From NCBI RefSeq assembly GCF_001982615.1, contig NZ_MLCO01000005.1, forward strand, positions 1 through 64,000: a DNA stretch of 64,000 nucleotides, written 5' to 3'. Every line of letters begins with the position of its first letter. The first letter of the stretch is position 1. Position numbers and translations under genes: made by a program. The stretch is from Teichococcus deserti. Lineage in GTDB: Bacteria; Pseudomonadota; Alphaproteobacteria; Acetobacterales; Acetobacteraceae. A model generated the notes under the pieces. It was given only the letters and a program-made list of their open reading frames with translations. It made no database searches and had not been told where the DNA came from. Below are positions 1 through 64,000 of the stretch, one piece after another.

Positions 1-360
1 CTCCGCGGCGCCGCCGCGCGCGACGGCGCCGCGGAGAGCAGCCCCGGCAGCGGATCGCGCCCCGGCGACGCCGCATCGCCTGTCCTGGTCACCAATCCCG
101 GTTTCCGCACCCGCCCGCAGCCCGCTGAATATCCCGCCCGCGCGCTGGAGATGGGCCAGACCGGCAGCGTCACCCTGCGCGCCCTTGTCGCCCCGGATGG
201 CGAGACGCGGACCACCCGGGTGCATCGCTCTTCCGGCTCGTCGCTGCTCGACCAGGCGGCGCTGGCGGCGGTGCAGCGCTGGCAGTTCCGCGCCGCCTCC
301 GTCGGCGGCCGCCCGGTCCATGCCTGGGTCGAGGTGCAGGTGCATTTCCGCCTGCAATAG
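1..360 (+). CDS. TonB C-terminal domain protein (partial, 5' end outside window)
   Basis: The frame is open from the first base, so the start and most of the N-terminal part lie upstream of the window. The visible 119 residues begin with a Gly/Ala/Pro/Ser-rich stretch and then a TonB C-terminal domain: YPARALEMGQTGSVTLRALV, a Ser-Ser-Gly turn, LLDQAALAAVQRWQF and an HAWVEVQVHFRLQ end. In this family the domain contacts the TonB box of outer-membrane receptors and passes on energy from ExbBD. It lies 98 bp before a TonB-dependent receptor on the same strand, so it is probably the dedicated transducer of that receptor. Confidence 0.85.
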   Translation, partial: LRGAAARDGAAESSPGSGSRPGDAASPVLVTNPGFRTRPQPAEYPARALEMGQTGSVTLRALVAPDGETRTTRVHRSSGSSLLDQAALAAVQRWQFRAASVGGRPVHAWVEVQVHFRLQ

Positions 361-408
361 GCGGCGGAAAGAGGGAACGAAGCATGGCCTTGGCCCCTGG
401 CGGTTTAT

Positions 409-423
409 TGAGAATGATTCTAA
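409..423. promoter_or_regulatory. Fur box upstream of the TonB-dependent receptor
   Basis: The 15-mer TGAGAATGATTCTAA contains a perfect AGAAT-G-ATTCT palindrome and fits the 7-1-7 Fur consensus (TGAGAAT-n-ATTCTCA type) with two differences. It sits 35 bp before the proposed receptor start at 459. Fur-family repressors bind such sites when iron is replete. The longer reading frame that starts at 384 would place this operator inside the gene, which supports the later start. Confidence 0.8.
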
Positions 424-458
424 GTTACATTCGCATCACAACGTCACACAGGGTTTCC

Positions 459-2759
459 ATGCTCCGCTTCCCTCTGAGACTGGCGCTGCTCGGCAGCTGC
501 CTGGTCTTGCCTTCCTTTGCGCCAGCGCTCGGCCAGACGACCACCCAGACCGTCGCCGAGCCCGTCGCCGTCCAGATCGACGATGCAGGGCAGGGGCAAG
601 GGCTGGAAGCGCTGGCGCCGACCGTCCTGCCCGGCGTCAACACCACGGCCACCCGCAACAGCCGGCTGCTCTTCGACACGCCGGCGGTGGTCGACATCAT
701 CCCCGGCCGCGACCTCGAGCGGCGCATGGCGCGCGACATCCAGGACGTGTTCCGCTACACGCCCGGCGTCAGCGTCAACCAGCAGACCAGCGGCACCGAT
801 CCCTTCGGCAGCCTGGGCGGCATCTCCGTCCGCGGCGTCGGCGGCAACCGCGTGCTGACCATCATCGACGGCGCCCGCACCATGGAGCGCATCACCGACC
901 AGACCCGCGACGTCGTCGAGCCCTGGCACCTGAAGCGGGTCGAGGTCGTACGCGGCCCGGCCTCGACGCTCTGGGGCTCCGACGCGCTGGGCGGCGTGGT
1001 GCAGTATGTGACCCGCGACCCGGCCGACTATATCCAGCCCGGCCGCAGCTGGGGTGCCGAGGCGGATTCGGATTACTCCACCCTCGACCGCGGCTGGCGC
1101 AGCCGCGTCACCGGCGCCTGGCGGGCCGGCGCGTTCGAAGGCATGATCGCCTACCAGCGGCGCCAGGCGCATGAGCAGAACCGCAACAACTCGCGCTCGC
1201 CCGACGGCATCTGGAACTGCACCCGCGCCGCCGTCGCGCTGCCCTGCAACCGGCTGAACCCGGCCGACATCAATTCCGATTCGCTGCTCGGCAAGCTGGT
1301 CTGGAACGCGGCGCCCAACAACCGCTTCCGCCTGACCGCCGAGAGCATGCAGCGCGTCACCACCGTCGACCAGCGCTTCGACCTGGGCCCGGCGACCGGC
1401 GGCATCACCAACCTGTCGCGCGAGCGCAAGCAGTTCCTCGACCGCTACCGCCTCGGCCTCGACCAGGAATGGACCCCGGGCCTGGGCTGGCTGGATGCGC
1501 TGCGCTGGCAGGTCGGCTACCACCCGCAGGAGCTGCGCCGCACCGGCGTGCAGATCCGCCGCCTGGCCAATGGCCAGCTCGGCCGCGTCGAGGATGAGCT
1601 GCAGTACAGCGAGGACTTCTGGCAGGGCGACGTCCAGCTGAATTCGTCTTTCAGTGTCCTCGGCATGCGCCACGCCCTGACCTATGGCGTCCAGGGCAGC
1701 TTCACCGAGACCGACTACCGCCGCCGCGACGTCACCACCAACCTGGCCACCGGCGTCTCCACCGTCGCCCGCGCCGGCGGCTTCAACTTCGCCAATGGCG
1801 ACACGCGGCGGCTGGATGGCTATATCCAGGACGAGATTTCCGTCTTCGGCGACCGGCTGACGGTGACGCCGGGCCTGCGTTACTCGACCTACCGCATCAC
1901 CCCGCAGCCGGATGCCGACTACCGCGCCTCGCCGGGCGCCGAGCCGCGCACGCTGGATGCCGACGACCTGGCGTTGAAGCTCGGCGCCGTGCTGCGCCTG
2001 GATGAGACCTGGTCGCTCTTCGGCAATTACGGCGAAGGCTTCAAGATGCCGACCGCCGAGCAGCTCTTCACCTCGCTGCCCGGCGCCGCCTTCAACCTGG
2101 TGCCCAATCCCGAGCTGAAGCCGGAAAGCGTCCGCTCCTACGAGGCCGGGATCCGCATGCGGCTGCCGCGCGGCTATCTCAGCCTCTCGGCCTTCAACGC
2201 CCAGTACGAGGACTTCATCGAATCCCTGGTGAACATCGCCGGCACTGTCGACTACACCAGCCGCAACCTCTCCTCGGTCAAGGTCTGGGGCATCGAGCTC
2301 GCCGGCGCCTATGAGGTGGTGCAGAACTGGACGCTGCAGGCCTCGGCCTCCTGGCAGCGCGGCCGCGCCCGCGCCACCCCCACCAGCGCCAGCGCGCCCT
2401 TCGAAGGCGCCCGCCCGCTGAAGGTGGTCTCCGGCGTCAACTGGACCCAACCCGACTGGCGCACCAGCATCGACGTCACCGGCACCTTCGCCGCCGCCGC
2501 CGACGAGGCATCGACCCCGCAGCGCTACCGCACCCGCGCCTACCAGGTCTTCGACACCGTCGCGACCTGGCGGCCGGTGGAGAATGTCGAGCTCAATCTC
2601 GGCATCTTCAACCTGTTCGATGCGCGCTACATCCCGCAGGACGTGACCGGCTACGACCAGAGCCAGTTCGCCACCGCGGCGGTCAAGTCGGCCAACCCGA
2701 TCGAGCTGCAGGTCGCTCCCGGCCGGTGGCTGCGCTTCGGGGCCCGTGTCATCTTCTAA
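459..2759 (+). CDS. TonB-dependent haemin/haemoglobin-type outer-membrane receptor
   Basis: A 766-residue receptor. I chose the ATG at 459 because it begins a clean signal peptide (MLRFPLRLALLGSCLVLPSFAPALGQ) and leaves the Fur box outside the gene. The plug domain (about residues 55-185) carries DIQDVFRYTPGVSV, ISVRGVGGNRVLTIIDG and VEVVRGPASTLWGSDALGG, the pattern of the haemoglobin/transferrin/lactoferrin receptor family. The barrel ends with NLFDARY and a terminal aromatic (ARVIF) for outer-membrane assembly. The region NPELKPESVRSYEAG resembles the NPNL box of haem receptors; the FRAP box is replaced by FKMP. The cargo is inferred to be haem or a haemoprotein, but an iron chelate cannot be excluded. 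Confidence 0.88.
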   Translation: MLRFPLRLALLGSCLVLPSFAPALGQTTTQTVAEPVAVQIDDAGQGQGLEALAPTVLPGVNTTATRNSRLLFDTPAVVDIIPGRDLERRMARDIQDVFRYTPGVSVNQQTSGTDPFGSLGGISVRGVGGNRVLTIIDGARTMERITDQTRDVVEPWHLKRVEVVRGPASTLWGSDALGGVVQYVTRDPADYIQPGRSWGAEADSDYSTLDRGWRSRVTGAWRAGAFEGMIAYQRRQAHEQNRNNSRSPDGIWNCTRAAVALPCNRLNPADINSDSLLGKLVWNAAPNNRFRLTAESMQRVTTVDQRFDLGPATGGITNLSRERKQFLDRYRLGLDQEWTPGLGWLDALRWQVGYHPQELRRTGVQIRRLANGQLGRVEDELQYSEDFWQGDVQLNSSFSVLGMRHALTYGVQGSFTETDYRRRDVTTNLATGVSTVARAGGFNFANGDTRRLDGYIQDEISVFGDRLTVTPGLRYSTYRITPQPDADYRASPGAEPRTLDADDLALKLGAVLRLDETWSLFGNYGEGFKMPTAEQLFTSLPGAAFNLVPNPELKPESVRSYEAGIRMRLPRGYLSLSAFNAQYEDFIESLVNIAGTVDYTSRNLSSVKVWGIELAGAYEVVQNWTLQASASWQRGRARATPTSASAPFEGARPLKVVSGVNWTQPDWRTSIDVTGTFAAAADEASTPQRYRTRAYQVFDTVATWRPVENVELNLGIFNLFDARYIPQDVTGYDQSQFATAAVKSANPIELQVAPGRWLRFGARVIF

Positions 2760-2769
2760 GCAAGCAAGG

Positions 2770-2810
2770 CTGGGGGAGCGCAGCTCCCCCAGACCCCCTC
2801 AGTTTTCTTT
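2770..2810 (+). terminator. Hairpin terminator after the receptor gene
   Basis: A perfect 10-bp stem, CTGGGGGAGC (2770-2779) with GCTCCCCCAG (2783-2792), is followed by ACCCCCTCAGTTTTCTTT. It starts 11 bases after the receptor stop and overlaps the stop of the convergent binding-protein gene. It is a solo member of the hairpin family seen at several gene ends in this window. Confidence 0.7.
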
Positions 2811-4622
2811 GCACCACCACGCATCATCGCCATAGGCGTAAGCGGGCGCGCGGGCGGGCCACGCATAACGGTCCCGCAGCGCCGTCAGCCGGTTCGGCTC
2901 ATAATACGACGGGACCGTCAGCCACTGCCATTGCAAGGCACGGTCCAAAAGCCGCGCGGAACGCTGCATCTCATCCACACCCTCGGCCCGCACCAACCGG
3001 TCCAGCAGCGTGTCGACGCCAGGCGACGCAAACCCCGAGAGGTTGTTGGGACCGCCGGACCCCCAGTAGCTGCGCTGCTCCTCCCCGGGCCAGGAGGAGC
3101 CGATGATGAAACGATAGATCAGGTCGAACTCGCGCTTCCGCTGCCGGTCGGTGAAGGCTGCGGCGTCCAGCACCTCCAGCGACGGCTCGATGCCGATGCG
3201 CCGCAAGCCCCGGAACCACACCGTCAGCAACGCCTGCTGCGCCGTCGACTGCGCCAGCACGCTGAAGCGCAGCGGCTGCCCCGTCGCGCGGTTCACCATG
3301 CGGCCGCGATCGTCCAGCACCCAGCCGGCCTGCTCCAGCAACGCGATCGCCCGTTCAAGCGCCGCGCGATCCCGCCCGCTGCCATCGGTCGGCGGCGGCG
3401 TCCAGGCGGCGTCATAGGCCTCGGGCGGGAACAGCTCCGGGAATTCGGCCATGGCGGCGCGCTCGGCCGCGTCCGGCGCCTCGACGGCCGCCATCGGCGA
3501 ATTGCTGAAATAGGAAGAGGTCCGGCGGAAGGCGCCGTGGAACAGCGCCTTGTTGGCCCAGTCGAAATCCAGCAGCCCGGCCAGCGCCTGCCGCACGCGC
3601 ACGTCGTCGAAGGGCGCGCGCCGCAGGTTGAAGGCGAAGCCGTTCATCCCCGTGACATACCAATGCGGCTGCTCGACCTTGCGCACCGCGCCGCTGCGCA
3701 CGGCTTCCGCGTCATAGCCGGTGGCCCAGCGCCGCGGATCCATCTCCCGCATCATGTCGGCGCGGTCGGCCAGCACGGCTTCCAGCGCGGCCACGCGGTC
3801 GCGCAGGTACTGCACCTCCATCCGCGCGATGGTCCAGCGGCCGCGGCCCGTCGGCAGGTCGCGCGCCCACCAGTCCTCGACCCGGTCGAAGACCACGCGG
3901 CGCCCGGGCTCGACCGCGGTCACGCGATAGGGCCCGCTGCCCAGCGGCGGGTCCATGGTCAGCGCGGTGAAGTCGCGGCCTTCCCAATAATGCTTCGGCA
4001 GCACGAAGAAGCTGCCCAGCCGCGTCATCCGGTCGCGCGCCTGGGTCGGCGTCGTGCCCGCGGGCAGGTGAAAGGCGACGCTCCGGCCGTCGAGTTGCTC
4101 CAGCCGCACGCCCGCCATGGCGGCGCGGAAATGCGGCCTTCCCTTGCTCCCCAGCAGCGTCGCGCTGAACACCAGGTCCTCGGCGGTGACCGGCCTGCCG
4201 TCATGCCAGCGCGCCTGCTCCCGCAGCGTGAAGCGGATCACGCCGGCGGCCTCGTCGAGCTCCGCCTTCTCGGCCAGATGGCCATAGGCGACCAACGGCT
4301 CTTCCGGGCTGTCGACCATCAGGGTCTCGTAGACCCAGCTCCAAACGCCCATCACGAAGCGGCCGCGCAGGGTGAAGGGGTTCAGCGTGTCGAAGCTGCC
4401 CTGCAGCACGCTGCGCAGGCTGCAGGACCCCAGCGGCGCGTCCGGGTTCACATGCGGGAAATGCGAAAACCCCTCGGGCAGGGCAGGGGTGCCGTGCAGC
4501 GAGAAGGCGTCGCTCCGCGCGAGCGTCGCGGGCGCCGTGGCCAGGCTGGCCAGCAGGACGGCGGAGAGCGCCTTGCCGAGCCCCCGCTTTCGCGGATACA
4601 TGCGGTTGAGAGTCATTCTCAT
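2799..4622 (-). CDS. YejA-type ABC transporter solute-binding protein (family 5)
   Basis: About 607 residues. A signal peptide (RKRGLGKALSAVLLASLATAPATLA) leads into a YejA-like opening, FSLHGTPALPEGFSHFPHVNPDAPLG, then FDTLNPFTLRG and the family-5 core WHDGRPVTAEDLVFSA, GSGPYRVTAVEPGRRVVF and NNLSGFASPGVDTLLDRLV. YejA proteins deliver oligopeptides such as microcin C to YejBEF. The start is uncertain: ATG 4622 has GGGGAG just upstream, while ATG 4616 and ATG 4601 are alternatives and the last begins the signal peptide directly. The gene is divergent from the permeases. A Fur-like palindrome overlaps its start and the receptor is convergent, so its ligand may be haem or an iron complex rather than a peptide. 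Confidence 0.85.
   Translation of the reverse strand: MRMTLNRMYPRKRGLGKALSAVLLASLATAPATLARSDAFSLHGTPALPEGFSHFPHVNPDAPLGSCSLRSVLQGSFDTLNPFTLRGRFVMGVWSWVYETLMVDSPEEPLVAYGHLAEKAELDEAAGVIRFTLREQARWHDGRPVTAEDLVFSATLLGSKGRPHFRAAMAGVRLEQLDGRSVAFHLPAGTTPTQARDRMTRLGSFFVLPKHYWEGRDFTALTMDPPLGSGPYRVTAVEPGRRVVFDRVEDWWARDLPTGRGRWTIARMEVQYLRDRVAALEAVLADRADMMREMDPRRWATGYDAEAVRSGAVRKVEQPHWYVTGMNGFAFNLRRAPFDDVRVRQALAGLLDFDWANKALFHGAFRRTSSYFSNSPMAAVEAPDAAERAAMAEFPELFPPEAYDAAWTPPPTDGSGRDRAALERAIALLEQAGWVLDDRGRMVNRATGQPLRFSVLAQSTAQQALLTVWFRGLRRIGIEPSLEVLDAAAFTDRQRKREFDLIYRFIIGSSWPGEEQRSYWGSGGPNNLSGFASPGVDTLLDRLVRAEGVDEMQRSARLLDRALQWQWLTVPSYYEPNRLTALRDRYAWPARAPAYAYGDDAWWCKEN
4607..4621. promoter_or_regulatory. Fur-box-like palindrome at the divergent transporter start
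   Basis: On the minus strand the sequence reads TGAGAATGACTCTCA, one base away from a perfect TGAGAAT-n-ATTCTCA palindrome. It overlaps the proposed ATG of the binding-protein gene and lies 43 bp before the divergent permease start, so one bound Fur dimer could control both directions. Position inside a start codon is unusual and suggests that either the binding protein starts at 4601 or repression acts over the initiation region. Confidence 0.6.
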
Positions 4623-4663
4623 ATTCTCCCCGCCCACCGCGCAACCCGCAAGAGCCTCGCCGC

Positions 4664-5782
4664 ATGCTGCTTCGCCTCCGCCATCCGCTGTTGCGCTATG
4701 CGGCGCGGCGCCTGCTGCTGGTGCCGCCGACCCTGCTGGCGATCCTGATCATCAATGTCGGCGTCACCCAGCTGGCCCCCGGCGGCCCGGTCGAGCATCT
4801 GATCGCCCAGCTGACCCCCGGCAACGATGATTCTGGCGGTGCCGAGCGCGTGCTCGGCGCCCCCACCGCCCTGGCGCCCGACCTCGACCCCACGATGCGC
4901 TACCGCGGCGCCGAGCGGCTGGATGCGGCCACCATCGCCGAGATCGAGCGCATGTTCGGCTTCGACCGCCCGCCGCTGGAGCGCTTCTGGCTGATGCTGA
5001 AACGCTTCCTCAGCTTCGATCTCGGCCGCAGCCTGTTCCTCGACCGCCCGGTGGCCGAGCTGCTGTGGCAGCGCCTGCCGGTCTCCGCCTCGCTCGGCGC
5101 CTGGTCGACCTTCCTGACCTATGGCATCGCCCTGCCGCTGGGGATCATCCTGGCGGTGCGGCGAGGGACGGGGCTGGATCGCGGCGCGACCTTCGCCATC
5201 GCGCTCGCCCATGCGGTGCCGGGCGTGGTGGTGGCGGTGGCGCTGCTGGTGCTCTTCGCCGGCGGCCGCGTCTTCGCCTGGTTCCCGACCGAGGGGCTGG
5301 TCTCCGCCCATTGGCAGGACCTGTCCTGGGGCGCGCGCATCCTCGACTGGCTCTGGCACCTGGCGCTGCCGGTGACGGCGCTGGTGCTGGGCGGCTTCGC
5401 CAGCCTGGCGCTGATGACCCGCAGCCTGTTCCTCGAGGAGATCGGCAAGCCTTACGTCCAGCTGGCCCTGGCCAAGGGGCTGGCAGGACGGCGCGTTCTG
5501 TTCCGCCATGTCTTCCCCAACGCCATGCTGGTGATCCTGGCCGGGCTGCCCTCGGCGCTGATCGGGCTGCTCTTCGGTGGCGGGCTGCTGGTCGAGGTGG
5601 TCTTCGGCTTGGACGGCATCGGGCTGCTCGGCTTCGAGGCCATCTCCAGCCGCGACTACCCGGTGATCTTCGGCACGCTCTGGCTGTTCACCCTGCTCGG
5701 GCTGGTGCTGCATCTGGCGGGCGACCTGCTGGCGGCGGCGCTGGACCCGCGCATCGGCTTCCAGGCCGCCGCCCGTGGCTGA
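4664..5782 (+). CDS. YejB-type ABC transporter permease
   Basis: 372 residues. An N-terminal membrane segment (LLRYAARRLLLVPPTLLAILIINVGVTQLAPGG) is followed by a long periplasmic stretch and the DppB/OppB core, with LPLGIILAVRRGTG and the EAA-type loop LALAKGLAGRRVLFRHVFPNAMLVILAGLP (about residues 265-295) that docks to the ATPase. The insertion around FDRPPLERFWLMLKRFLSFDLGRSLF is typical of YejB. It is the first gene of the rightward transporter operon and overlaps the next gene by 8 bp. Confidence 0.88.
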   Translation: MLLRLRHPLLRYAARRLLLVPPTLLAILIINVGVTQLAPGGPVEHLIAQLTPGNDDSGGAERVLGAPTALAPDLDPTMRYRGAERLDAATIAEIERMFGFDRPPLERFWLMLKRFLSFDLGRSLFLDRPVAELLWQRLPVSASLGAWSTFLTYGIALPLGIILAVRRGTGLDRGATFAIALAHAVPGVVVAVALLVLFAGGRVFAWFPTEGLVSAHWQDLSWGARILDWLWHLALPVTALVLGGFASLALMTRSLFLEEIGKPYVQLALAKGLAGRRVLFRHVFPNAMLVILAGLPSALIGLLFGGGLLVEVVFGLDGIGLLGFEAISSRDYPVIFGTLWLFTLLGLVLHLAGDLLAAALDPRIGFQAAARG

Positions 5783-8336
5783 GCGCCTCGCCAACGCCCG
5801 CCCCGCCGCCACCCGCCGCGCCTGGCGGGCCGGTTTTCTTCTCGTTGCCCTGGCGCTGCTGGTGGCCCCCGCCGAGTTCCTGGCGAACGACCGGCCCGTG
5901 CTGCTCTGGATGAAAGGTTCGCTGACCTCGCCGGTGTTGTCGCGCCCCACCGAGCGCGACCTCGGCGGCACCCTGTCGCTGCCGGCCGATTTCCACGACC
6001 CGCTGGTGGCGCGGCTGCTGGCGGAGCAGGGCGCCTGGGCGCTGTGGCCACCGGTGCGCAGCAACCCGGTCGACCCGGTGCATGACCTGGACGGCACGGC
6101 GCCGACGCCGCCCTCCGCCCGCCACTGGCTCGGCACCGACGAGCAGGGCCGCGACGTGCTGGCGCGCCTGATCTGGGGCACCCGGCTGTCGCTCGGCTTC
6201 GGCCTGGCGCTGACGCTTTTTTCCCTCGTCATCGGCCTGCCGCTGGGATTGCTGCAGGGGACGCTGGCCGGGCGCATCGACCTGATCGGCCAGCGCCTGA
6301 CGGAAATCTGGGGCGCCGTGCCGCTGCTGATGCTGCTGATGATTCTTTCTTCGGTTTTGGCACCGGGGTTCTGGGTGCTGGCCGGCGCCATGGCGGCCTT
6401 CACCTGGATGGGCGTCGCCAGCTTCACCCGCACCGAGAGCCTGCGCCTGCGCAACCAGGATTTTGTTCGATCGGCGCGGGCGGCGGGGGCGTCCTGGCGG
6501 CGGATCATGGCGCGCCACATCCTGCCCAATGCGCTGGCACCGGTGCTGGCCTCTGCGCCCTTCCTCTTCGCCGGCGGGCTGACGGCTCTGGCGGGGCTCG
6601 ACCTGCTGGGCCTCGGCATGCCGGTGGGCACGCCGTCGCTGGGCGAGCTGCTGGCCCAGGCGCGCAACAACCTGCACGCGCCCTGGCTGGCCGGGGCCGC
6701 GGTCGGCATGCTGACCTTGCTGCTGCTGCTGGCGACCCAGCTGGGCCAGGCGCTGCGCGACGCCTTCGACCCGCGGCTGCTGCCCGCCCGACGCGAAGAG
6801 ATCCCTGTCGCCACCACGGCCGATCCGGACGCGGCCCTGCAGATCACCGATCTGCATCTGTCCTTCGGCAGTGTGGAGGCAGTGCGCGGCGCCAGCTTGC
6901 GCATCGCTCGCGGCGAGGCGGTGGCGCTGCTCGGCGATTCCGGCGGCGGGAAATCGGCCACCGCCGCTTTGGCCGCCGCTTTGCCGCCGCCCCAGGCGAC
7001 GCGCATCGCCGGCAGCGTCCGGCTGGACGGCGTCGAGATCATCGACGCCCCGGCCGAGCAGTTGAGAAAGCTGCGCTTCGCCGCGCTGGGCATGGTGTTC
7101 CAGGAGGCCGGCGCGGCGCTGAACCCGACCCGCCCGGTGCTGCGGCAGCTGCAGGAGGCGATCGGCGCCCAGCCTGGCAGCCGGTTGGGCGAGCTGCTGG
7201 ACGGGTTGGAACTGTCCGTGCTGCGCGACCGGCCGCGCGCCTTCCCGCATGAGCTCAGCGGCGGGCAGCAGCAGCGCGCAGTGCTCGCCATGGCGCTGGC
7301 GCGCGACCCGATGCTGATCATCGCCGACGAGCCCACCGCCAGCCTCGACCCCGCTTTGCGCGGCGCCGTGCTGCGGCTGCTGGACCAGGAGCGCCGCCGC
7401 CGCGGCGCCGCGCTGCTGCTGGTCACGCATGACGTCGAGGCCGCCCGGGCCGTCGCCGACCGCATCGCCGTGATGCGCGCCGGGCGCATCGTCGCCGATC
7501 TTCCGGCCGCCGCCGTCGAGGCCCAGGCCGAAGCCGCGGGCGAGGGCGATCCGGAGCTTGCCCGCCTGCTGCGGCCGGTGCTGCCGCGGCGGCCGGGCTC
7601 GGCGCTGCGCTCGGCGCGGCCGGCGCTGCTATCGGTGCGGGAGCTTTCCGTCAGCTATCCCGGGCGGGGCGCGGGAGCGCCGGTGCAGGCGCTGTCCCGC
7701 ATCGACCTGGAGCTGCGCGCCGGGCGGACGCTGGCGGTGCTGGGCGCCTCGGGCAGCGGCAAGTCGAGCCTGGTCGCCGGCCTGCTGCGCCTGGTGCCGG
7801 CCGAGGGCGAGGTGCTGATGGACGGCCAGCCGCTGCCGCCGGGCAGCGACTGGCGCGCCCGCATCGGCGTCGTCTTCCAGAACCCGGCCACCGCGCTGTC
7901 GCCGCGGATGACGGTGCTCGACATCGTTGCCGAGCCGCTGGCGATCCACCGCCTGGGCGACCGGCGGTCGCGCATCGCCCGGGCGCGCGAGGCGCTGGCG
8001 GCGGTGGAGCTGGACCCCGATCTGTTCGGCGGGCGGATGCCGGCGCGGCTGTCGGGCGGGCAGCGGCAGCGCGTGGCGCTGGCCCGCGCCCTGGTCACCG
8101 AGCCGGCGCTGCTGCTGCTGGACGAGCCGACCTCGGCGCTGGACCGCAGCGTCGAGGCCGAGGTGGTGGCGCTGCTGACCCGCCTGCAGGCCGAGCGTTC
8201 CTTTGCCTGCCTGCTGGTCACCCACGACCTGCGCATCGCCGCGGCGCTGGCCGACGACACCCTGACGCTGGCAGGCGGCCGTCCGGTCGCGGCCCGCGGC
8301 GCCGTTCCCCGTGCCCTTGAGGATTCCCTGGCATGA
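5775..8336 (+). CDS. YejE-YejF fusion: ABC permease joined to two ABC ATPase domains
   Basis: One uninterrupted frame of 853 residues. Residues 1-335 are a YejE-type permease: ARHWLGTDEQGRDVLARLIWGTRLSLGFG, an EAA loop near ARAAGASWRRIMARHILPNALAP, and the usual FDPRL end. A short linker with no ATG leads into a duplicated ATPase as in YejF. Domain 1 has Walker A GDSGGGKS (387-394), LSGGQQQR, LIIADEPTASLD and VTHD. Domain 2 has GASGSGKS (657-664), FQNPATALSPRMT, LSGGQRQR, LLLLDEPTSALD and VTHD. All ATPase motifs look intact. In E. coli yejE and yejF are separate genes; here they are one chain. It overlaps the following HemS-like gene by 4 bp (ATGA). Confidence 0.9.
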   Translation: MAERLANARPAATRRAWRAGFLLVALALLVAPAEFLANDRPVLLWMKGSLTSPVLSRPTERDLGGTLSLPADFHDPLVARLLAEQGAWALWPPVRSNPVDPVHDLDGTAPTPPSARHWLGTDEQGRDVLARLIWGTRLSLGFGLALTLFSLVIGLPLGLLQGTLAGRIDLIGQRLTEIWGAVPLLMLLMILSSVLAPGFWVLAGAMAAFTWMGVASFTRTESLRLRNQDFVRSARAAGASWRRIMARHILPNALAPVLASAPFLFAGGLTALAGLDLLGLGMPVGTPSLGELLAQARNNLHAPWLAGAAVGMLTLLLLLATQLGQALRDAFDPRLLPARREEIPVATTADPDAALQITDLHLSFGSVEAVRGASLRIARGEAVALLGDSGGGKSATAALAAALPPPQATRIAGSVRLDGVEIIDAPAEQLRKLRFAALGMVFQEAGAALNPTRPVLRQLQEAIGAQPGSRLGELLDGLELSVLRDRPRAFPHELSGGQQQRAVLAMALARDPMLIIADEPTASLDPALRGAVLRLLDQERRRRGAALLLVTHDVEAARAVADRIAVMRAGRIVADLPAAAVEAQAEAAGEGDPELARLLRPVLPRRPGSALRSARPALLSVRELSVSYPGRGAGAPVQALSRIDLELRAGRTLAVLGASGSGKSSLVAGLLRLVPAEGEVLMDGQPLPPGSDWRARIGVVFQNPATALSPRMTVLDIVAEPLAIHRLGDRRSRIARAREALAAVELDPDLFGGRMPARLSGGQRQRVALARALVTEPALLLLDEPTSALDRSVEAEVVALLTRLQAERSFACLLVTHDLRIAAALADDTLTLAGGRPVAARGAVPRALEDSLA

Positions 8337-9031
8337 CCGAGCTTCCCGATCGCTTTTTCCTGACCGGCGACCCTGCCGCCGTGCTGTCGCGCCTGTCGGC
8401 CGCCGGGCGGGTGATGACGGTGCTGTCCGGGCCGGGGGTGCTGCTGGAGCGCATCGGCACGCTGGAAGACGTCGTCGAGCGTGACGGCTGGCTGGAATTC
8501 CGCGGCGCCGCCCATACCGCCCGGGTGCGGCGCGATGCGCTGGCGGCGCTGGTGCTCGATCGCACGCCGCGGATGCCCGACAAGGCGCTGCCGCGGGTCG
8601 AGCTGCAGGGCGCCGACGGGGTGTCGCTGATGACGCTGCACGGGCTGGATGGCGGCGAGGGCTTCGATGCCGCGCTCGGCCCGGTGGCCGGTGACGTCGC
8701 GCCGCCGCGGGTGCTGCCCGAGGCCGGTGCCGAGGGCGAGGCCTCGCCGGAGGTGGCCCGGATGCTGGCCGCGCTGCAGGCGCTTGCGGTGCCGGTGAAG
8801 GTCCGCCTGGAGAGCGCTTCGGTCGTGCAGGATTACGAGGGGTTGCTGCCGGCGTCGCGCGAGATGGGTGGCCACCAGAATCTGATCCAGGCGGATTTCC
8901 ATCTGCATCTGGCGGATAGCGCTGTGGCGCGCTGGCGTTTCGAAGGGCAGCGTGTCGTGGCCGAGGGTGCTTCTGGCGCTGCGCTGGGCCTGGAGTTCGA
9001 GCTGCCCGTGGGCGTCACGCTGCCTGAATAG
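8333..9031 (+). CDS. HemS/ChuX-like haem-utilisation protein, shortened form
   Basis: 232 residues, no signal peptide, so cytoplasmic. The N-half (AAGRVMTVLSGPGVLLERIGTLEDV, then a DGVSLMTLHG strand) follows the pattern of the first HemS domain (VKAITRNTYAVHEQVGRYEN, then IQFFDHQGDALHKVY). The C-half (VKVRLESASVVQDYEGLL, NLIQADFHLHLADSAVARW, LGLEFEL) follows the second (IMIFVGNRGCVQIFTGMI, NVFNQRFTLHLIETTIAESW, SLELFAADG). The helical linker that carries the haem-ligating His in Yersinia HemS is replaced by a short acidic stretch. Its ATGA overlap with the ABC operon implies coupled translation. This is a by-eye alignment to a remembered family, so the function stays provisional. Confidence 0.6.
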   Translation: MTELPDRFFLTGDPAAVLSRLSAAGRVMTVLSGPGVLLERIGTLEDVVERDGWLEFRGAAHTARVRRDALAALVLDRTPRMPDKALPRVELQGADGVSLMTLHGLDGGEGFDAALGPVAGDVAPPRVLPEAGAEGEASPEVARMLAALQALAVPVKVRLESASVVQDYEGLLPASREMGGHQNLIQADFHLHLADSAVARWRFEGQRVVAEGASGAALGLEFELPVGVTLPE

Positions 9032-9049
9032 ACAGAGAGAAGATGGGGT

Positions 9050-9071
9050 CCAGGGGAATTCCTTCCCCTGG
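9050..9071 (-). terminator. Hairpin between convergent genes
   Basis: CCAGGGGAA (9050-9058) pairs with TTCCCCTGG (9063-9071). On the minus strand it is followed by ACCCCATCTTCTC, so it suits termination of the cupin gene. It is another solo member of the recurring hairpin family. Confidence 0.6.
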
Positions 9072-9083
9072 CCTTGCTTGTTG

Positions 9084-9485
9084 TTACTTCAGTCCGCCGT
9101 ATTGCGCGTCAGTGACATGCTCCAGCCAGTCGACCGCGCGGCCGTCCAGGCGCTCCTGGATGGCGATGTGGGACATGGCGGTGGCGGGGCCGGCGCCGTG
9201 CCAGTGCTTCTCGCCGGGCGGGAACCAGACGACGTCGCCGGCGCGGATCTCTTCCACCGGGCCACCTTCGCGCTGGACGCGGCCGAGGCCCGCCGTGACG
9301 ATCAGCGTCTGGCCGAGCGGATGGGTGTGCCAGGCGGTGCGGGCGCCGGGCTCGAAGGTGACCAGGGCGCCGGCGCCGCGGGCGGGGTCGGCGGCCTGGA
9401 ACAGCGGGTCGATGCGGACCCGGCCGGTGAACCAGTCGGCCGGCCCGACGCCCGAGGGCTGGCTGCCGCTGCGCGTGATCTCCAT
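9084..9485 (-). CDS. Small cupin-domain protein
   Basis: 133 residues from the ATG at 9485 ([19 protein letters not shown]). A single cupin barrel is visible: motif 1 [22 protein letters not shown] and motif 2 [16 protein letters not shown] provide the usual metal-binding His set. The sequence resembles cupins annotated as quercetinase-like or cupin-type hydroxynitrile lyases, in which Mn or another divalent metal is bound. No substrate can be named. It stands alone, convergent with the HemS-like gene. Confidence 0.8.
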
Positions 9486-9669
9486 GACGAGGCTCCTTGC
9501 TGCTGCGCCGCATCCTAGGCCGGGAAGGCCGCCGGCATGACCGCCGGCGGGTTGCATGCGGCGATGAGCGGCGTTCATCAAAGCGCGAGGCGATGCCTGG
9601 GCCCGGCAAGGCTTGCCAGGCGCGGCGGCGGCGCCATGTGGAGGGTCCGCCGCCATCAGGAACCGCCCC

Positions 9670-9879
9670 ATGAAGCTTTCCGCCCGCAACGTGCTGCCCG
9701 GCAAGGTGCTCGAGGTCCGCAAGGGCGCCACCACGGCGCAGGTGAAGCTGCAGCTGGACGGTGGTGCCATCGTCACCGCAGCCATCACCAACGAGGCGGT
9801 GGACGAGCTGGCGCTCGCCCCGGGCGATGTCGCCTCGGCCATCGTCAAGGCCTCGGACGTCATCATCGGCAAGGCCTGA
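9670..9879 (+). CDS. Molbindin (single Mop/TOBE domain)
   Basis: 69 residues, the usual length for a free-standing Mop protein: [32 protein letters not shown], then [30 protein letters not shown]. Such proteins oligomerise and bind molybdate or related oxyanions in the cytoplasm, acting as a store or sensor. AGGAAC stands 7 bases before the ATG. No mod transporter genes are in the window, so it is solitary. The 184 bp upstream of it show no other feature. Confidence 0.9.
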
Positions 9880-9972
9880 GGCGGAAGACGGGATTCGCTG
9901 GCCAGCCCCGACGGGACCTGTCACAAGCCTCATGAAAGGCGGGCCGCCTGCCGCCGGCTGCCACCCCTCCCC

Positions 9973-12042
9973 ATGAAAAGAACCGCATCCGTGCACGCCG
10001 CCCCGTCCGACGCCTCCGAGGCCGCCCGCCTGGCCGCGCTGGAGGATTACGCGGTGCTGGACACGCCGCCGGAGCCGGCCTTCGACGGCATCGTCCAGCT
10101 GGCGGCGCGGCTCTGCGGCACGCCGATCGCGCTGGTCAGCCTGGTCGCCGAGCAGCGGCAGTGGTTCAAGGCGCGCGTCGGGCTGGAAGCCTGCGAGACG
10201 CCGATCGGCCAGGCGGTCTGCGCCCATGCGATCCGCGGCGAAGGCGTGCTGGTCATCCCCGACATGGCCGTCGACCCGCGCACCGCCGACAACCCGCTGG
10301 TCACCGAGGCGCCGGGGATGCGCTTCTATGCCGGCGCGCCGCTGCGCAGCCGCACCGGCCAGGCGCTGGGCACGCTCTGCGTCATCGACCTGGCGCCGCG
10401 GCCGGAAGGGCTGACACCGGATCAGGAATTCGCGCTGGCGGGCCTGGCGGGCCAGGTGATGGCGCTGCTGGAGCTGCGTGGCGAGGCGCAGGACCGCGGC
10501 CGCATCGCGGTGGCCGCCCGCCGCGCCAATGCCGCTGCCAGCGAGCGCGCCGCCCGCAGCGAGGCCGAGCGCCGCCGCGCTTTGGAGGCCGAGACCCGGG
10601 CCCGCATCGCCCAGGAGGCCGGCGGCATCGGCACCTTCGAGATGGCGGTGGACAGCGGCCGGATGCAGGTCTCGGCCGAGTTCTGCCGGCTGTTCGGCCT
10701 GCCCGAGGCGCCGGGCTACGACGCCGCCGTGCTGGAAGGGCTGGTGCTGCCGGCCGACCGCGGCCGCCGCTCGAACGAAGCCGGCCGCCGCGACGGCTCG
10801 GCCGAGGGGAATGTCGAATACCGCATCCACCGCGCCGATGACGGGGCGCTGCGCTGGCTGAGCCGCCGCGCCGTGTTCCAGCGCGATGGCAATGGCCGGG
10901 TGGTCGCCATGTTCGGCACGGTGCACGACATCACCGAGCGCAAGCTGGACCAGATCCGGCTGGCCGCCATGGTGGCGCTGGGCGACGCGCTGCGCGACGC
11001 GGGTTCGGCCGCGGCGGTGGCGCAGGCGGCGACGGCGACGCTGGGCGAGGCGCTGGGCGCGCTGCGCGCCGGCTATGCCGAACTCGATCTGCGCGCCGGC
11101 ACCGCGCTGCTGCAGCAGGACTGGGTGGCGCCCGAGGCGAGCGGCGTCGGCAGCCTGGCCGGGCCGCGCTCGCTGGCCGGCTTCGCCGGGCTGGTGGCGC
11201 GGCTGGCCGCCGGCCGGGTCGAGGCCATGGCCGACAGCGAGGCGGCGGACGCGCCCGCCGCCGATCGCGCCGGCTTCGCCGCCATCGGGGTGCGCGCCCA
11301 GATCACCGTGCCGCTGCGCCAGCGCGGTGAGCTGACCGCGGCGCTCTTCGTGCAGGACGGTCAGCCGCGGCGCTGGTCGCAGGGCGAGGTCGATTTCGTC
11401 CGCGGCGTCGCCGACCGCTGCCATGCGGCGCTGGAGCGGCTGCGCGGCCAGGCGGCCCAGGCGGTGCTGAACCAGGAGCTGAGCCACCGGCTGAAGAACA
11501 GCCTGGCCATGGTGCAGGCGATCGCGGCGCAGACGCTGCGCGGGGTCACGCCGCGCGCCCCCGTCGAGGCGCTGGAAAGCCGCATCCAGGCGCTGGGGGC
11601 GGCGCATGCGGTGCTGCTGCAGCAGGACTGGCGGGCGGCCCGGCTGGGCGCCGTGGTCGACCAGGTGGTCGGGCTGATCGGCCAGCGCGAGCGCTTTTCC
11701 GCCGCCGGCCCCGACGTGTCGCTGGGACCGCGCTGCGCCCAGGGCGTCTCGTTGCTGCTGCACGAGCTGGGCACCAACGCGCTGAAATATGGCGCGCTCT
11801 CGGCGGAGGGCGGCCGGGTCGCGCTGGGCTGGTCGCTGCGCGGCGCCGGGGCGGAGACCGAGCTGGTGGTCACCTGGCAGGAAAGCGGCGGCCCGCGGGT
11901 GGCGGCGCCGGGGCAGCGCGGCTTCGGCTCGATGCTGATCCGCCGCGGCCTGCTGGGCGAAGGCGGCGCCCGGCTCGACTTCCTGCCGGAAGGTCTGCAG
12001 GTCGAGCTGGTGGCGCTGCTGCACGAGGTGGAGGCGGCGTAG
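9973..12042 (+). CDS. GAF-PAS-GAF sensor histidine kinase, HWE family
   Basis: 689 residues with no membrane segment. An N-terminal GAF domain (about 20-165; RLCGTPIALVSLVAEQRQWFKARVGL, FYAGAPLRSRTGQALGTLCVID), a PAS/PAC unit (about 205-320; EYRIHRADDGALRWLSRRAVF, GTVHDITERK), a second GAF (about 325-495), then a HWE kinase core. The phospho-acceptor is His505 in NQELSHRLKNSLAMVQAIAAQTLRG; LLLHELGTNALKYGAL is the N box, TWQESGG supplies the W-x-E motif and GFGSMLIRRGLL the G box. HWE kinases in alphaproteobacteria often serve light or stress signalling. No response-regulator gene is adjacent, so its partner is unknown. Confidence 0.9.
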   Translation: MKRTASVHAAPSDASEAARLAALEDYAVLDTPPEPAFDGIVQLAARLCGTPIALVSLVAEQRQWFKARVGLEACETPIGQAVCAHAIRGEGVLVIPDMAVDPRTADNPLVTEAPGMRFYAGAPLRSRTGQALGTLCVIDLAPRPEGLTPDQEFALAGLAGQVMALLELRGEAQDRGRIAVAARRANAAASERAARSEAERRRALEAETRARIAQEAGGIGTFEMAVDSGRMQVSAEFCRLFGLPEAPGYDAAVLEGLVLPADRGRRSNEAGRRDGSAEGNVEYRIHRADDGALRWLSRRAVFQRDGNGRVVAMFGTVHDITERKLDQIRLAAMVALGDALRDAGSAAAVAQAATATLGEALGALRAGYAELDLRAGTALLQQDWVAPEASGVGSLAGPRSLAGFAGLVARLAAGRVEAMADSEAADAPAADRAGFAAIGVRAQITVPLRQRGELTAALFVQDGQPRRWSQGEVDFVRGVADRCHAALERLRGQAAQAVLNQELSHRLKNSLAMVQAIAAQTLRGVTPRAPVEALESRIQALGAAHAVLLQQDWRAARLGAVVDQVVGLIGQRERFSAAGPDVSLGPRCAQGVSLLLHELGTNALKYGALSAEGGRVALGWSLRGAGAETELVVTWQESGGPRVAAPGQRGFGSMLIRRGLLGEGGARLDFLPEGLQVELVALLHEVEAA

Positions 12043-12101
12043 AGCGAGACGGCTTGAGGTGGACTCACCGGAACGCCTCAATCGCGCGATCGAACGAAGT
12101 C

Positions 12102-12145
12102 CTGGAGCCGACCGGCTTCACCGGTCAGAAGCCGATCGGCTCCAG
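12102..12145. terminator. Long hairpin between convergent kinase and chemotaxis genes
   Basis: CTGGAGCCGACCGGCTTC (12102-12119) pairs with GAAGCCGATCGGCTCCAG (12128-12145) over 18 positions with a single mismatch and an 8-base loop. There is no T-run on either side, so it may act as a Rho-dependent or bidirectional stop. It is the only visible structure in the 135-bp gap. Confidence 0.55.
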
Positions 12146-12177
12146 ACCTCCGGCGCTGTCCCGGAGGGGCTCCCTGC

Positions 12178-13524
12178 TTACGCCGCGCGGATCTGGCTGA
12201 CGAAGGCGGCGACCTCGTTGCGCAGGTTGGCGGCCTGGCGCTCCTGGTTCTCGGCGACGCGCAGCGCCTCGGCGGCGGCCTCGCCGGTCTCATGCACGCC
12301 CTCGCCGACGCGGGCGATGTTGTCGGTCACCTGGCGGGTGCCGGCCGCCGTCTCCTGCACGCTGCGGGAAATCTCGCGGGTCGCGGCGCCCTGCTGCTCG
12401 ACCGCGGCGGCGATGGCGGTGGCGACCTTGTTCAGCTCGCTGATGGCGGCGGTGATGCCGCCGATCGCCTCGACCACGTCGCGGGTCGCTGCCTGCATCT
12501 CGTTGACCTGCTGGCCGATCACCTCGGTCGCCGAACGGGTCTGGCCGGCCAGCGACTTCACCTCCGACGCCACCACGGCGAAGCCCTTGCCGGCCTCGCC
12601 GGCGCGGGCGGCCTCGATGGTGGCGTTCAGCGCCAGCAGGTTGGTCTGGGCAGCGACGGTGTCGATCAGCCCGACCACCTCGCCGATCTTCTGCGCGCCG
12701 GTGGCGAGCGCCCGCACGAAGCCGTCGGTCCGGTGCGTCGTCTCCACCGCCTGCTGCGTCATGGCCGAGGAATGCGCCACCTGGCGCGAGATCTCGTCGA
12801 CCGAGCTCGACAGCTGCTCCGCCGCGGCGGCGACGGTGTTGACGCCGCCCGAGGCCTCGCGCGCCGCGCTGGCGACGATGCCGGCCTGCTGCGCGGTCTG
12901 GCGGGCCGTCGCGGTCATGGTCTCGGCGGCGCCCTTCAGCGCGGCGGCCTGGCTGGCGACCTCGCCGACCAGGGGACCGACGCGGCTCTCGAAGGATTCC
13001 GACAGGCCGCCGATCTTGCGGTTGAAGACATTCTTGTTCTCGTCCAGGTAGATCGAGATCGCCAGGTCCATGTCCAGCATCACCGCCTGGTTCAGCGCGC
13101 GCAGCAGCGCCGCCGTCTTGGCCTGGGCGGCGGCCGGGTTCATGCGGCTGGCATAGGCGCGGCAGGCGGCGCCGTAGAGCAGGTTCAGGATGAAGGCATA
13201 GCCGCCGATGTAGAAGCGCGGCTCCAGCCCGATGCGGCTGTGCATCAGGCCGATGCGGCGGACGCTTTCGGAATAGGCCTCATCGAAGCGGCCGGAAAAC
13301 AGCTTCATCCAGTGGTCGCCCTGCGCCTTCTCGGCGCGGGCCGTCGCGGCCGGGCCGTCGAACATGCGGGCCAGCTCGGGCCAGGCGGCAAGATGCGCGT
13401 AGAAGGCCTTCAGCACCCCCGGCAGCTCGCGCTGGATGACCGGCAGGAACTCGGCCAGGGCGCTGCGGGTGGCGGCGTCGATGCCGAGGAAGCGCAGGCG
13501 GTCGCTGATGTCGTGAGAGGCCAC
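12178..13524 (-). CDS. Globin-coupled methyl-accepting chemotaxis protein
   Basis: 448 residues, no transmembrane segment, so a soluble transducer. The N-terminal protoglobin domain (about 1-175) contains [15 protein letters not shown] and the proximal haem ligand His95 in [27 protein letters not shown]. The C-terminal MCP signalling hairpin has the hallmark tip [37 protein letters not shown] near residues 265-300. Proteins of this build (HemAT type) sense oxygen and feed the CheA pathway. No che genes are nearby. The 181 bp upstream hold no other gene. Confidence 0.93.
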
Positions 13525-13705
13525 GGGGTCTGCCTTTTTGGCGAGGGCGGAGGGGCGTGCGGGGGCGGCGACGCCCGTTCTCCTGATCAGACCAAATATT
13601 CGTGAATGCCTCGTTACCCAACCGGCTCCTTGCGCCCAGTCACGGCCAGGGATTTGTCGTGCGATGCTGCCATGTCGGCGGATGTCGTCGGATGTTAAGT
13701 AAGTA

Positions 13706-14443
13706 CTAGGGCATGTAGCTGCCGCCGTTGATGTGATAGACCTGCCCGGTCACCCAGCCCGCCGCGGCCGAGGCCAGGTAGACCGCCATGGCCGCGATCT
13801 CCTCCGGCCTTCCCATGCGGCCGAGCGGCAGGGCCCGCGCCATGTCCGCCAGTTCCGCCTCGTCATTGCCGAAGCGCGGCTGGGCGGTGTCGGTCAGGCC
13901 GGGGGCGATGGCATTGACCCGGATGTTGTGCGGGGCCAGCGCCAGCGCCATCGAGCGCGTCAGCCCGATCAGCCCGGCCTTGCTGGAGGCATAATGCGCC
14001 CCCAGCGGATTGCCGCGCACCGCGCCGGAAGAGAGGTTGATGATGCAGCCCGGCAGCCCCGCCGCCACCATCGCCCGCGCCGCCGCCTGGCCGCAGAAGG
14101 CGCTGCCCTTCAGGTTGACGTCGAGCACCGCGTCCCATTCGGCCTCCTCCATCGCCAGGAAGGGCACGCGCGGGAAGATGCCGGCATTGTTCACCAGCAC
14201 CTCGGGCACGCCCAGCGCCTCGCTCGCCTGCTGCACCAGCGCGCGGGCGGTGGCGACCTCGCGCACGTCGCCCGGCAGCGCCACGGCGCGGCGGCCGCGC
14301 GCGCGGATCTCCGCGCACACCGCCTCGGCGGCGTCGGCGTCGTCCAGGTAGTTCACCGCGACATCGGCCCCCGTCGCCGCGAAGGCCAGCGCCATCGCCC
14401 GGCCGATACCCTGCTGCGCGCCCGTCACCAGAACTGTCGCCAT
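13706..14443 (-). CDS. Short-chain dehydrogenase/reductase (FabG-like)
   Basis: 245 residues, typical SDR length. The cofactor motif is [12 protein letters not shown] near the N-terminus, NNAG at about residue 88, catalytic Ser in [10 protein letters not shown] and the Tyr/Lys pair in [12 protein letters not shown]; the end NGGSYMP is typical. It reduces a ketone or oxidises an alcohol with NAD(P)H; the substrate is not evident. It lies 60 bp downstream of the MFS exporter gene on the same strand and is probably co-transcribed. Confidence 0.88.
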
Positions 14444-14503
14444 CTCGCCTGCTCTCCGCTGCGCAAAGTTGCAGTCTCGGCAGGGATGGCGAGGGCCGCA
14501 AGG

Positions 14504-15916
14504 TCAGCGCTGCACGATCCCTTCGCCGGCCTCCTTCGGCAGCCGCATGGCCAGCGGCGCCGCCAGCAGGGTCAGCAGCGCGCCGGTCAGGAAGGCGGCG
14601 GTGAAGTCGGGCATCGCCGCCACCGCCCGGCCGCCGGCCGCGACGCTCAGCTGCAGCGCCGCCGAGGCCACCACCACGCCCAGCGCCAGCGGCAGCTGCT
14701 GCGCCGTGCTGTAGAGGCTGGTCGCCGCCGACAGCTTCTCCTGCGGCACATCGGCATAGGCCAAGGTGTTCAGCGTGGTGAAATGCAGGCTGCGGAACAG
14801 CCCGCCCAGCAGCAGCACGACGAAGACCGCCGCCATCGGCCAGCCGGGGCGGAAGGCGCCGCAGGCGGCGATGGTCAGCGCGGCGCAGACCGCGTTCCAG
14901 ATCAGCACGTTGCGGAAGCCGAAGCGGCGCAGCGCGAATTTCGCCATCGGCTTCATGGCGAATGCCCCGAGGGCGGTGGCGAAGCTGACCATGCCGCTCT
15001 GCGAGGCGCTGGCGCCGAAGCCCAGCTGCAGGGTCAGCGGCACCAGGAAGGGCACAGCGCCGGCGCCGACGCGGAAGATGGTGCCGGCGACGTTGGGCAC
15101 CCGGAAGCTGGGGATCGCCAGCAGGGAGAAGTCGAGCGCCGGATTGGCCACCCGCAGGCAGTGGCGCACCGCGACGAAGCTCAGCACGAGGCCCGCGGCC
15201 AGCGCGGCCTCGGCGACCCAGGGCGCGACCAGGCCGCGGCCCAGCGTCTCGAAGGCGAACATCAGCGCGGCCAGCGCGGCGCCGACCAGCGTTAGCCCGG
15301 CGAGGTCGGGCGGTGGCGGCAGGCTGCGCGGCAGCGCGGGGATGACGCGCCAGACCAGCAGCAGCCCGAGCAGCCCGACCGGCACGTTGATCCAGAACAC
15401 CGCCCGCCAGGAGATCAGGTCGGTCAGCAGCCCGCCCACCGGCGGCCCCAGCAGCGGCCCGAGCAGCCCCGGCATGGTCAGCCAGGTGGTGACCGACAGC
15501 AGCTCCTCCTTGCGCACCCGGCGCAGCAGCAGCAGCCGCCCGACCGGGACCATCATGGCGCCCCCCAGCCCCTGCAGCACGCGGGCCGCCACCATTTCGG
15601 CCAGGCCATCCGACAGCCCGCAGAAGGCCGAGGCCAGGGTGAAGGTGGCGATCGCCACCATGAAGACCTGCTTCGCTCCGAAGCGGTCGGCGACCCAGCC
15701 GGAGAGCGGGATGAACACCGTCAGCGCCACCAGGTAGGAGGTGATGGCCACCCCCATCACCAGCGGGTCCTCGCCCAGCGAGCGCGCCATGGCGGGCAGG
15801 GCGGTGGCCACCACCGTGCTGTCCAGGTTCTGCATGAACAGCGCGCTGGCGACGATGGCAGCCATCACCCGGGGATCGGGCATCTTCGGTTCGGGTCGCG
15901 CGTCTTCCTGGGGCAT
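14504..15916 (-). CDS. MFS transporter, DHA2 (EmrB/QacA-like) drug exporter
   Basis: 470 residues and many hydrophobic segments, probably 14 TM helices. Visible signatures are LDSTVVATALPAMA in TM1, motif A GWVADRFGAKQVF, LQGLGGAMMVPVGRLLLLR and the antiporter motif LTMPGLLGPLLGPPVGG in TM5, then SWRAVFWINVPVG. The family exports drugs or metabolites by proton antiport. It heads a two-gene unit with the SDR, so it might export an SDR product or confer resistance. Confidence 0.88.
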   Translation of the reverse strand: MPQEDARPEPKMPDPRVMAAIVASALFMQNLDSTVVATALPAMARSLGEDPLVMGVAITSYLVALTVFIPLSGWVADRFGAKQVFMVAIATFTLASAFCGLSDGLAEMVAARVLQGLGGAMMVPVGRLLLLRRVRKEELLSVTTWLTMPGLLGPLLGPPVGGLLTDLISWRAVFWINVPVGLLGLLLVWRVIPALPRSLPPPPDLAGLTLVGAALAALMFAFETLGRGLVAPWVAEAALAAGLVLSFVAVRHCLRVANPALDFSLLAIPSFRVPNVAGTIFRVGAGAVPFLVPLTLQLGFGASASQSGMVSFATALGAFAMKPMAKFALRRFGFRNVLIWNAVCAALTIAACGAFRPGWPMAAVFVVLLLGGLFRSLHFTTLNTLAYADVPQEKLSAATSLYSTAQQLPLALGVVVASAALQLSVAAGGRAVAAMPDFTAAFLTGALLTLLAAPLAMRLPKEAGEGIVQR

Positions 15917-15994
15917 CAGGCTCCGCCGGGCATCTCATATTGGTGCCAAGCTAGTCCCGTTGGCGGCGCCCGGCCAGCCGGGCCAGCCGCAGGG

Positions 15995-17665
15995 CTAGTC
16001 CTCGATCTCCGCGGTGATCCGCCCTGGCGCCAGCTGGGTCCGGTCCGCCAGATGCTCCAGCAGCCGGCGGGCCAGCGCGATGGCGCCCGGCGCCTCCTCC
16101 AGCGACTCGGCGCCTTGCCAGGGCGCCTCCGGCAGAGCCTCGCCCTGCCAGGCCAGCGTCAGCCGCACCGTGGTGCCGAGCAGCGCCAGGTCGAGCCGCA
16201 GCGGCGTCCCCGGCGCCGCCAGCAGGGCGGCGACCTCGCCCAGCTCGCCCGCCACCATGGCCATCCGCGTCGCCGTGTCGGCCCGCAGCCCCCAGCCGCG
16301 CGCGGCGCCCTCGGTCAGCGCGGCCAGGTCCGGGGCAGGGTCGCCCGCCTGCCAGTCGACCCGGCTGCGCGGCGCCGTGCCGATCTGCAGCACCGCGTTC
16401 AGCGCCAGCGCCACGACGACGGACAGCGCCAGCGAGGAGCTGACCAGCCCGCGCGCGAAATCCGGCAGATCGGCATAGAAGCCGGGCATGGCATCGAAGG
16501 ACAGGCCGAGGATCAGCGCCGCGCCGATCACCAGGATGCGCCGGGTGTCCAGCACGCGCTGGGTCAGGATGCCCATGCCCGCCAGCACGATATGGGTGGC
16601 GGCGAAGAACAGGCAGGCGGCGACCACATGCAGCGGGATGGCCAGCAGCAGACGCGCGCTGCCCGGCACCAGCCCGACCAGCAGCCAGCCCGCCGCGATG
16701 CCGAAGCCGACGCGGCGCGACAGCACCCCCGTGGCGCGCGCCAGGCCGACCGAGGCGGAATAGGTGTTCACGCCCACCGTCCCCAGCAGCCCGGCGACCA
16801 GCGTGCCCAGCCCGTCGGCCAGGACGCCGGCGCGGATCGTCTCGAAATCCGGCCGGCGCCAGCGTGGATCGACCGCCTGCTGGCTGACCACGATGTCGCC
16901 CGCGGCGCGCAGCGTGCAGGCGACGGCGCCGACCAGCACCCCCGGCACCAGCACCAGGTCGAGGCTGGGCGCGGCCAGCGGCCAGACCACCCATTCCAGC
17001 GGCAAGGGAGGGGCGGCCGGCAGGGCGCCGCCGGCCAGCAGCGGCAGCAGCAGATGCGTCGCCGTCCCGCCCGCCATGCCCAGCAGCATCGCCGCCCGCC
17101 GCCAGCCCAGCCCGCCCCAGACCGCGGCGCCGACGGTCAGCGCCAGCGTCACCCCGATCGTTACGCCATAGAAGTCGGCCCGCCCACGCCCCGCGACATC
17201 GCCGCCGGTCAGCATCAGCCGCACCGCGATCAGCCCAAGCGTGATGCCGATCTGCAGCACCACCAGCCCCATGATCTCCGGCGGCAGCAGCCGGCGGATG
17301 CGGAACAGCAGCCGCGACAGCAGGATCTGCGTCAGCCCGGCCACCATGATCAGACCGGCCGCCGCCCCCAGGCCGCCGCCCTTCGCGGCGGCCAGCAGCG
17401 GCGGCAGATAGGCGGCGCTGAACACCACCGGCAGCAGGAAGCCGCTGCCGATGCCACGCCAGCCCAGGCATTGCAGGAAGGTGGCCAGGCCGATGGCGAC
17501 CAACGACAGGGTGACTAGCCGGGCGGTGGTCACCAGGTCCAGCCCCGCCGCATCCGCGACCAGCAGCGGGAAGATGAGGATGATGCTCATCAGCCCCATG
17601 TGCTGGAGGACGGCCACCAGCAGCGTGCCGAAGGGGACGGGGTCGTCGCGGCCGTAGCTGTCCAA
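15995..17665 (-). CDS. NCS2 (xanthine/uracil-type) nucleobase permease with C-terminal extension
   Basis: 556 residues from a TTG at 17665, chosen because TGGAGG stands 6 bases upstream; a longer frame from TTG 17692 has no ribosome site. The transport core (about 1-420) shows the NCS2 signature NTYSASVGLARATGVLSRRVG and the usual succession of membrane segments. An extra cytosolic tail of about 110 residues (MAMVAGELGEVAALLAAPGT onward) resembles a degenerate GHKL-type fold; the position where such folds carry Asn is not Asn here. The substrate is probably a purine or pyrimidine base. No purine catabolic gene is beside it. Confidence 0.82.
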   Translation of the reverse strand: MDSYGRDDPVPFGTLLVAVLQHMGLMSIILIFPLLVADAAGLDLVTTARLVTLSLVAIGLATFLQCLGWRGIGSGFLLPVVFSAAYLPPLLAAAKGGGLGAAAGLIMVAGLTQILLSRLLFRIRRLLPPEIMGLVVLQIGITLGLIAVRLMLTGGDVAGRGRADFYGVTIGVTLALTVGAAVWGGLGWRRAAMLLGMAGGTATHLLLPLLAGGALPAAPPLPLEWVVWPLAAPSLDLVLVPGVLVGAVACTLRAAGDIVVSQQAVDPRWRRPDFETIRAGVLADGLGTLVAGLLGTVGVNTYSASVGLARATGVLSRRVGFGIAAGWLLVGLVPGSARLLLAIPLHVVAACLFFAATHIVLAGMGILTQRVLDTRRILVIGAALILGLSFDAMPGFYADLPDFARGLVSSSLALSVVVALALNAVLQIGTAPRSRVDWQAGDPAPDLAALTEGAARGWGLRADTATRMAMVAGELGEVAALLAAPGTPLRLDLALLGTTVRLTLAWQGEALPEAPWQGAESLEEAPGAIALARRLLEHLADRTQLAPGRITAEIED

Positions 17666-17699
17666 ACCCGGCCTCCACAGCCAAGAAAGCAAGAGAAGG

Positions 17700-17722
17700 C
17701 CGGGGGGACAGGATCCCCCCGG
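17700..17722 (-). terminator. Hairpin after the RND pump gene
   Basis: CCGGGGGGA (17700-17708) pairs with TCCCCCCGG (17714-17722). The plus strand continues ACCCCGCCTTCAGTTTT, as in the other members of the recurring hairpin family. It lies 16 bp beyond the RND stop on the minus strand and 35 bp before the NCS2 start, so it may insulate the two genes. Confidence 0.55.
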
Positions 17723-17737
17723 ACCCCGCCTTCAGTT

Positions 17738-20700
17738 TTACTCCGCGGGCTGCGCGGCCACGCCGCCGCGGCTGAACTTCCGCGCCAGGCTTTCGAACGC
17801 CAGATACAAGACCGGCGTCACGAACAGGGTCAGCGCCTGGGAGACCGCGAGGCCGCCCACCACGGCCAGGCCCAGGGGCTGGCGCAGCTCGGCGGCGGCA
17901 CCCCAGCCGGCGGCGATGGGGACGGCGCCGGCGGCAGCGGCCAGCGTGGTCATCATGATCGGGCGGAAGCGCAGGATGGAGGCCTCGCGCACGGCGACCA
18001 GCGGGTCCTCGCCGGCGCGCTGCCGGGCCAGGGCGACGTCGACCACCATGATGGCGTTCTTCTTCACCAGCCCGATCAGCAGCAGCACGCCGATCACCGC
18101 GATCACCGACAGGTCCAGCCCGAACCACCACAGCGTCGCCAGCGCGCCCAGCGCCGCCGGCGGCAGGCCGGACAGGATGGTCAGCGGATGCACCAGGCTT
18201 TCATACAGCACGCCCAGCACGACATAGACGATCAGCACGGCGGCGATCAGCAGCGCCCCCTGGCCGGCCAGCGCCTGCTGGAAGATCTGCGCCGTGCCGG
18301 CATAGCCCGAGACGATGGTCGGCGGCAGGCCGAGCTCCTTCTCCATCGCCGCGATCGCCAGCGTCGCCTGGCCCAGCGCCACGCCCGGCGCCGTGTTGAA
18401 GCCGATGGTGACCGCCGGCAGCTGGCCCTGATGCGCCACCGTCAGCGGCCCGACCCGGCGCTCCAGCGTGGCGATGCCGGCCAGCGGCACCAGCCGCCCC
18501 GAGCTGCCGCGGAGGTAGATCTTCGACAGCCCGGCCTCGTCCTGCTGGTCGCGCGGCAGCGCCTCCAGGATCACGGAATAGCTGTCGGAGGCGCCGAAGA
18601 TGGTGCTGATCTGCCGTGCCCCGAAGGCCGAGTACAGCGCCTGCCGCACCTGGTCGACGGTCACCCCCAGCGCCGCGGCGCGGTCGCGGTCGACATTCAC
18701 CGACAGGATGGGTGCCGCCATCTGCAGGTCGGAATTGACGTCCTGCAGCTCGGGCAGCTTGTGCAGCGCCTCGGTCATCCGCTGCGACCAGTCATAGAGC
18801 TCCTCGGAGCGCAGCCCCTGCAGCGTGTACTGGTAGAGGGTGCGCGACTGCCGGGCGCCGAAGTTCAGGTTCTGGATCGGGTTGTAGTAGACCCGCATGC
18901 CGGGGATGCCGCCGGTCTGCCGCCGCAGCTCCTGGATGATCTCGGTGATCGGCTTGCGCTGCGCCCGCGGCTTCAGCTGCACGAACATGCGGCCCTGGTT
19001 CAGCGCCTGGCTGTTGCCGCTGATGCCGATGATCGAATTGACCAGCTCGACCGAGGGATGCGCCCGGATGATCTCGACCACCCGTGCCTGGCGGGTGCTC
19101 ATGTCGTCGAAGGAGGCGTCCTGCGGCCCCTCGGTGCCGACATTCAGCAGGCCGGTGTCCTCGACCGGGAAGAAGCCCTTGGGGATGGTCACCGCCAGCC
19201 AGACCGACAGGCCGATCGAGGCCAGGAAGACCAGCCAGACGCCGGCGCGGAAGCGCAGCGTCAGGTCCAGCATCCAGCCATAGCCGCGCTCCACCGCGCG
19301 GAAGCCGCGCTCGAGGAAGGCGTCGAAGCGGCTGGGATGGCCATGCGCCGGCAGGTAGCGCGCCATCAGCGGCGTCACCGTCAGCGAGACCACGCAGGAC
19401 ACCACCACCGCCAGCGAGACCGTGGCGGCGAAGGCGTTGAACACCCGCCCCACCACGCCGCCCATCATCAGGATCGGCAGGAACACCGCGATCAGCGACA
19501 GGGTGATCGAGATGATGGTGAAGCCGATCTCCTTGGCGCCGCGGATCGCCGCCGGGAAGGGGGCCATGCCCTCCTCCATGTGGCGGACGATGGCCTCCAG
19601 CATGACGATGGCGTCGTCCACCACCAGGCCCACGGCCAGCGTCAGCCCCAGCAGGGTGATGTTGTCGATGCCGTAGCCCAGCGCGTACATGACGCCGAAG
19701 GTGCCGGCCAGCGAGATCGGCACGGCGATGCCCGGGATCAGGGTCGCGCTGATCTTGCGCAGGAACAGGAAGATCACCAGCACCACCAGGCCGATGGCGA
19801 TCATCAGGTGGTGCTGCACGTCATGCACCGCGTCGCGGATCGAGACCGAGCGGTCCAGCATGACGGTGACCTCGGCCCCCGGCGGCAGCGCCGCCTGCAG
19901 GCCGGGGAGTGCGGCGCGGACGCCGTCCACCACCTCCACCGTGTTGGCGTCGGGCTGGCGCTGCACGGCCAGCGTCAGGCCCAGATTGCCGTTCATCCAG
20001 GCGGCGACCCGGTTGTTCTCCACCCCGTCGACCACGCGGGCCACGTCCTGCACCCGGATCGGGGTGGAGCCGCGGCCGCCGATGATCAGCCGGCCGAAGG
20101 CCTCGGCATCCTGCAGCTGGTCGTTGGCGCGCAGCGTCAGCTGCTGCCGCGGGCCGTTCAGCGTGCCGACCGGGGTGTTGCTGTTGGCCGCCGCGATCGC
20201 CCGCTGCGCCTCGTCGAAGCCCAGGCCGAGTGCGGCCACCCGGTCCGGGTCCAGCTGCACGCGGACCGCGTATTTCTGCTCGCCATAGGTCACCACCTGG
20301 GCGACGCCCGGGATGCGCGAGAGCGCCGGCGAGATCAGCACCGCGGCCACCTCGTTCAGGCGGTAGAGGGGCACGTCGCCGCCGCGGAGATTGAGCAGCA
20401 CCACCGGCGCGTCGGCCGGGTTGGATTTGCGGAAGCTCGGCGGGTTGGTCATCTCGGCCGGCAGCCGGCGCTGGGCCCGGCTGAGCGCCGCCTGCACGTC
20501 CAGCGCCGCGGCATCGATGCTGCGGCCGAGCACGAATTGCAGCGTGATCTGCGTGGTGCCCTGGCCGCTGGTCGACGACATCTGGTCGATGCCGGCGATG
20601 GTCGAGAACTCCCGCTCCAGCGGCAGCGCCACCGAATTGGCCATGGTCTCCGGGCTGGCGCCCGGCAGGCTGGCCGAGACCGAGATGACCGGGAAGTCGA

Positions 20701-20818
20701 CCCGCGGCACCGCGGCGACGGGCATCTGGAAATAGGCGACGATGCCGGCCAGGATCGCGGCGGCCGCCAGCAGCCCGGTCATCACCGGGCGGCGGATGCA
20801 GAGCTCGGAGATATGCAT
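17738..20818 (-). CDS. RND multidrug efflux pump inner-membrane subunit (MdtB/MdtC-like)
   Basis: 1026 residues, standard for the HAE-1 family. The first segment MHISELCIRRPVMTGLLAAAAILAGIVAYFQMPVAAVPRVDFP is typical, and TM4 carries the proton-relay pair in GLTLAVGLVVDDAIVMLEAIVRHME (about residue 405). Two large periplasmic loops follow TM1 and TM7. The wording MSSTSGQGTTQITLQFVLGRSID is close to MdtC. It forms a tripartite pump with the adaptor encoded 12 bp upstream; no TolC-type gene is present, so an outer-membrane channel must come from elsewhere. Confidence 0.95.
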   Translation of the reverse strand: MHISELCIRRPVMTGLLAAAAILAGIVAYFQMPVAAVPRVDFPVISVSASLPGASPETMANSVALPLEREFSTIAGIDQMSSTSGQGTTQITLQFVLGRSIDAAALDVQAALSRAQRRLPAEMTNPPSFRKSNPADAPVVLLNLRGGDVPLYRLNEVAAVLISPALSRIPGVAQVVTYGEQKYAVRVQLDPDRVAALGLGFDEAQRAIAAANSNTPVGTLNGPRQQLTLRANDQLQDAEAFGRLIIGGRGSTPIRVQDVARVVDGVENNRVAAWMNGNLGLTLAVQRQPDANTVEVVDGVRAALPGLQAALPPGAEVTVMLDRSVSIRDAVHDVQHHLMIAIGLVVLVIFLFLRKISATLIPGIAVPISLAGTFGVMYALGYGIDNITLLGLTLAVGLVVDDAIVMLEAIVRHMEEGMAPFPAAIRGAKEIGFTIISITLSLIAVFLPILMMGGVVGRVFNAFAATVSLAVVVSCVVSLTVTPLMARYLPAHGHPSRFDAFLERGFRAVERGYGWMLDLTLRFRAGVWLVFLASIGLSVWLAVTIPKGFFPVEDTGLLNVGTEGPQDASFDDMSTRQARVVEIIRAHPSVELVNSIIGISGNSQALNQGRMFVQLKPRAQRKPITEIIQELRRQTGGIPGMRVYYNPIQNLNFGARQSRTLYQYTLQGLRSEELYDWSQRMTEALHKLPELQDVNSDLQMAAPILSVNVDRDRAAALGVTVDQVRQALYSAFGARQISTIFGASDSYSVILEALPRDQQDEAGLSKIYLRGSSGRLVPLAGIATLERRVGPLTVAHQGQLPAVTIGFNTAPGVALGQATLAIAAMEKELGLPPTIVSGYAGTAQIFQQALAGQGALLIAAVLIVYVVLGVLYESLVHPLTILSGLPPAALGALATLWWFGLDLSVIAVIGVLLLIGLVKKNAIMVVDVALARQRAGEDPLVAVREASILRFRPIMMTTLAAAAGAVPIAAGWGAAAELRQPLGLAVVGGLAVSQALTLFVTPVLYLAFESLARKFSRGGVAAQPAE

Positions 20819-20830
20819 CCCGGTGCTTCC

Positions 20831-22027
20831 TCAGCTCTGCGGGCGGGCGGCGGGACGCTCGACGACGCGGGCCCCGTCGGACAGCAGCTGGGCGCCCTCG
20901 ATCACCACCTTGTCGCCGGCGGCGATCTCGGCCTTCAGCACGGCGCGGCCGCCGACCACCCGCTGCAGCGTCACGGCGCGGCGGCGGGCGCGGCTCTCGC
21001 CGTCGACGACATAGACGTAGCGGCTGTTGCCCGAGCCGGTCTGCACCGCCTGCACCGGCACGCTCAGCGCGTCCGGCTCGACGCGGGGCACCAGCACCAC
21101 GTTGACATACTGGCCCGGCCACAGCGCGTTGTCCGGGTTGGCGAAGCGCGCCTTGATCTGGACGGTGCCCGAGGTGGTGTCGACCTGGCTGTCGAGGAAC
21201 ACCACGCTGCCCTGCACCGGCGGGTGACGGTCGCCCGGCGGATGCGCGGTGACGACGGGACGCCCGCCGCGCAGTGAGGCCTGCACCTCGGGCAGCCAGC
21301 GCTCCGGCACCGAGAACTGCACCTGGATCGGGTCGGTCTGGGTGATGGTGGCCAGCGGCGTGTTCTCGCCGGCGCGCACCAGATTGCCCTCGGTCAGCGG
21401 CAGGGCGCCGAGCCGCCCGGCGATCTCGGCGCGGATGCTGGCGAAGTCGAGCGTGAGGCGGGTCTGGCTGATCAGCGCCTCGCCGGCCCTGACCGTCGCC
21501 TCGGCGGCGGCGGCATCGGCCTGGGCCTGCTCGTAGCGCTGCGCGGCGGTGAAGCCCTCGCCGCGCAGCGAGGCGTAGCGGTTGGCGTCCGAGCGGGCCC
21601 GCACCGACTGGGCGCGGTCGCGCGCCAGCTGCGCCTCCTGCTGCGCCAGCAGCGCTTGGGTCATCCGCGAATCCAGGGTGAAGAGCAGCTGCCCGCGCTC
21701 GACCCGCTGGCCTTCCTCGACATGCTGCTTCTCGATCTGCCCGTCGACCCGGCTGCGCACCGAGACCGTCGCCTCGGCGACGACGTTCCCGTTGGTGGTG
21801 ATCTCGAGCGGGACGGGACCGCGCTCGGCTCTGCTGACCACCACCGGCAGGGTAGGGGCGGGCGCCGGCGTGGCGCCGGGCCCGGGCGTTTGGGACGCCG
21901 GTGCCTGGGAGGTCGGCGTCTGGGCCTGCAGCGTGGCGCTGCCGGCGAGCATGGCGACGAGGCCGGCGCTGACCGCGCCCGCCAGCAGGGGGAAAAGCGA
22001 ACGCGAGGGCATCATGACCCACGGCAT
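20831..22027 (-). CDS. RND efflux periplasmic adaptor (MdtA-like)
   Basis: 398 residues. An N-terminal signal/anchor (SRSLFPLLAGAVSAGLVAMLAGSATLQAQ) precedes a Pro/Ala/Thr-rich linker, the lipoyl half-motif SVRSRVDGQIEKQHVEEGQRVERGQLLFTLD, an alpha hairpin (about 130-200) and beta-barrel strands (TDPIQVQFSVPERWLP, GQYVNVVLVPRVE). It links the RND pump to an outer-membrane channel. The start could be ATG 22027, 22015 or 22012; none has a strong ribosome site. It precedes the pump gene by 12 bp in the same operon. Confidence 0.93.
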   Translation of the reverse strand: MPWVMMPSRSLFPLLAGAVSAGLVAMLAGSATLQAQTPTSQAPASQTPGPGATPAPAPTLPVVVSRAERGPVPLEITTNGNVVAEATVSVRSRVDGQIEKQHVEEGQRVERGQLLFTLDSRMTQALLAQQEAQLARDRAQSVRARSDANRYASLRGEGFTAAQRYEQAQADAAAAEATVRAGEALISQTRLTLDFASIRAEIAGRLGALPLTEGNLVRAGENTPLATITQTDPIQVQFSVPERWLPEVQASLRGGRPVVTAHPPGDRHPPVQGSVVFLDSQVDTTSGTVQIKARFANPDNALWPGQYVNVVLVPRVEPDALSVPVQAVQTGSGNSRYVYVVDGESRARRRAVTLQRVVGGRAVLKAEIAAGDKVVIEGAQLLSDGARVVERPAARPQS

Positions 22028-22232
22028 TAAGCTGCCATGCCGTCAGCGCAAAGCGACGGATGCCTTCTGTTACATTAAATCATCAAAATGAGCGGCGCGG
22101 TGCCCTATCGCGATGGCGGGGCTGCCATTACGTGGAAGCATGGCGCAAATCCTGCGCAAGCCTGCCCGCAAACAAGAAAGCCGCGGATGGCAGGGCCCGG
22201 ATGGACCCCGCTCCACGGCTGTCGAGTCGCTC

Positions 22233-22289
22233 TCGGGACCGGGCCGGCTTCCCCCAGGGCGTGCCTGGAGGCGGCCGACCGAGTCCCGG
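22233..22289 (-). terminator. Imperfect long hairpin downstream of rpsU
   Basis: In the 270-bp gap between the efflux adaptor start and the rpsU stop, CGGGAC and GTCCCG close an imperfect GC-rich stem around an inner CCAGG-gcgtg-CCTGG. It lies 9 bp past the rpsU stop. There is no T-run, so the call is weak. I see nothing else in the gap. Confidence 0.35.
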
Positions 22290-22297
22290 GCAGCTCT

Positions 22298-22501
22298 TTA
22301 GAAGCCCTCGCGCTCCAGGCGCTTGCGCTCGACCTTGCGGGCGCGGCGGACGGCCTCGGCGGCCTCGCGGGCGCGGCGCTCCGACGGCTTCTCGTAGTGG
22401 CGGCGCAGCTTCATCTCGCGGAAGACGCCTTCGCGCTGCAGCTTCTTCTTAAGGGCCTTGAGGGCCTGATCGATATTGTTGTCCCGAACGACGACCTGCA
22501 C
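22298..22501 (-). CDS. rpsU: 30S ribosomal protein S21
   Basis: 67 residues starting at a GTG (22501) with GAGGAGA 9 bases upstream. The sequence [54 protein letters not shown] is a full S21, with the basic C-terminal tail common in alphaproteobacteria. S21 sits on the platform of the small subunit and helps mRNA selection. It is divergent from def. Confidence 0.97.
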
Positions 22502-22725
22502 GCTGTGCGGTCTCCTCTATCTGAGCAAGGCCCGGCACCAGGTCCTGGCACAACGGGTGGTGTGAAAAACGAAAGCACGAAGCGCCGGTGCAAGCGCCGG
22601 TGCCTTCCTGCAAGGTGCGGCAGCCCTTAGCATGCCGGGCCGGCGGAATGAAAGCCCTTCCCGCGGGCGCGGCGGCCCCCAATCTAGGGCGATCGCCTCT
22701 CACGCTCGTCACGGAGGACGCCCGC

Positions 22726-23274
22726 ATGGCCATCCTGAAAATCGCCCGCATGGGCCACCCGGTCCTGCTGCAGCGTGCGGCGCCCGTCGAGGATCCGCGC
22801 GCCCCCGAGATCCGCCGCCTGGTCGCCGACATGGCGGACACCATGCTGGACGCCCAGGGACTCGGGCTGGCGGCGCCGCAGGTGCATGTTCCGCTGCGGA
22901 TCTTCGTCTGGCGCAACGGCGACAGCGTGGCCGCGCTGATCAATCCGGAGCTGGAGCTGCTCGGCCCGCCGGACCAGCGCGGCTGGGAGGGGTGCCTGTC
23001 GATCCCCGGGCTGCGCGGCAATGTCGAGCGCGCCCAGCGCGTCGCCTTCCGCGGCATCGACATCGATGGCGACTCCGTCGAGGGCGAGGCCGAGGGCATG
23101 CTGGCCCGCGTCATGCAGCATGAATACGACCATCTGGACGGCATCCTCTATCCGAGTCGGATGACCGACCACGCGCTGTTCGGCTTCACCGAGGAGCTGG
23201 CCCGCGCCGCCGCCGCCCAGCATGCGCCCTCCCACGTCCCGGCCCAGCCGGTGGCGAAGGAGCCCGCCCGATGA
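22726..23274 (+). CDS. def: Peptide deformylase
   Basis: 182 residues from ATG 22726, preceded by ACGGAGGA; upstream in-frame ATGs lack a ribosome site. All three catalytic motifs are present: GLGLAAPQV (from residue 45), EGCLS with metal ligand Cys90, and HEYDH with His132, Glu133 and His136. The enzyme removes the N-formyl group from new proteins. It is coupled to coq9 (ATGA overlap) rather than to fmt, so a second def-fmt locus may exist elsewhere. Confidence 0.95.
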   Translation: MAILKIARMGHPVLLQRAAPVEDPRAPEIRRLVADMADTMLDAQGLGLAAPQVHVPLRIFVWRNGDSVAALINPELELLGPPDQRGWEGCLSIPGLRGNVERAQRVAFRGIDIDGDSVEGEAEGMLARVMQHEYDHLDGILYPSRMTDHALFGFTEELARAAAAQHAPSHVPAQPVAKEPAR

Positions 23275-23891
23275 GCCAGGGCGCCTGTCCGGGCGCGGGG
23301 CTCGAGCGCAGCGCCGGGCGCGACGCCGCCCTCCGCGCCATGCTGCCCGAGGTGCCGCGGCTGGGCTGGAGCCTGGCCGCCCTGCGCGCCGGCCTGGCCG
23401 CCGGGGGGCGCGATCCCGCCGACGCCGCCTGGCTGTTCCCGGACGGTCCGGCCGGCATGGTCGAGGCCTGGTGCGACCTCGCCGACCGCGACATGGCCGC
23501 CGCCGCGGCGGGGCAGGGGCTCGAGGATCTGCGCATCCCCGGCCGCATCCGCGCGCTCGTCGCGCTGCGGCTGGAGCAGGCGGCGCCGCATCGCGCGGCG
23601 CTGCGCCGCGCCCTGGCCCTGCTGGCGCTGCCCTGGAATCTGGGCATCGCCACCCGCGCCACCGCCCGCACCGCCGATGCCATGTGGATCGCCGCCGGCG
23701 ACGCCTCCACCGACCTGTCCTTCCACACGCGGCGGATGACGCTGGCCGGGATCTATGCGGGCACGCTGGCCTTCTGGCTGCGCTCCGGCGACATGGCGGC
23801 CAGCATGGGCTTCCTCGACCGGCGGCTGGCCGGCCTCGCCCGGCTGCAGAAGCGCCGCCCGAAGGCCGGCAGCGCGCGATCAGCCGCCTAG
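23271..23891 (+). CDS. COQ9-like ubiquinone biosynthesis protein
   Basis: 206 residues with the COQ9 pattern: LRAMLPEVPRLGWSLAALRAGLAAGG, LFPDGPAGMVEAWCDLADRDM, IRALVALRLE, ALALLALPWNLGIATRATARTADAMWIAAGDASTDLSFHTRRMTLAGIYAGTLAFWL and FLDRRL. COQ9 binds lipid and helps COQ7-type hydroxylation in ubiquinone synthesis; the bacterial form is mainly alphaproteobacterial. Translation is coupled to def by a 4-bp overlap. Confidence 0.85.
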   Translation: MSQGACPGAGLERSAGRDAALRAMLPEVPRLGWSLAALRAGLAAGGRDPADAAWLFPDGPAGMVEAWCDLADRDMAAAAAGQGLEDLRIPGRIRALVALRLEQAAPHRAALRRALALLALPWNLGIATRATARTADAMWIAAGDASTDLSFHTRRMTLAGIYAGTLAFWLRSGDMAASMGFLDRRLAGLARLQKRRPKAGSARSAA

Positions 23892-23929
23892 GGCGGGGTG
23901 CCTGCGGCAGGGCGCAGGCAGTCCGCCCT
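23890..23929 (+). terminator. Two-part hairpin after def-coq9
   Basis: The outer stem AGGGCGG (23890-23896) with CCGCCCT (23923-23929) and inner stem TGCCTGCG (23899-23906) with CGCAGGCA (23913-23920) are perfect, with 2-base bulges and a 6-base loop. It begins in the coq9 stop codon. Only TTT follows at 23933, so efficiency is unknown. The rest of the gap to purE shows nothing. Confidence 0.6.
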
Positions 23930-24074
23930 GGCTTTGCCCGATCGCGCGATCGAGGCTTCTCGGCGAGCCCGCTTCAGGCCGTCAGGCGCCGGACACGGCG
24001 TTCCTGCACGCTTTGCGCTTGCAAGCAGGGGCGAGTCGCGGCACAGGCCGCCCCTTGCTGCAAGGATCTCCCGC

Positions 24075-24569
24075 GTGACCGAGACCCCCACCGCGCCGCT
24101 GGTCGGCATCATCATGGGCAGCCGTTCCGACTGGGAGACCATGCGGCACGCGGCGGAGACCCTGGAAAAGCTGGGCATCCCGCACGAGACCCGGGTGGTC
24201 TCGGCGCATCGCACGCCGCAACGGCTCTATGATTATGCCCATGCCGCCGCCGGGCGCGGCCTGCGCGCCATCATCGCCGGCGCCGGGGGGGCGGCCCATC
24301 TGCCCGGCATGGCCGCCGCCATGACCCGCCTGCCGATCCTCGGCGTCCCGGTCGAAAGCCATGCGCTGAAGGGCATGGATTCGCTGCTCTCCATCGTGCA
24401 GATGCCGGCCGGCATCCCGGTCGGCACCCTGGCCATCGGCCGCGCCGGCTCGGTCAATGCCGCGCTGCTGGCCGCCGCCATGCTGGCCACCACCGATGAC
24501 GCGCTGGCCCGGCGGCTCGACGAGTACCGCGCCGCGCAGACCGCCTCGGTCGCGGAGGAGCCGGCATGA
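24075..24569 (+). CDS. purE: N5-carboxyaminoimidazole ribonucleotide mutase
   Basis: 164 residues from a GTG with AAGGAT 8 bases upstream. Signatures: [42 protein letters not shown] and [28 protein letters not shown], with the catalytic His in AHR. It converts N5-CAIR to CAIR in purine synthesis. purK follows with a 4-bp ATGA overlap, so the two act and are made together. Confidence 0.96.
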
Positions 24570-25690
24570 GCCAGGCGCCGCTCCCCCCCAACGCCACCAT
24601 CGGCATCCTGGGCGGCGGGCAGCTCGGCCGCATGTCGGCGCTGGCCGCCGCCGAGCTCGGCTATCGCTGCCACATCTATGCGCCCGACGCCGATTCGCCC
24701 GGCATGCAGGTGGCCGCCGCCAGCACTGTCGCCGATTACGAGGATGTCGCGGCGCTGCAGGCCTTTGCCGCCGCCGTCGACGTGGTGACCTTCGAATTCG
24801 AGAACGTCCCCGCCCGCACCCTGGAGATTCTCTCCCCTCTGGTGCCCTGCCGGCCGGGGAAGACGGCGCTGGCCGTCTGCCAGGACCGCCTGCTGGAAAA
24901 AGAGTTCCTGGAGAAGGCGGGCGTGCCCGTCGCTCCCTGGCGCGCGGTCCACAGCCTGGCGGAGCTCGAATCGGCCGTCGCCGGGATCGGCCTGCCGGCG
25001 GTGCTGAAGACCACCCGGCTGGGCTATGACGGCCGCGGTCAGGCGGTGCTGCGCGAGGCCGCCGACCTGGCCCCCGCCTTTGCCCGCCTCGATCCCAAGC
25101 CCTTGATCCTCGAGGCTTTCGTTCCCTTCACCCAGGAGCTGTCGGCGGTCGCCGCCCGCGGTCTGGACGGCACGACGGCCGTCTACGACGCGGTCGAGAA
25201 CCACCATCACCACCACATCCTGGACCTGTCCTTCGCCCCGGCGCGCGTGCCCCCTGGTGCCGGCGAGGCTGCCCGCCGTCACGCCGGCCGCGTCGCCGAG
25301 GCGCTGGAGCTGGTGGGGGTGCTGGCCGTCGAGTTCTTCCTGCTGCCGGACGGCGCGCTGCTGGGCAACGAGATCGCGCCGCGGCCGCATAATTCCGGCC
25401 ACTGGACGATGGATGCCTGCCTGGCCAGCCAGTTCCACCAGCATATCCGCGCCGTCGCCGGCCTGCCGCTGGGCAGCCCCGAGCGGCATTCCGACGCGGT
25501 GATGCGCAACCTGGTCGGCCCTGAGGGCATGGCAAAGCTGCCGGCGTTGCAGGGCGACCACAGCGTGGCCGTGCATCTCTACGGCAAAGCGGCGGCGCGG
25601 CCGGGCCGGAAGATGGGGCACGCCAATCGGGTGCTCCCGCTCAACAGCCTGAAAGATCAGGATAATTCTAAGCTGCTCGCGGGGCTGTGA
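24566..25690 (+). CDS. purK: N5-carboxyaminoimidazole ribonucleotide synthase
   Basis: 374 residues, ATP-grasp fold. [16 protein letters not shown] opens the N-domain; [13 protein letters not shown] and [13 protein letters not shown] belong to the ATP-binding lobe, and [13 protein letters not shown] is the metal/ATP site. It makes N5-CAIR from AIR, bicarbonate and ATP for PurE. An odd detail is a natural run of five His after Glu-Asn (nt 25201 onward) where the family has an EN-H-region. Confidence 0.96.
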
Positions 25691-25867
25691 CCAAAATGCC
25701 CATGGGTCCTGTGGCGCGAAAGACACAGGTCGTGGGAAAGGTGGCACAGCCTACTGCACCGCGCCGCAAGGAGTGCTACTTCAGGGTTCACGCGGCGTCG
25801 TGACTCGGGGGGGATCTTCGTGGATGCGCGCTGCGAGCATGCCTTTGGTGGATCGAGGAGAATTCTA

Positions 25868-26974
25868 ATGAGCCTCAAGAAGGCGCTTCTGGCCGCGACG
25901 GTTCTGTCGCTGCCGCTCGCGGCTCAGGCGCAGCCGATCACTGGCGTCTATCTCGGCGCCGGCGCTGGCTACAACTACCTGCAGGACGCGGACATCACGT
26001 CCTCGGGTTCGACCGCTGCGATGCAGACGGCCCGCGGCGCGACCAACAAGATCGAAGCCGAGTTCGAGCACGGCTTCGGTGGCGTTCTGAGCATCGGTTA
26101 CGGCTTCGGCAACGGCCTGCGCGCCGAGGTCGAGGGCAACTACCGCCAGAACGACGTGGACACCCTGTCGTCGCGCGGCACCCTGCCGGGCATCGGCGGC
26201 ACCGTCCGCACCTATGGCGCGATGGTCAACGCCCTGTACGACTTCAACCTGGGCCTCCCGGTTGTTCCGTACATCGGCGCGGGCGTCGGCTATGTGTGGC
26301 ACGACTACGACGTCGTCCGCAGCCGCGGCGCTGGCGCCTCGCGCGTGACGATCGATGGTGACGACGGCCAGTTCGCCTTCCAGGGCATCGCCGGCGCCGC
26401 CTTCCCGATCGCCGCCGTTCCGGGCCTGGCGATCACCGCCGAGTACCGCTTCCTGGGTTCGCTGGACCCGGAGTTCACCGCGGTCTCGCGTAACGCTGCT
26501 GGCGTGACCACGGCCCGCACCAAGGTCGACTCCGAGAACTACAACCACTCGGTGTTCCTGGGCCTGCGTTATGCCTTCAACGCCCCGGTCCCGCCGGCGC
26601 CGATCCCGGTGGCCGCCCCGGCTCCGGCCGCTGCCCCGGCTCCGGCCCGCACCTACCTGGTGTTCTTCGACTTCGACCGCGCTGACCTGACGGACCGTGC
26701 CCGCCAGATCATCGCCGAGGCCGCGCAGAACTCCGGCCGCGTGCAGGCGACCCGCATCGAAGTGGCCGGCCATGCCGACCGCGCCGGTTCGCCGCAGTAC
26801 AACCAGCGCCTGTCGCAGCGTCGCGCCGACGCCGTGGCCGCCGAGCTGGTCCGCCTGGGCGTCGCCCGTTCGGCCATCACGGTCCAGGCCTTCGGCGAGA
26901 GCCGTCCGCTGGTCCCGACCGCCGACGGCGTGCGCGAGCCGCAGAACCGCCGCGTCGAAATCGTCCTGCGCTAA
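25868..26974 (+). CDS. OmpA-family outer-membrane protein
   Basis: 368 residues from the ATG with GAGGAG 6 bases upstream. A signal peptide (KKALLAATVLSLPLAAQAQ) leads into a porin-like eight-strand barrel (about 22-240; VYLGAGAGYNYLQD, VPYIGAGVGYVWHDYD, VFLGLRYAF), a Pro/Ala linker (about 242-265) and an OmpA C-domain (YLVFFDFDRADLTDRARQII, GHADRAGSPQYNQRLSQRRADAV, GESRPLVPT) that binds peptidoglycan. Wobble-position T and codon choice differ slightly from neighbours, as expected for a highly expressed envelope protein. The 177-bp upstream gap probably holds its promoter, but I cannot define it. Confidence 0.93.
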   Translation: MSLKKALLAATVLSLPLAAQAQPITGVYLGAGAGYNYLQDADITSSGSTAAMQTARGATNKIEAEFEHGFGGVLSIGYGFGNGLRAEVEGNYRQNDVDTLSSRGTLPGIGGTVRTYGAMVNALYDFNLGLPVVPYIGAGVGYVWHDYDVVRSRGAGASRVTIDGDDGQFAFQGIAGAAFPIAAVPGLAITAEYRFLGSLDPEFTAVSRNAAGVTTARTKVDSENYNHSVFLGLRYAFNAPVPPAPIPVAAPAPAAAPAPARTYLVFFDFDRADLTDRARQIIAEAAQNSGRVQATRIEVAGHADRAGSPQYNQRLSQRRADAVAAELVRLGVARSAITVQAFGESRPLVPTADGVREPQNRRVEIVLR

Positions 26975-27001
26975 TCCGCAGGCCGGTTTCCCGGCAAAGA
27001 G

Positions 27002-27031
27002 AAAGGGCGCCCCTCGGGGCGCCCTTTTTTT
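27002..27031 (+). terminator. Rho-independent terminator of the OmpA-type gene
   Basis: A GC-rich stem AAAGGGCGC/GCGCCCTTT closes a short loop and is followed by a seven-T run (27025-27031). It begins 28 bases after the stop codon. This is a textbook intrinsic terminator, consistent with a strongly expressed gene. Confidence 0.92.
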
Positions 27032-27102
27032 GTCTGGCTGCCGCCGTCGGTGGAAAGGGTGGCCGAACGGACCGGCCTTGCCCTGGCGGGGAGGCGGGAC
27101 GC

Positions 27103-27135
27103 AAAAAGGGCCGCCCCCTCGCAGGGGCGGCCCTT
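27103..27135. terminator. Bidirectional terminator between convergent genes
   Basis: AAAGGGCCGCCCC (27105-27117) pairs with GGGGCGGCCCTTT (27123-27135). The plus side ends in TTTCTT and the minus side in a five-T run, so it mainly serves the leftward gene that ends at 27155 and backs up the OmpA terminator. Confidence 0.85.
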
Positions 27136-27154
27136 TCTTGTCAGCTGGAGACGA

Positions 27155-27691
27155 TCAGCGCGTCGCGACCTGGGTCGGCGCGGCCGGGGTGCTGCGGCGC
27201 GGCGCGGCTGCGCTGCGGATCGCCGGGGCCGGGCAGATCTGCGCCTCATAGGGGTTGGTCACCTGCTGCGACACCGACAGCGCGGCCAACTCCGTCATCC
27301 CCGGCTGCGACAGCGCCTGCTGGAACAAGGGCGCCACGTTCTGACAGAAAAACGAACCCTGGCGGATGCCTTCCTGGCTCTGCGCATTGGCCAGGCTGGT
27401 GATGTAGATGTCGAGCTGGCGCTGGCCGTTGCCCCCATGCACCCGGCGAAAATGCCCGGCCACCGAACGATAGGCGGTGCCCAGCTCCTTCTGGTAGCGC
27501 GTCACGAAGGCATTGTACTGGTCGTGCCGGTCGCAGCTGAGCGCCGCCACCATCAGCTGGCTCTGCAGCGCGCGCACGTCCATCGCCGTCTTCTCGGCCG
27601 ACTGCAGGCAGCTCTGCGCCGCGGCGGGCAGGGCGAGCGCCACGCCCGCGGCCAGGGCGAACCCCGCCAGACGCTGGTTGATCCGAGCCAT
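27155..27691 (-). CDS. Secreted four-cysteine protein of unknown function
   Basis: 178 residues. A signal peptide (RLAGFALAAGVALALPAAAQ) is followed by a helical domain with four Cys (SCLQSAEKT, LSCDRHDQYN, FFCQNVAP, AQICPAPA), enough for two disulfides, and a low-complexity Ala/Pro/Arg/Thr tail. It should be periplasmic or surface-exposed. I do not recognise a named family; similar secreted proteins occur in alphaproteobacteria. It is convergent with the OmpA-type gene, sharing the terminator region. Confidence 0.75.
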   Translation of the reverse strand: MARINQRLAGFALAAGVALALPAAAQSCLQSAEKTAMDVRALQSQLMVAALSCDRHDQYNAFVTRYQKELGTAYRSVAGHFRRVHGGNGQRQLDIYITSLANAQSQEGIRQGSFFCQNVAPLFQQALSQPGMTELAALSVSQQVTNPYEAQICPAPAIRSAAAPRRSTPAAPTQVATR

Positions 27692-27838
27692 GCGGCGAAA
27701 CCCCCGATTCCCTGAGCCGGCTTGGCCCGTTGCGAATCTACATCAAGGGCCGAGGGTTACGGAAGCGTGATCGAAATGATGATTTGGCAATCTCTTGCGG
27801 GATGTCGCGCAGATCGTGGCTGAGCCCCGGCCTGGCTT

Positions 27839-29098
27839 TCAGCCCTGGCCGCGAATCGCCGACTGCAGCGCGGCAAGGCTGGCCAGGAAATCCTCCAGCG
27901 CCATGGCCTCTGCCGGATTATGGGAACCGTGCTCGTTGCGGACGAAGACCATGGCCGCCGGGACGCCGCGGCGCAGGAACTCGGCCGCGTCATGCCCGGC
28001 GCCTGAGGCCACCGGCTGCACCCCGGGCAGGGCGGCTTCCAGCGCCGCGCGGCCGCCGGCATCCAGCACCACCGGCGCCGCGGTCACCGGCGCGCCCAGA
28101 TCGAAGGTCACGCCGCGCCGCGCCCCGATCTCGGCGCAGCGCCGCGGCAGCAGGGAAGAAAGGCCAGCCAGGGTCTCCTGCTGCGTGCTGCGCAGGTCGA
28201 GGCTGAAGCGCACCGCATCGGGGATCCGGGTCGGCGCCGCGCTCGCCGGATCGACCAGCAGCTGTCCGGCGGTCAGCACCAGGTCGGCGCCGTCCTGCAG
28301 GCTGCGGGCCCAGAGCGTGTCGAGCTCGTGCAGCAGCTCGGCCACGGCCAGCACCGGGTCGCGCCGCAGATGCCTGGGCACCGCGCCGGAATGCCCGGCC
28401 TCGCCCAGGCAGCGCGCGGCGGGGAAGCGCAGATGCCCGCGCACCGCCGAGACCGGAGCGGCCGGCAGGGCGCGGTCGACCAGCACCGGGCCCTGCTCGA
28501 TATGCAGCTCCCAGAAGAAGCTGGTGCGGGCGATCTCGGGCGCGGGGGCGCCGCAGCCGGCGGCGGCGGGATCGGCGCCCTGCTCGGCGATGTGCCAGGC
28601 GAGCGTCTGGCCCGAGTCCCGGCGCGGGATGGCGAGCTCGGCCGCCGAGAGCGCGCCGAAGGCCGCGCGCAGCCCGACATGCGGCGCACCGAACCAGGGC
28701 GATTCCTCGCCGCGCAGCGCGACGGCGCGCAGCGCCCGGCCTTCGCGCATCGCCTGGCGGACGCAGAGGAAGCCGGCCACCACGCCCGCGGCGCCGTCGA
28801 AATTGCCGCCCTGCGGCACCGAATCCATGTGGCTGCCACAGGCCGGGGCAGGGGCGTCGCCCAGCCCGGGCGGCTGCATCCAGAGATTGCCGGCGGCATC
28901 CCACCAGCTTTCCAGCCCCTGCTCGCCGGCGATGGCGGCCAGGGCCTGCAGGCAGGCGGTCTCGGCCGCGCCATAGGCGGGGCGGGTGACGCCGTCCCCA
29001 TCCGCCGACAGCCGGCGGAACAGCGCGAGCAGATGCGAGGCCAGGGCAGCGTCGGAATCGGGGACCAGCATGGAATCCATCAAACCGGAAAAATCCAT
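27839..29098 (-). CDS. M20-family amidase (N-carbamoyl amino acid hydrolase / allantoate amidohydrolase type)
   Basis: About 419 residues. Metal ligands fit the bimetal M20 hydantoinase/carbamoylase family: GSHMDSVPQGGNFDGAAGV, the Glu pair in LRGEESPWFG, HIEQGPVL and the C-terminal NEHGSHNPAE. The central dimerisation domain is in place (HLRFPAARCLGEAGHSGAVP). The enzyme cleaves an N-carbamoyl or ureido amide; which one cannot be told. The start is uncertain: ATG 29098 is used here, TTG 29119 extends it by 7 residues, and neither has a clear ribosome site. It follows an XRE regulator gene on the same strand. Confidence 0.85.
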   Translation of the reverse strand: MDFSGLMDSMLVPDSDAALASHLLALFRRLSADGDGVTRPAYGAAETACLQALAAIAGEQGLESWWDAAGNLWMQPPGLGDAPAPACGSHMDSVPQGGNFDGAAGVVAGFLCVRQAMREGRALRAVALRGEESPWFGAPHVGLRAAFGALSAAELAIPRRDSGQTLAWHIAEQGADPAAAGCGAPAPEIARTSFFWELHIEQGPVLVDRALPAAPVSAVRGHLRFPAARCLGEAGHSGAVPRHLRRDPVLAVAELLHELDTLWARSLQDGADLVLTAGQLLVDPASAAPTRIPDAVRFSLDLRSTQQETLAGLSSLLPRRCAEIGARRGVTFDLGAPVTAAPVVLDAGGRAALEAALPGVQPVASGAGHDAAEFLRRGVPAAMVFVRNEHGSHNPAEAMALEDFLASLAALQSAIRGQG

Positions 29099-29107
29099 TT
29101 TGATGGA
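29076..29107. repeat. Inverted repeat at the amidase start
   Basis: TCCATCAAA (29076-29084) and TTTGATGGA (29099-29107) form a perfect 9-bp inverted repeat with a 14-bp spacer, and a further TCCAT at 29094 makes a smaller TCCAT-TTTG-ATGGA palindrome. It spans the amidase initiation region. It could be an operator for the adjacent XRE regulator or an RNA hairpin that governs translation. Confidence 0.4.
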
Positions 29108-29149
29108 CTGTTCGGGCAAGTCAATGCTGTGCCGCGCCGCGCCGGCCCT

Positions 29150-30004
29150 TCAGACGGCCAGGAGCTGCCGCAGCCGGGCCGCCGCCCGCTCGCCCTTCAG
29201 CGCCCCGTCCCAGAGGCGCCGGGCCAGGCCGGCATAGAGCGCGACCGTCGCCGGCTCGGCCGAGAGGGTGGCGATGCCATCGGTGACATTGGGGTATTCG
29301 CCGAGGCGGAAGGGGCTGACCGCCACCCGCTCGGTCCCGCCGCCCAGCAGCACCTCGAAGGTCTGGCTGGGGGGCACGGCTTCCAGCAGGCCGATCTGCA
29401 CGCCGATCGCGGGCGCTTCCAGCCGCGCGGCGATGGCGGCGACCTCCTCGCGGGCCCAGCCGCGTCGCTCCGCCAGGATCTGGGCCGCAAGCCCGTCGCG
29501 GCCGACCAGCCCGGTCTGCAGCAGCTGCGCCAGCCGGGGCAGGGCGACCAGCGCCGTCAGCGGCCGCGCGCGGCCGGCCTGCTGGGCACGGCGCGCCTCC
29601 AGCACGGCCAGCGCCCGGGCGCCGGCCCCGGCATCGCCGCCGGGGGCCTCCGCCAGCATCTGCCGCAGCCGGTCGGGATAGGCGGGGGAGGCCAGGAGAA
29701 TGGAGATCGGGTCGAAGCAGGCGAGGATCTGGTCGGCCTCGGCCTCGGCCTGGCGCATCCGCTCGAAGAAGCCGGCCGCGGAGGCGAAATGCTCGACCTC
29801 GATGCCGATCAGCGCCGCCAGCGAGACGCCGAGCAGCGCCGCCGCCCGCTCCAGCAGGTCGAGCCGCGGGATGCCGTCCTTCTCATAGGTGTAGAGCGCC
29901 GCGCGCGAGACGCCGAGGCGGGCCGCCACCACGTCGGGGGCCAGTCCCGTCCCCAGCCGCCAGGCGCGCAGCCGGGCGCCGATCTGCCGCATATCCAGCG
30001 CCAT
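29150..30004 (-). CDS. XRE-family transcriptional regulator with large C-terminal domain
   Basis: 284 residues. The N-terminal HTH (about 5-65) reads IGARLRAWRLGTGLAPDVVAARLGVSRAALYTYEKDGIPRLDLLERAAALLGVSLAALIG. The remaining 215 residues are a helical domain of unknown ligand, ending in WDGALKGERAAARLRQLLAV. It precedes the M20 amidase by about 50 bp on the same strand, so it likely controls that enzyme or responds to its substrate. Confidence 0.85.
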   Translation of the reverse strand: MALDMRQIGARLRAWRLGTGLAPDVVAARLGVSRAALYTYEKDGIPRLDLLERAAALLGVSLAALIGIEVEHFASAAGFFERMRQAEAEADQILACFDPISILLASPAYPDRLRQMLAEAPGGDAGAGARALAVLEARRAQQAGRARPLTALVALPRLAQLLQTGLVGRDGLAAQILAERRGWAREEVAAIAARLEAPAIGVQIGLLEAVPPSQTFEVLLGGGTERVAVSPFRLGEYPNVTDGIATLSAEPATVALYAGLARRLWDGALKGERAAARLRQLLAV

Positions 30005-30038
30005 GTCGCCGCCGCCGCTTATCGTGATGGAGAGCCGT

Positions 30039-30290
30039 TCAGGCGATGATGTCGGGCACCAGCCGGCTTTCCAGCCAGGTGATCTCGTCCTTCAGCTTCA
30101 GCTTGCGCTTCTTCAGGCGCTGCACCTGCAGCTGATCGGGCAGCGACAGGGCCAGGGTGGCGATCACGGTGTCCAGATCGCGGTGTTCGCTGCGGAGCTC
30201 GTGCAGGCGACGGAGCAGGCTGTCACGGTCGGCCAGGATGGGCCTCATCGGTTGATCGGTTTGAGTCGCATCTGGGCGCAGAAAGGCCAT
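30039..30290 (-). CDS. YdcH-like small coiled-coil protein (DUF465)
   Basis: 83 residues from ATG 30290, which has AGGA 7 bases upstream; ATG 30248 has none. The sequence LLRRLHELRSEHRDLDTVIATLA, then QVQRLKKRKLKLKDEITWLESRL, is the two-helix YdcH pattern. Function is unknown. It is divergent from a second, shorter YdcH-like gene about 210 bp away. Confidence 0.8.
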   Translation of the reverse strand: MAFLRPDATQTDQPMRPILADRDSLLRRLHELRSEHRDLDTVIATLALSLPDQLQVQRLKKRKLKLKDEITWLESRLVPDIIA

Positions 30291-30503
30291 ATCATGTCCT
30301 GGCGTGGTCGCACAGCACGGTCTGACCATCAGCCCCGCTTCCTGTCGCGGTCTGGTTTGCGGCGCGGAAGATGGGGATTTCTGGCAGAGGGCTGGCGGCC
30401 CGTCCCGGGGGACGGCCCGGACCGGCTCACCCTGCCGCCAGGCGGGCGAAGGCTGGCTTCTCCGTCCCTCCGGTCGTTTCAACCGCTGGAGGATCGTGTG
30501 CCG

Positions 30504-30674
30504 ATGACGCAGCAGCCTCGCCTGCTCAGCCTGCAGGAACGCCATGCCACTCTCGAACGGCAGATCGCCGCCGAGGGCAGCCGGCCGCAGCCGGACGCCC
30601 TGTCGCTGGGCCGACTGAAACGCGCCAAGCTGCGACTCAAGGAAGAAATGCAAAGGCTGCGCCCCGCGCGGTAA
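30504..30674 (+). CDS. Second YdcH-like small protein (DUF465)
   Basis: 56 residues from ATG 30504, with TGGAGGA at 30487-30493; GTG 30498 would add two residues. The sequence LLSLQERHATLERQIAAEG, then LGRLKRAKLRLKEEMQRLR, is a short YdcH fold related to the gene at 30039-30290. A T-tailed hairpin directly downstream supports that it is a real gene. The 206 bp between the two divergent genes contain no further feature. Confidence 0.75.
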   Translation: MTQQPRLLSLQERHATLERQIAAEGSRPQPDALSLGRLKRAKLRLKEEMQRLRPAR

Positions 30675-30688
30675 GCACCGGCAGACGG

Positions 30689-30708
30689 CCCCTTCACGAG
30701 GGGTTTTT
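30689..30708 (+). terminator. Intrinsic terminator of the second YdcH-like gene
   Basis: CCCCT-tcacg-AGGGG is followed by TTTTT (30704-30708), beginning 14 bases after the stop. The 218-bp stretch to the next gene otherwise shows only GC-rich hairpins. Confidence 0.75.
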
Positions 30709-30892
30709 CACGGGGTCCGGGAGGCCCCGCATCACCGGGAAAGGCGCGGGACTTCCTTCACGGGAGGTCCCGGGCCACCCGGGCGAGATTCCCGCCCATC
30801 CCGATGAACAGCGGATGCGCAACGGTTGCAGGCACTAGGTGCGGCGCCGCGACGGGACTATAACCCCGGCTTCCCTTTTTGCTTGGAGCTTG

Positions 30893-31147
30893 ATGGACGG
30901 CATGGACGCCACCGATATCACGCGCGTGCAGACCTATCTGCGGCGTCTCTTCGGCACGGACCGCATCAACCTGATCCGCCCGGCCCGCCCGGGCCTGTCG
31001 GTCGAGGTCGCGGTCGAGGACGAGGTGGTCGGCACGCTGCACCGCGATGCCGAGGATGGCGAGGTTTCCTACGCCCTGCACCTGACGATCCTCGAGGAGG
31101 ATCTGCCGCCGCCGCCGAAGAAGCCGGCCGCGCCGCCGCGCCGTTGA
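30893..31147 (+). CDS. DUF3126 family protein
   Basis: 84 residues from ATG 30893 with GGAG 4 bases upstream (ATG 30902 is the alternative). DATDITRVQTYLRRLFGTDRINLIRPARP, then SVEVAVEDEVVGTLHRDAEDGEVSYALHLTILEEDLP, is the DUF3126 pattern found across alphaproteobacteria. The tail is Pro/Lys-rich. Function is unknown. It is convergent with trcR. Confidence 0.85.
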   Translation: MDGMDATDITRVQTYLRRLFGTDRINLIRPARPGLSVEVAVEDEVVGTLHRDAEDGEVSYALHLTILEEDLPPPPKKPAAPPRR

Positions 31148-31224
31148 CCGCCAGGGCTGCCGTGCCGGCGCGGTGACGCGGGGCGCGGCAGCCGTCCCGA
31201 GGCGCGCGGTCGGCGCCGGGCATG

Positions 31225-31258
31225 AAAAAGGGGGCACGCGGCGCGTGCCCCCTTTTTT
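31225..31258. terminator. Strong bidirectional terminator
   Basis: A perfect 15-bp stem, AAAAAGGGGGCACGC (31225-31239) with GCGTGCCCCCTTTTT (31243-31257), has a 3-base loop and T-runs in both directions. It lies between the convergent DUF3126 and trcR genes and can end both. Confidence 0.92.
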
Positions 31259-31284
31259 GGCGTGACCCCGGCTGGAACCGGAAA

Positions 31285-31848
31285 TCAGGCGATCTCGTCG
31301 TCCTCGGCCGGGGCGAGCGGGGCGGAGGGATTGCCGCCCGAGGCCAGGATGGCCGCATTCAGGTCGGACTGGCTGCACAGGCCCAGGATCACCGGGTCGC
31401 GCGGCTTGATGTTGGCGCTGTTCCAATGGGTGCGGTCGCGCACCTTGGCGATGGTGTCCTTGGTGGTGCCCAGCAGCTTGCCGATCTGCGCCTCGGTCAG
31501 CTGCGGGAAGTTGCGCAGCAGGAAGGCGATGCCGTCCGGCCGGTCGTTGCGCTTGGAGACGGGGGTGTAGCGGGCGCCCTTGCCGCGCGCCTTCGGCACC
31601 GGGGACGCCGTCTCCATCAGCCGCAGCCGGGCGTTCGGATCGCCCTCGCAGCGCAGGATCTCCTCGCGCCGCAGCTGGCTGTTCTGCACCGGATCATAGC
31701 CGACGATCCCCTGCGCGACCTCGCCATCGGCGATCGCCTGCACTTCCAGCGGATGCATGCCGACGAAATCGGCGATCTGCTCGAAGCTGAGGGACGTCTT
31801 CTCGATGAGCCACACAGCGGTGGCCTTGGGCATCAGCGGCAGGGTCAT
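31285..31848 (-). CDS. Cell-cycle transcriptional regulator TrcR (DUF1013)
   Basis: 187 residues from ATG 31848, preceded by TAAGG. The sequence MTLPLMPKATAVWLIEKTSLSFEQIADFVGMHPLEVQAIADGEVAQGIVGYDPV, then GARYTPVSKRNDRPDGIAFLLRNFPQL and TKDTIAKVRDRTHWN, matches the DUF1013/TrcR family, an alphaproteobacterial regulator described in Caulobacter. Two HTH-like segments are visible (EQIADFVGMHPLEVQAI and AQIGKLLGTTKDTIAKVRD). The acidic C-terminus is common in the family. Confidence 0.85.
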   Translation of the reverse strand: MTLPLMPKATAVWLIEKTSLSFEQIADFVGMHPLEVQAIADGEVAQGIVGYDPVQNSQLRREEILRCEGDPNARLRLMETASPVPKARGKGARYTPVSKRNDRPDGIAFLLRNFPQLTEAQIGKLLGTTKDTIAKVRDRTHWNSANIKPRDPVILGLCSQSDLNAAILASGGNPSAPLAPAEDDEIA

Positions 31849-32036
31849 CGGAAACCTTACGAGTCGGTCGGGCTGGCGCGGGGACAGCCCCGGATCGCAC
31901 TGCATATAGAGAGGGGGAGGTATGGGGTCAAAGTCCTAGCGTCGCGGCGGCCCGGCCGCCAGCGCATCGCCGCATCCTTGGCGGCGCGGCATGGCAGGCC
32001 ATATCGTTCCGCAGGGCTACCTCACAGGAGAGCGGC

Positions 32037-32987
32037 ATGGCGACGCGGCGACTGGCCACGGTGTTCGGCGGCACCGGCTTCATCGGGCAGCATATCGTGT
32101 CGCGCCTGGCGCGGCTGGACTACGAGGTGCGCGTGGTCACCCGCCATGCCGAGGCGGTCCGCCCGCTGATGACCCAGGGCAATGTCGGCCAGGTGGTGGC
32201 CTTCCGCGCCAGCCTGTCCGACGACGCGGCGCTGGCGCGCGCGGTCGAGGGCGCCGGCCTGGTGGTCAACGCCATCGGCATCCTGGCGGAACCCCGCTCC
32301 GGCGACTTCCAGCGGCTGCAGGGCGAGCTGCCCGGCCGCATCGGCCGCGCTGCGGCGGCGGCGGGGGTGCCGAAGCTGGTGCATCTCTCGGCGATCGGCG
32401 CCGATCCGGCGAGCGCCAGCGGCTATGCCCGCAGCAAGGCCGCCGGCGAGGCCGGGCTGCAGGCCGCCTTTCCGCGCGCCATCATCCTGCGCCCCTCGGT
32501 GGTCTTCGGCCCGGAGGACCATTTCTTCAACCGCTTCGCCGGCATGGCACAGCTGCTGCCCTTCATGCCCGTGGTCAGCGGCGCCACCCGCTTCCAGCCG
32601 GTCTTCGTCGGTGACGTCGCCGCCGCCGCCCTGGCCGCCGCCCGCCGCGCCAGCGCCGAGGGCCAGGTCTTCGAGCTGGGCGGCCCGCGGGTCGCCAGCT
32701 TCCGCGAGCTGATGGGCTATGTCCTGGAGGTCACCGGCCGGCCGAAGCGGCTGGTCGAGCTGCCGCCCGGGCTGGTGCGGCTGCAGGCCCGGCTGGGCGA
32801 GTTCCTGCCGAACCCGCCGCTGACCCGCGACCAGTTGATCCTGCTGCAGAAGGACAATGTGGTGTCTCCCGGGGCGAAGGGCTTCGCCGAGCTCGGCATT
32901 GCGCCGCAGGCGATGGAGGCGGTGGTGCCGTCCTACCTGACCCGCTTCCGTCCCGGCGGCGGCCGCCGCGCCGCCTATCCTGCCTAA
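32037..32987 (+). CDS. NAD(P)-binding protein of the complex I NDUFA9 / atypical SDR family
   Basis: 316 residues with CAGGAGAG before the ATG. The Rossmann motif is VFGGTGFIGQHIVSRLARLDYEVRVVTRH, followed by VHLSAIGADPASASGYARSKAAGEAGL and ILRPSVVFGPEDHFFNRFAGMAQLLPFMPV, a pattern typical of NDUFA9-like proteins in alphaproteobacteria. Such proteins bind NAD(P)H and have an accessory role at respiratory complex I or in quinone metabolism. It stands alone before gltD. Confidence 0.78.
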   Translation: MATRRLATVFGGTGFIGQHIVSRLARLDYEVRVVTRHAEAVRPLMTQGNVGQVVAFRASLSDDAALARAVEGAGLVVNAIGILAEPRSGDFQRLQGELPGRIGRAAAAAGVPKLVHLSAIGADPASASGYARSKAAGEAGLQAAFPRAIILRPSVVFGPEDHFFNRFAGMAQLLPFMPVVSGATRFQPVFVGDVAAAALAAARRASAEGQVFELGGPRVASFRELMGYVLEVTGRPKRLVELPPGLVRLQARLGEFLPNPPLTRDQLILLQKDNVVSPGAKGFAELGIAPQAMEAVVPSYLTRFRPGGGRRAAYPA

Positions 32988-33047
32988 AAGTCCGGATCGG
33001 GCCTTTCTTGCCGGAAATATCGGGTGAGGCCCGCATGACCGCAAATG

Positions 33048-33110
33048 CCCGGGGGAAACAAGGACAGAAAGACTGTCCTTATGGCGTAAATAGGACTCGC
33101 AACCCCCGGG
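33048..33110 (+). promoter_or_regulatory. Nested hairpins in the gltD upstream region
   Basis: CCCGGGGG (33048-33055) can pair with CCCCCGGG (33103-33110), enclosing a second perfect hairpin AAGGACAG (33060-33067) with CTGTCCTT (33073-33080). The structure ends 122 bp before the gltD start in a 245-bp gap and is more AT-rich than its surroundings. It could be a leader structure, an attenuator or a terminator of the upstream gene; no known riboswitch class is recognised. Confidence 0.4.
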
Positions 33111-33232
33111 TGACTGTGGCAAAGCTGCGCGCAACGGGGTGCAAGCCTTGCCCGGCTCCGCATGGCCGCGCGACGGCCGCCCCTCAGACGCCTTTGTTGA
33201 GAAAAGCCTTCCTGCCCGAAGGAACCTGCCCG

Positions 33233-34672
33233 ATGGCCGAACGCATGCTGCAATTCGTGCGCTTGACGCAACAGACGCCCGACAAGCGCACCGCCAGCGA
33301 GCGCCGGGCCGATTTCGGCGAGATCTACCAGCGTTTCAGCGCCGAGCGCGCCACCGAGCAGGCCAGCCGCTGCAGCCAGTGCGGCGTGCCCTTCTGCTCG
33401 ATCCATTGCCCGCTGAACAACAACATCCCGGACTGGCTGAAGCTGACCGCCGAAGGCCGGCTGGAAGAGGCCTATGAGGTCTCCTCGGCAACCAACACCT
33501 TCCCCGAGATCTGCGGCCGCGTCTGCCCGCAGGACCGGCTCTGCGAAGGCAACTGCGTCATCGAGAAAGGCTTTGACAGCGTCACCATCGGCGCGGTCGA
33601 GAAGTATATCACGGATACCGCCTGGGAGCAGGGCTGGGTCAAGCCGCCCAAGCCGCGGCGCGAGGTCGAGCATTCGGTCGGCATCATCGGCGCCGGCCCC
33701 GCCGGCCTGGCGGCGGCCGAGCGGCTGCGGCTGCGCGGCTGGAAGGTCACGGTCTATGACCGCTACGACCGCGTCGGCGGGCTGATGATCTACGGCATCC
33801 CGAACTTCAAGCTGGAGAAGGAGGTCGTCCTCCGCCGCCACGCGCAATATGCCGAGGCGGGCATCGAGTTCGTCCTCAACTGCCGCGTCGGCATCGATAT
33901 CTCCATGGCCGATCTGCGGGCGAAGCATGACGCGGTGCTGGTGGCGACCGGCGTCTACAAGGCGCGCGACATCGGCGGGCCGGGCGCCAACCTGGCCGGC
34001 ATCGTGCCGGCGCTGGACTATCTGACCGCCTCCAACCGCGAGAACCTGGGCGACCAGGTGCCGGAGTTCATCGACGGCACGCTGAACGCCGCCGGCAAGA
34101 AGGTCGTGGTCATCGGCGGCGGCGACACCGCCATGGACTGCGTCCGCACCGCCATCCGGCAGGGCGCCGAGGCGGTCACCTGCCTCTATCGCCGCGACAA
34201 GGCCAACATGCCCGGCTCGATGCGCGAGGTGGCGAATGCCGAGGAGGAGGGCGTGACCTTCTCCTGGCTCTCCGCGCCCGAAGGGTTTGAAGGGGAGGGC
34301 CATGTCACCGGCGTCCGCGCGGTGAAGATGCATCTCGGCCTGCCCGACGCCACCGGCCGCCAGCAGGTCGAGCCGATCCCGGGCAGCGGCTTCACCGAGC
34401 CGGCCGATCTGGTGATCAAGGCGCTGGGCTTCGACCCCGAGGACCTGCCCAGCCTGTTCGGCGAGCCGGGGCTGACCGTCAGCCGCTGGGGCACGCTGAC
34501 CATCGACCGCCGCAGCATGATGACCAGGCTGGAGGGCGTCTTCGCCGCCGGCGACATCGTCCGCGGCGCCTCGCTGGTGGTCTGGGGCATCCGCGACGGC
34601 CGCGACGCCGCCGACCAGATCGAGGCCTATGTGCTGGCCAAGAAGGCCGCCCCGGCCATGGCGGCCGAGTGA
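33233..34672 (+). CDS. gltD: Glutamate synthase small subunit (beta chain)
   Basis: 479 residues from ATG 33233 with AAGGA 9 bases upstream. Cys clusters for the Fe-S centres are CSQCGVPFCSIHCP and CGRVCPQDRLCEGNC; the FAD motif GIIGAGPAGLAAAERL and the NADPH motif VVIGGGDTAMDCVRTA follow, and the end GVFAAGDIVRGASLVVWGIRDGRDAA is typical. It passes electrons from NADPH to GltB for glutamate synthesis. The following DUF2059 gene overlaps its stop by one base, and gltB comes after that. Confidence 0.96.
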   Translation: MAERMLQFVRLTQQTPDKRTASERRADFGEIYQRFSAERATEQASRCSQCGVPFCSIHCPLNNNIPDWLKLTAEGRLEEAYEVSSATNTFPEICGRVCPQDRLCEGNCVIEKGFDSVTIGAVEKYITDTAWEQGWVKPPKPRREVEHSVGIIGAGPAGLAAAERLRLRGWKVTVYDRYDRVGGLMIYGIPNFKLEKEVVLRRHAQYAEAGIEFVLNCRVGIDISMADLRAKHDAVLVATGVYKARDIGGPGANLAGIVPALDYLTASNRENLGDQVPEFIDGTLNAAGKKVVVIGGGDTAMDCVRTAIRQGAEAVTCLYRRDKANMPGSMREVANAEEEGVTFSWLSAPEGFEGEGHVTGVRAVKMHLGLPDATGRQQVEPIPGSGFTEPADLVIKALGFDPEDLPSLFGEPGLTVSRWGTLTIDRRSMMTRLEGVFAAGDIVRGASLVVWGIRDGRDAADQIEAYVLAKKAAPAMAAE

Positions 34673-35247
34673 TGCGCGCGCTCGTCCCCGGCCTCGCCCT
34701 GCTCCTCGCCGCCGCGCCCGCCTTCGCGCAGTCGGGCCCGTCGCAGTTCCAGGCGCCGGGCGCCACGCCCGCGCCCCAGGCTGTGCCGGCCCCGGCGCCC
34801 GCCCCGGCAGCGCCCCCGGCCGGCGACCGCGCCGAGGCGCTGGCCGCCGCGAGGGAACTGATCGAGGCGAGCGGCTCGCAGGCCCAGGCCGAGGCCGGCA
34901 TCCATGGCAGCATGGCGCAGATGGCGCAGATCGTGGCGCAGCAGAGCGGCCAGCCGGTGGCCCGCGTCACCGAGATCTTCGAGGGCATCCTGCTGCCCGA
35001 GTTCCGCGCCCGGCTGCCGGAGCTGCTCGACGCCATGGCCGCCTCCTGGGCCAGCCATCTGAGCGCCGCCGACCTGCGCGAGCTCACCGCCTTCTACCGC
35101 TCGCCGCTGGGCGGCCGGCTGAAGGTGGCGACCCAGGCGGTCACCCAGGAAAGCCTGGCCTTCGGCGCGCAATGGGGCCAGCGCATCGGCCTCGAGGCGC
35201 TGACCAAGCATCGCGAGGCGCTGCGCGCCCGCGGGTTGAAGATCTGA
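34672..35247 (+). CDS. DUF2059 secreted protein inserted between gltD and gltB
   Basis: 191 residues. A signal peptide (MRALVPGLALLLAAAPAFAQ) and a Pro/Ala linker precede a DUF2059 domain: EALAAARELIEASGSQAQAEAG, VARVTEIFEGILLPEFRARLPELLDAMAASWASHLSAADLRELTAFYRSPLGGRLKVATQAVTQESLAFG. The protein should be periplasmic; its function is unknown. It overlaps gltD by one base (TGATG) and lies 61 bp before gltB, so it seems to ride in the glutamate synthase operon. Confidence 0.9.
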   Translation: MRALVPGLALLLAAAPAFAQSGPSQFQAPGATPAPQAVPAPAPAPAAPPAGDRAEALAAARELIEASGSQAQAEAGIHGSMAQMAQIVAQQSGQPVARVTEIFEGILLPEFRARLPELLDAMAASWASHLSAADLRELTAFYRSPLGGRLKVATQAVTQESLAFGAQWGQRIGLEALTKHREALRARGLKI

Positions 35248-35308
35248 ACCGAACACGACGCCGTCCCGGGCTCCCCTGTCCCGGCCGCGAATCCAGAGGG
35301 ATCGCACC

Positions 35309-39862
<4,554 letters not shown>

Positions 39863-39873
39863 TTCTTTCGGTT

Positions 39874-39899
39874 CGACCGGTCCTCGATGGGACCGGTCG
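39874..39899 (+). terminator. Hairpin after gltB
   Basis: CGACCGGTCC (39874-39883) pairs perfectly with GGACCGGTCG (39890-39899) around a 6-base loop, 12 bases beyond the gltB stop. No T-run follows. The remaining 140 bp up to the GST gene show nothing further. Confidence 0.55.
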
Positions 39900-40038
39900 C
39901 CACCGGAGCAGCCGCGTCAAACAGCCCGGCTAACGCCTTAAAAATGTTAAGCCTGGGAAACTTGGCGTGATGCTCGGCTAGGCGCTCAGGGACGGGCATG
40001 CGATAAGCGCGACCCCTGACCTTGCTGCGGCGTTGTGC

Positions 40039-40707
40039 ATGAGAATCCTCTACCACCAGCCTCTTTGCCCTTATTCGCGCAAGGTTCGCCTTGTCCTCAG
40101 TGAGAAACGCATCCCCTTCGAGGTGCGGATCGAAAGGGTCTGGGAGCGGCGGGAGGAGTTCATGGAAATGAACCCCAGCGGCACCGTCCCCGTGCTGGTG
40201 GAAGAGAACGGCCTGATCCTGGCCGACAGCTACGCCATCTGCGAATACCTCGACGAGGCCTATCCCGACCTGCCCCTGATGGGACGGACGCTGGGTGAGC
40301 GCGCCGAGGTCCGCCGCCTGGTCGCCTGGTTCGACGGCAAGTTCGCCCGCGAGGTCACCGACAACCTCCTCGTCGAGAAGCAGTGGAAGCGCCTGATGGG
40401 CCGCGGCAGCGCCGACGCCGCCTCGCTGCGCGCCGGCTACGCCAACCTGAAGCCGCATCTGGACTACCTCGGCTGGCTGGCCGAAACCCGCCTGTGGCTG
40501 GCCGGCAATTCCCTGTCCATGGCCGACCTGGCCGCTGCCGCGCACCTGTCGGCCCTCGACTACATCGGTGACCTCGACTGGTCCCTGAACGACGCCGCCA
40601 AGGACTGGTACGCCCGGGTGAAGTCCCGCCCGGCTTTCCGCCCGCTGCTCGCCGACCGCGTCAGCGGGGTGAACCCGCCGCCGCATTACGCGGATCTGGA
40701 TTTTTAA
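40039..40707 (+). CDS. Glutathione S-transferase family protein
   Basis: 222 residues from ATG 40039. The thioredoxin-like N-domain has MRILYHQPLCPYSRKVRLVLSEK with Cys10 and Ser13 at the active-site turn, NPSGTVPVLVEENGLILADSYAICEYLDE as the glutathione-binding region (cis-Pro and Asp-Ser), and a helical C-domain with the N-capping LSMADLAAAAHLSALDYIG. The substrate is unknown. It is similar to GSTs of the FzlA/beta-like kind, but I cannot assign a class. Confidence 0.88.
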   Translation: MRILYHQPLCPYSRKVRLVLSEKRIPFEVRIERVWERREEFMEMNPSGTVPVLVEENGLILADSYAICEYLDEAYPDLPLMGRTLGERAEVRRLVAWFDGKFAREVTDNLLVEKQWKRLMGRGSADAASLRAGYANLKPHLDYLGWLAETRLWLAGNSLSMADLAAAAHLSALDYIGDLDWSLNDAAKDWYARVKSRPAFRPLLADRVSGVNPPPHYADLDF

Positions 40708-40733
40708 GGGTTTTCAGAGAAGGCAGGGGCAGG

Positions 40734-40770
40734 CCAGGGGAATGAATTCCCCTGGACCCCTTCTTTTTTC
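40734..40770 (+). terminator. Intrinsic terminator of the GST gene (left end of the element)
   Basis: The 10-bp GGGGAATGAATTCCCC-type stem is followed by ACCCCTTC and six T (40764-40769), starting 27 bases after the GST stop. It is one terminal hairpin of the dispersed element. Confidence 0.8.
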
Positions 40771-40924
40771 TGTCAGTGCTGCCGCGCGGCTTTGGCCAGG
40801 CGGGACACCACACTGAACCGCAGCGCGACCTGTCAGGGCGCGCTTTTTTTATGAAAACGGCGTCCCGCCGCGATGCCCTGGCGACGGTGCCGATGAGGCG
40901 CAGGTCCCACCACGGCCGGTGATC

Positions 40925-40962
40925 AGAAAAAAGAAGGGGGTCCGGGGGAATTCATTCCCCCG
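40925..40962 (-). terminator. Intrinsic terminator of the deacetylase gene (right end of the element)
   Basis: Read on the minus strand, CGGGGGAAT/ATTCCCCCG is followed by GACCCCCTTC and six T. It lies 18 bp beyond the deacetylase stop and mirrors the left-end terminator. Confidence 0.8.
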
Positions 40963-40980
40963 ACCTGCCCGATGCTTCTC

Positions 40981-41868
40981 TCAAGGCACCAACCCTTCCT
41001 TCAACCCATGAACGTGGTCGCAGATCGCCCCCGCGGTCGTCAGCCACACCGTGTCCCGCTGGGCGGCGATGTGTTGCAGGGCTTCGCGCAGGGCGCGCAG
41101 GCGGTAGGGCTGCCCGACGATATAGGGGTGGAGGGCGATGCCCATCACCTGGGGGCGGTTGTCGCGCACCTGGCGTCGGCGCTCCTCGAAGTCGTTCAGG
41201 ATCATGTTGGCGAATTGCTGGGCGCTGTCCTTGCGCGCGCCGATCGAGGGGATGTCGTTAATTTCCTGCGGGTAGGGGATCGAGAGCAGGCGTCCGGCCT
41301 TGGTCTTCAGCCAGGTCGGCTGGTCGTCGTGGCACCAGTTGAGGGTGTAGCGGTAGCCGGCCTCGACCAGCAGTTCGGGGGTGGAGAGGGTCTCGGCGAT
41401 CCAGGGGGACAGCCAGCCGGCGGGGGGCTTGCCCTCGGCCTCGGCGATGGCGGCGGTGGCTTCGGCGATCAGGGTGCGTTCTTCCGCCTCGCTCATCAGC
41501 GACTGGCGCTCGCTGTTGGTCCGGCCGTGGCCGGCGATCTCGTCGCCGCGGGCGCGGTGGGCGGCGACCAGGCTGGGGGCGTAGTCATACATGGCGCTGT
41601 TCAGCAGCACGGTGGCGGGCAGCTTCAGCTCGTCCAGCATTTCCAGCATGCGCCAGGCGCCCACCCGGTTGCCATAGTCCCGCCAGGCGTAGTTCAGCAC
41701 GTCCGGCTGCGGCCCGCCCGGGGCCAGCGACATGCCGAGGCCTTCGCCGAAGGCGAAATGCTCAAGATTGATGCCGAGATAGACCGCCAGCTTCTTCCCC
41801 GCCGGCCAGCCATAGGCCGCCCGGGAAGGCCAGGGGTGGTAGTCGTAGCGGCCATGGGTCGGCAGCAT
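40981..41868 (-). CDS. Polysaccharide deacetylase / PuuE-like family protein
   Basis: 295 residues from ATG 41868 with AGGAG 7 bases upstream. The NodB-homology core is visible: LAVYLGINLEHFAFGEGL, LPATVLLNSAMYDYAPSLV, HRARGDEIAGHGRTNSERQSLMSEAEERTLIAEA and GWLSPWIAETLSTPELLVEAGYRYTLNWCHDDQP, with ALHPYIVGQPYRLRAL near the end. This subgroup resembles allantoinase-like PuuE and other amide hydrolases more than chitin deacetylases. The substrate is not determined. It has no partner gene on its strand. Confidence 0.82.
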   Translation of the reverse strand: MLPTHGRYDYHPWPSRAAYGWPAGKKLAVYLGINLEHFAFGEGLGMSLAPGGPQPDVLNYAWRDYGNRVGAWRMLEMLDELKLPATVLLNSAMYDYAPSLVAAHRARGDEIAGHGRTNSERQSLMSEAEERTLIAEATAAIAEAEGKPPAGWLSPWIAETLSTPELLVEAGYRYTLNWCHDDQPTWLKTKAGRLLSIPYPQEINDIPSIGARKDSAQQFANMILNDFEERRRQVRDNRPQVMGIALHPYIVGQPYRLRALREALQHIAAQRDTVWLTTAGAICDHVHGLKEGLVP

Positions 41869-41982
41869 CGGCGGTCTCCTCGAGGTATCCGGTGCGGCGG
41901 CGAAGCAAGCGCCGGACCAGCCTGAAGCAAGCTTGTTGCTGCGCGGTTCCCGCGGCGCCAGAAACCCGCTAGAAGCCGCTGC

Positions 41983-43662
41983 ATGTCCAAGCCCCCGCCG
42001 GCCGAGGCGGCGTCGGCGCGCGCCCTGCTCTCCGCCACCGCCCGTCAGGGCCGGTCGCGGCTGGCGCGCCCCATCCTGCTCGGCCTTGCCTCGATCGCCT
42101 GCGGCCTGGCCCAGGCCTGGTTCATCGCCCATCTGCTGGCGGCGCTGCTCGGCCATGGCTCGGCCGGCTGGAGCGAGTTCTTCGCCGCCGCCAGCCTGGC
42201 GCTGCTGTCCATCGCGCTCGGCGTCGCGCAGGAGCGGGCCCAGGCCGCCGCCGGCGCCGCGGCGCGGGCCGATCTGCGCCGCCGCGCCTTCGACCGGCTG
42301 CTGGAAGCGGGCCCGGCGGATGACCGCCCGGTCGGCGAGCGCTCTGGCCTGGTGGTCGACCGCATCGAGGCGCTGGACGGCTATTTCTCCCGCTGGCTGC
42401 CGGCGGCGGTGCTCGCCGCGGCGGGGCCGCTGCTGATCGCCTGCGTCGTCGCCTTTGAGGACCCGCTGAGCGGCCTGATCCTCTTCGTCGCCGGTGCCAT
42501 GGTGCCGGTCGGCATGGCGGTGACCGGCATCGGCGCGGCGCTGGCCAGCCGGCAGCAGTTCGATGCGCTGCAGGCGCTGTCGGGCCGCTTCCTCGACCGG
42601 ATGCGCGGCCTGCCGCAGCTGGTGCTGTTCCGCCGCCAGGAGGCCGAGGCCCAGGCGCTGGGCCAGGCCGCCGACGAGCTGCGCCGCCGCACCATGAAGG
42701 TGCTGCGGGTGGCCTTCCTGTCCGGCCTGACGCTGGAGGTGATCGCCGCCGCGGTGCTGGGCTGCCTCGCCTGGCGCCACGGCAACCTGCTGGTCGGCGG
42801 CCATCCCGACCCGGCGGCGGCTCTCTTCTGCCTGTTGATGGTGCCGGGCTTCTTCGCGCCGCTGCGGGCCTTCTCGGCCGCCTATCACGAGCGCATGGCA
42901 GCCAACGGCGCCGCCGCCGCCCTGGCTCCGCTGCTGGCCGCGCCCGACTCGGAGCCCGGGCTGCAGCTCGCAGAGATCCCGCCGACGGTGGTGGTGACCT
43001 TCGAGCAGGTGGGCCTGACCTATGACCCCGCCCGCGGCCCGGCCCTGACCGACCTTTCTTTCAGAGTCATGCCGGGGGAAGCCCTGGTGCTGGCAGGCCC
43101 GTCCGGCTCGGGCAAGTCGTCGGTGCTGCGGCTGCTGATGGGCTTCTGCAGGCCGGATGGCGGCCGCATCGCGCTGAACGGCCGCGACGCGACCGCGCTG
43201 CGCCCCGAGGAGCTGCGCCGCCTGTCTTCCTATGTCGGCCAGAAGGCGCATCTGTTCCGCGACAGCATCCGCGCCAACATCGCCATGGCGCGGCCCGAGG
43301 CCAGCGAGGCCGAGATCGAGGCGGCGGCCCGCGCAGCCCATGTCACCGATTTCGCGTCCAGCCTGCCGGAGGGCCTCGACACCATGATTGGCGAGGGCGG
43401 CCTCGGCCTGTCCGGCGGCCAGGCGCAGCGGGTGGCCATCGCCCGCGCCTTCCTGCGCAACCGCCCGCTGGTGCTGCTGGACGAGCCCACCGCGCATCTC
43501 GACCCGGCGACCGAGGGCGAGCTGCTGGACAGCCTGCGCCGCCTCTGCGCCGGGCGCACCGCCATCATCGCCACCCATTCCTCCGCGCTGCGCGCCCGCT
43601 TCGGCCGGGTGCTGGAGCTGGAGAAGGGCCGCGCCGGCCTGCCGCGGATGGCCGGGGAGTGA
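41983..43662 (+). CDS. cydD: Thiol reductant ABC exporter subunit CydD
   Basis: 559 residues. An N-terminal ABC membrane domain (about 1-310; SRWLPAAVLAAAGPLLIACVVAFEDPLSGLILFVAGAMVP) and a C-terminal ATPase (Walker A AGPSGSGKSSV, signature LSGGQAQRVAIARA, Walker B PLVLLDEPTAHLD, switch His ATHSS). CydD and CydC export glutathione and cysteine to the periplasm and are needed for cytochrome bd assembly. cydC follows directly. The cydAB genes are not in the window. Confidence 0.92.
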   Translation: MSKPPPAEAASARALLSATARQGRSRLARPILLGLASIACGLAQAWFIAHLLAALLGHGSAGWSEFFAAASLALLSIALGVAQERAQAAAGAAARADLRRRAFDRLLEAGPADDRPVGERSGLVVDRIEALDGYFSRWLPAAVLAAAGPLLIACVVAFEDPLSGLILFVAGAMVPVGMAVTGIGAALASRQQFDALQALSGRFLDRMRGLPQLVLFRRQEAEAQALGQAADELRRRTMKVLRVAFLSGLTLEVIAAAVLGCLAWRHGNLLVGGHPDPAAALFCLLMVPGFFAPLRAFSAAYHERMAANGAAAALAPLLAAPDSEPGLQLAEIPPTVVVTFEQVGLTYDPARGPALTDLSFRVMPGEALVLAGPSGSGKSSVLRLLMGFCRPDGGRIALNGRDATALRPEELRRLSSYVGQKAHLFRDSIRANIAMARPEASEAEIEAAARAAHVTDFASSLPEGLDTMIGEGGLGLSGGQAQRVAIARAFLRNRPLVLLDEPTAHLDPATEGELLDSLRRLCAGRTAIIATHSSALRARFGRVLELEKGRAGLPRMAGE

Positions 43663-43667
43663 GCCGG

Positions 43668-45326
43668 ATGATGCTGACCGACCTGACCCGCGTGCTCGGC
43701 CTGTGGCGCGCGCGCAGCACCTGGCTGTGGTCGGGCGCCATCGTTGCCGTGCTGGCGACGCTGGCCGGCGTGGCGCTGCTGGCGCTGGCCGGGCGCGGCG
43801 TCTCCGAAGGCCTGCGCACCGGCGCGCTGACCGGCATCGCCGTCGGCTCGCTGCTGCTGCTGCGTCCGCTGATCTTTGTCCGCCCGGCGTCGCGCTACCT
43901 CGAGCGGCTGGTGACGCATTCGGCGACCTTCCGGGCGCTGGCCGACACCCGCATCTGGTTCTTCCGCCGCCTGGCCGAGCGGCTGCCCGGCGGCATCGGC
44001 CATCGCGGCGCCGGCGACCTGCTGGGCCGGCTGGTGGCCGATGTCGAGGCGCTGGACGGGCTCTATCTCCGCGCCCTGGTCCCCGGCGTCGCGGCGCTGG
44101 CCGTGGTGGTGGCCGTCGCCGTGCTGCTGGGCTTCGCCGGCCCGGGCATCGCCGTGCTGGTGGCGCTGCCGCTGGCGCTGGCCCTGCTGCTGCCGCCGCT
44201 GCTGGCCCCAGGCGCCGCCCGCGCCGCTGGCGAGGTGGCCGAGGCGCAAGGCGCGCTGCGGCGCGCCGCCGTCGACCCGCTGCTCGGCCTGGAAGACGTC
44301 CTGGCCGCCAATGCCGAGCCTCGCGCCGCCGCCCGCCTGGCGGAAAGCGGCGCGACCCTGGCCGAAACCCAGAAGAGATTGGCGCGCCGCGCTGCCTGGG
44401 GCGGCGCCGCCGGCAGCCTGCTGGCCCAGTCCGCGCTCTTCGCCGCGCTGGGCTATGGCCTGGCCGGCGGCCCCGGCGCGGTCGGCGGCACCATCATCGG
44501 GCTGTTCCTGGCGCTGGCCGCCGGCGAGGCCCTGGCCGGGCTGCCGCGCGCCGGCGCCGCGCTCGCCGCCGCCGGCGCCAGCGCCCGCCGCCTGTTCGAC
44601 GCCGCCGACACCCCTCCGCCGGTCGCCGAGCCGACCACCCCGGCCGAAGCCCCCCGCGGCCATGCCCTGCGCGCCGAGGGCGTCCGCTTCGCCTGGGCGG
44701 CCGACCGCGAGCCGGTCTTCACCGAGCTGAATTTCGACCTGCCGGAAGGCGGGCGGCTGGCGCTGCTGGGCCCCTCGGGCGCCGGCAAGTCGACGCTGGC
44801 GGCGCTGCTGCTGAAGCTGGCCGCCCCCCAGGAAGGCCGGCTGCTGCTGGGCGGCGTCGATATCGCCGAGCTTCCGGCCGATGCCGTGCGGGCGCGCATC
44901 GCCTGCCTGACCCAGGATGCGCGGCTGTTCGACGACAGCATCGCCGCCAACCTCCGCCTCGCAGCCCCCGAGGCCGATGACGCCGCGCTGTGGCAGGCGC
45001 TCGACCGCGCCGGCGTCGCCGATGTGGTGCGCGTCCTGCCGGAAGGCCTGGCGACCCGCTGCGGCGAGGGCGGCGCGCGCTTCTCCGGCGGGCAAGGGCG
45101 GCGGTTGGCGCTGGCCCGGGCGCTGCTGGCGCCGGCCGATATCCTGATCCTGGACGAGCCCGGCGCCGGCCTCGACCCCGAGGCGGAGCGCGCCTTCCTG
45201 GAGACGCTGGAGACGGCCACCGCCGGCCGCAGCGTCATCCTGATCGCGCACCGGCTGCTGGGTGTCGAGCGGCCGACCCGCATCCTGCGGCTGATCGGCG
45301 GCCGCGCCATGGCGGCGATGGGCTGA
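43668..45326 (+). CDS. cydC: Thiol reductant ABC exporter subunit CydC
   Basis: 552 residues from ATG 43668, which has GGGGAG about 10 bases upstream; GTG 43659 overlaps cydD and would add three residues but has no usable ribosome site. The membrane domain (about 1-300) is followed by an ATPase with LLGPSGAGKSTLAALLLKL, FSGGQGRRLALARALL, ILILDEPGAGLD and the switch His in LIAHR. It pairs with CydD. The signature reads FSGGQ rather than LSGGQ, which is common in CydC. Confidence 0.92.
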   Translation: MMLTDLTRVLGLWRARSTWLWSGAIVAVLATLAGVALLALAGRGVSEGLRTGALTGIAVGSLLLLRPLIFVRPASRYLERLVTHSATFRALADTRIWFFRRLAERLPGGIGHRGAGDLLGRLVADVEALDGLYLRALVPGVAALAVVVAVAVLLGFAGPGIAVLVALPLALALLLPPLLAPGAARAAGEVAEAQGALRRAAVDPLLGLEDVLAANAEPRAAARLAESGATLAETQKRLARRAAWGGAAGSLLAQSALFAALGYGLAGGPGAVGGTIIGLFLALAAGEALAGLPRAGAALAAAGASARRLFDAADTPPPVAEPTTPAEAPRGHALRAEGVRFAWAADREPVFTELNFDLPEGGRLALLGPSGAGKSTLAALLLKLAAPQEGRLLLGGVDIAELPADAVRARIACLTQDARLFDDSIAANLRLAAPEADDAALWQALDRAGVADVVRVLPEGLATRCGEGGARFSGGQGRRLALARALLAPADILILDEPGAGLDPEAERAFLETLETATAGRSVILIAHRLLGVERPTRILRLIGGRAMAAMG

Positions 45327-45890
45327 ATGGGCGCGGCGCTGGAGACGGCGCTGCGCGCGGCGGCCTTCGCCGACCCGGTCAATGCCGCGCTGCTGGACCG
45401 CCTGCGCGCGCTCGCCTTGCCGCAGGGTTTTTTGACGGCGGGCTGCCTGTTCCAGGCGGTGTGGAACCAAGTAGCCGGCCATCCGCCCGGCTGGGGCGTC
45501 AAGGACTACGACGTTTTCTACTATGATCCCTCCGACCTCTCCTTCGAGGCCGAGGATGCGGTGATCCGCCGCTGCGCCGCCGCCTTCGCCGATCTCGGCG
45601 CGGTGGTGGAGGTGAAGAACCAGGCCCGCGTGCATCTGTGGTACCGCGCCCGCTTCGGCGAGGATTATCCGGCGCTGGCCTCTGCCAGAGACGGCATCGA
45701 CCGCTACCTGATCGACTGCACCTGCATCGGCATCGAGGCGGCCACCGGCGCGCTCTACGCCCCCAGCGGGCTGGAGGATGTCTTTGCCGGCGTGCTGCGG
45801 ATCAACCCGCGCCACCCGCAGCCGGCGCAGTTCGCCCGCAAGGCCGAGGATTACCGCCGGCGCTGGCCGCATCTGCGCATCGAGGCCTGA
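45327..45890 (+). CDS. Nucleotidyltransferase family protein (NTP_transf_6 type)
   Basis: 187 residues; its ATG follows the cydC stop with no gap. FLTAGCLFQAVWNQVAGHPPGWGVKDYDVFYYDPSDLSFEAED holds the D-x-D-like metal site (KDYDVFYYD) and is typical of small stand-alone nucleotidyltransferases of this family; VKNQARVHLWYRARFG and YLIDCTCIGIE follow. Substrate unknown. Tight spacing suggests co-transcription with cydDC. Its stop abuts the stop of the convergent Sel1 gene. Confidence 0.78.
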   Translation: MGAALETALRAAAFADPVNAALLDRLRALALPQGFLTAGCLFQAVWNQVAGHPPGWGVKDYDVFYYDPSDLSFEAEDAVIRRCAAAFADLGAVVEVKNQARVHLWYRARFGEDYPALASARDGIDRYLIDCTCIGIEAATGALYAPSGLEDVFAGVLRINPRHPQPAQFARKAEDYRRRWPHLRIEA

Positions 45891-46652
45891 TCAGGCGCCC
45901 AGCTTCCGGAAGATCTCGGCCGACAGCGCCTGCAGTTCGGGCTCCGGCCTTCTGCTCAGCGCTTCCGCCATCTGCCCCAGAAAGCCGGGCGATCCGGTGG
46001 CGGCGGCCTTGGTGAACCAGTCCAGCGCTTCCGCGGACGTCGCCGCCAGCGTGCCCATGTTGAACTGCGCGCGGAAATCGCCCAGCGCCGCCGCGCGGGC
46101 ATAGAGCGCATGGGCCGCCGCGGGGTCGCGCGGCGTCTCCCAGCCTTCTTCCAGATAGCGGCCAAGGACCGTCATCGACTTGGCATGGCCCTGGTCCGCG
46201 GCGGCGCGGAACCAGCGGAATGCCTCGGCGCGCTGCCCGTCGCGGGCCAGCAGGCTGGCCAGGTTGTATTGCGCCCAGTCATAGCCGCGCCTGGCCCCCT
46301 CGGCGTAGATCGCCAGCGCCTTCGGCAGGTCGACGGCCGTGCCCCAGCCCAGCTCATGGCAGCGGCCGAGCATGGTTTCCGCCCGGACATTCCCCGTGGT
46401 CGCCGCGGTCCTGAACCAGGCGAAGGCGGTGGCCTGGTCCGCGGGGAGGCCACGGCCCTCGAGAAGAATTTGGCCGTAGAGGATCTGCGCCTCGACCATG
46501 CCGGCGCGGGCGGCGGCGGCGATCCAGCGGGCGGCCTCCTCGGGCGGGCCGGCAAAGGCGGCGGCCAGCTGCTCGGCCGTCGCCTCCCGCACCACGCCAG
46601 GGGCCAAAGGCGGCAAGGAAGGTTCGGGGGCGGGGCGGCGGCGGCGGAACAT
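45891..46652 (-). CDS. Sel1-repeat (tetratricopeptide-like) protein
   Basis: 253 residues from ATG 46652. After an Arg/Pro-rich head come about five Sel1 repeats, each with the A-x-x-x-L-G-x-x-Y/L-x-x-G pattern: AQILYGQILLEGRGL, AETMLGRCHELGWGT, AQYNLASLLARDGQ, SMTVLGRYLEEGWET, AQFNMGTLAA. Such solenoids mediate protein contacts. There is no signal peptide. Partner unknown. Confidence 0.88.
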   Translation of the reverse strand: MFRRRRPAPEPSLPPLAPGVVREATAEQLAAAFAGPPEEAARWIAAAARAGMVEAQILYGQILLEGRGLPADQATAFAWFRTAATTGNVRAETMLGRCHELGWGTAVDLPKALAIYAEGARRGYDWAQYNLASLLARDGQRAEAFRWFRAAADQGHAKSMTVLGRYLEEGWETPRDPAAAHALYARAAALGDFRAQFNMGTLAATSAEALDWFTKAAATGSPGFLGQMAEALSRRPEPELQALSAEIFRKLGA

Positions 46653-46698
46653 GCCGCCGGTTATGCTGTTGCGACCCGCTCGCAACAAGGTCCGAAAT

Positions 46699-47637
46699 TC
46701 AGACCGCGAGCAGCCCGCCCTGCTTGGCGCGGCCGGGCAGGGGGTGGCCCACCACCTCCTCGGCCAGGCGGCCGCATGCCATCAGCGCCTCGAGGTCCAA
46801 CCCGGTCTCGATGCCGGATTCGGCGCAGAGCAGCGCCAGGTCCTCGGTGCAGATATTCCCCGCGGCACCTGCATGTTTGCCGAAGGGGCAGCCACCCAGC
46901 CCGGCGATGGCGGCGTCAAAGCGGGCGACGCCGAGGCGCATCCCCTCCCAGGCATTGACCATGGCCATGCCGCGGGTGTCGTGCAGGTGTAGCGACAGCT
47001 CCAGATCCGGCCATTTGTCCCGCACGGCGCCGACCACGGCGGAAATCCGGCGCGGGGTGGCCCAGGCCATGGTGTCGGCGAGGGAAATGACCGGCGGCGC
47101 CAGGCCGACGCCGCCCGCCAGGGCGAGGACCGCGGCGATGCGGTCGATCACCGCGGCCACCGGCACCTCGCCCTGAAAATTGCAGCCGAAGGCGGCCATG
47201 ATGGTGGCGCGGGCAAAGGGCACCCGGTGCTCGGCATAGAGCGCCATCAGGGCGGCGGCGGCGGCCAGGTCCTCCTCGCGGTCGCGATTCTGGTTGCGCT
47301 TGCCGAAGACCTCGGAGGCGGAGACCGAGACGCTGCCGTCGATCGTCAGATGCGGCGCGACGAGCGCGCGCAGAAACCCCTTGGCGTTCAGCCAGAGCGC
47401 GCCGAAGGCCACGCCGTCGACGTCGCGCAGTCCCTGGCAGACCATCTCGGCATCGGCCATGCCGGGGACGCGGCGCGGATCGACGAAGGAGACGGTCTGG
47501 ATCCGCTTCAGCCCGGTGCCGGCCAGCGCCTGGATCAGCCGCAGCTTGTCGGCGGTGGCGATCGGGCCGCGCTCGAACTGGAAGCCCTCGCGCGGGCCTT
47601 CTTCGCGGATCTCGATGCGGGCGGGCAGCTGGCTCAT
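46699..47637 (-). CDS. Hydroxymethylglutaryl-CoA lyase-like enzyme
   Basis: 312 residues, DRE-TIM barrel. IEIREEGPREGFQFE is the N-terminal catalytic Arg/metal region, SLADTMAWATP and LHLHDTRGMAMVNA supply further metal ligands, and AGLGGCPFGKHAGAAGNICTEDL is the Cys-containing HMG-CoA lyase signature. It cleaves HMG-CoA or a related 3-hydroxyacyl-CoA. Its start overlaps the stop of the CoA-transferase gene (ATGA), which suggests that the transferase makes its substrate. Confidence 0.85.
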   Translation of the reverse strand: MSQLPARIEIREEGPREGFQFERGPIATADKLRLIQALAGTGLKRIQTVSFVDPRRVPGMADAEMVCQGLRDVDGVAFGALWLNAKGFLRALVAPHLTIDGSVSVSASEVFGKRNQNRDREEDLAAAAALMALYAEHRVPFARATIMAAFGCNFQGEVPVAAVIDRIAAVLALAGGVGLAPPVISLADTMAWATPRRISAVVGAVRDKWPDLELSLHLHDTRGMAMVNAWEGMRLGVARFDAAIAGLGGCPFGKHAGAAGNICTEDLALLCAESGIETGLDLEALMACGRLAEEVVGHPLPGRAKQGGLLAV

Positions 47638-48830
47638 GGCGCGTCATCCGGCAGGGTGAGGATGCCCTGCTCGGCCAGGGCCTGACGTTCATGCGCCCCG
47701 ATGCCGAGGCTGTCGAGCAGGGCCGCGGCGCCTTCGCCCACCGCCGGCGGCTGGCGGTCCAGGCGGATCTGCGCCGCCTCGAAGTGCAGCGGCGTCATCG
47801 GCAGGCTGGCGGTGATGCCTTCCGCCAGGCGGGTTGCACCCATGATGCCGCTGGCCGCCAGATGCGGGTCGTCGAACAGGTCCTCGGGATGGGCCACCGG
47901 GGCGCAGGGGATCAGCACCTCGCGGCCCAGCGCCTGCACCTCGGCCACCGTCATGGTCGCGAAGATTTCTTCCAGTCTCGGCATGATGCGGTCGCGGCCT
48001 GCCACGCGGCCGGCATTGCTGGCGAGCGACGGATCGGCGGCCAGGTCGTGCAAACCGAGGCGGGGCGCCAGCCGCTGCCAGTGCTGGTCGCTGGTAACGC
48101 CGACGAAGACCTGGCCATCGGCCGCCTGGAAGACGTCGTAAATGCCCCAGGTGATGCGCCGCGCGGTCATCGGCGGCACCCGCTGGCCGGCGCTGGCGCC
48201 GGCGGCCATGTGCTGGCCGACCATGAAGGCGACGCTCTCGAACAGCGCCGACTGCACCTTTTGCCCCGCGCCGGTGGCCTCGCGCTGGCGCAGCGCCGCC
48301 AGGATGCCGACCACGCCGAAGACGCCGCCCATGATGTCGACCACCGAGGTCCCGGCGCGCAGCGGCCGCCCCGGCAGGCCGGTCATGAAGGCCAGGCCCC
48401 CCTGCATCTGCACCACCTCGTCCAGCGCCGGCAGGTCCTCATAGGGGCCGGGAAGGAAGCCCTTCAGCGCGCAATAGACCAGGCGCGGGTTCTGTTCGCG
48501 CAGCTGCTCCCAGCCCAGGCCGAGCCGCTCCATGGTGCCGGGCGCGAAATTCTCGATCAGCACGTCGGCCGTCGGAATCAGCTTCTCCAGCACCGCCTTG
48601 CCGCGCGGATCCTTCAGATCCAGCGCCAGGCTGGTCTTGTTGCGGTTGTAGGTGGCGAAGAAGCCGGTGCCAAAGCCGCCCAGGCGGCGGGTGCGGTCGC
48701 CCTCGGGCGGCTCGATGCGGATGACCTCGGCGCCGAGATCGGCCAGCACCACGCCGCAGCTCGGCCCCATCACCGTATGGCCGAAATCCAGCACGCGCAG
48801 GCCGGTCAGCGGCAGGGGGTTCGTTGACAA
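47634..48830 (-). CDS. CaiB/BaiF family III CoA-transferase
   Basis: 398 residues from a TTG at 48830 (STNPLPLTGLRVLDFGHTVMGPSCGVVLADLGAEVIRIEPPEGD); no ATG lies in a better place. Visible family marks are NRNKTSLALDLKDPRGKAVLEKL, VLIENFAPGTMERLGLG, and PALDEVVQMQGGLAF with the catalytic Asp. It moves CoA between carboxylic acids. Together with the downstream lyase it forms a two-gene catabolic unit, divergent from an IclR regulator. Confidence 0.9.
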   Translation of the reverse strand: MSTNPLPLTGLRVLDFGHTVMGPSCGVVLADLGAEVIRIEPPEGDRTRRLGGFGTGFFATYNRNKTSLALDLKDPRGKAVLEKLIPTADVLIENFAPGTMERLGLGWEQLREQNPRLVYCALKGFLPGPYEDLPALDEVVQMQGGLAFMTGLPGRPLRAGTSVVDIMGGVFGVVGILAALRQREATGAGQKVQSALFESVAFMVGQHMAAGASAGQRVPPMTARRITWGIYDVFQAADGQVFVGVTSDQHWQRLAPRLGLHDLAADPSLASNAGRVAGRDRIMPRLEEIFATMTVAEVQALGREVLIPCAPVAHPEDLFDDPHLAASGIMGATRLAEGITASLPMTPLHFEAAQIRLDRQPPAVGEGAAALLDSLGIGAHERQALAEQGILTLPDDAP

Positions 48831-48873
48831 AGGACCGTTCCGTCTGACAGAATTTCTTTTCGTCAGACAGAAT
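48824..48873 (+). promoter_or_regulatory. iclR promoter with tandem operator repeats
   Basis: TTGACA (48824-48829) and CAGAAT (48848-48853) with an 18-bp spacer form a plausible sigma-70 promoter toward the IclR gene. Two direct 13-mers, CGTCTGACAGAAT (48841-48853) and CGTCAGACAGAAT (48861-48873), lie exactly 20 bp apart, one on the -10. TCTGAC/GTCAGA also makes an inverted pair. This is the likely IclR operator and it also sits just before the divergent CoA-transferase start. Confidence 0.65.
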
Positions 48874-48887
48874 GAAGGTCTTTGCTC

Positions 48888-49538
48888 ATGGCCGTCAAGC
48901 CGGCAGCTCCCGAAGAAGGGGTGGGCGCGGTCGACCGGGCGCTGTCGATCCTGCTGGCCTTCCGCGCCGGCGAGGCGGCGCTGAGCCTCGCTGAGCTGGC
49001 CCGCCGCACAGGCCTCTACAAGAGCACGCTGCTGCGGCTGATGGCGTCCCTCGAGCGGGCGGGGATGCTGCTGCGGGACGGGACGGCGGCGGAATGGCGG
49101 CTGGGCCCGGCGCTGGTTGGCCTCGGCCTGCGCGCCGCCGCGTCAGAGTCGCTGTTGGAGGCAGTGCTGCTGCCCGTGCTGCGCCGCCTGGCCGAGGACA
49201 CCGGCGAAAGTGCGAGTTTCTATGTCCGCGACGGTGAAAACCGCCTTTGCCGCTTCCGGATCGAAGGGCGGCATGCGGTGCGCGACCACCTGCCGCCGGG
49301 CAGCCTGCTGCCATTAGACCGGGGGGCGGCTGGCCATGTGCTGCGCGGCGCCGGGCTGACGGTGACGCTCGGCGAGCGCGACCCGGAGCTGGCGGCCGTG
49401 GCCGCCCCGGTCTTCGCCTCGACCGGCGCGCTGCTGGGGGCGCTGTGCCTGTCCGGGACGGCGACGCGCTTCGCGCGGAAGCGCGAGGCGCTGTCCGCCA
49501 TCCTCGCCCGGGCGGTGGCGGAGCTGCGCGGGCTCTAG
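48888..49538 (+). CDS. IclR-family transcriptional regulator
   Basis: 216 residues from ATG 48888. The winged HTH (VDRALSILLAFRAGEAALSLAELARRTGLYKSTLLRLMASLERAGML) is followed by the ligand domain (FYVRDGENRLCRFRIEGRHAVRDHLPPGSLLPLDRGAAGHVLR, VAAPVFASTGALLGALCLSG). It is somewhat shorter than usual for the family (about 250). It is divergent from the CoA-transferase/lyase unit, which it probably regulates in response to a pathway acid. Confidence 0.9.
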   Translation: MAVKPAAPEEGVGAVDRALSILLAFRAGEAALSLAELARRTGLYKSTLLRLMASLERAGMLLRDGTAAEWRLGPALVGLGLRAAASESLLEAVLLPVLRRLAEDTGESASFYVRDGENRLCRFRIEGRHAVRDHLPPGSLLPLDRGAAGHVLRGAGLTVTLGERDPELAAVAAPVFASTGALLGALCLSGTATRFARKREALSAILARAVAELRGL

Positions 49539-50587
49539 CCGCGATCGGCTGCCAGCCGCCAGCCGAGCCGCGCCGTCCAGACCGGCAGCGCCGGTGCCAG
49601 GTGGCGCGCCCAGAGGCTGGCCGCCAGCATCGGCGCCGCGAGCCCGGCCGCAATGCCCAGCACCCCATGCAGCGCCGGGTCGTCGAGGCCCAGGCCCCGC
49701 TGCAGCACCACGCGCAGCCCGCTGGCGGCCAGGATATGCATCAGGAAGATCGGCATGGAGGCGCGGCCGACCGCCTCCGCCCAAGGGTGCCGCCGGCGGC
49801 CCAGCAGCATGGACAGGGCCAGCGTGGCCAGGATGGCGGTGGCGGCCAGCGACAGCCTGGCCGGGCCTGGCCCGGCATCGCCGGCCTGCAGCAGCAGCTG
49901 CACATAGACCTGCAGCAGCGCGGCCACCGCTAGGCCCCAGAGCGTCAGCGGCCAGGCGCGCGCCGCCAGACGCGGCAGGGCCTGCTCGGCCCAGACGCCG
50001 AAGGCGAAGAAGACGAAATAGCCGGCGAGATAGTCGAGGTAGAGATTGTCCGGCAGCCAGGGCGCGGCGAGGTAGAGCGCCAGCCCCAGCAGCGGCGGCG
50101 CCAGCGACCGCCGCGCGGCGGCGTCGCGGTAGAGCAGCAGCGCCAGCAGCATCACCAGCGCCAGGGCATAGAGGAACCAGAACTGCGCCCGCGGTTGCCA
50201 CAGCAGCGCCAGCACCTCGGCCCAGCCGGTGCGGTTGTTGGTGGCGCCTGCCAGCATCACCTCGATGCTGCCCTGCAGCAGCGACCAGACGAGGTAGGGC
50301 GGTATCAGCCGCTCCAGCTTGCCGCGGAAGGTGCCGCCGCGGCCATGCCGCGCCAGCGAGCCGGCGAAGAGCAGGCCGGAGACGAAGAACAGCAGCGGCA
50401 TGTGGAAGCTGTAGATGACGCTGTCCAGCAGCAGCACCGCGGGGCTTGGCGGGAGGATGCCGGACTGCACCAGCCCGCGCAGCACATGGCCGATGACCAC
50501 CAGCGTGATGCCGATGGCGCGGGCATGGTCGGCCCAGCGGCTTCGGGCCCCCGCATCGCCGGGCGAATGGGGGAGATGTCGCGGCAT
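49535..50587 (-). CDS. Acyltransferase 3 family membrane protein
   Basis: 350 residues, about ten TM segments. The family opening ADHARAIGITLVVIGHVLRGL includes the catalytic His, followed by LLLDSVIYSFHMPLLFFVSGLLFAGSLARHGRGGTFRGKLERLIPPYLVWSLLQG; MPIFLMHILAASGL lies near the end. Such enzymes O-acylate sugars or lipids at the membrane. It is convergent with iclR (4-bp overlap of ends). No glycan genes are around, so its target is unknown. Confidence 0.9.
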   Translation of the reverse strand: MPRHLPHSPGDAGARSRWADHARAIGITLVVIGHVLRGLVQSGILPPSPAVLLLDSVIYSFHMPLLFFVSGLLFAGSLARHGRGGTFRGKLERLIPPYLVWSLLQGSIEVMLAGATNNRTGWAEVLALLWQPRAQFWFLYALALVMLLALLLYRDAAARRSLAPPLLGLALYLAAPWLPDNLYLDYLAGYFVFFAFGVWAEQALPRLAARAWPLTLWGLAVAALLQVYVQLLLQAGDAGPGPARLSLAATAILATLALSMLLGRRRHPWAEAVGRASMPIFLMHILAASGLRVVLQRGLGLDDPALHGVLGIAAGLAAPMLAASLWARHLAPALPVWTARLGWRLAADRG

Positions 50588-50704
50588 CGGCCTCTCCTGC
50601 GGCGGCGCGCCGGCATAGACTCGGCGCCGGCCCCCTGCAACCCTGGCGTGCAGCTTAGCCTTGAGGCTCGCCTCGACATCAAGCCCGCGGGCATCAAGGA
50701 GACG

Positions 50705-51532
50705 TCAGCGCCGCGCGCGCGACAGCCCGTCGGCCACCAGGCTGCAGCCGGCGACGGCGGCCAGAATCGCCAGGCCCGGCCAGAGGGCCGCCAGCGGCGC
50801 CTCGAACACCGCCTCCTGCGCATTGGCCAGCATGTTGCCCCAGGAGGGGGCGGGGGGCTGGATGCCGAGGCCCAGGAAGCTGAGCACGCTTTCCGCCAGG
50901 ATGGCGCCGGCGACGGCCAAGGCGCCGGCGACGGCCACCGGCGCGCGCAGCCCGGGCAGCACATGGCGCAGCAGCAGCCGTGCCTCGGAGACACCCAGCG
51001 CCCGGGCGGCGCGGACATAGTCGCTGGCCAGGATGGTGATGGCCCCGGCCCGGGCCAGGCGCGCCACGCCGACCCAGCCGAACAGCACCAGGATCGTCGT
51101 GATGCGGATCATGTCGGTCATCGCTTCGCCGCGCGGCAGGCCGAAGCGGGCCGGGTCGATGGCGGCCAGCAGCACCAGGATCGGCAGCGCCGGCAGCGCC
51201 AGCAGCCCATCGGCCAGCCGCATCAGCAGGGCATCGACCCAGCCGCCGCGCCAGGCCGCCAGCAGGCCGATCGCCGTGCCCAGCAGGGTCGCCGCCAGCG
51301 CCGCCGCCAGCCCGACGCCGAGCGAGACGCGCGCGCCGAAGAACAGCCGCAGCAGCAGGTCGCGGCCGAGCTCGTCGGCGCCGAGCGGGAAGCCAGCGCC
51401 GGGCGGCGCGTAGCGGGCGAAGAGGTCGGGCGCCAGCGGGTCGCGCCCGAGCAGGCCTGCCAGCCAGGGCGCGGCGACGGCGGCCGACGCCAGCAGGACA
51501 AGCAGGAAAAGCCCGAGGCGCAGCCGGGTCAT
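50705..51532 (-). CDS. ABC transporter permease, DppC/OppC type
   Basis: 275 residues. GAGFPLGADELGRDLLLRLFFGARVSLGVGLAAALAATLLGTAIGLLAAW is the typical OppC N-terminal core, and YVRAARALGVSEARLLLRHVLPGLRAPVAVAGALAVAGAILAESVLSFLGLGIQPPAPSWGNML the EAA loop. It overlaps the other permease gene by 4 bp (ATGA). No ATPase follows; the next gene is an acyltransferase after 117 bp. Confidence 0.93.
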   Translation of the reverse strand: MTRLRLGLFLLVLLASAAVAAPWLAGLLGRDPLAPDLFARYAPPGAGFPLGADELGRDLLLRLFFGARVSLGVGLAAALAATLLGTAIGLLAAWRGGWVDALLMRLADGLLALPALPILVLLAAIDPARFGLPRGEAMTDMIRITTILVLFGWVGVARLARAGAITILASDYVRAARALGVSEARLLLRHVLPGLRAPVAVAGALAVAGAILAESVLSFLGLGIQPPAPSWGNMLANAQEAVFEAPLAALWPGLAILAAVAGCSLVADGLSRARR

Positions 51533-52452
51533 CGCGTCTCGATCCGCGGGTCGAGCCAGAGCTGCGCCAGGTCCGCCGCCAGCGTCGCCAGCATGGTCGC
51601 CAGCGCCACCAGCAGCAGCGCCAGCAGCGCCAGGTTGTAATCGTTGCCCATCACCGCGTCGTAGAGCAGCTTGCCCATGCCGGGCCGCGCGAAGAGCGTC
51701 TCGGTGACCAGCGCGCCGGAGACCAGCGCCCCGGCATCCAGCGCCAGCAGGGTCAGCAGCGGCACCGCGGCGTTGGGCAGGGCATGGCGCCAGACCACCC
51801 GGGCCTCGCCGGCGCCGCGGGCGCGGATGCTGGTGATGAAGGGCTTCTGCAGTTCCGCGCCGAGGGCGGCGGTGGCGTGGCGGGCATAGCCGGCGAGCTG
51901 GCCGAAGGCGATGGTGGCCACCGGCAGCACCAGGAAGGGCAGGGAGGACGACCCCGGCTCCGGCAGCCCGCCCGCCGGCAGCCAGCCGAGCTGGACCGCA
52001 AAGAAGATGATGAAAAGAATCCCGAGCCAGAAGCTGGGCACCGCCTGGCCGAGCAGCGCCAGGCCATCGACGAGGGGCGCCAGCCGTGGCCGCATCGCCG
52101 CCAGCGCGCCCAGCGCCACGCCGATCACGGCGGCCAGCGCCACCGCCATGCCCACCAGCACCAGGGTCGACAGCAGCGCCGGCCAGAGCACCATCCAGAC
52201 CGGCTGGGCAAAGAGCCGGGAAAACCCAAGCTCGCCACGCAGCAGTCCAAGAACCCAGGCGCCGTAGCGGGCGAGCAGGGGCTGGTCGAGCCCGTGCAGC
52301 GCCCGCAGCCGCTCGACATCGGCCGGCGTCAGCTTCGGGTCCGCCATCATGGCCAGCGACGCCGGGTCGCCCGGCATCAGCCCGATGGCGAACCAGGCCG
52401 CCAGCGACAACAGGACAAGCGTCAGCGCGATCTGCGGCAGCCGCGCTGCCAC
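51529..52452 (-). CDS. ABC transporter permease, DppB/OppB type
   Basis: 307 residues from GTG 52452, 5 bp after the binding-protein stop; upstream in-frame codons run inside the binding-protein gene and are rejected. LPQIALTLVLLSLAAWFAIGLMPGDPASLAM, LRALHGLDQPLLARYGAWVLGLLRGELGFS, and the EAA loop SIRARGAGEARVVWRHALPNAAVPLLTLLALDAGALVSGALVTETLFARPGMGKLLYDAV identify the family. It is the middle gene of a binding protein-permease-permease operon. Confidence 0.9.
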   Translation of the reverse strand: MAARLPQIALTLVLLSLAAWFAIGLMPGDPASLAMMADPKLTPADVERLRALHGLDQPLLARYGAWVLGLLRGELGFSRLFAQPVWMVLWPALLSTLVLVGMAVALAAVIGVALGALAAMRPRLAPLVDGLALLGQAVPSFWLGILFIIFFAVQLGWLPAGGLPEPGSSSLPFLVLPVATIAFGQLAGYARHATAALGAELQKPFITSIRARGAGEARVVWRHALPNAAVPLLTLLALDAGALVSGALVTETLFARPGMGKLLYDAVMGNDYNLALLALLLVALATMLATLAADLAQLWLDPRIETR

Positions 52453-52457
52453 GAGCC

Positions 52458-54128
52458 TCAGCGAACCCGCCACTCGGTCACCCAGAGCGAAGAATAATTC
52501 TGGTGGCCGGTGGGGCGGATGCCCTCCAGCCAGCGCGGCCAGACATGCGCGTCCGAGCGGTGCCAGAGCGGCAGCGCCGGCAGGTCGGTGGCGAGTTTTC
52601 TCTGCAATGCGGCCCACATCGGCCGGCGCTTCGCCGGGTCGAGCTCGACGGGAATGGCCTCGATCAGCCGGTCGACCTCGGCGTCGCGATAGCCGGTGTA
52701 GTTCTGGCCGGACCAGTTGCGCTCGGCGCGCGGGATCTCGTCGGAATGGAACAGGCTGCGGGGCACGTTCTCCGGGCTGCTGACCCAGGCGAACATGGCC
52801 AGCGCGTCGAAGCGGCGGCGGCTGACCGTCTCGGCGAAGAAGACCCGCGGCGGCTCGTTGCGGATCCGCGCCTCGACGCCGATCGCCCGCCACATGCCGG
52901 CCAGCACCTGCTGCACCTGCTCGCGCGCGCGGTTGCCGGCGGTGGTCATGAACTCGAAGGACAGCTTCTCCCCCGCGGCATTGCGGCGGATGCCGTCGGG
53001 GCCGGGCTTCCAGCCGGCCTCCTCCAGCAGCGCCGCGGCACGGGCCGGGTCGAAGGCATAGCGCGGCACATCGGCCTCGTAGATGGGGTCGCGCGGATGC
53101 ACGCCGCCGGCGGCGACCTCCTGCCGGCCCTGGTACAGCCGCTCGACGATCTGCGCCCGGTCGGCGCCGTAGAGCAGCGCCTGCCGCACCCGGCGGTCGG
53201 CCAGGATCGGGTTGTCCAGCTTCAGGTCGATATGCTCGTAGGTCAGGCCGGGGACGTATTCGACCCGGAAGCGGTCGCCGGTGCGGCGCTGCAGCGCCAC
53301 CGCCTGCTCCAGCGGCAGGCCGAGCTCGCCGGCCACCATGTCCAGCTGCCCGGCCAGCAGCTGCGCCTCCAGCGCGGCGCTGTTCTCCACCGTGCGGATG
53401 GCGATGCGCTCGAAGGCCGGGGCAGGGCCGGTCCAGTGCGCGTTGCGCTCCAGCGTCACCCCGGCGCCGGGCTGCACCGCGGTCACCCGGTAGGGACCGT
53501 TCCACAAGCCGGGATTGGTGGTCTCGGTGTCATAGGCGGTGCGGCTGCGATAGGTCTTCGGGTCCGACTGCCAGCGCGGCCGCTCGATCCGCGACGGCAG
53601 CGGCTGGAAGTCGCCCATGGCGGCGAAGTCGTAGGTCACCTTGTCCAGCCGCAGCGTCACCGTGCGGGCATCGACCACGATCAGCTCGTAGGCCGAGCGG
53701 TAGAATTCCGCGCCGCCGAAGCCGGTCTCGAAGCTGCGGCCGGCCTCCCAGGCGAAGCGCAGGTCGTCCGCCGAGACCGGGGTGCCGTCGGCCCAGCGCT
53801 CGCCCTCGCGGATGCGGTAGGTCAGGCGGATGCCATCCTTGCCATCCGGGGTGCGCTCCAGCACCGCGTCGCCATTCTCCAGCGTCGGCAACCGCTCGCA
53901 GGCCAGGCAGGTCAGCTTCCAGTCGGCGTCATAGGCGGTCAGCGGCCGGCGCGCGAAGCCCAGGATATAGGACTTGGCCGCCATGGCCTCGATATTGGGG
54001 TGGAAGGTCGAGGGGTATTGCGCCAGCCCGATGGTCAGCCGGTCGCGCGGCGCCTGGGCGGCGGCGGGAAGCGTCAGGCCCAGCGGCACCAGGCTGGCCA
54101 GGATTGCGCGACGCCAGGCATGACCCAT
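52458..54128 (-). CDS. ABC transporter solute-binding protein, family 5
   Basis: 556 residues. The signal peptide is RRAILASLVPLGLTLPAAAQ. Domain marks: LTIGLAQYPSTFHPNIEAMAAKSYILGFARRPL, EGERWADGTPVSADDLRFAWEAG, NPGLWNGPYRVTAVQPGAGVTLERN, ILADRRVRQALLYGADRAQIVERLYQG and FDPARAAALLEEAGW. It binds a peptide or similar solute in the periplasm. It is the first gene of the importer operon; the ATP-binding subunits must be supplied by another locus. The sequence differs clearly from the YejA-type protein at the left end. Confidence 0.9.
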   Translation of the reverse strand: MGHAWRRAILASLVPLGLTLPAAAQAPRDRLTIGLAQYPSTFHPNIEAMAAKSYILGFARRPLTAYDADWKLTCLACERLPTLENGDAVLERTPDGKDGIRLTYRIREGERWADGTPVSADDLRFAWEAGRSFETGFGGAEFYRSAYELIVVDARTVTLRLDKVTYDFAAMGDFQPLPSRIERPRWQSDPKTYRSRTAYDTETTNPGLWNGPYRVTAVQPGAGVTLERNAHWTGPAPAFERIAIRTVENSAALEAQLLAGQLDMVAGELGLPLEQAVALQRRTGDRFRVEYVPGLTYEHIDLKLDNPILADRRVRQALLYGADRAQIVERLYQGRQEVAAGGVHPRDPIYEADVPRYAFDPARAAALLEEAGWKPGPDGIRRNAAGEKLSFEFMTTAGNRAREQVQQVLAGMWRAIGVEARIRNEPPRVFFAETVSRRRFDALAMFAWVSSPENVPRSLFHSDEIPRAERNWSGQNYTGYRDAEVDRLIEAIPVELDPAKRRPMWAALQRKLATDLPALPLWHRSDAHVWPRWLEGIRPTGHQNYSSLWVTEWRVR

Positions 54129-54214
54129 CCAGCAAACCTCCTGCTTGCGGCAACCGCAGGCCGCGCTGCCAGCTTACCCGGATAGCGTCAGCGCCGGAGG
54201 AACGCCAAGCCCGA

Positions 54215-54625
54215 ATGACCGCATCGCAACACAGGCGCTGGCTGCGCGCCGCCGTGGCGCTCGCCGGGCTGGTGCCCGTCAGCGCCGGCCTCGCCGGGCT
54301 GGTGCTCGGCACCGCCATGCTGCCGGAGAACGCCGCGCCCCAGCCGGTCAACCTCGACAGCCACTACCGCTACCTGTCCGGCCTGCTGCTGGGGATCGGC
54401 CTGGCCTTCTGGTGGAGCCTGCCGCGCATCGACCAGCACGGCGCCCGCTTCCGCCTGCTGGGCTTCATCGTCTTCCTCGGCGGCATCGCCCGGCTGTTCG
54501 GCCTGGTGATCGACGGCAATCCGGGGGCGGGGATGCTCTTCGGATTGTTCATGGAACTGCTGGTCACGCCCTTGCTCTGCCTTTGGCAGGGGAAGGTCAG
54601 CCAGATCAGCCAGGAAGAGATTTGA
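54215..54625 (+). CDS. DUF4345 small membrane protein
   Basis: 136 residues from ATG 54215. Four hydrophobic segments are visible (AAVALAGLVPVSAGLAGLVLGTAML, YRYLSGLLLGIGLAFWWSL, FRLLGFIVFLGGIARLFGLVID, MLFGLFMELLVTPLLCLW), with the conserved SHYRYLSGLLLGIGL core of DUF4345. Function unknown. It ends just before the second copy of the dispersed element. Confidence 0.82.
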   Translation: MTASQHRRWLRAAVALAGLVPVSAGLAGLVLGTAMLPENAAPQPVNLDSHYRYLSGLLLGIGLAFWWSLPRIDQHGARFRLLGFIVFLGGIARLFGLVIDGNPGAGMLFGLFMELLVTPLLCLWQGKVSQISQEEI

Positions 54626-54643
54626 AGAACAGGAAGGGAAAGG

Positions 54644-54884
54644 CGAGGGGAATGAATTCCCCTCGACCCCTTCTTTTTTCTTTCGGACTGCCGTGTCCAC
54701 GTGGAGACGGTAGATGAAACGGCCCAGCCGAAGCACGACCTGCAAGGCGGTGCCGATGCGTTCACTTTCGTCCCGCCGTGATGCCCTGGCGGGGTGCCGG
54801 CGAGGTGCTGGTCTTTAAGCGGCCGGTGAGCAGAAAGAAGTTGGGCGCAAACCTGTAGGTTTGCGGGGGGAAATTCATTCCCCC
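54644..54884. repeat. Dispersed intergenic element, copy 2, with inverted terminal hairpins
   Basis: The left end is CGAGGGGAAT/ATTCCCCTCG (54644-54665) followed by ACCCCTTCTTTTTTC, which terminates the DUF4345 gene. The right end carries GGGGG-aaattc-ATTCCCCC (about 54866-54884) and an additional hairpin GCAAACCT/AGGTTTGC (54847-54864), and faces the pyrE stop. The interior shares CGTCCCGCCG-GATGCCCTGGCG (54769) and CGGCCGGTGA-CAGAAA with copy 1. As in copy 1 it lies between convergent genes. Confidence 0.7.
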
Positions 54885-54904
54885 AGCCTGCCCCTGTCCT
54901 CGCC

Positions 54905-55618
54905 TCAGCCGGCGGCCGTGATCTCTTCGACGCTGCCGATGCCGCCATGCTCCTTCGACCAGCCGGTCGGGTTCTCCAGGAACTTGCGCACTTCCTTCAG
55001 CGCGCCCTCCGAGAAGTAGGGCCGCTCGCGGCAGACCTCGAGCACGTCCCACCAGGTGCAGAGGTGCAGCAGGTTCAGGTTGATCTCCTTCAGGCGTTCC
55101 TGGCCGCCCGGGAAGACGCCGTAGAAGAACACCACGAAGGTGTGGTCGCAGATCGCGCCGGCGTCGCGCAGCGCCTGGGCGAAGCGGATCTTCGAGGCGC
55201 CGTCGGTGGTCAGGTCCTCGACCAGCAGGGTGCGCTTGCCCTCCGGCACGTCGCCTTCGATCTGGGCGTTGCGGCCGAAGCCCTTGGGCTTCTTCCGGAC
55301 ATAGGACATCGGCGCCATCATGCGGTCGGCGATCCAGGCCGCGTAGGGGATGCCGGCCGTCTCGCCGCCGGTCACCGCCTCGATGGTCTCGTAGCCGATG
55401 TGGCGGCCGATCTTCTCCACCGCCAGGTCGCAGATGCGGTTGCGGGCGCGCGGGAAGGAGATGATCTTGCGGCAGTCGATATAGACCGGGCTCTTCCAGC
55501 CCGAGGTGAAGGTATAGGGCTCCTCGGGCCGGAAGTTGACGGCCTTGATCTCCAGCAGGATGCGGGCGGTGGTGAGCGCGGCGTCGCGGTCCCAGTCGGA
55601 GGCGTGGGTCGAGGGCAT
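54905..55618 (-). CDS. pyrE: Orotate phosphoribosyltransferase
   Basis: 237 residues, slightly longer than the common 210-220. [69 protein letters not shown] and the PRPP loop [15 protein letters not shown] are diagnostic. It makes OMP from orotate and PRPP. The C-terminal extension ([29 protein letters not shown]) is seen in alphaproteobacterial forms. GGAGAC stands before the ATG. Confidence 0.95.
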
Positions 55619-55671
55619 GGCAGGGGGTCTCCTTTGGTCGGGGTTGGTAACGCCGGGCGCGCGGCGCGTCC

Positions 55672-56619
55672 ATGACGGAAGCGATTTCGGATGCCGAGTC
55701 GCGCCTCTGGGTTCTGGCTGACCCGCGGGCCGGGACCGCGGCCCAGGCGCTGGGCATCGCCGAGCGGCTCGACCGGCCGTTCCGCACGATTCCGCTTGAA
55801 TGGGGGCGGCTGGCGGGGCTGCCCTGGCCCTGGCCGACGCGGGCCGGGCTGACCGCCGCCGCGCAGGCGCGGCTGGCGGCGCCCTGGCCGGAGCTCGTCA
55901 TCTCGGCCGGGCGGCGCTCGGTGCCGGTGGCGCGCTGGCTGGGGCGGCGCGGCGCCCGGCTGGTGCATTGCATGCGCCCGGGGACAGGGGCGGCCGATTT
56001 CTCCCTCCTGGTGCTCGGGCGGCATGACGCGCCGAAGCCGGCCGGCAACGTCTTTCCCATCCTGGGCGCCTGCCACCGGGTGTCGCCGGCGGCGCTGGCG
56101 CGGGCGCGGGCCGAATGGCCGGCCCTCGGCGCGCTGCCCGGGCCGCGCGTCGCGCTGCTGCTGGGCGGCGCGGTGCGCGGGCAGGGGCTGGATCCGGCGC
56201 TGGCCGCGACGCTGGCGGCGCAGGCGGCGGGGTTCGGCGGCAGCGTCATGGCCACCACCTCCCGCCGCAGCGGCGCCGGCGCCACGGCCGCGGTGGCGGC
56301 CGCGCTGCAGGGGGTGCCGCAGCGGCTGCACGGCTGGGGGGCTGACGGGCCGAACCCCTATATGGGCTTCCTGGCCTGGGCGGATGCCATCGTGGTGACC
56401 GGCGATTCGGTCTCGATGCTGAGCGAGGCCCTGGCCACCCGCGCCGCCCTGTTCATCGCCAAGACCACCGACGCCCCGCGCCACCGCCGGCTGTGGCAGA
56501 GCCTGTTCGACAGTGGCCAGGCGCGGCCCTTCGGCGCGGCGGCGGCGCTGTTCGACCGCGCGCCCCTGGACGAGGCGGCGCGGGTCGCGGCCGAGATCCG
56601 CGCGCGCGGCTGGGCCTGA
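55672..56619 (+). CDS. ELM1-family protein (mitochondrial fission ELM1-like)
   Basis: 315 residues. [22 protein letters not shown], then [58 protein letters not shown] and [41 protein letters not shown] show the glycosyltransferase-B-like fold of ELM1 proteins, common in alphaproteobacteria. The bacterial function is unknown, probably envelope-related. It is divergent from pyrE with a 53-bp gap. Confidence 0.88.
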
Positions 56620-56723
56620 GCGCGACAGCATAAACTGCTGCCGGCGGCGGGCGGGGGGACCTTGCCCTGCCGCCTGCACCCGGTCACCTTCGCGGCCCTG
56701 ATCAGGATCGGAGGGAAGCCCGC

Positions 56724-57797
56724 ATGTCGCGCAAGTACCGTATCGCCGTCGTCCCCGGGGATGGCATCGGCAAGGAGACCGTGCCGGAGGGGCTGCGCGT
56801 GCTGGACGCCGCTGCCCGCCGCTTCGGCTTTGAGATCAGCCTGAGCCATTACGACTGGTCCTGCGAGACCTATGCCCAGACCGGCCGCATGATGCCGGAG
56901 GACGGCATCGAGCAGCTGCGCGACAGCGACAGCATCTTCCTCGGCGCCGTGGGCTGGCCCGGCGTGCCCGATCACGTCTCGCTCTGGGGCCTGCTGATCC
57001 CGATCCGCCGCGAGTTCGACCAGTATATCAGCCTGCGCCCCTGCAAGCTGATGCCGGGCGCCAAGACGCCGCTGGCGAATCGCACCCCGGCCGAGATCGA
57101 CTTCTACGTCGTCCGCGAGAACACCGAGGGCGAGTACTCGTCGTCGGGCGGAAAGATGTTCGCCGGCACCGACCGGGAATTCGTGTCGCAGGATGCCGTC
57201 TTCACCCGCAAGGGCGTCGACCGCGTGCTGAAATATGCCTTCGAGCTGGCCCAGACCCGGCCGCGCAAGAAGGTGACCAGCGCCACCAAGTCGAACGGCA
57301 TCATCCACACCATGCCCTACTGGGACGAGCGCTTCGCCGAGATGGCGAAGAACTACCCGGGCATCGCCACCGACCAGTTCCACATCGACATCCTCTGCGC
57401 GCATTTCGTGCAGCATCCCGACTGGTTCGACGTGGTCGTCGGCTCCAACCTGTTCGGCGACATCCTGTCGGATCTGGGCCCGGCGGTGGCGGGCTCGATC
57501 GGCATTGCGCCGTCCGCCAACATCAACCCCGAGAAGGCGCATCCCTCGATGTTCGAGCCGGTGCACGGCTCGGCCCCTGACATCGCCGGCAAGCACATCT
57601 GCAACCCGATCGGCCAGATCTGGTCCGGCGCCATGATGCTGGAGCATCTGGGCGAGAAGGAGGCCGCCGACGCCATCACCCGCAGCATCGAGAAGCTGCT
57701 GGCCGAGGGCGGCCCGCGCACCCGCGACATGGGCGGCCAGGCGGCCACCTCCGACGTGGGCAAGGCGCTGGCCGAGGCGATCGCCCAGGGGGGCTGA
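56724..57797 (+). CDS. Tartrate dehydrogenase / decarboxylase-type beta-decarboxylating dehydrogenase
   Basis: 357 residues of the isocitrate/isopropylmalate dehydrogenase fold. KYRIAVVPGDGIGKETVPEGLRVLDA, LLIPIRREFDQYISLRPCKLMPG, VVRENTEGEYSSSGGKMF, SATKSNGI and VGSNLFGDILSDLGPAVAGSIGIAPSANINPEK correspond to substrate, metal and NAD sites. The LLIPIRREFDQY form points to tartrate/D-malate dehydrogenases rather than leuB. It is monocistronic; GGAGGGAAG precedes the ATG. Confidence 0.87.
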   Translation: MSRKYRIAVVPGDGIGKETVPEGLRVLDAAARRFGFEISLSHYDWSCETYAQTGRMMPEDGIEQLRDSDSIFLGAVGWPGVPDHVSLWGLLIPIRREFDQYISLRPCKLMPGAKTPLANRTPAEIDFYVVRENTEGEYSSSGGKMFAGTDREFVSQDAVFTRKGVDRVLKYAFELAQTRPRKKVTSATKSNGIIHTMPYWDERFAEMAKNYPGIATDQFHIDILCAHFVQHPDWFDVVVGSNLFGDILSDLGPAVAGSIGIAPSANINPEKAHPSMFEPVHGSAPDIAGKHICNPIGQIWSGAMMLEHLGEKEAADAITRSIEKLLAEGGPRTRDMGGQAATSDVGKALAEAIAQGG

Positions 57798-57867
57798 GTA
57801 GGGGGCTGAGTGGAGGCCTGAGTCGCCGTTGCGCGGCAAGGGCTTGCGGGGGAGGTGGAGACCAAAC

Positions 57868-57939
57868 TTGAACCCTCTCCCGGATGGGCCTATAAAACGG
57901 CGGGATGAGTTGCGAGTTATTCTCAATTGGCTCGCAACT
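57868..57939 (+). promoter_or_regulatory. Promoter and Fur-type operator of the small orphan gene
   Basis: TTGAAC (57868-57873) and TATAAA (57891-57896) with a 17-bp spacer form a good sigma-70 promoter. Just downstream, AGTTGCGAG (57908-57916) and CTCGCAACT (57931-57939) form a perfect 9-bp inverted repeat that encloses TTATTCTCAATTGG. The whole resembles proteobacterial Fur boxes of the TTGCGAATnATTCTCATTTG kind, placed where a bound repressor would block transcription. Confidence 0.65.
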
Positions 57940-57953
57940 GCAGGAGAATGCGG

Positions 57954-58193
57954 ATGGGCAACGACTTCAGCCACATCACCCGCCGTTGTGAGCGGGCTGT
58001 GGTGACCGCGTACCGCGAGCTGCGGGAGACCGGGAACAACGACCTGTCGTCGTTCCGGGCCTGCACGGCGCTGTACCGGATCCACCACCCCGAGGCCTCG
58101 GTGAACGAGGCGCGCCGGCTGGTGTCCGAATGGATCGACCACCATATCGTGCGCGGCGAGGCCGGCCCGACTGACGGCTGCGAATGTCCGTGA
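57954..58193 (+). CDS. Small cytoplasmic protein of unknown function behind a Fur-type operator
   Basis: 79 residues from ATG 57954, with CAGGAG 7 bases upstream; ATG 57948 is too close to that site. The sequence (MGNDFSHITRRCERAVVTAY, FRACTALYRIHHPEASVNEA, RRLVSEWIDHHIVRG, ending CECP) is soluble and helical, with HHPEA, DHH and four Cys in total, which could bind metal. No named family is recognised. The Fur-type operator and a T-tailed terminator show a free-standing, iron-responsive transcription unit. Confidence 0.75.
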   Translation: MGNDFSHITRRCERAVVTAYRELRETGNNDLSSFRACTALYRIHHPEASVNEARRLVSEWIDHHIVRGEAGPTDGCECP

Positions 58194-58236
58194 GCTGAGC
58201 CGCGCCTGCGGCGCGGCGGACCAGGTCGAACGATCG

Positions 58237-58260
58237 AACCGCCCGCGAGGGCGGTTTTTT
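58237..58260 (+). terminator. Intrinsic terminator of the small orphan gene
   Basis: AACCGCCC (58237-58244) pairs with GGGCGGTT (58249-58256) around GCGA, followed by a six-T run to 58260. It lies 43 bases after the stop codon. Confidence 0.92.
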
Positions 58261-58319
58261 CGTGGCCCCCCCCTCCGCGGAGCAGGCGCTCAGGGCACCG
58301 GTCAGGGCACGGCGGCAGG

Positions 58320-59099
58320 TCAGGGGACGGGGGCAGGGCGCAGCAGGGAGGCGCGCAGGCCGGTATCGGCCAGGGCATCGACCAGGGCGGCGAAGGGATA
58401 GACAGCGATCGACCAGGGCCCCGCCCCGGTGAAGGCCAGCAGCCCCGGATAGATCGCCAACCGGTAATACAGCAGCGCCCCCGCCACCGGGGCAGCGAGC
58501 AGGAAGATCCGGCCCAGCAGGTGGCCCAGCAGGATCGGCGCCAGGTGGTCGGCCAGGGCATAGGCGGCCCGGTCCGGCGTCAGGCCCAGCCGGCGCTCCA
58601 GCACCAGCAGCGTCTCCTGCAGCACCTGGGCGCCGAAGCCCTCCCGCGGCAGCTCGTCGCGCAGCTCGCGATGCTGGGCGCGGATCAGCTGGAACAGCAG
58701 CAGCCGCGTCTGCGCCAGCGGCGGCAGCCGGGTGACCAGCCAGAATCGAAGCTGCGGCCAGGCCAGGCGGGCGGCGGCGACCAGCCCGTAGGCGGTCCAG
58801 GCCAGCGCCGCGAAGACCACCAGCCCGGTGCAGATCCGCTCCACCTCCGGCAGGCCCAGCGCCACCGTGCCGCCATGCAGCAGCAGCAGCGCCGCCAGCA
58901 GCGCGAAGGAGGGCCAGAGCGCGCCGACGATCTGGTCGACCACCGCCGTGTCCAGCAGGGCGCGGGCCAGCGGGCCGGTCAGCCCCTTGCCGTTCTCGAA
59001 GGCCTCTTTCAGCTGCCCGCCCCAGCGGGCGGCCAGCCAGTCGCCCAGCTGCCGCCCCGTCGCCGCCGCTGCGGCCCCCGTCAACGCGCCATCCGCCAT
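58320..59099 (-). CDS. Membrane protein of unknown function, divergent from a GTPase
   Basis: 259 residues. The N-terminus is soluble (about 1-55; GRQLGDWLAARWGGQLKEAFENGKGLTGPLARALLDTAVVDQIV), then two TM segments (about 58-115), a cytosolic helical part (FQLIRAQHRELRDELPREGFGAQVLQETLLVLERRLG) and further hydrophobic segments (HLLGRIFLLAAPVAGALLYYRLAIYPGLLAF). I do not recognise the family. It shares a 63-bp divergent gap with a DUF697 GTPase, so the two may work together. Confidence 0.72.
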   Translation of the reverse strand: MADGALTGAAAAATGRQLGDWLAARWGGQLKEAFENGKGLTGPLARALLDTAVVDQIVGALWPSFALLAALLLLHGGTVALGLPEVERICTGLVVFAALAWTAYGLVAAARLAWPQLRFWLVTRLPPLAQTRLLLFQLIRAQHRELRDELPREGFGAQVLQETLLVLERRLGLTPDRAAYALADHLAPILLGHLLGRIFLLAAPVAGALLYYRLAIYPGLLAFTGAGPWSIAVYPFAALVDALADTGLRASLLRPAPVP

Positions 59100-59162
59100 G
59101 CCGGCTCCTCGACCTTTCGACCCAGTTTGCTAGCCTGGGGGCTGAACGCAACCGGCTGGCCG

Positions 59163-60749
59163 ATGGATCACCCTGCTTCGCTGCTGCTCGACCTGCCCGG
59201 CCTGTTCCTGGCCGTTCCCGCCGCCGCCCTGGTCCCGGTGGAGGAGGCGCTGCGCCGCCTCGGCCCCGACCCCGCGCATCCGCCGCCGCCGCCCGGCGCG
59301 CCGCATCTGCTGGCCGAGGCGCTGGAGCATCTGGGCCGCGGCCTGGCCGGGGCCGGCGGCTTCGGCGAGCCGCAGGCGGATCTCGCCGCCGTGGCCCTGG
59401 TCGCCGGCGACCAGCCGGTGCCGGGCAGCGCCACCCTGGCCGAGCTCGAGGCCGAAGTGCTGACGCGGCTGTCGGGCGCCGAGGCAGCGCCGCTGCAGGC
59501 CCTGGCGCTGGCGGTGGCGCGGCTGCGGCAGGAACGGCTGCGGCGGGCGCGGCGCCTGGGCATCGCGCCGCCGGCGCCGGTGCTGACGCGCAAGGCCGGC
59601 GCGACCCGGCGCCTGGCCTCGGCGACCGCGGTCTTCGAGGCGCTGCGCGGCCTGGTCGGCAACAACCCGCTCTTTGCGGATTTCCAGCAGAAGGCCGAGG
59701 AGGAACGACGCCGCATGGGACGGGTGAACATCCTGATCGCCGGCAAGACGGGCGTGGGCAAGAGCACGCTGGTCAATGCCGTCTTCGGCGAGCAGGTGGC
59801 GCTGACCGGCATGGGCCGCCCCGTCACCCAGGATATTTCCTGGTACGAGCCGCCGCAGCTGCCGCTGCGCCTCTGCGACACCAAGGGGCTGGAGATGGCG
59901 GACTTTTCCGCGACTCTCGGCGCATTGGAAGCGGAGATAGAAAAAGGCAATGCCTCGGGCGATTTCGACCGGCGGCTGCATATCCTCTGGCTCTGCATCG
60001 CCGAGCCCGGCGCCCGGGTCGAGGCCGGGGAGCGCGCCGTGGTCGAGCTCTGCGCCCGCCACGGCATCCCGGCGCTGGTCATCCTGACCAAGGCGATCGG
60101 CCCGCGCGCCTTCGAGGAGGTGGCGCGGCGCGAGCTGCCCGCAGCCCGCGCCTTTGTCCGGGTCCTCGCCGAGAACTGGGACGACCGCGCCCCCTTCGGC
60201 CTCGACGCCCTGATCCAGGCCACCGAAAGATTGCTGCCGGAGGCGCGGCAGGCCGCCTTCATCGCGGCGCAGCGGGTCGATGTCGAGCGCAAGCGCAAGC
60301 GCGCCATGAAGATCGCGGCAGGTGCCGCGGCCTCGGCGGCCGGGGCCGCTGCGGTGCCGATTCCGCTGGCGGATGCCGCCGGCATCTTCGCCATCAATGT
60401 CGGCATGGTGGCCGGCATCGCGGTGGCCATGGGGGTGTCCATGGACCGCGACAGCATGATCGCCATGGCGGCGAGCCTGGCCGGCGCGCTCGCCACCTCG
60501 GCCGGCGGGCGGATGATCGCCGGGCAGGTGCTGAAGCTGGTGCCGGGCATCGGCAGCCTGGCCGGCGGCGCCATCACCGCCGCCGTCGCCGGCAGCGCGA
60601 CCTATGGCCTGGGCTACGGCTTCACCGAATACCTGTGCCGCTTCCACGCGGCCAAGGGCCACATGCCGGCCGGCGACGAGCTGCGCGAGGGGTTCCGGAA
60701 ATTCTGGGAAAGCTGGGGCGAGAAGGAGAAGGCGCCCCCGAAGGCCTGA
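59163..60749 (+). CDS. Dynamin/Era-like GTPase with C-terminal DUF697-type membrane region
   Basis: 528 residues from ATG 59163. After an Ala/Pro-rich helical head (about 1-180) comes the G domain: P-loop IAGKTGVGKSTLVNAVFG (about residue 195), G3 LCDTKGLE, and G4 VILTKA in place of NKxD. The C-terminal third is hydrophobic and Gly/Ala-rich (MKIAAGAAASAAGAAAVPIPLADAAGIFAINVGMVAGIAVAMG and ASLAGALATSAGGRMIAGQVLKLVPGIGSLAGGAITAAVAGSATYGLGYGFTEYL), as in DUF697 proteins. It probably acts at the inner membrane. Its role is unknown. Confidence 0.85.
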   Translation: MDHPASLLLDLPGLFLAVPAAALVPVEEALRRLGPDPAHPPPPPGAPHLLAEALEHLGRGLAGAGGFGEPQADLAAVALVAGDQPVPGSATLAELEAEVLTRLSGAEAAPLQALALAVARLRQERLRRARRLGIAPPAPVLTRKAGATRRLASATAVFEALRGLVGNNPLFADFQQKAEEERRRMGRVNILIAGKTGVGKSTLVNAVFGEQVALTGMGRPVTQDISWYEPPQLPLRLCDTKGLEMADFSATLGALEAEIEKGNASGDFDRRLHILWLCIAEPGARVEAGERAVVELCARHGIPALVILTKAIGPRAFEEVARRELPAARAFVRVLAENWDDRAPFGLDALIQATERLLPEARQAAFIAAQRVDVERKRKRAMKIAAGAAASAAGAAAVPIPLADAAGIFAINVGMVAGIAVAMGVSMDRDSMIAMAASLAGALATSAGGRMIAGQVLKLVPGIGSLAGGAITAAVAGSATYGLGYGFTEYLCRFHAAKGHMPAGDELREGFRKFWESWGEKEKAPPKA

Positions 60750-60822
60750 GGACCATGCCCAGCGTGATCGCCTGCGACGGCTTCGTCGAAGGCGCGGATC
60801 ACGCGGACCGACAAAGCACCTG

Positions 60823-60860
60823 GACCATGGTCAGCGCTTCTATCGGCGCTGATCAGGGTC
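60823..60860. promoter_or_regulatory. Long inverted repeat before the MarR gene
   Basis: GACCATGGTCAGCGC (60823-60837) and GCGCTGATCAGGGTC (60846-60860) pair over 15 positions with two mismatches and an 8-base spacer. The structure ends 47 bp before the marR-like GTG. MarR proteins bind palindromes of this size, so it is a candidate autoregulatory operator; without a T-run it is a weaker candidate for a terminator of the GTPase gene. Confidence 0.45.
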
Positions 60861-60907
60861 TAGTCTCGATGCCGTCGGGGTGACGCATCAGGCCAGCGGA
60901 GGCTTGC

Positions 60908-61366
60908 GTGACGGTCGAGGTCCAGGATGCCGCGGAGATCCTGCGCGCGGTGCTGTCGCTGGGGCGGCGGCTGCGGACGGAGCGGCCGGCGGGCGGCGTC
61001 TCGCTCTCCGGCATGGCGATGCTCGGCACGCTGAGCCGGCAGGGGCCGATGCCCGCGGCCCGCCTCGCCGAGGCGGAGGGGCTGCAGGCGCAGTCGCTGA
61101 CCCGGCTGATCGCCGGGCTGGAGCGGTCCGGCTGCATCGCCCGCCGACGCAGCCAGGCCGACCGGCGGGAGATCGTCATCGCGCTGACCGAGCATGGCCG
61201 CGCCGCCCTGGACGAGGACCTGCAGGCCTGCCGCGCCTGGCTGGAGCGCGCCATGGACGAGGCGCTGGCGCCGCCCGAGCGCGCCGCGCTGCAGCAGGCG
61301 GCGGGGGCGATGATCAAGCTCGCCGCCCACCGCCCGGGCGTCGCGCCTCAGGAGAACAGCGCGTAG
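60908..61366 (+). CDS. MarR-family transcriptional regulator
   Basis: 152 residues from a GTG with GGAGG 5 bases upstream. The winged HTH is SLSGMAMLGTLSRQGPMPAARLAEAEGLQAQSLTRLIAGLERSGCIARRRSQADRREIVIALTEHGRAAL, with the usual Asp-Arg-Arg wing. Flanking helices give the dimer. Its 3' end overlaps the convergent TauE/SafE gene by 19 bp. Target and ligand are unknown. Confidence 0.9.
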   Translation: MTVEVQDAAEILRAVLSLGRRLRTERPAGGVSLSGMAMLGTLSRQGPMPAARLAEAEGLQAQSLTRLIAGLERSGCIARRRSQADRREIVIALTEHGRAALDEDLQACRAWLERAMDEALAPPERAALQQAAGAMIKLAAHRPGVAPQENSA

Positions 61367-62178
61367 AACATCCGGATCGCGGTGATCGCCAGGAAGATGG
61401 CGAAGGCGCGCTTCAGCATCAGCGGCGGGATGGTGTGCGCCAGGTGCACGCCCCAGGGCGTCGCCAGGATCGAGCTGGGCACGATCAGCGCGAAGCCGAT
61501 CAGGTTGACGTAGCCCACCGAATAGGGCGGCAGGTCATGCGCGCCCCACCCGCCGTACAGGAAGCCCAGCGTCGCCGGGATCGAGATGATCAGCCCGAAG
61601 ACCGAGGCCGTCGCGACCGCCGAGCGGATCGGCGTGCCGAACATCGACAGGATCGGCACGCCGACCGTGCCGCCGCCGATGCCCATCATCGCCGAGACGG
61701 TGCCGATGAAGCCGCCGATGCCCCAGAGCCCGGGGCCGCGCGGCGTCGTCTCGCGGATTTTGAAGTCGACGCCGGTGAAGCCCATGTTGACCGCGACCAG
61801 CAGCGCGATGGTGGCGAAGACCGCCGACAGCGCGTCGCCCTTCAGCCAGATGGCGAGCACGGTGCCCAGCACCACGCCGAGGATCATCGACGGCCAGATC
61901 GCCTTCAGCAGCGCCGTGTCGATGGCGCCCTTGGCATAATGCTTCCGCGCCGAGACGATCGAGGTCGGGATGATGGTGGCAAGGCTCGTGCCCACCGCCA
62001 GCTTCATCTGCACCGCCTCGGGGATGCCGAGGATCGGGAAGACGTTGAACAGCACCGGCACGATGACGATGCCGCCGCCGACGCCGAGCAGCCCGGCAAG
62101 GGTCCCCGACAGCAGGCCGGTCAGCGCCATGGCGAAGGCGAGGCCCGCAAGCCAGAGCGGGTCGGACATATGTTCCAT
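61348..62178 (-). CDS. TauE/SafE family permease (first of a divergent pair)
   Basis: 276 residues, about eight TM segments in two repeats: LLSGTLAGLLGVGGGIVIVPVLFNVFPI and the matching FIGTVSAMMGIGGGTVGVPILSMFGTPIRSAVATASVFGLIISIPATLGF, the two GVGGG/GIGGG half-signatures of the family. Members export sulfite, sulfoacetate or related organosulfonates. ATG 62169 (GGAAC upstream) is a possible later start. It is divergent from another member of the family. Confidence 0.9.
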   Translation of the reverse strand: MEHMSDPLWLAGLAFAMALTGLLSGTLAGLLGVGGGIVIVPVLFNVFPILGIPEAVQMKLAVGTSLATIIPTSIVSARKHYAKGAIDTALLKAIWPSMILGVVLGTVLAIWLKGDALSAVFATIALLVAVNMGFTGVDFKIRETTPRGPGLWGIGGFIGTVSAMMGIGGGTVGVPILSMFGTPIRSAVATASVFGLIISIPATLGFLYGGWGAHDLPPYSVGYVNLIGFALIVPSSILATPWGVHLAHTIPPLMLKRAFAIFLAITAIRMFYALFS

Positions 62179-62290
62179 GCAGGGGATACCTTGGCGGCGG
62201 GGTCTGGACGTTGCAGTTTCGTGTTTCGCGGGCGGCGCCGCCTGACCTGCTTACACCCCCCATCCGGTTCCGTCAGCCCGTGCCCCCCTG

Positions 62291-63055
62291 ATGCCCCCTC
62301 TGATCACCGATCCCTGGTTCTATGCGCTGGCCGTCCCGGCGCTGCTCATCACCGGCATCAGCAAGGGCGGCTTCGCCTCAGGCGGCGGCAATCTGTCGGT
62401 TCCCGCCATGGCGCTGCTGCTGCCGGCGCCGCAGGCGGCCGCCATCTCGCTCCCCGTGCTCTGCGCCATGGATATCGCGGGGCTGCGCGCCTGGTGGGGC
62501 CGCTGGAGCCGGCGCGAGATGCTGGCCATCATCCCCGGCGGGCTGCTCGGCATCCTGCTCGGCAGCCTGGCCTTCGGCGCCATGAGCGACCGCATGACCC
62601 GGCTGATGGTGGGCGTCATCGCCCTGGCCTTCCTGGCGCGCAGCCTGTGGCTGGCGCGGCGCGGGACCCTGCCGCCGCCGGCAGTCCCCAGCCGCTGGCG
62701 CGGCGGCTTCTGGTCCACCGTCTCCGGCTTCACCAGCACCATCGCCCATGCCGGCGGGCCGCCGCTGGCCGTCTATCTCTACCCGCTGCGGCTGGAGCGG
62801 GCGCAGCTGGCGGCCACCACCGTCGTCTTCTTCGGCGTGGTGAACTACGTGAAGCTTGTGCCCTATGCGGCGCTCGGGCAATGGAGCGCCACCAACCTGC
62901 TGACCAGCCTGGTGCTGCTGCCGCTGGCGCCGGTCGGCGTGCGGCTCGGCGTCTGGCTGCAGGGTCGCATCAGCGACAAGGTCTTCTATCGGTTGATCCA
63001 TGTTCTTCTGGCGGTCACCGGCATCAAGCTGGTGGCGGATGGGGTGGGGCTGTGA
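62291..63055 (+). CDS. TauE/SafE family permease (second of a divergent pair)
   Basis: 254 residues. LLITGISKGGFASGGGNLSVPAMALLLPAPQAAAISLPVLCAMDIAGL and WSTVSGFTSTIAHAGGPPLAVYLYPLRLERAQLAATTVVFFGVVNYVKL are the two family halves, here with the SKGGF and AHAGGPP forms. It is clearly a different subgroup from the divergent gene. Its stop overlaps the racemase start (GTGA), so those two are co-translated. Substrate unknown. The 112-bp divergent gap shows no obvious operator. Confidence 0.88.
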   Translation: MPPLITDPWFYALAVPALLITGISKGGFASGGGNLSVPAMALLLPAPQAAAISLPVLCAMDIAGLRAWWGRWSRREMLAIIPGGLLGILLGSLAFGAMSDRMTRLMVGVIALAFLARSLWLARRGTLPPPAVPSRWRGGFWSTVSGFTSTIAHAGGPPLAVYLYPLRLERAQLAATTVVFFGVVNYVKLVPYAALGQWSATNLLTSLVLLPLAPVGVRLGVWLQGRISDKVFYRLIHVLLAVTGIKLVADGVGL

Positions 63056-63768
63056 GCGTTTTTCCTGAGACTCCCTTTCTCGGCGTGCTCGGCGGCATGG
63101 GGCCGCTGGCCAGCGCGCAGTTCATGCTGCGGCTGACCCTGCTGACGCCGGCGGCGCGCGACCAGGACCACCTGCCGGCGCTGCTCTGGTCCGACCCGCG
63201 CATCCCCGACCGCACCGCGGCCCGCCTCGCCGGCGGCGAGGACCCGCTGCCCTGGCTGGTGCGGGGCCTCCGCGGGCTGGAGGCGGCCGGCTGCGGCGCC
63301 ATCGCCATCCCCTGCAACACCGCGCATGGCTGGATCGAGGGGATGCGCGCGGCCTCTGGCCTGCCGATCCTGCACATCGTCGACGCCGCCGCCGAGGAGC
63401 TGGCGCGGCAGGGCATTCATGCGGGGCCGATCGGTGTCATGGGCACCGCCGGCACCCTGGCGATGCGCCTCTACCAGGACCGGCTGGAGGCGCGTGGCTA
63501 TTCCTGCCTGTTGCCGACCGACGAAGAAATGGCGGCGCGGGTTTCGCCCGGCATCGCCTTGGTGAAGGCGAATGACGTCCAGAAGGCCTACGCCCCGCTG
63601 GCCGAGGCGGCCTCGGCCCTGAAGGCGCGGGGCGCCGCGGCGGTGGTGCTGGGCTGCACCGAGATCCCGCTCGGCATCCTGGCCGGCCCGCATGCCGAGA
63701 TCGGCCTGCCGCTGATCGACACCATCGATGCCCTGGCGCTGGCCGCGCTGCGCTGGGCGGGCCGGTAA
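63052..63768 (+). CDS. Aspartate/glutamate racemase family protein
   Basis: 238 residues from a GTG overlapping the upstream stop. LGVLGGMGPLASAQFMLRLTLLTPAARDQDHLPALLWSDPRIPDRT opens the fold, and the two catalytic Cys lie in AIPCNTAHGW and VVLGCTEIPLGIL. PLIDTIDALALAAL closes it. This fits the RacX/YgeA-like branch that racemises Asp or other amino acids. Coupling to a TauE-type permease is unusual, and the substrate is not evident. Confidence 0.88.
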   Translation: MSVFPETPFLGVLGGMGPLASAQFMLRLTLLTPAARDQDHLPALLWSDPRIPDRTAARLAGGEDPLPWLVRGLRGLEAAGCGAIAIPCNTAHGWIEGMRAASGLPILHIVDAAAEELARQGIHAGPIGVMGTAGTLAMRLYQDRLEARGYSCLLPTDEEMAARVSPGIALVKANDVQKAYAPLAEAASALKARGAAAVVLGCTEIPLGILAGPHAEIGLPLIDTIDALALAALRWAGR

Positions 63769-63771
63769 GGG

Positions 63772-64000
63772 CTATTCCAGGAGGGCGAGGGCGTTCCTCG
63801 CCCCCATCGACCGCGCCATCTCGGCGGCCGTCTTGCCGGTCGCATCCCGCCGCGTCCTGTCGGCGCCGGCATCGAGCAGCCGCTGCACCATCATGTCGCG
63901 GTTCAGCATGGCCGCCAGCATCAGCGGGGTGCGCCCGTCCGGCCCCGCCGCGTCGGGCTGCGCGCCGCCCTCCAGCAGCGCTTCCACCACCGCCGTCGCC
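63772..64000 (-). CDS. Ankyrin-repeat protein (partial, 5' end outside window)
   Basis: The frame is open through the right edge of the window. The visible 75 or so residues hold two ankyrin repeats: VVEALLEGGAQPDAAGPDGRTPLMLAAMLNRDMMVQRLLDAGADRTRRDATGKTAAEMARSMG. They are C-terminal; the start and any signal peptide lie beyond base 64000. The stop is 3 bp from the racemase stop on the opposite strand. Confidence 0.85.
   Translation of the reverse strand, partial: ATAVVEALLEGGAQPDAAGPDGRTPLMLAAMLNRDMMVQRLLDAGADRTRRDATGKTAAEMARSMGARNALALLE

Follow-up and report, generated by a model that had tools for sequence, protein, structure and literature searches.

A conserved Fur-type operator ahead of a small Cys/His protein gene in Teichococcus deserti, a member of an alphaproteobacterial family often encoded behind fur

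The window analyzed here is a 64,000-nucleotide stretch of the Teichococcus deserti genome (contig NZ_MLCO01000005.1, positions 1 to 64,000), which carries near its end a gene for a 79-amino acid protein flanked by the elements listed in Table 1. The original prediction had read this region as a compact unit with a well-spaced promoter, a Fur-like palindrome directly downstream of the -10 hexamer, a ribosome-binding site and an intrinsic terminator, and each of these elements is present in the sequence. The built-in sigma-70 scan reported no site matching the promoter pair at its default threshold, and the terminator scan, also at its default threshold, missed the hairpin; since neither default scan detected them, promoter and terminator were judged from sequence and folding, with the terminator fold reaching a z-score of -3.3 (72 nt folded). 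The Fur box begins 12 nt past the -10 hexamer and is therefore expected to cover the transcription start. The extra half-site downstream of the box might either lengthen the operator or fold into an RNA hairpin; folded as RNA, the inverted repeat at 57908-57939 gives a z-score of -2.1, and the hairpin is a side possibility only. Of the 77 homologous loci that carry a box, 36 fit a loose half-site pattern, a count made with no control run. The further claim of a free-standing unit is fair within the window, but 70 of the 92 homologous loci have a dehydrogenase gene on the same strand, no more than 700 nt upstream.

Table 1. Features at and around the small protein gene (positions in the window).
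Feature	Position	Strand	Basis or remark
Tartrate dehydrogenase / isopropylmalate dehydrogenase type (TTC) gene, conserved upstream neighbour	56724-57797	+	NCBIfam TIGR02089, 1.2e-167
-35-like TTGAAC	57868-57873	+	Read from sequence
-10-like TATAAA, 17-nt spacer from TTGAAC	57891-57896	+	Sequence; below sigma-70 scanner threshold
Fur box GTTGCGAGTTATTCTCAAT, 7-1-7 Fur-type palindrome over the expected transcription start	57909-57927	+	26.8 bits
Extra half-site CTCGCAACT	57931-57939	+	Perfect 9-bp inverted repeat with AGTTGCGAG at 57908-57916
Ribosome-binding site AGGAG	57942-57946	+	Sequence
79-amino acid protein gene, ATG at 57954, stop ends at 58193	57954-58193	+	
Intrinsic terminator: hairpin 58237-58256 (AACCGCCC-GCGA-GGGCGGTT), then T run to 58260	58237-58260	+	By eye and folding

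The encoded protein has the HHPEA and DHH motifs, the four cysteines (residues 12, 37, 76, and 78) and the CECP end that had been described for it. Compared with eight homologues of 92-97% protein identity, the gene shows 17-35 differences at third codon positions, 2-5 at first positions and 0-1 at second positions, and compared with an 85% identical homologue the counts are 32, 7, and 5, respectively (one further homologue was skipped for its length). This substitution pattern indicates that the 79-codon frame is under protein-level selection. An AlphaFold2 model of the window protein predicts three helices (residues 3-25, 30-44, and 50-66; mean pLDDT 79.8, pTM 0.67) followed by a C-terminal tail of low confidence, and no signal peptide is visible by eye. 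A Foldseek search with this model returned a best E-value of 2.1. Matches to unrelated helical proteins in the VIA comparison (top Z 8.2) lie within the range of common helical arrangements and were given no weight; the lack of a fold match excludes nothing. At the sequence level, the window protein has no match in Pfam, NCBIfam, or PDB and a best E-value of 0.03 in PHROGs, four relatives have no match in NCBIfam, a family profile against PDB gives a best E-value of 0.79, and 35 aligned members give nothing convincing in Pfam (seven families hit by one member each, best E-value 0.0023).

The protein had been called an orphan, a label that does not hold. Its best named homologue, from Roseomonas sp. 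18066, is 97% identical. The gene is present in 103 of 120 sampled genomes of the family, and 140 of the 150 genomes sampled from the order carry it, all 140 being Acetobacteraceae (the latter sample overlaps the former). Relatives extend across the class, with matches in 27 of 289 genomes using a sequence query and in 43 of 385 using a profile query, four of these 43 belonging to the protein's own family; weak hits in three class genomes (G301, G384, and G424) may be spurious. In a sample of the phylum, 6 of 299 genomes match, four of them in the class and two with marginal partial hits, and a plasmid search with a fur-linked member gave no match.

An alignment of 35 members defines a core in which Cys12, His45, and Pro46 occur in 35/35 and Trp60 in 34/35; two hits outside this alignment, both missed by tblastn, lack the proline (L134) or the cysteine (L135). 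The window protein carries this Cys12, His45-Pro46, and Trp60 core together with the three predicted helices. The core is not universal, as one fur-linked member (L199) has HCP and further members (L206, L207, L209, the weak L228, and L238-L242) depart from it. Within the Acetobacteraceae, 75 members of 72-97% identity keep Cys12, Cys37, His44, His45, His63, His64, Cys76, and Cys78 invariant, and the C-terminal C-x-C is missing from L269-L272, four of six loci fetched mainly for early-ending matches. The members encoded behind fur have instead a cysteine pair just ahead of the core (22 of 31 have C-x-C, and 27 of 31 have either C-x-C or CC), together with HHP in 29/31 and a C-terminal His (20/31) or Asn (9/31). 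A cysteine pair that changes place around a Cys/His core suggests a metal site. Taken from these comparisons, the family would consist of small (roughly 60-90 amino acids), probably cytosolic alphaproteobacterial proteins with three predicted helices, a near-invariant cysteine and a His-Pro motif.

To score operators, we used a matrix built from nine other Fur-type sites of the same genome, with the window site excluded. These nine were picked from 23 inspected loci for genes that looked iron-related by eye, and the matrix is not fully independent, because the pattern used to find sites resembled the window's own box. That 15-base pattern, TGCGARTNATTCTCA, gave 46 strand-hits at 34 places in the genome when at most two mismatches were allowed, vs. 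2 for the reversed pattern. The neighbours of the nine boxes are a BFD-like [2Fe-2S] protein, three TonB-dependent receptors (one of them, at L194, cut off by the locus end and scoring under its NCBIfam cut-off), three ECF sigma factors, a solute-binding protein and a multicopper oxidase, the last two not proven iron genes; the remaining inspected loci adjoin genes that were not recognised as iron genes. One own-genome locus (contig C141, L178:956-1516, minus strand) holds a 187-amino acid ORF that has a Fur-type box and matches no NCBIfam model.

Our analysis of 92 distinct 150-nt upstream regions of Acetobacteraceae homologues (identical upstreams and one short locus dropped) found a box of at least 14 bits in 77, including the window's own, as opposed to 0/92 downstream control stretches and 0.16% of mononucleotide-shuffled upstreams. 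This set is biased toward close relatives, as it combines the best 30 loci of one search with the best 80 of 315 of another. Fifteen of the 92 upstreams have no box, and among 20 further hand-chosen loci the operator is weaker, with 8 reaching 14 bits and 10 reaching 12 bits, two of the 20 (L250 and L263) probably having a wrongly guessed start codon. Of the 77 boxed loci, 59 have a TTGA[AT][CG] element ahead of the box at a nearly fixed distance (median 38 nt, 10th-90th percentile 36-42; 41 in the window). Homologues thus retain the operator, and its conservation among them supports the core of the original prediction, namely expression of a small protein gene from a Fur operator; from the sequence evidence, control of the 79-amino acid gene by Fur can be regarded as well supported.

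Only three sites of at least 20 bits occur in the 64-kb window (at 407, 4605, and 57909), and 20 mononucleotide-shuffled windows, scored on one strand, contain none. The box at 407-425 (24.0 bits) lies ahead of where ORF 384-2759, a gene that by eye looks like a TonB receptor, likely starts, and that at 4605-4623 (25.7 bits) separates divergent genes which by eye look like those of a peptide/siderophore-type ABC transporter. A separate feature of the boxed loci is a second palindrome, CTTGAACGnnCGTTCAAG, over the -35 element in 26/77 (e.g., L033, L038, and L090; at least 13/16 matches, counted with no control), which is degenerate in the window at about 57867-57884 and looks like the operator of another, perhaps TetR-type, regulator.

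Two genes of the FUR family were found in the genome. One encodes Fur, whose best NCBIfam match is a Fur model at a score under its cut-off and which is the only iron-type FUR-family protein found; its gene lies on a different contig from the 79-amino acid gene. The second, at C444:92543-92920, about 28 kb past the window, encodes a protein with CxxC pairs beside a gene for a His-rich CobW-type GTPase, and judged by eye its product is probably Zur. Irr was considered as the iron regulator and rejected, as the genome has no second iron-type FUR protein.

The distribution of Fur itself was compared with that of the small protein, the non-carriers being examined in the 150-genome sample of the order. 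All 140 carriers have a close ortholog of the window genome's Fur (E-value at most 3.9e-59), as opposed to 1 of the 10 non-carriers (G066); six non-carriers (G029, G068, G096, G190, G199, and G223) have a divergent Fur of 49-62% identity, and three (G128, G144, and G155) have distant Fur matches only or no match. The association gives a Fisher p of 1e-13, to be read in light of the relatedness of these genomes, with the 10 non-carriers falling in six genera. Only in g30 and g102 are both the gene and Fur absent in a genus whose other species have both. On these comparisons, absence of the gene appears to track absence or divergence of Fur; common descent could account for every carrier having Fur.

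Outside the Acetobacteraceae, the family is tied to fur by position. In 31 distinct loci the family gene (X) lies behind fur on the same strand, and the Fur proteins of these loci are 49-61% identical to that of the window genome. In the profile search of the class, X lies directly behind fur in 19 of 39 genomes outside the protein's own family, drawn from 10 families (two weak-hit genomes among the 39, G384 and G424, were not fetched), and in one order 15 of 16 matching genomes are fur-linked, four of the genomes being shared with the former count. A start codon for X falls between -32 and +13 nt of the fur stop in 26/31 loci, often overlapping it, and such close or overlapping spacing may indicate translational coupling. 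A search for the following gene in 26 of the 31 loci yielded 20 candidates of many kinds on either strand, with L202 and L205 sharing theirs; these varied downstream genes suggest that it is the fur-X pair itself that is kept. An example is a plasmid record of Azospirillum brasilense Sp7 (NZ_CP012915.1), in which a fur gene whose product is 64% identical ends at L243:3923 and the family gene follows directly at 3923-4171.

The window genome does not have the fur-X arrangement, and Fur is absent from the flanks of the 92 Acetobacteraceae loci. Two other Acetobacteraceae (G166 and G204, with near-identical loci) do have it, and in them a Fur box of 27 bits precedes fur. Of the 31 loci outside the Acetobacteraceae, only three (L129, L132, and L220) show a box of at least 14 bits ahead of fur when scored with the matrix from the window genome.

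The unlinked relatives comprise 38 loci, own-family and weak ones included, and many have no readable context. One paralogue (L232) lies between genes for a CsoR-type metal repressor (PF02583) and a cation efflux (CDF) protein (PF01545), and by eye the same repressor end lies upstream of the paralogues at L231 and L233-L236. Another paralogue (L201) follows a gene for MntP (PF02659), and one relative (L122) follows a 2Fe-2S ferredoxin-like gene whose best NCBIfam match is below its cut-off, with L125 similar by eye. Metal and redox handling is the theme of the readable contexts. By eye and unscored, TTGATnnnnATCAA-like sites, which we take to be an FNR-type motif, occur upstream of six relatives (L116, L117, L121, L135, L206, and L209), which suggests oxygen control in those lineages; upstream of another (L118) we saw, again by eye and unscored, TTAGAATCGTTCTAG, which presumably resembles an Irr (ICE) box.

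Several known small proteins invite comparison. Bfd, the BFD-like [2Fe-2S] protein (PF04324), is likewise small and cysteine-containing, and its gene in this genome (L193) has a Fur box like that of the window, but it belongs to a different sequence family, as the 79-amino acid protein has no Pfam match. The CsoR/FrmR metal-sensitive repressors (PF02583) are small, helical, metal-handling proteins, as the present family is proposed to be, and a paralogue follows one of them; however, none of the 35 aligned members matches PF02583, and the VIA comparison gives a Z of only 3.4-3.7 over 49 residues. Small proteins that belong to metal regulons have precedents, among them MntS and FbpA, FbpB, and FbpC. 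MntS of Escherichia coli is a small protein of the manganese regulon that is made when the metal is scarce, helps deliver it to enzymes and may inhibit the exporter MntP (PMC4361602). The placement of one relative behind mntP recalls this system, whereas linkage to fur, conserved Cys/His residues and a different metal and regulator set the present family apart from MntS. FbpA, FbpB, and FbpC of Bacillus subtilis are Fur-regulated small basic proteins suggested to act as RNA chaperones for the sRNA FsrA (PMC7430163, in excerpt). They share with the present protein small size and Fur control, but that excerpt makes no mention of fur linkage or of a Cys/His signature for them. Our searches of the open-licence PMC literature found, among the matches listed, no paper on a small-protein family tied to fur.

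Comparison shows a family, a conserved operator, linkage to fur, joint absence with Fur and paralogues in metal-export loci, and we favor, with a probability of about 0.6, the reading that the protein is a Fur-controlled, probably metal-binding accessory of the Fur circuit and of iron homeostasis, with Fe(II) as the first candidate metal. Iron-loaded Fur would sit on the box over the transcription start and repress the single-gene unit, so that the protein would be made when iron is short. It would then bind a metal ion, Fe(II) in the first place, at Cys12/His45 and the cysteine pair, and would either buffer or hand over iron during scarcity or adjust the metal state of Fur; repression, metal binding and action on Fur or the iron pool are what we infer from the comparisons. 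Against this accessory role stand the predicted structure, a plain helical bundle with no fold relative, the homologous and fur-linked loci that lack a box, the members that depart from the core or lack the C-terminal C-x-C, and the many own-genome box sites beside genes with no recognised link to iron.

The adjacency to fur, with overlapping reading frames, and the joint absence with Fur, including genera g30 and g102, also fit a protein that binds Fur itself as an antagonist or co-regulator, made in step with it from fur-X operons or upon a fall in iron, and that closes a feedback loop. We consider this rather unlikely, given that paralogues accompany a CsoR-type repressor of unrelated fold and efflux genes, so that a metal is the likelier common partner than the surface of Fur. 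Somewhat less probable again is a helper of iron sparing or iron-sulfur assembly that is merely Fur-regulated, like other starvation proteins of the regulon: the Fur box resembles that of the BFD-like gene and one relative follows the ferredoxin-like gene (the match below cut-off), but such a role would leave the location behind fur in ten families unexplained. The dehydrogenase next door raises another reading, in which the small protein is a partner of this tartrate/isopropylmalate-type enzyme and the Fur box regulates its metabolism. The enzyme gene is a neighbour in 70/92 loci, and six of the 15 loci without a box have the small gene starting 36-59 nt past the end of the dehydrogenase match. 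However, the box, placed between the two genes, would serve the small gene only, and the 31 distant relatives lie behind fur instead; we regard this partnership as very improbable.

Beyond the accessory role that we favor, it is conceivable, as a tentative proposal, that the family represents an undescribed class of dedicated metalloregulator partners, in which small three-helix Cys/His proteins, produced together with a regulator or under its control, load, strip or buffer the metal of that regulator (Fur here, CsoR-type repressors in the case of the paralogues). Fur is generally regarded as sensing labile Fe(II) directly; if the proposal is true, the cell would gauge its iron via a protein intermediary rather than from free Fe(II). 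Being linked to fur in at least 10 families, absent where a close Fur is absent, and Fur-boxed in one family, these proteins would offer a ready test for metal-regulator helper proteins, and the comparisons give a handle on a gene that is present in most sampled Acetobacteraceae and has no Pfam or NCBIfam model.
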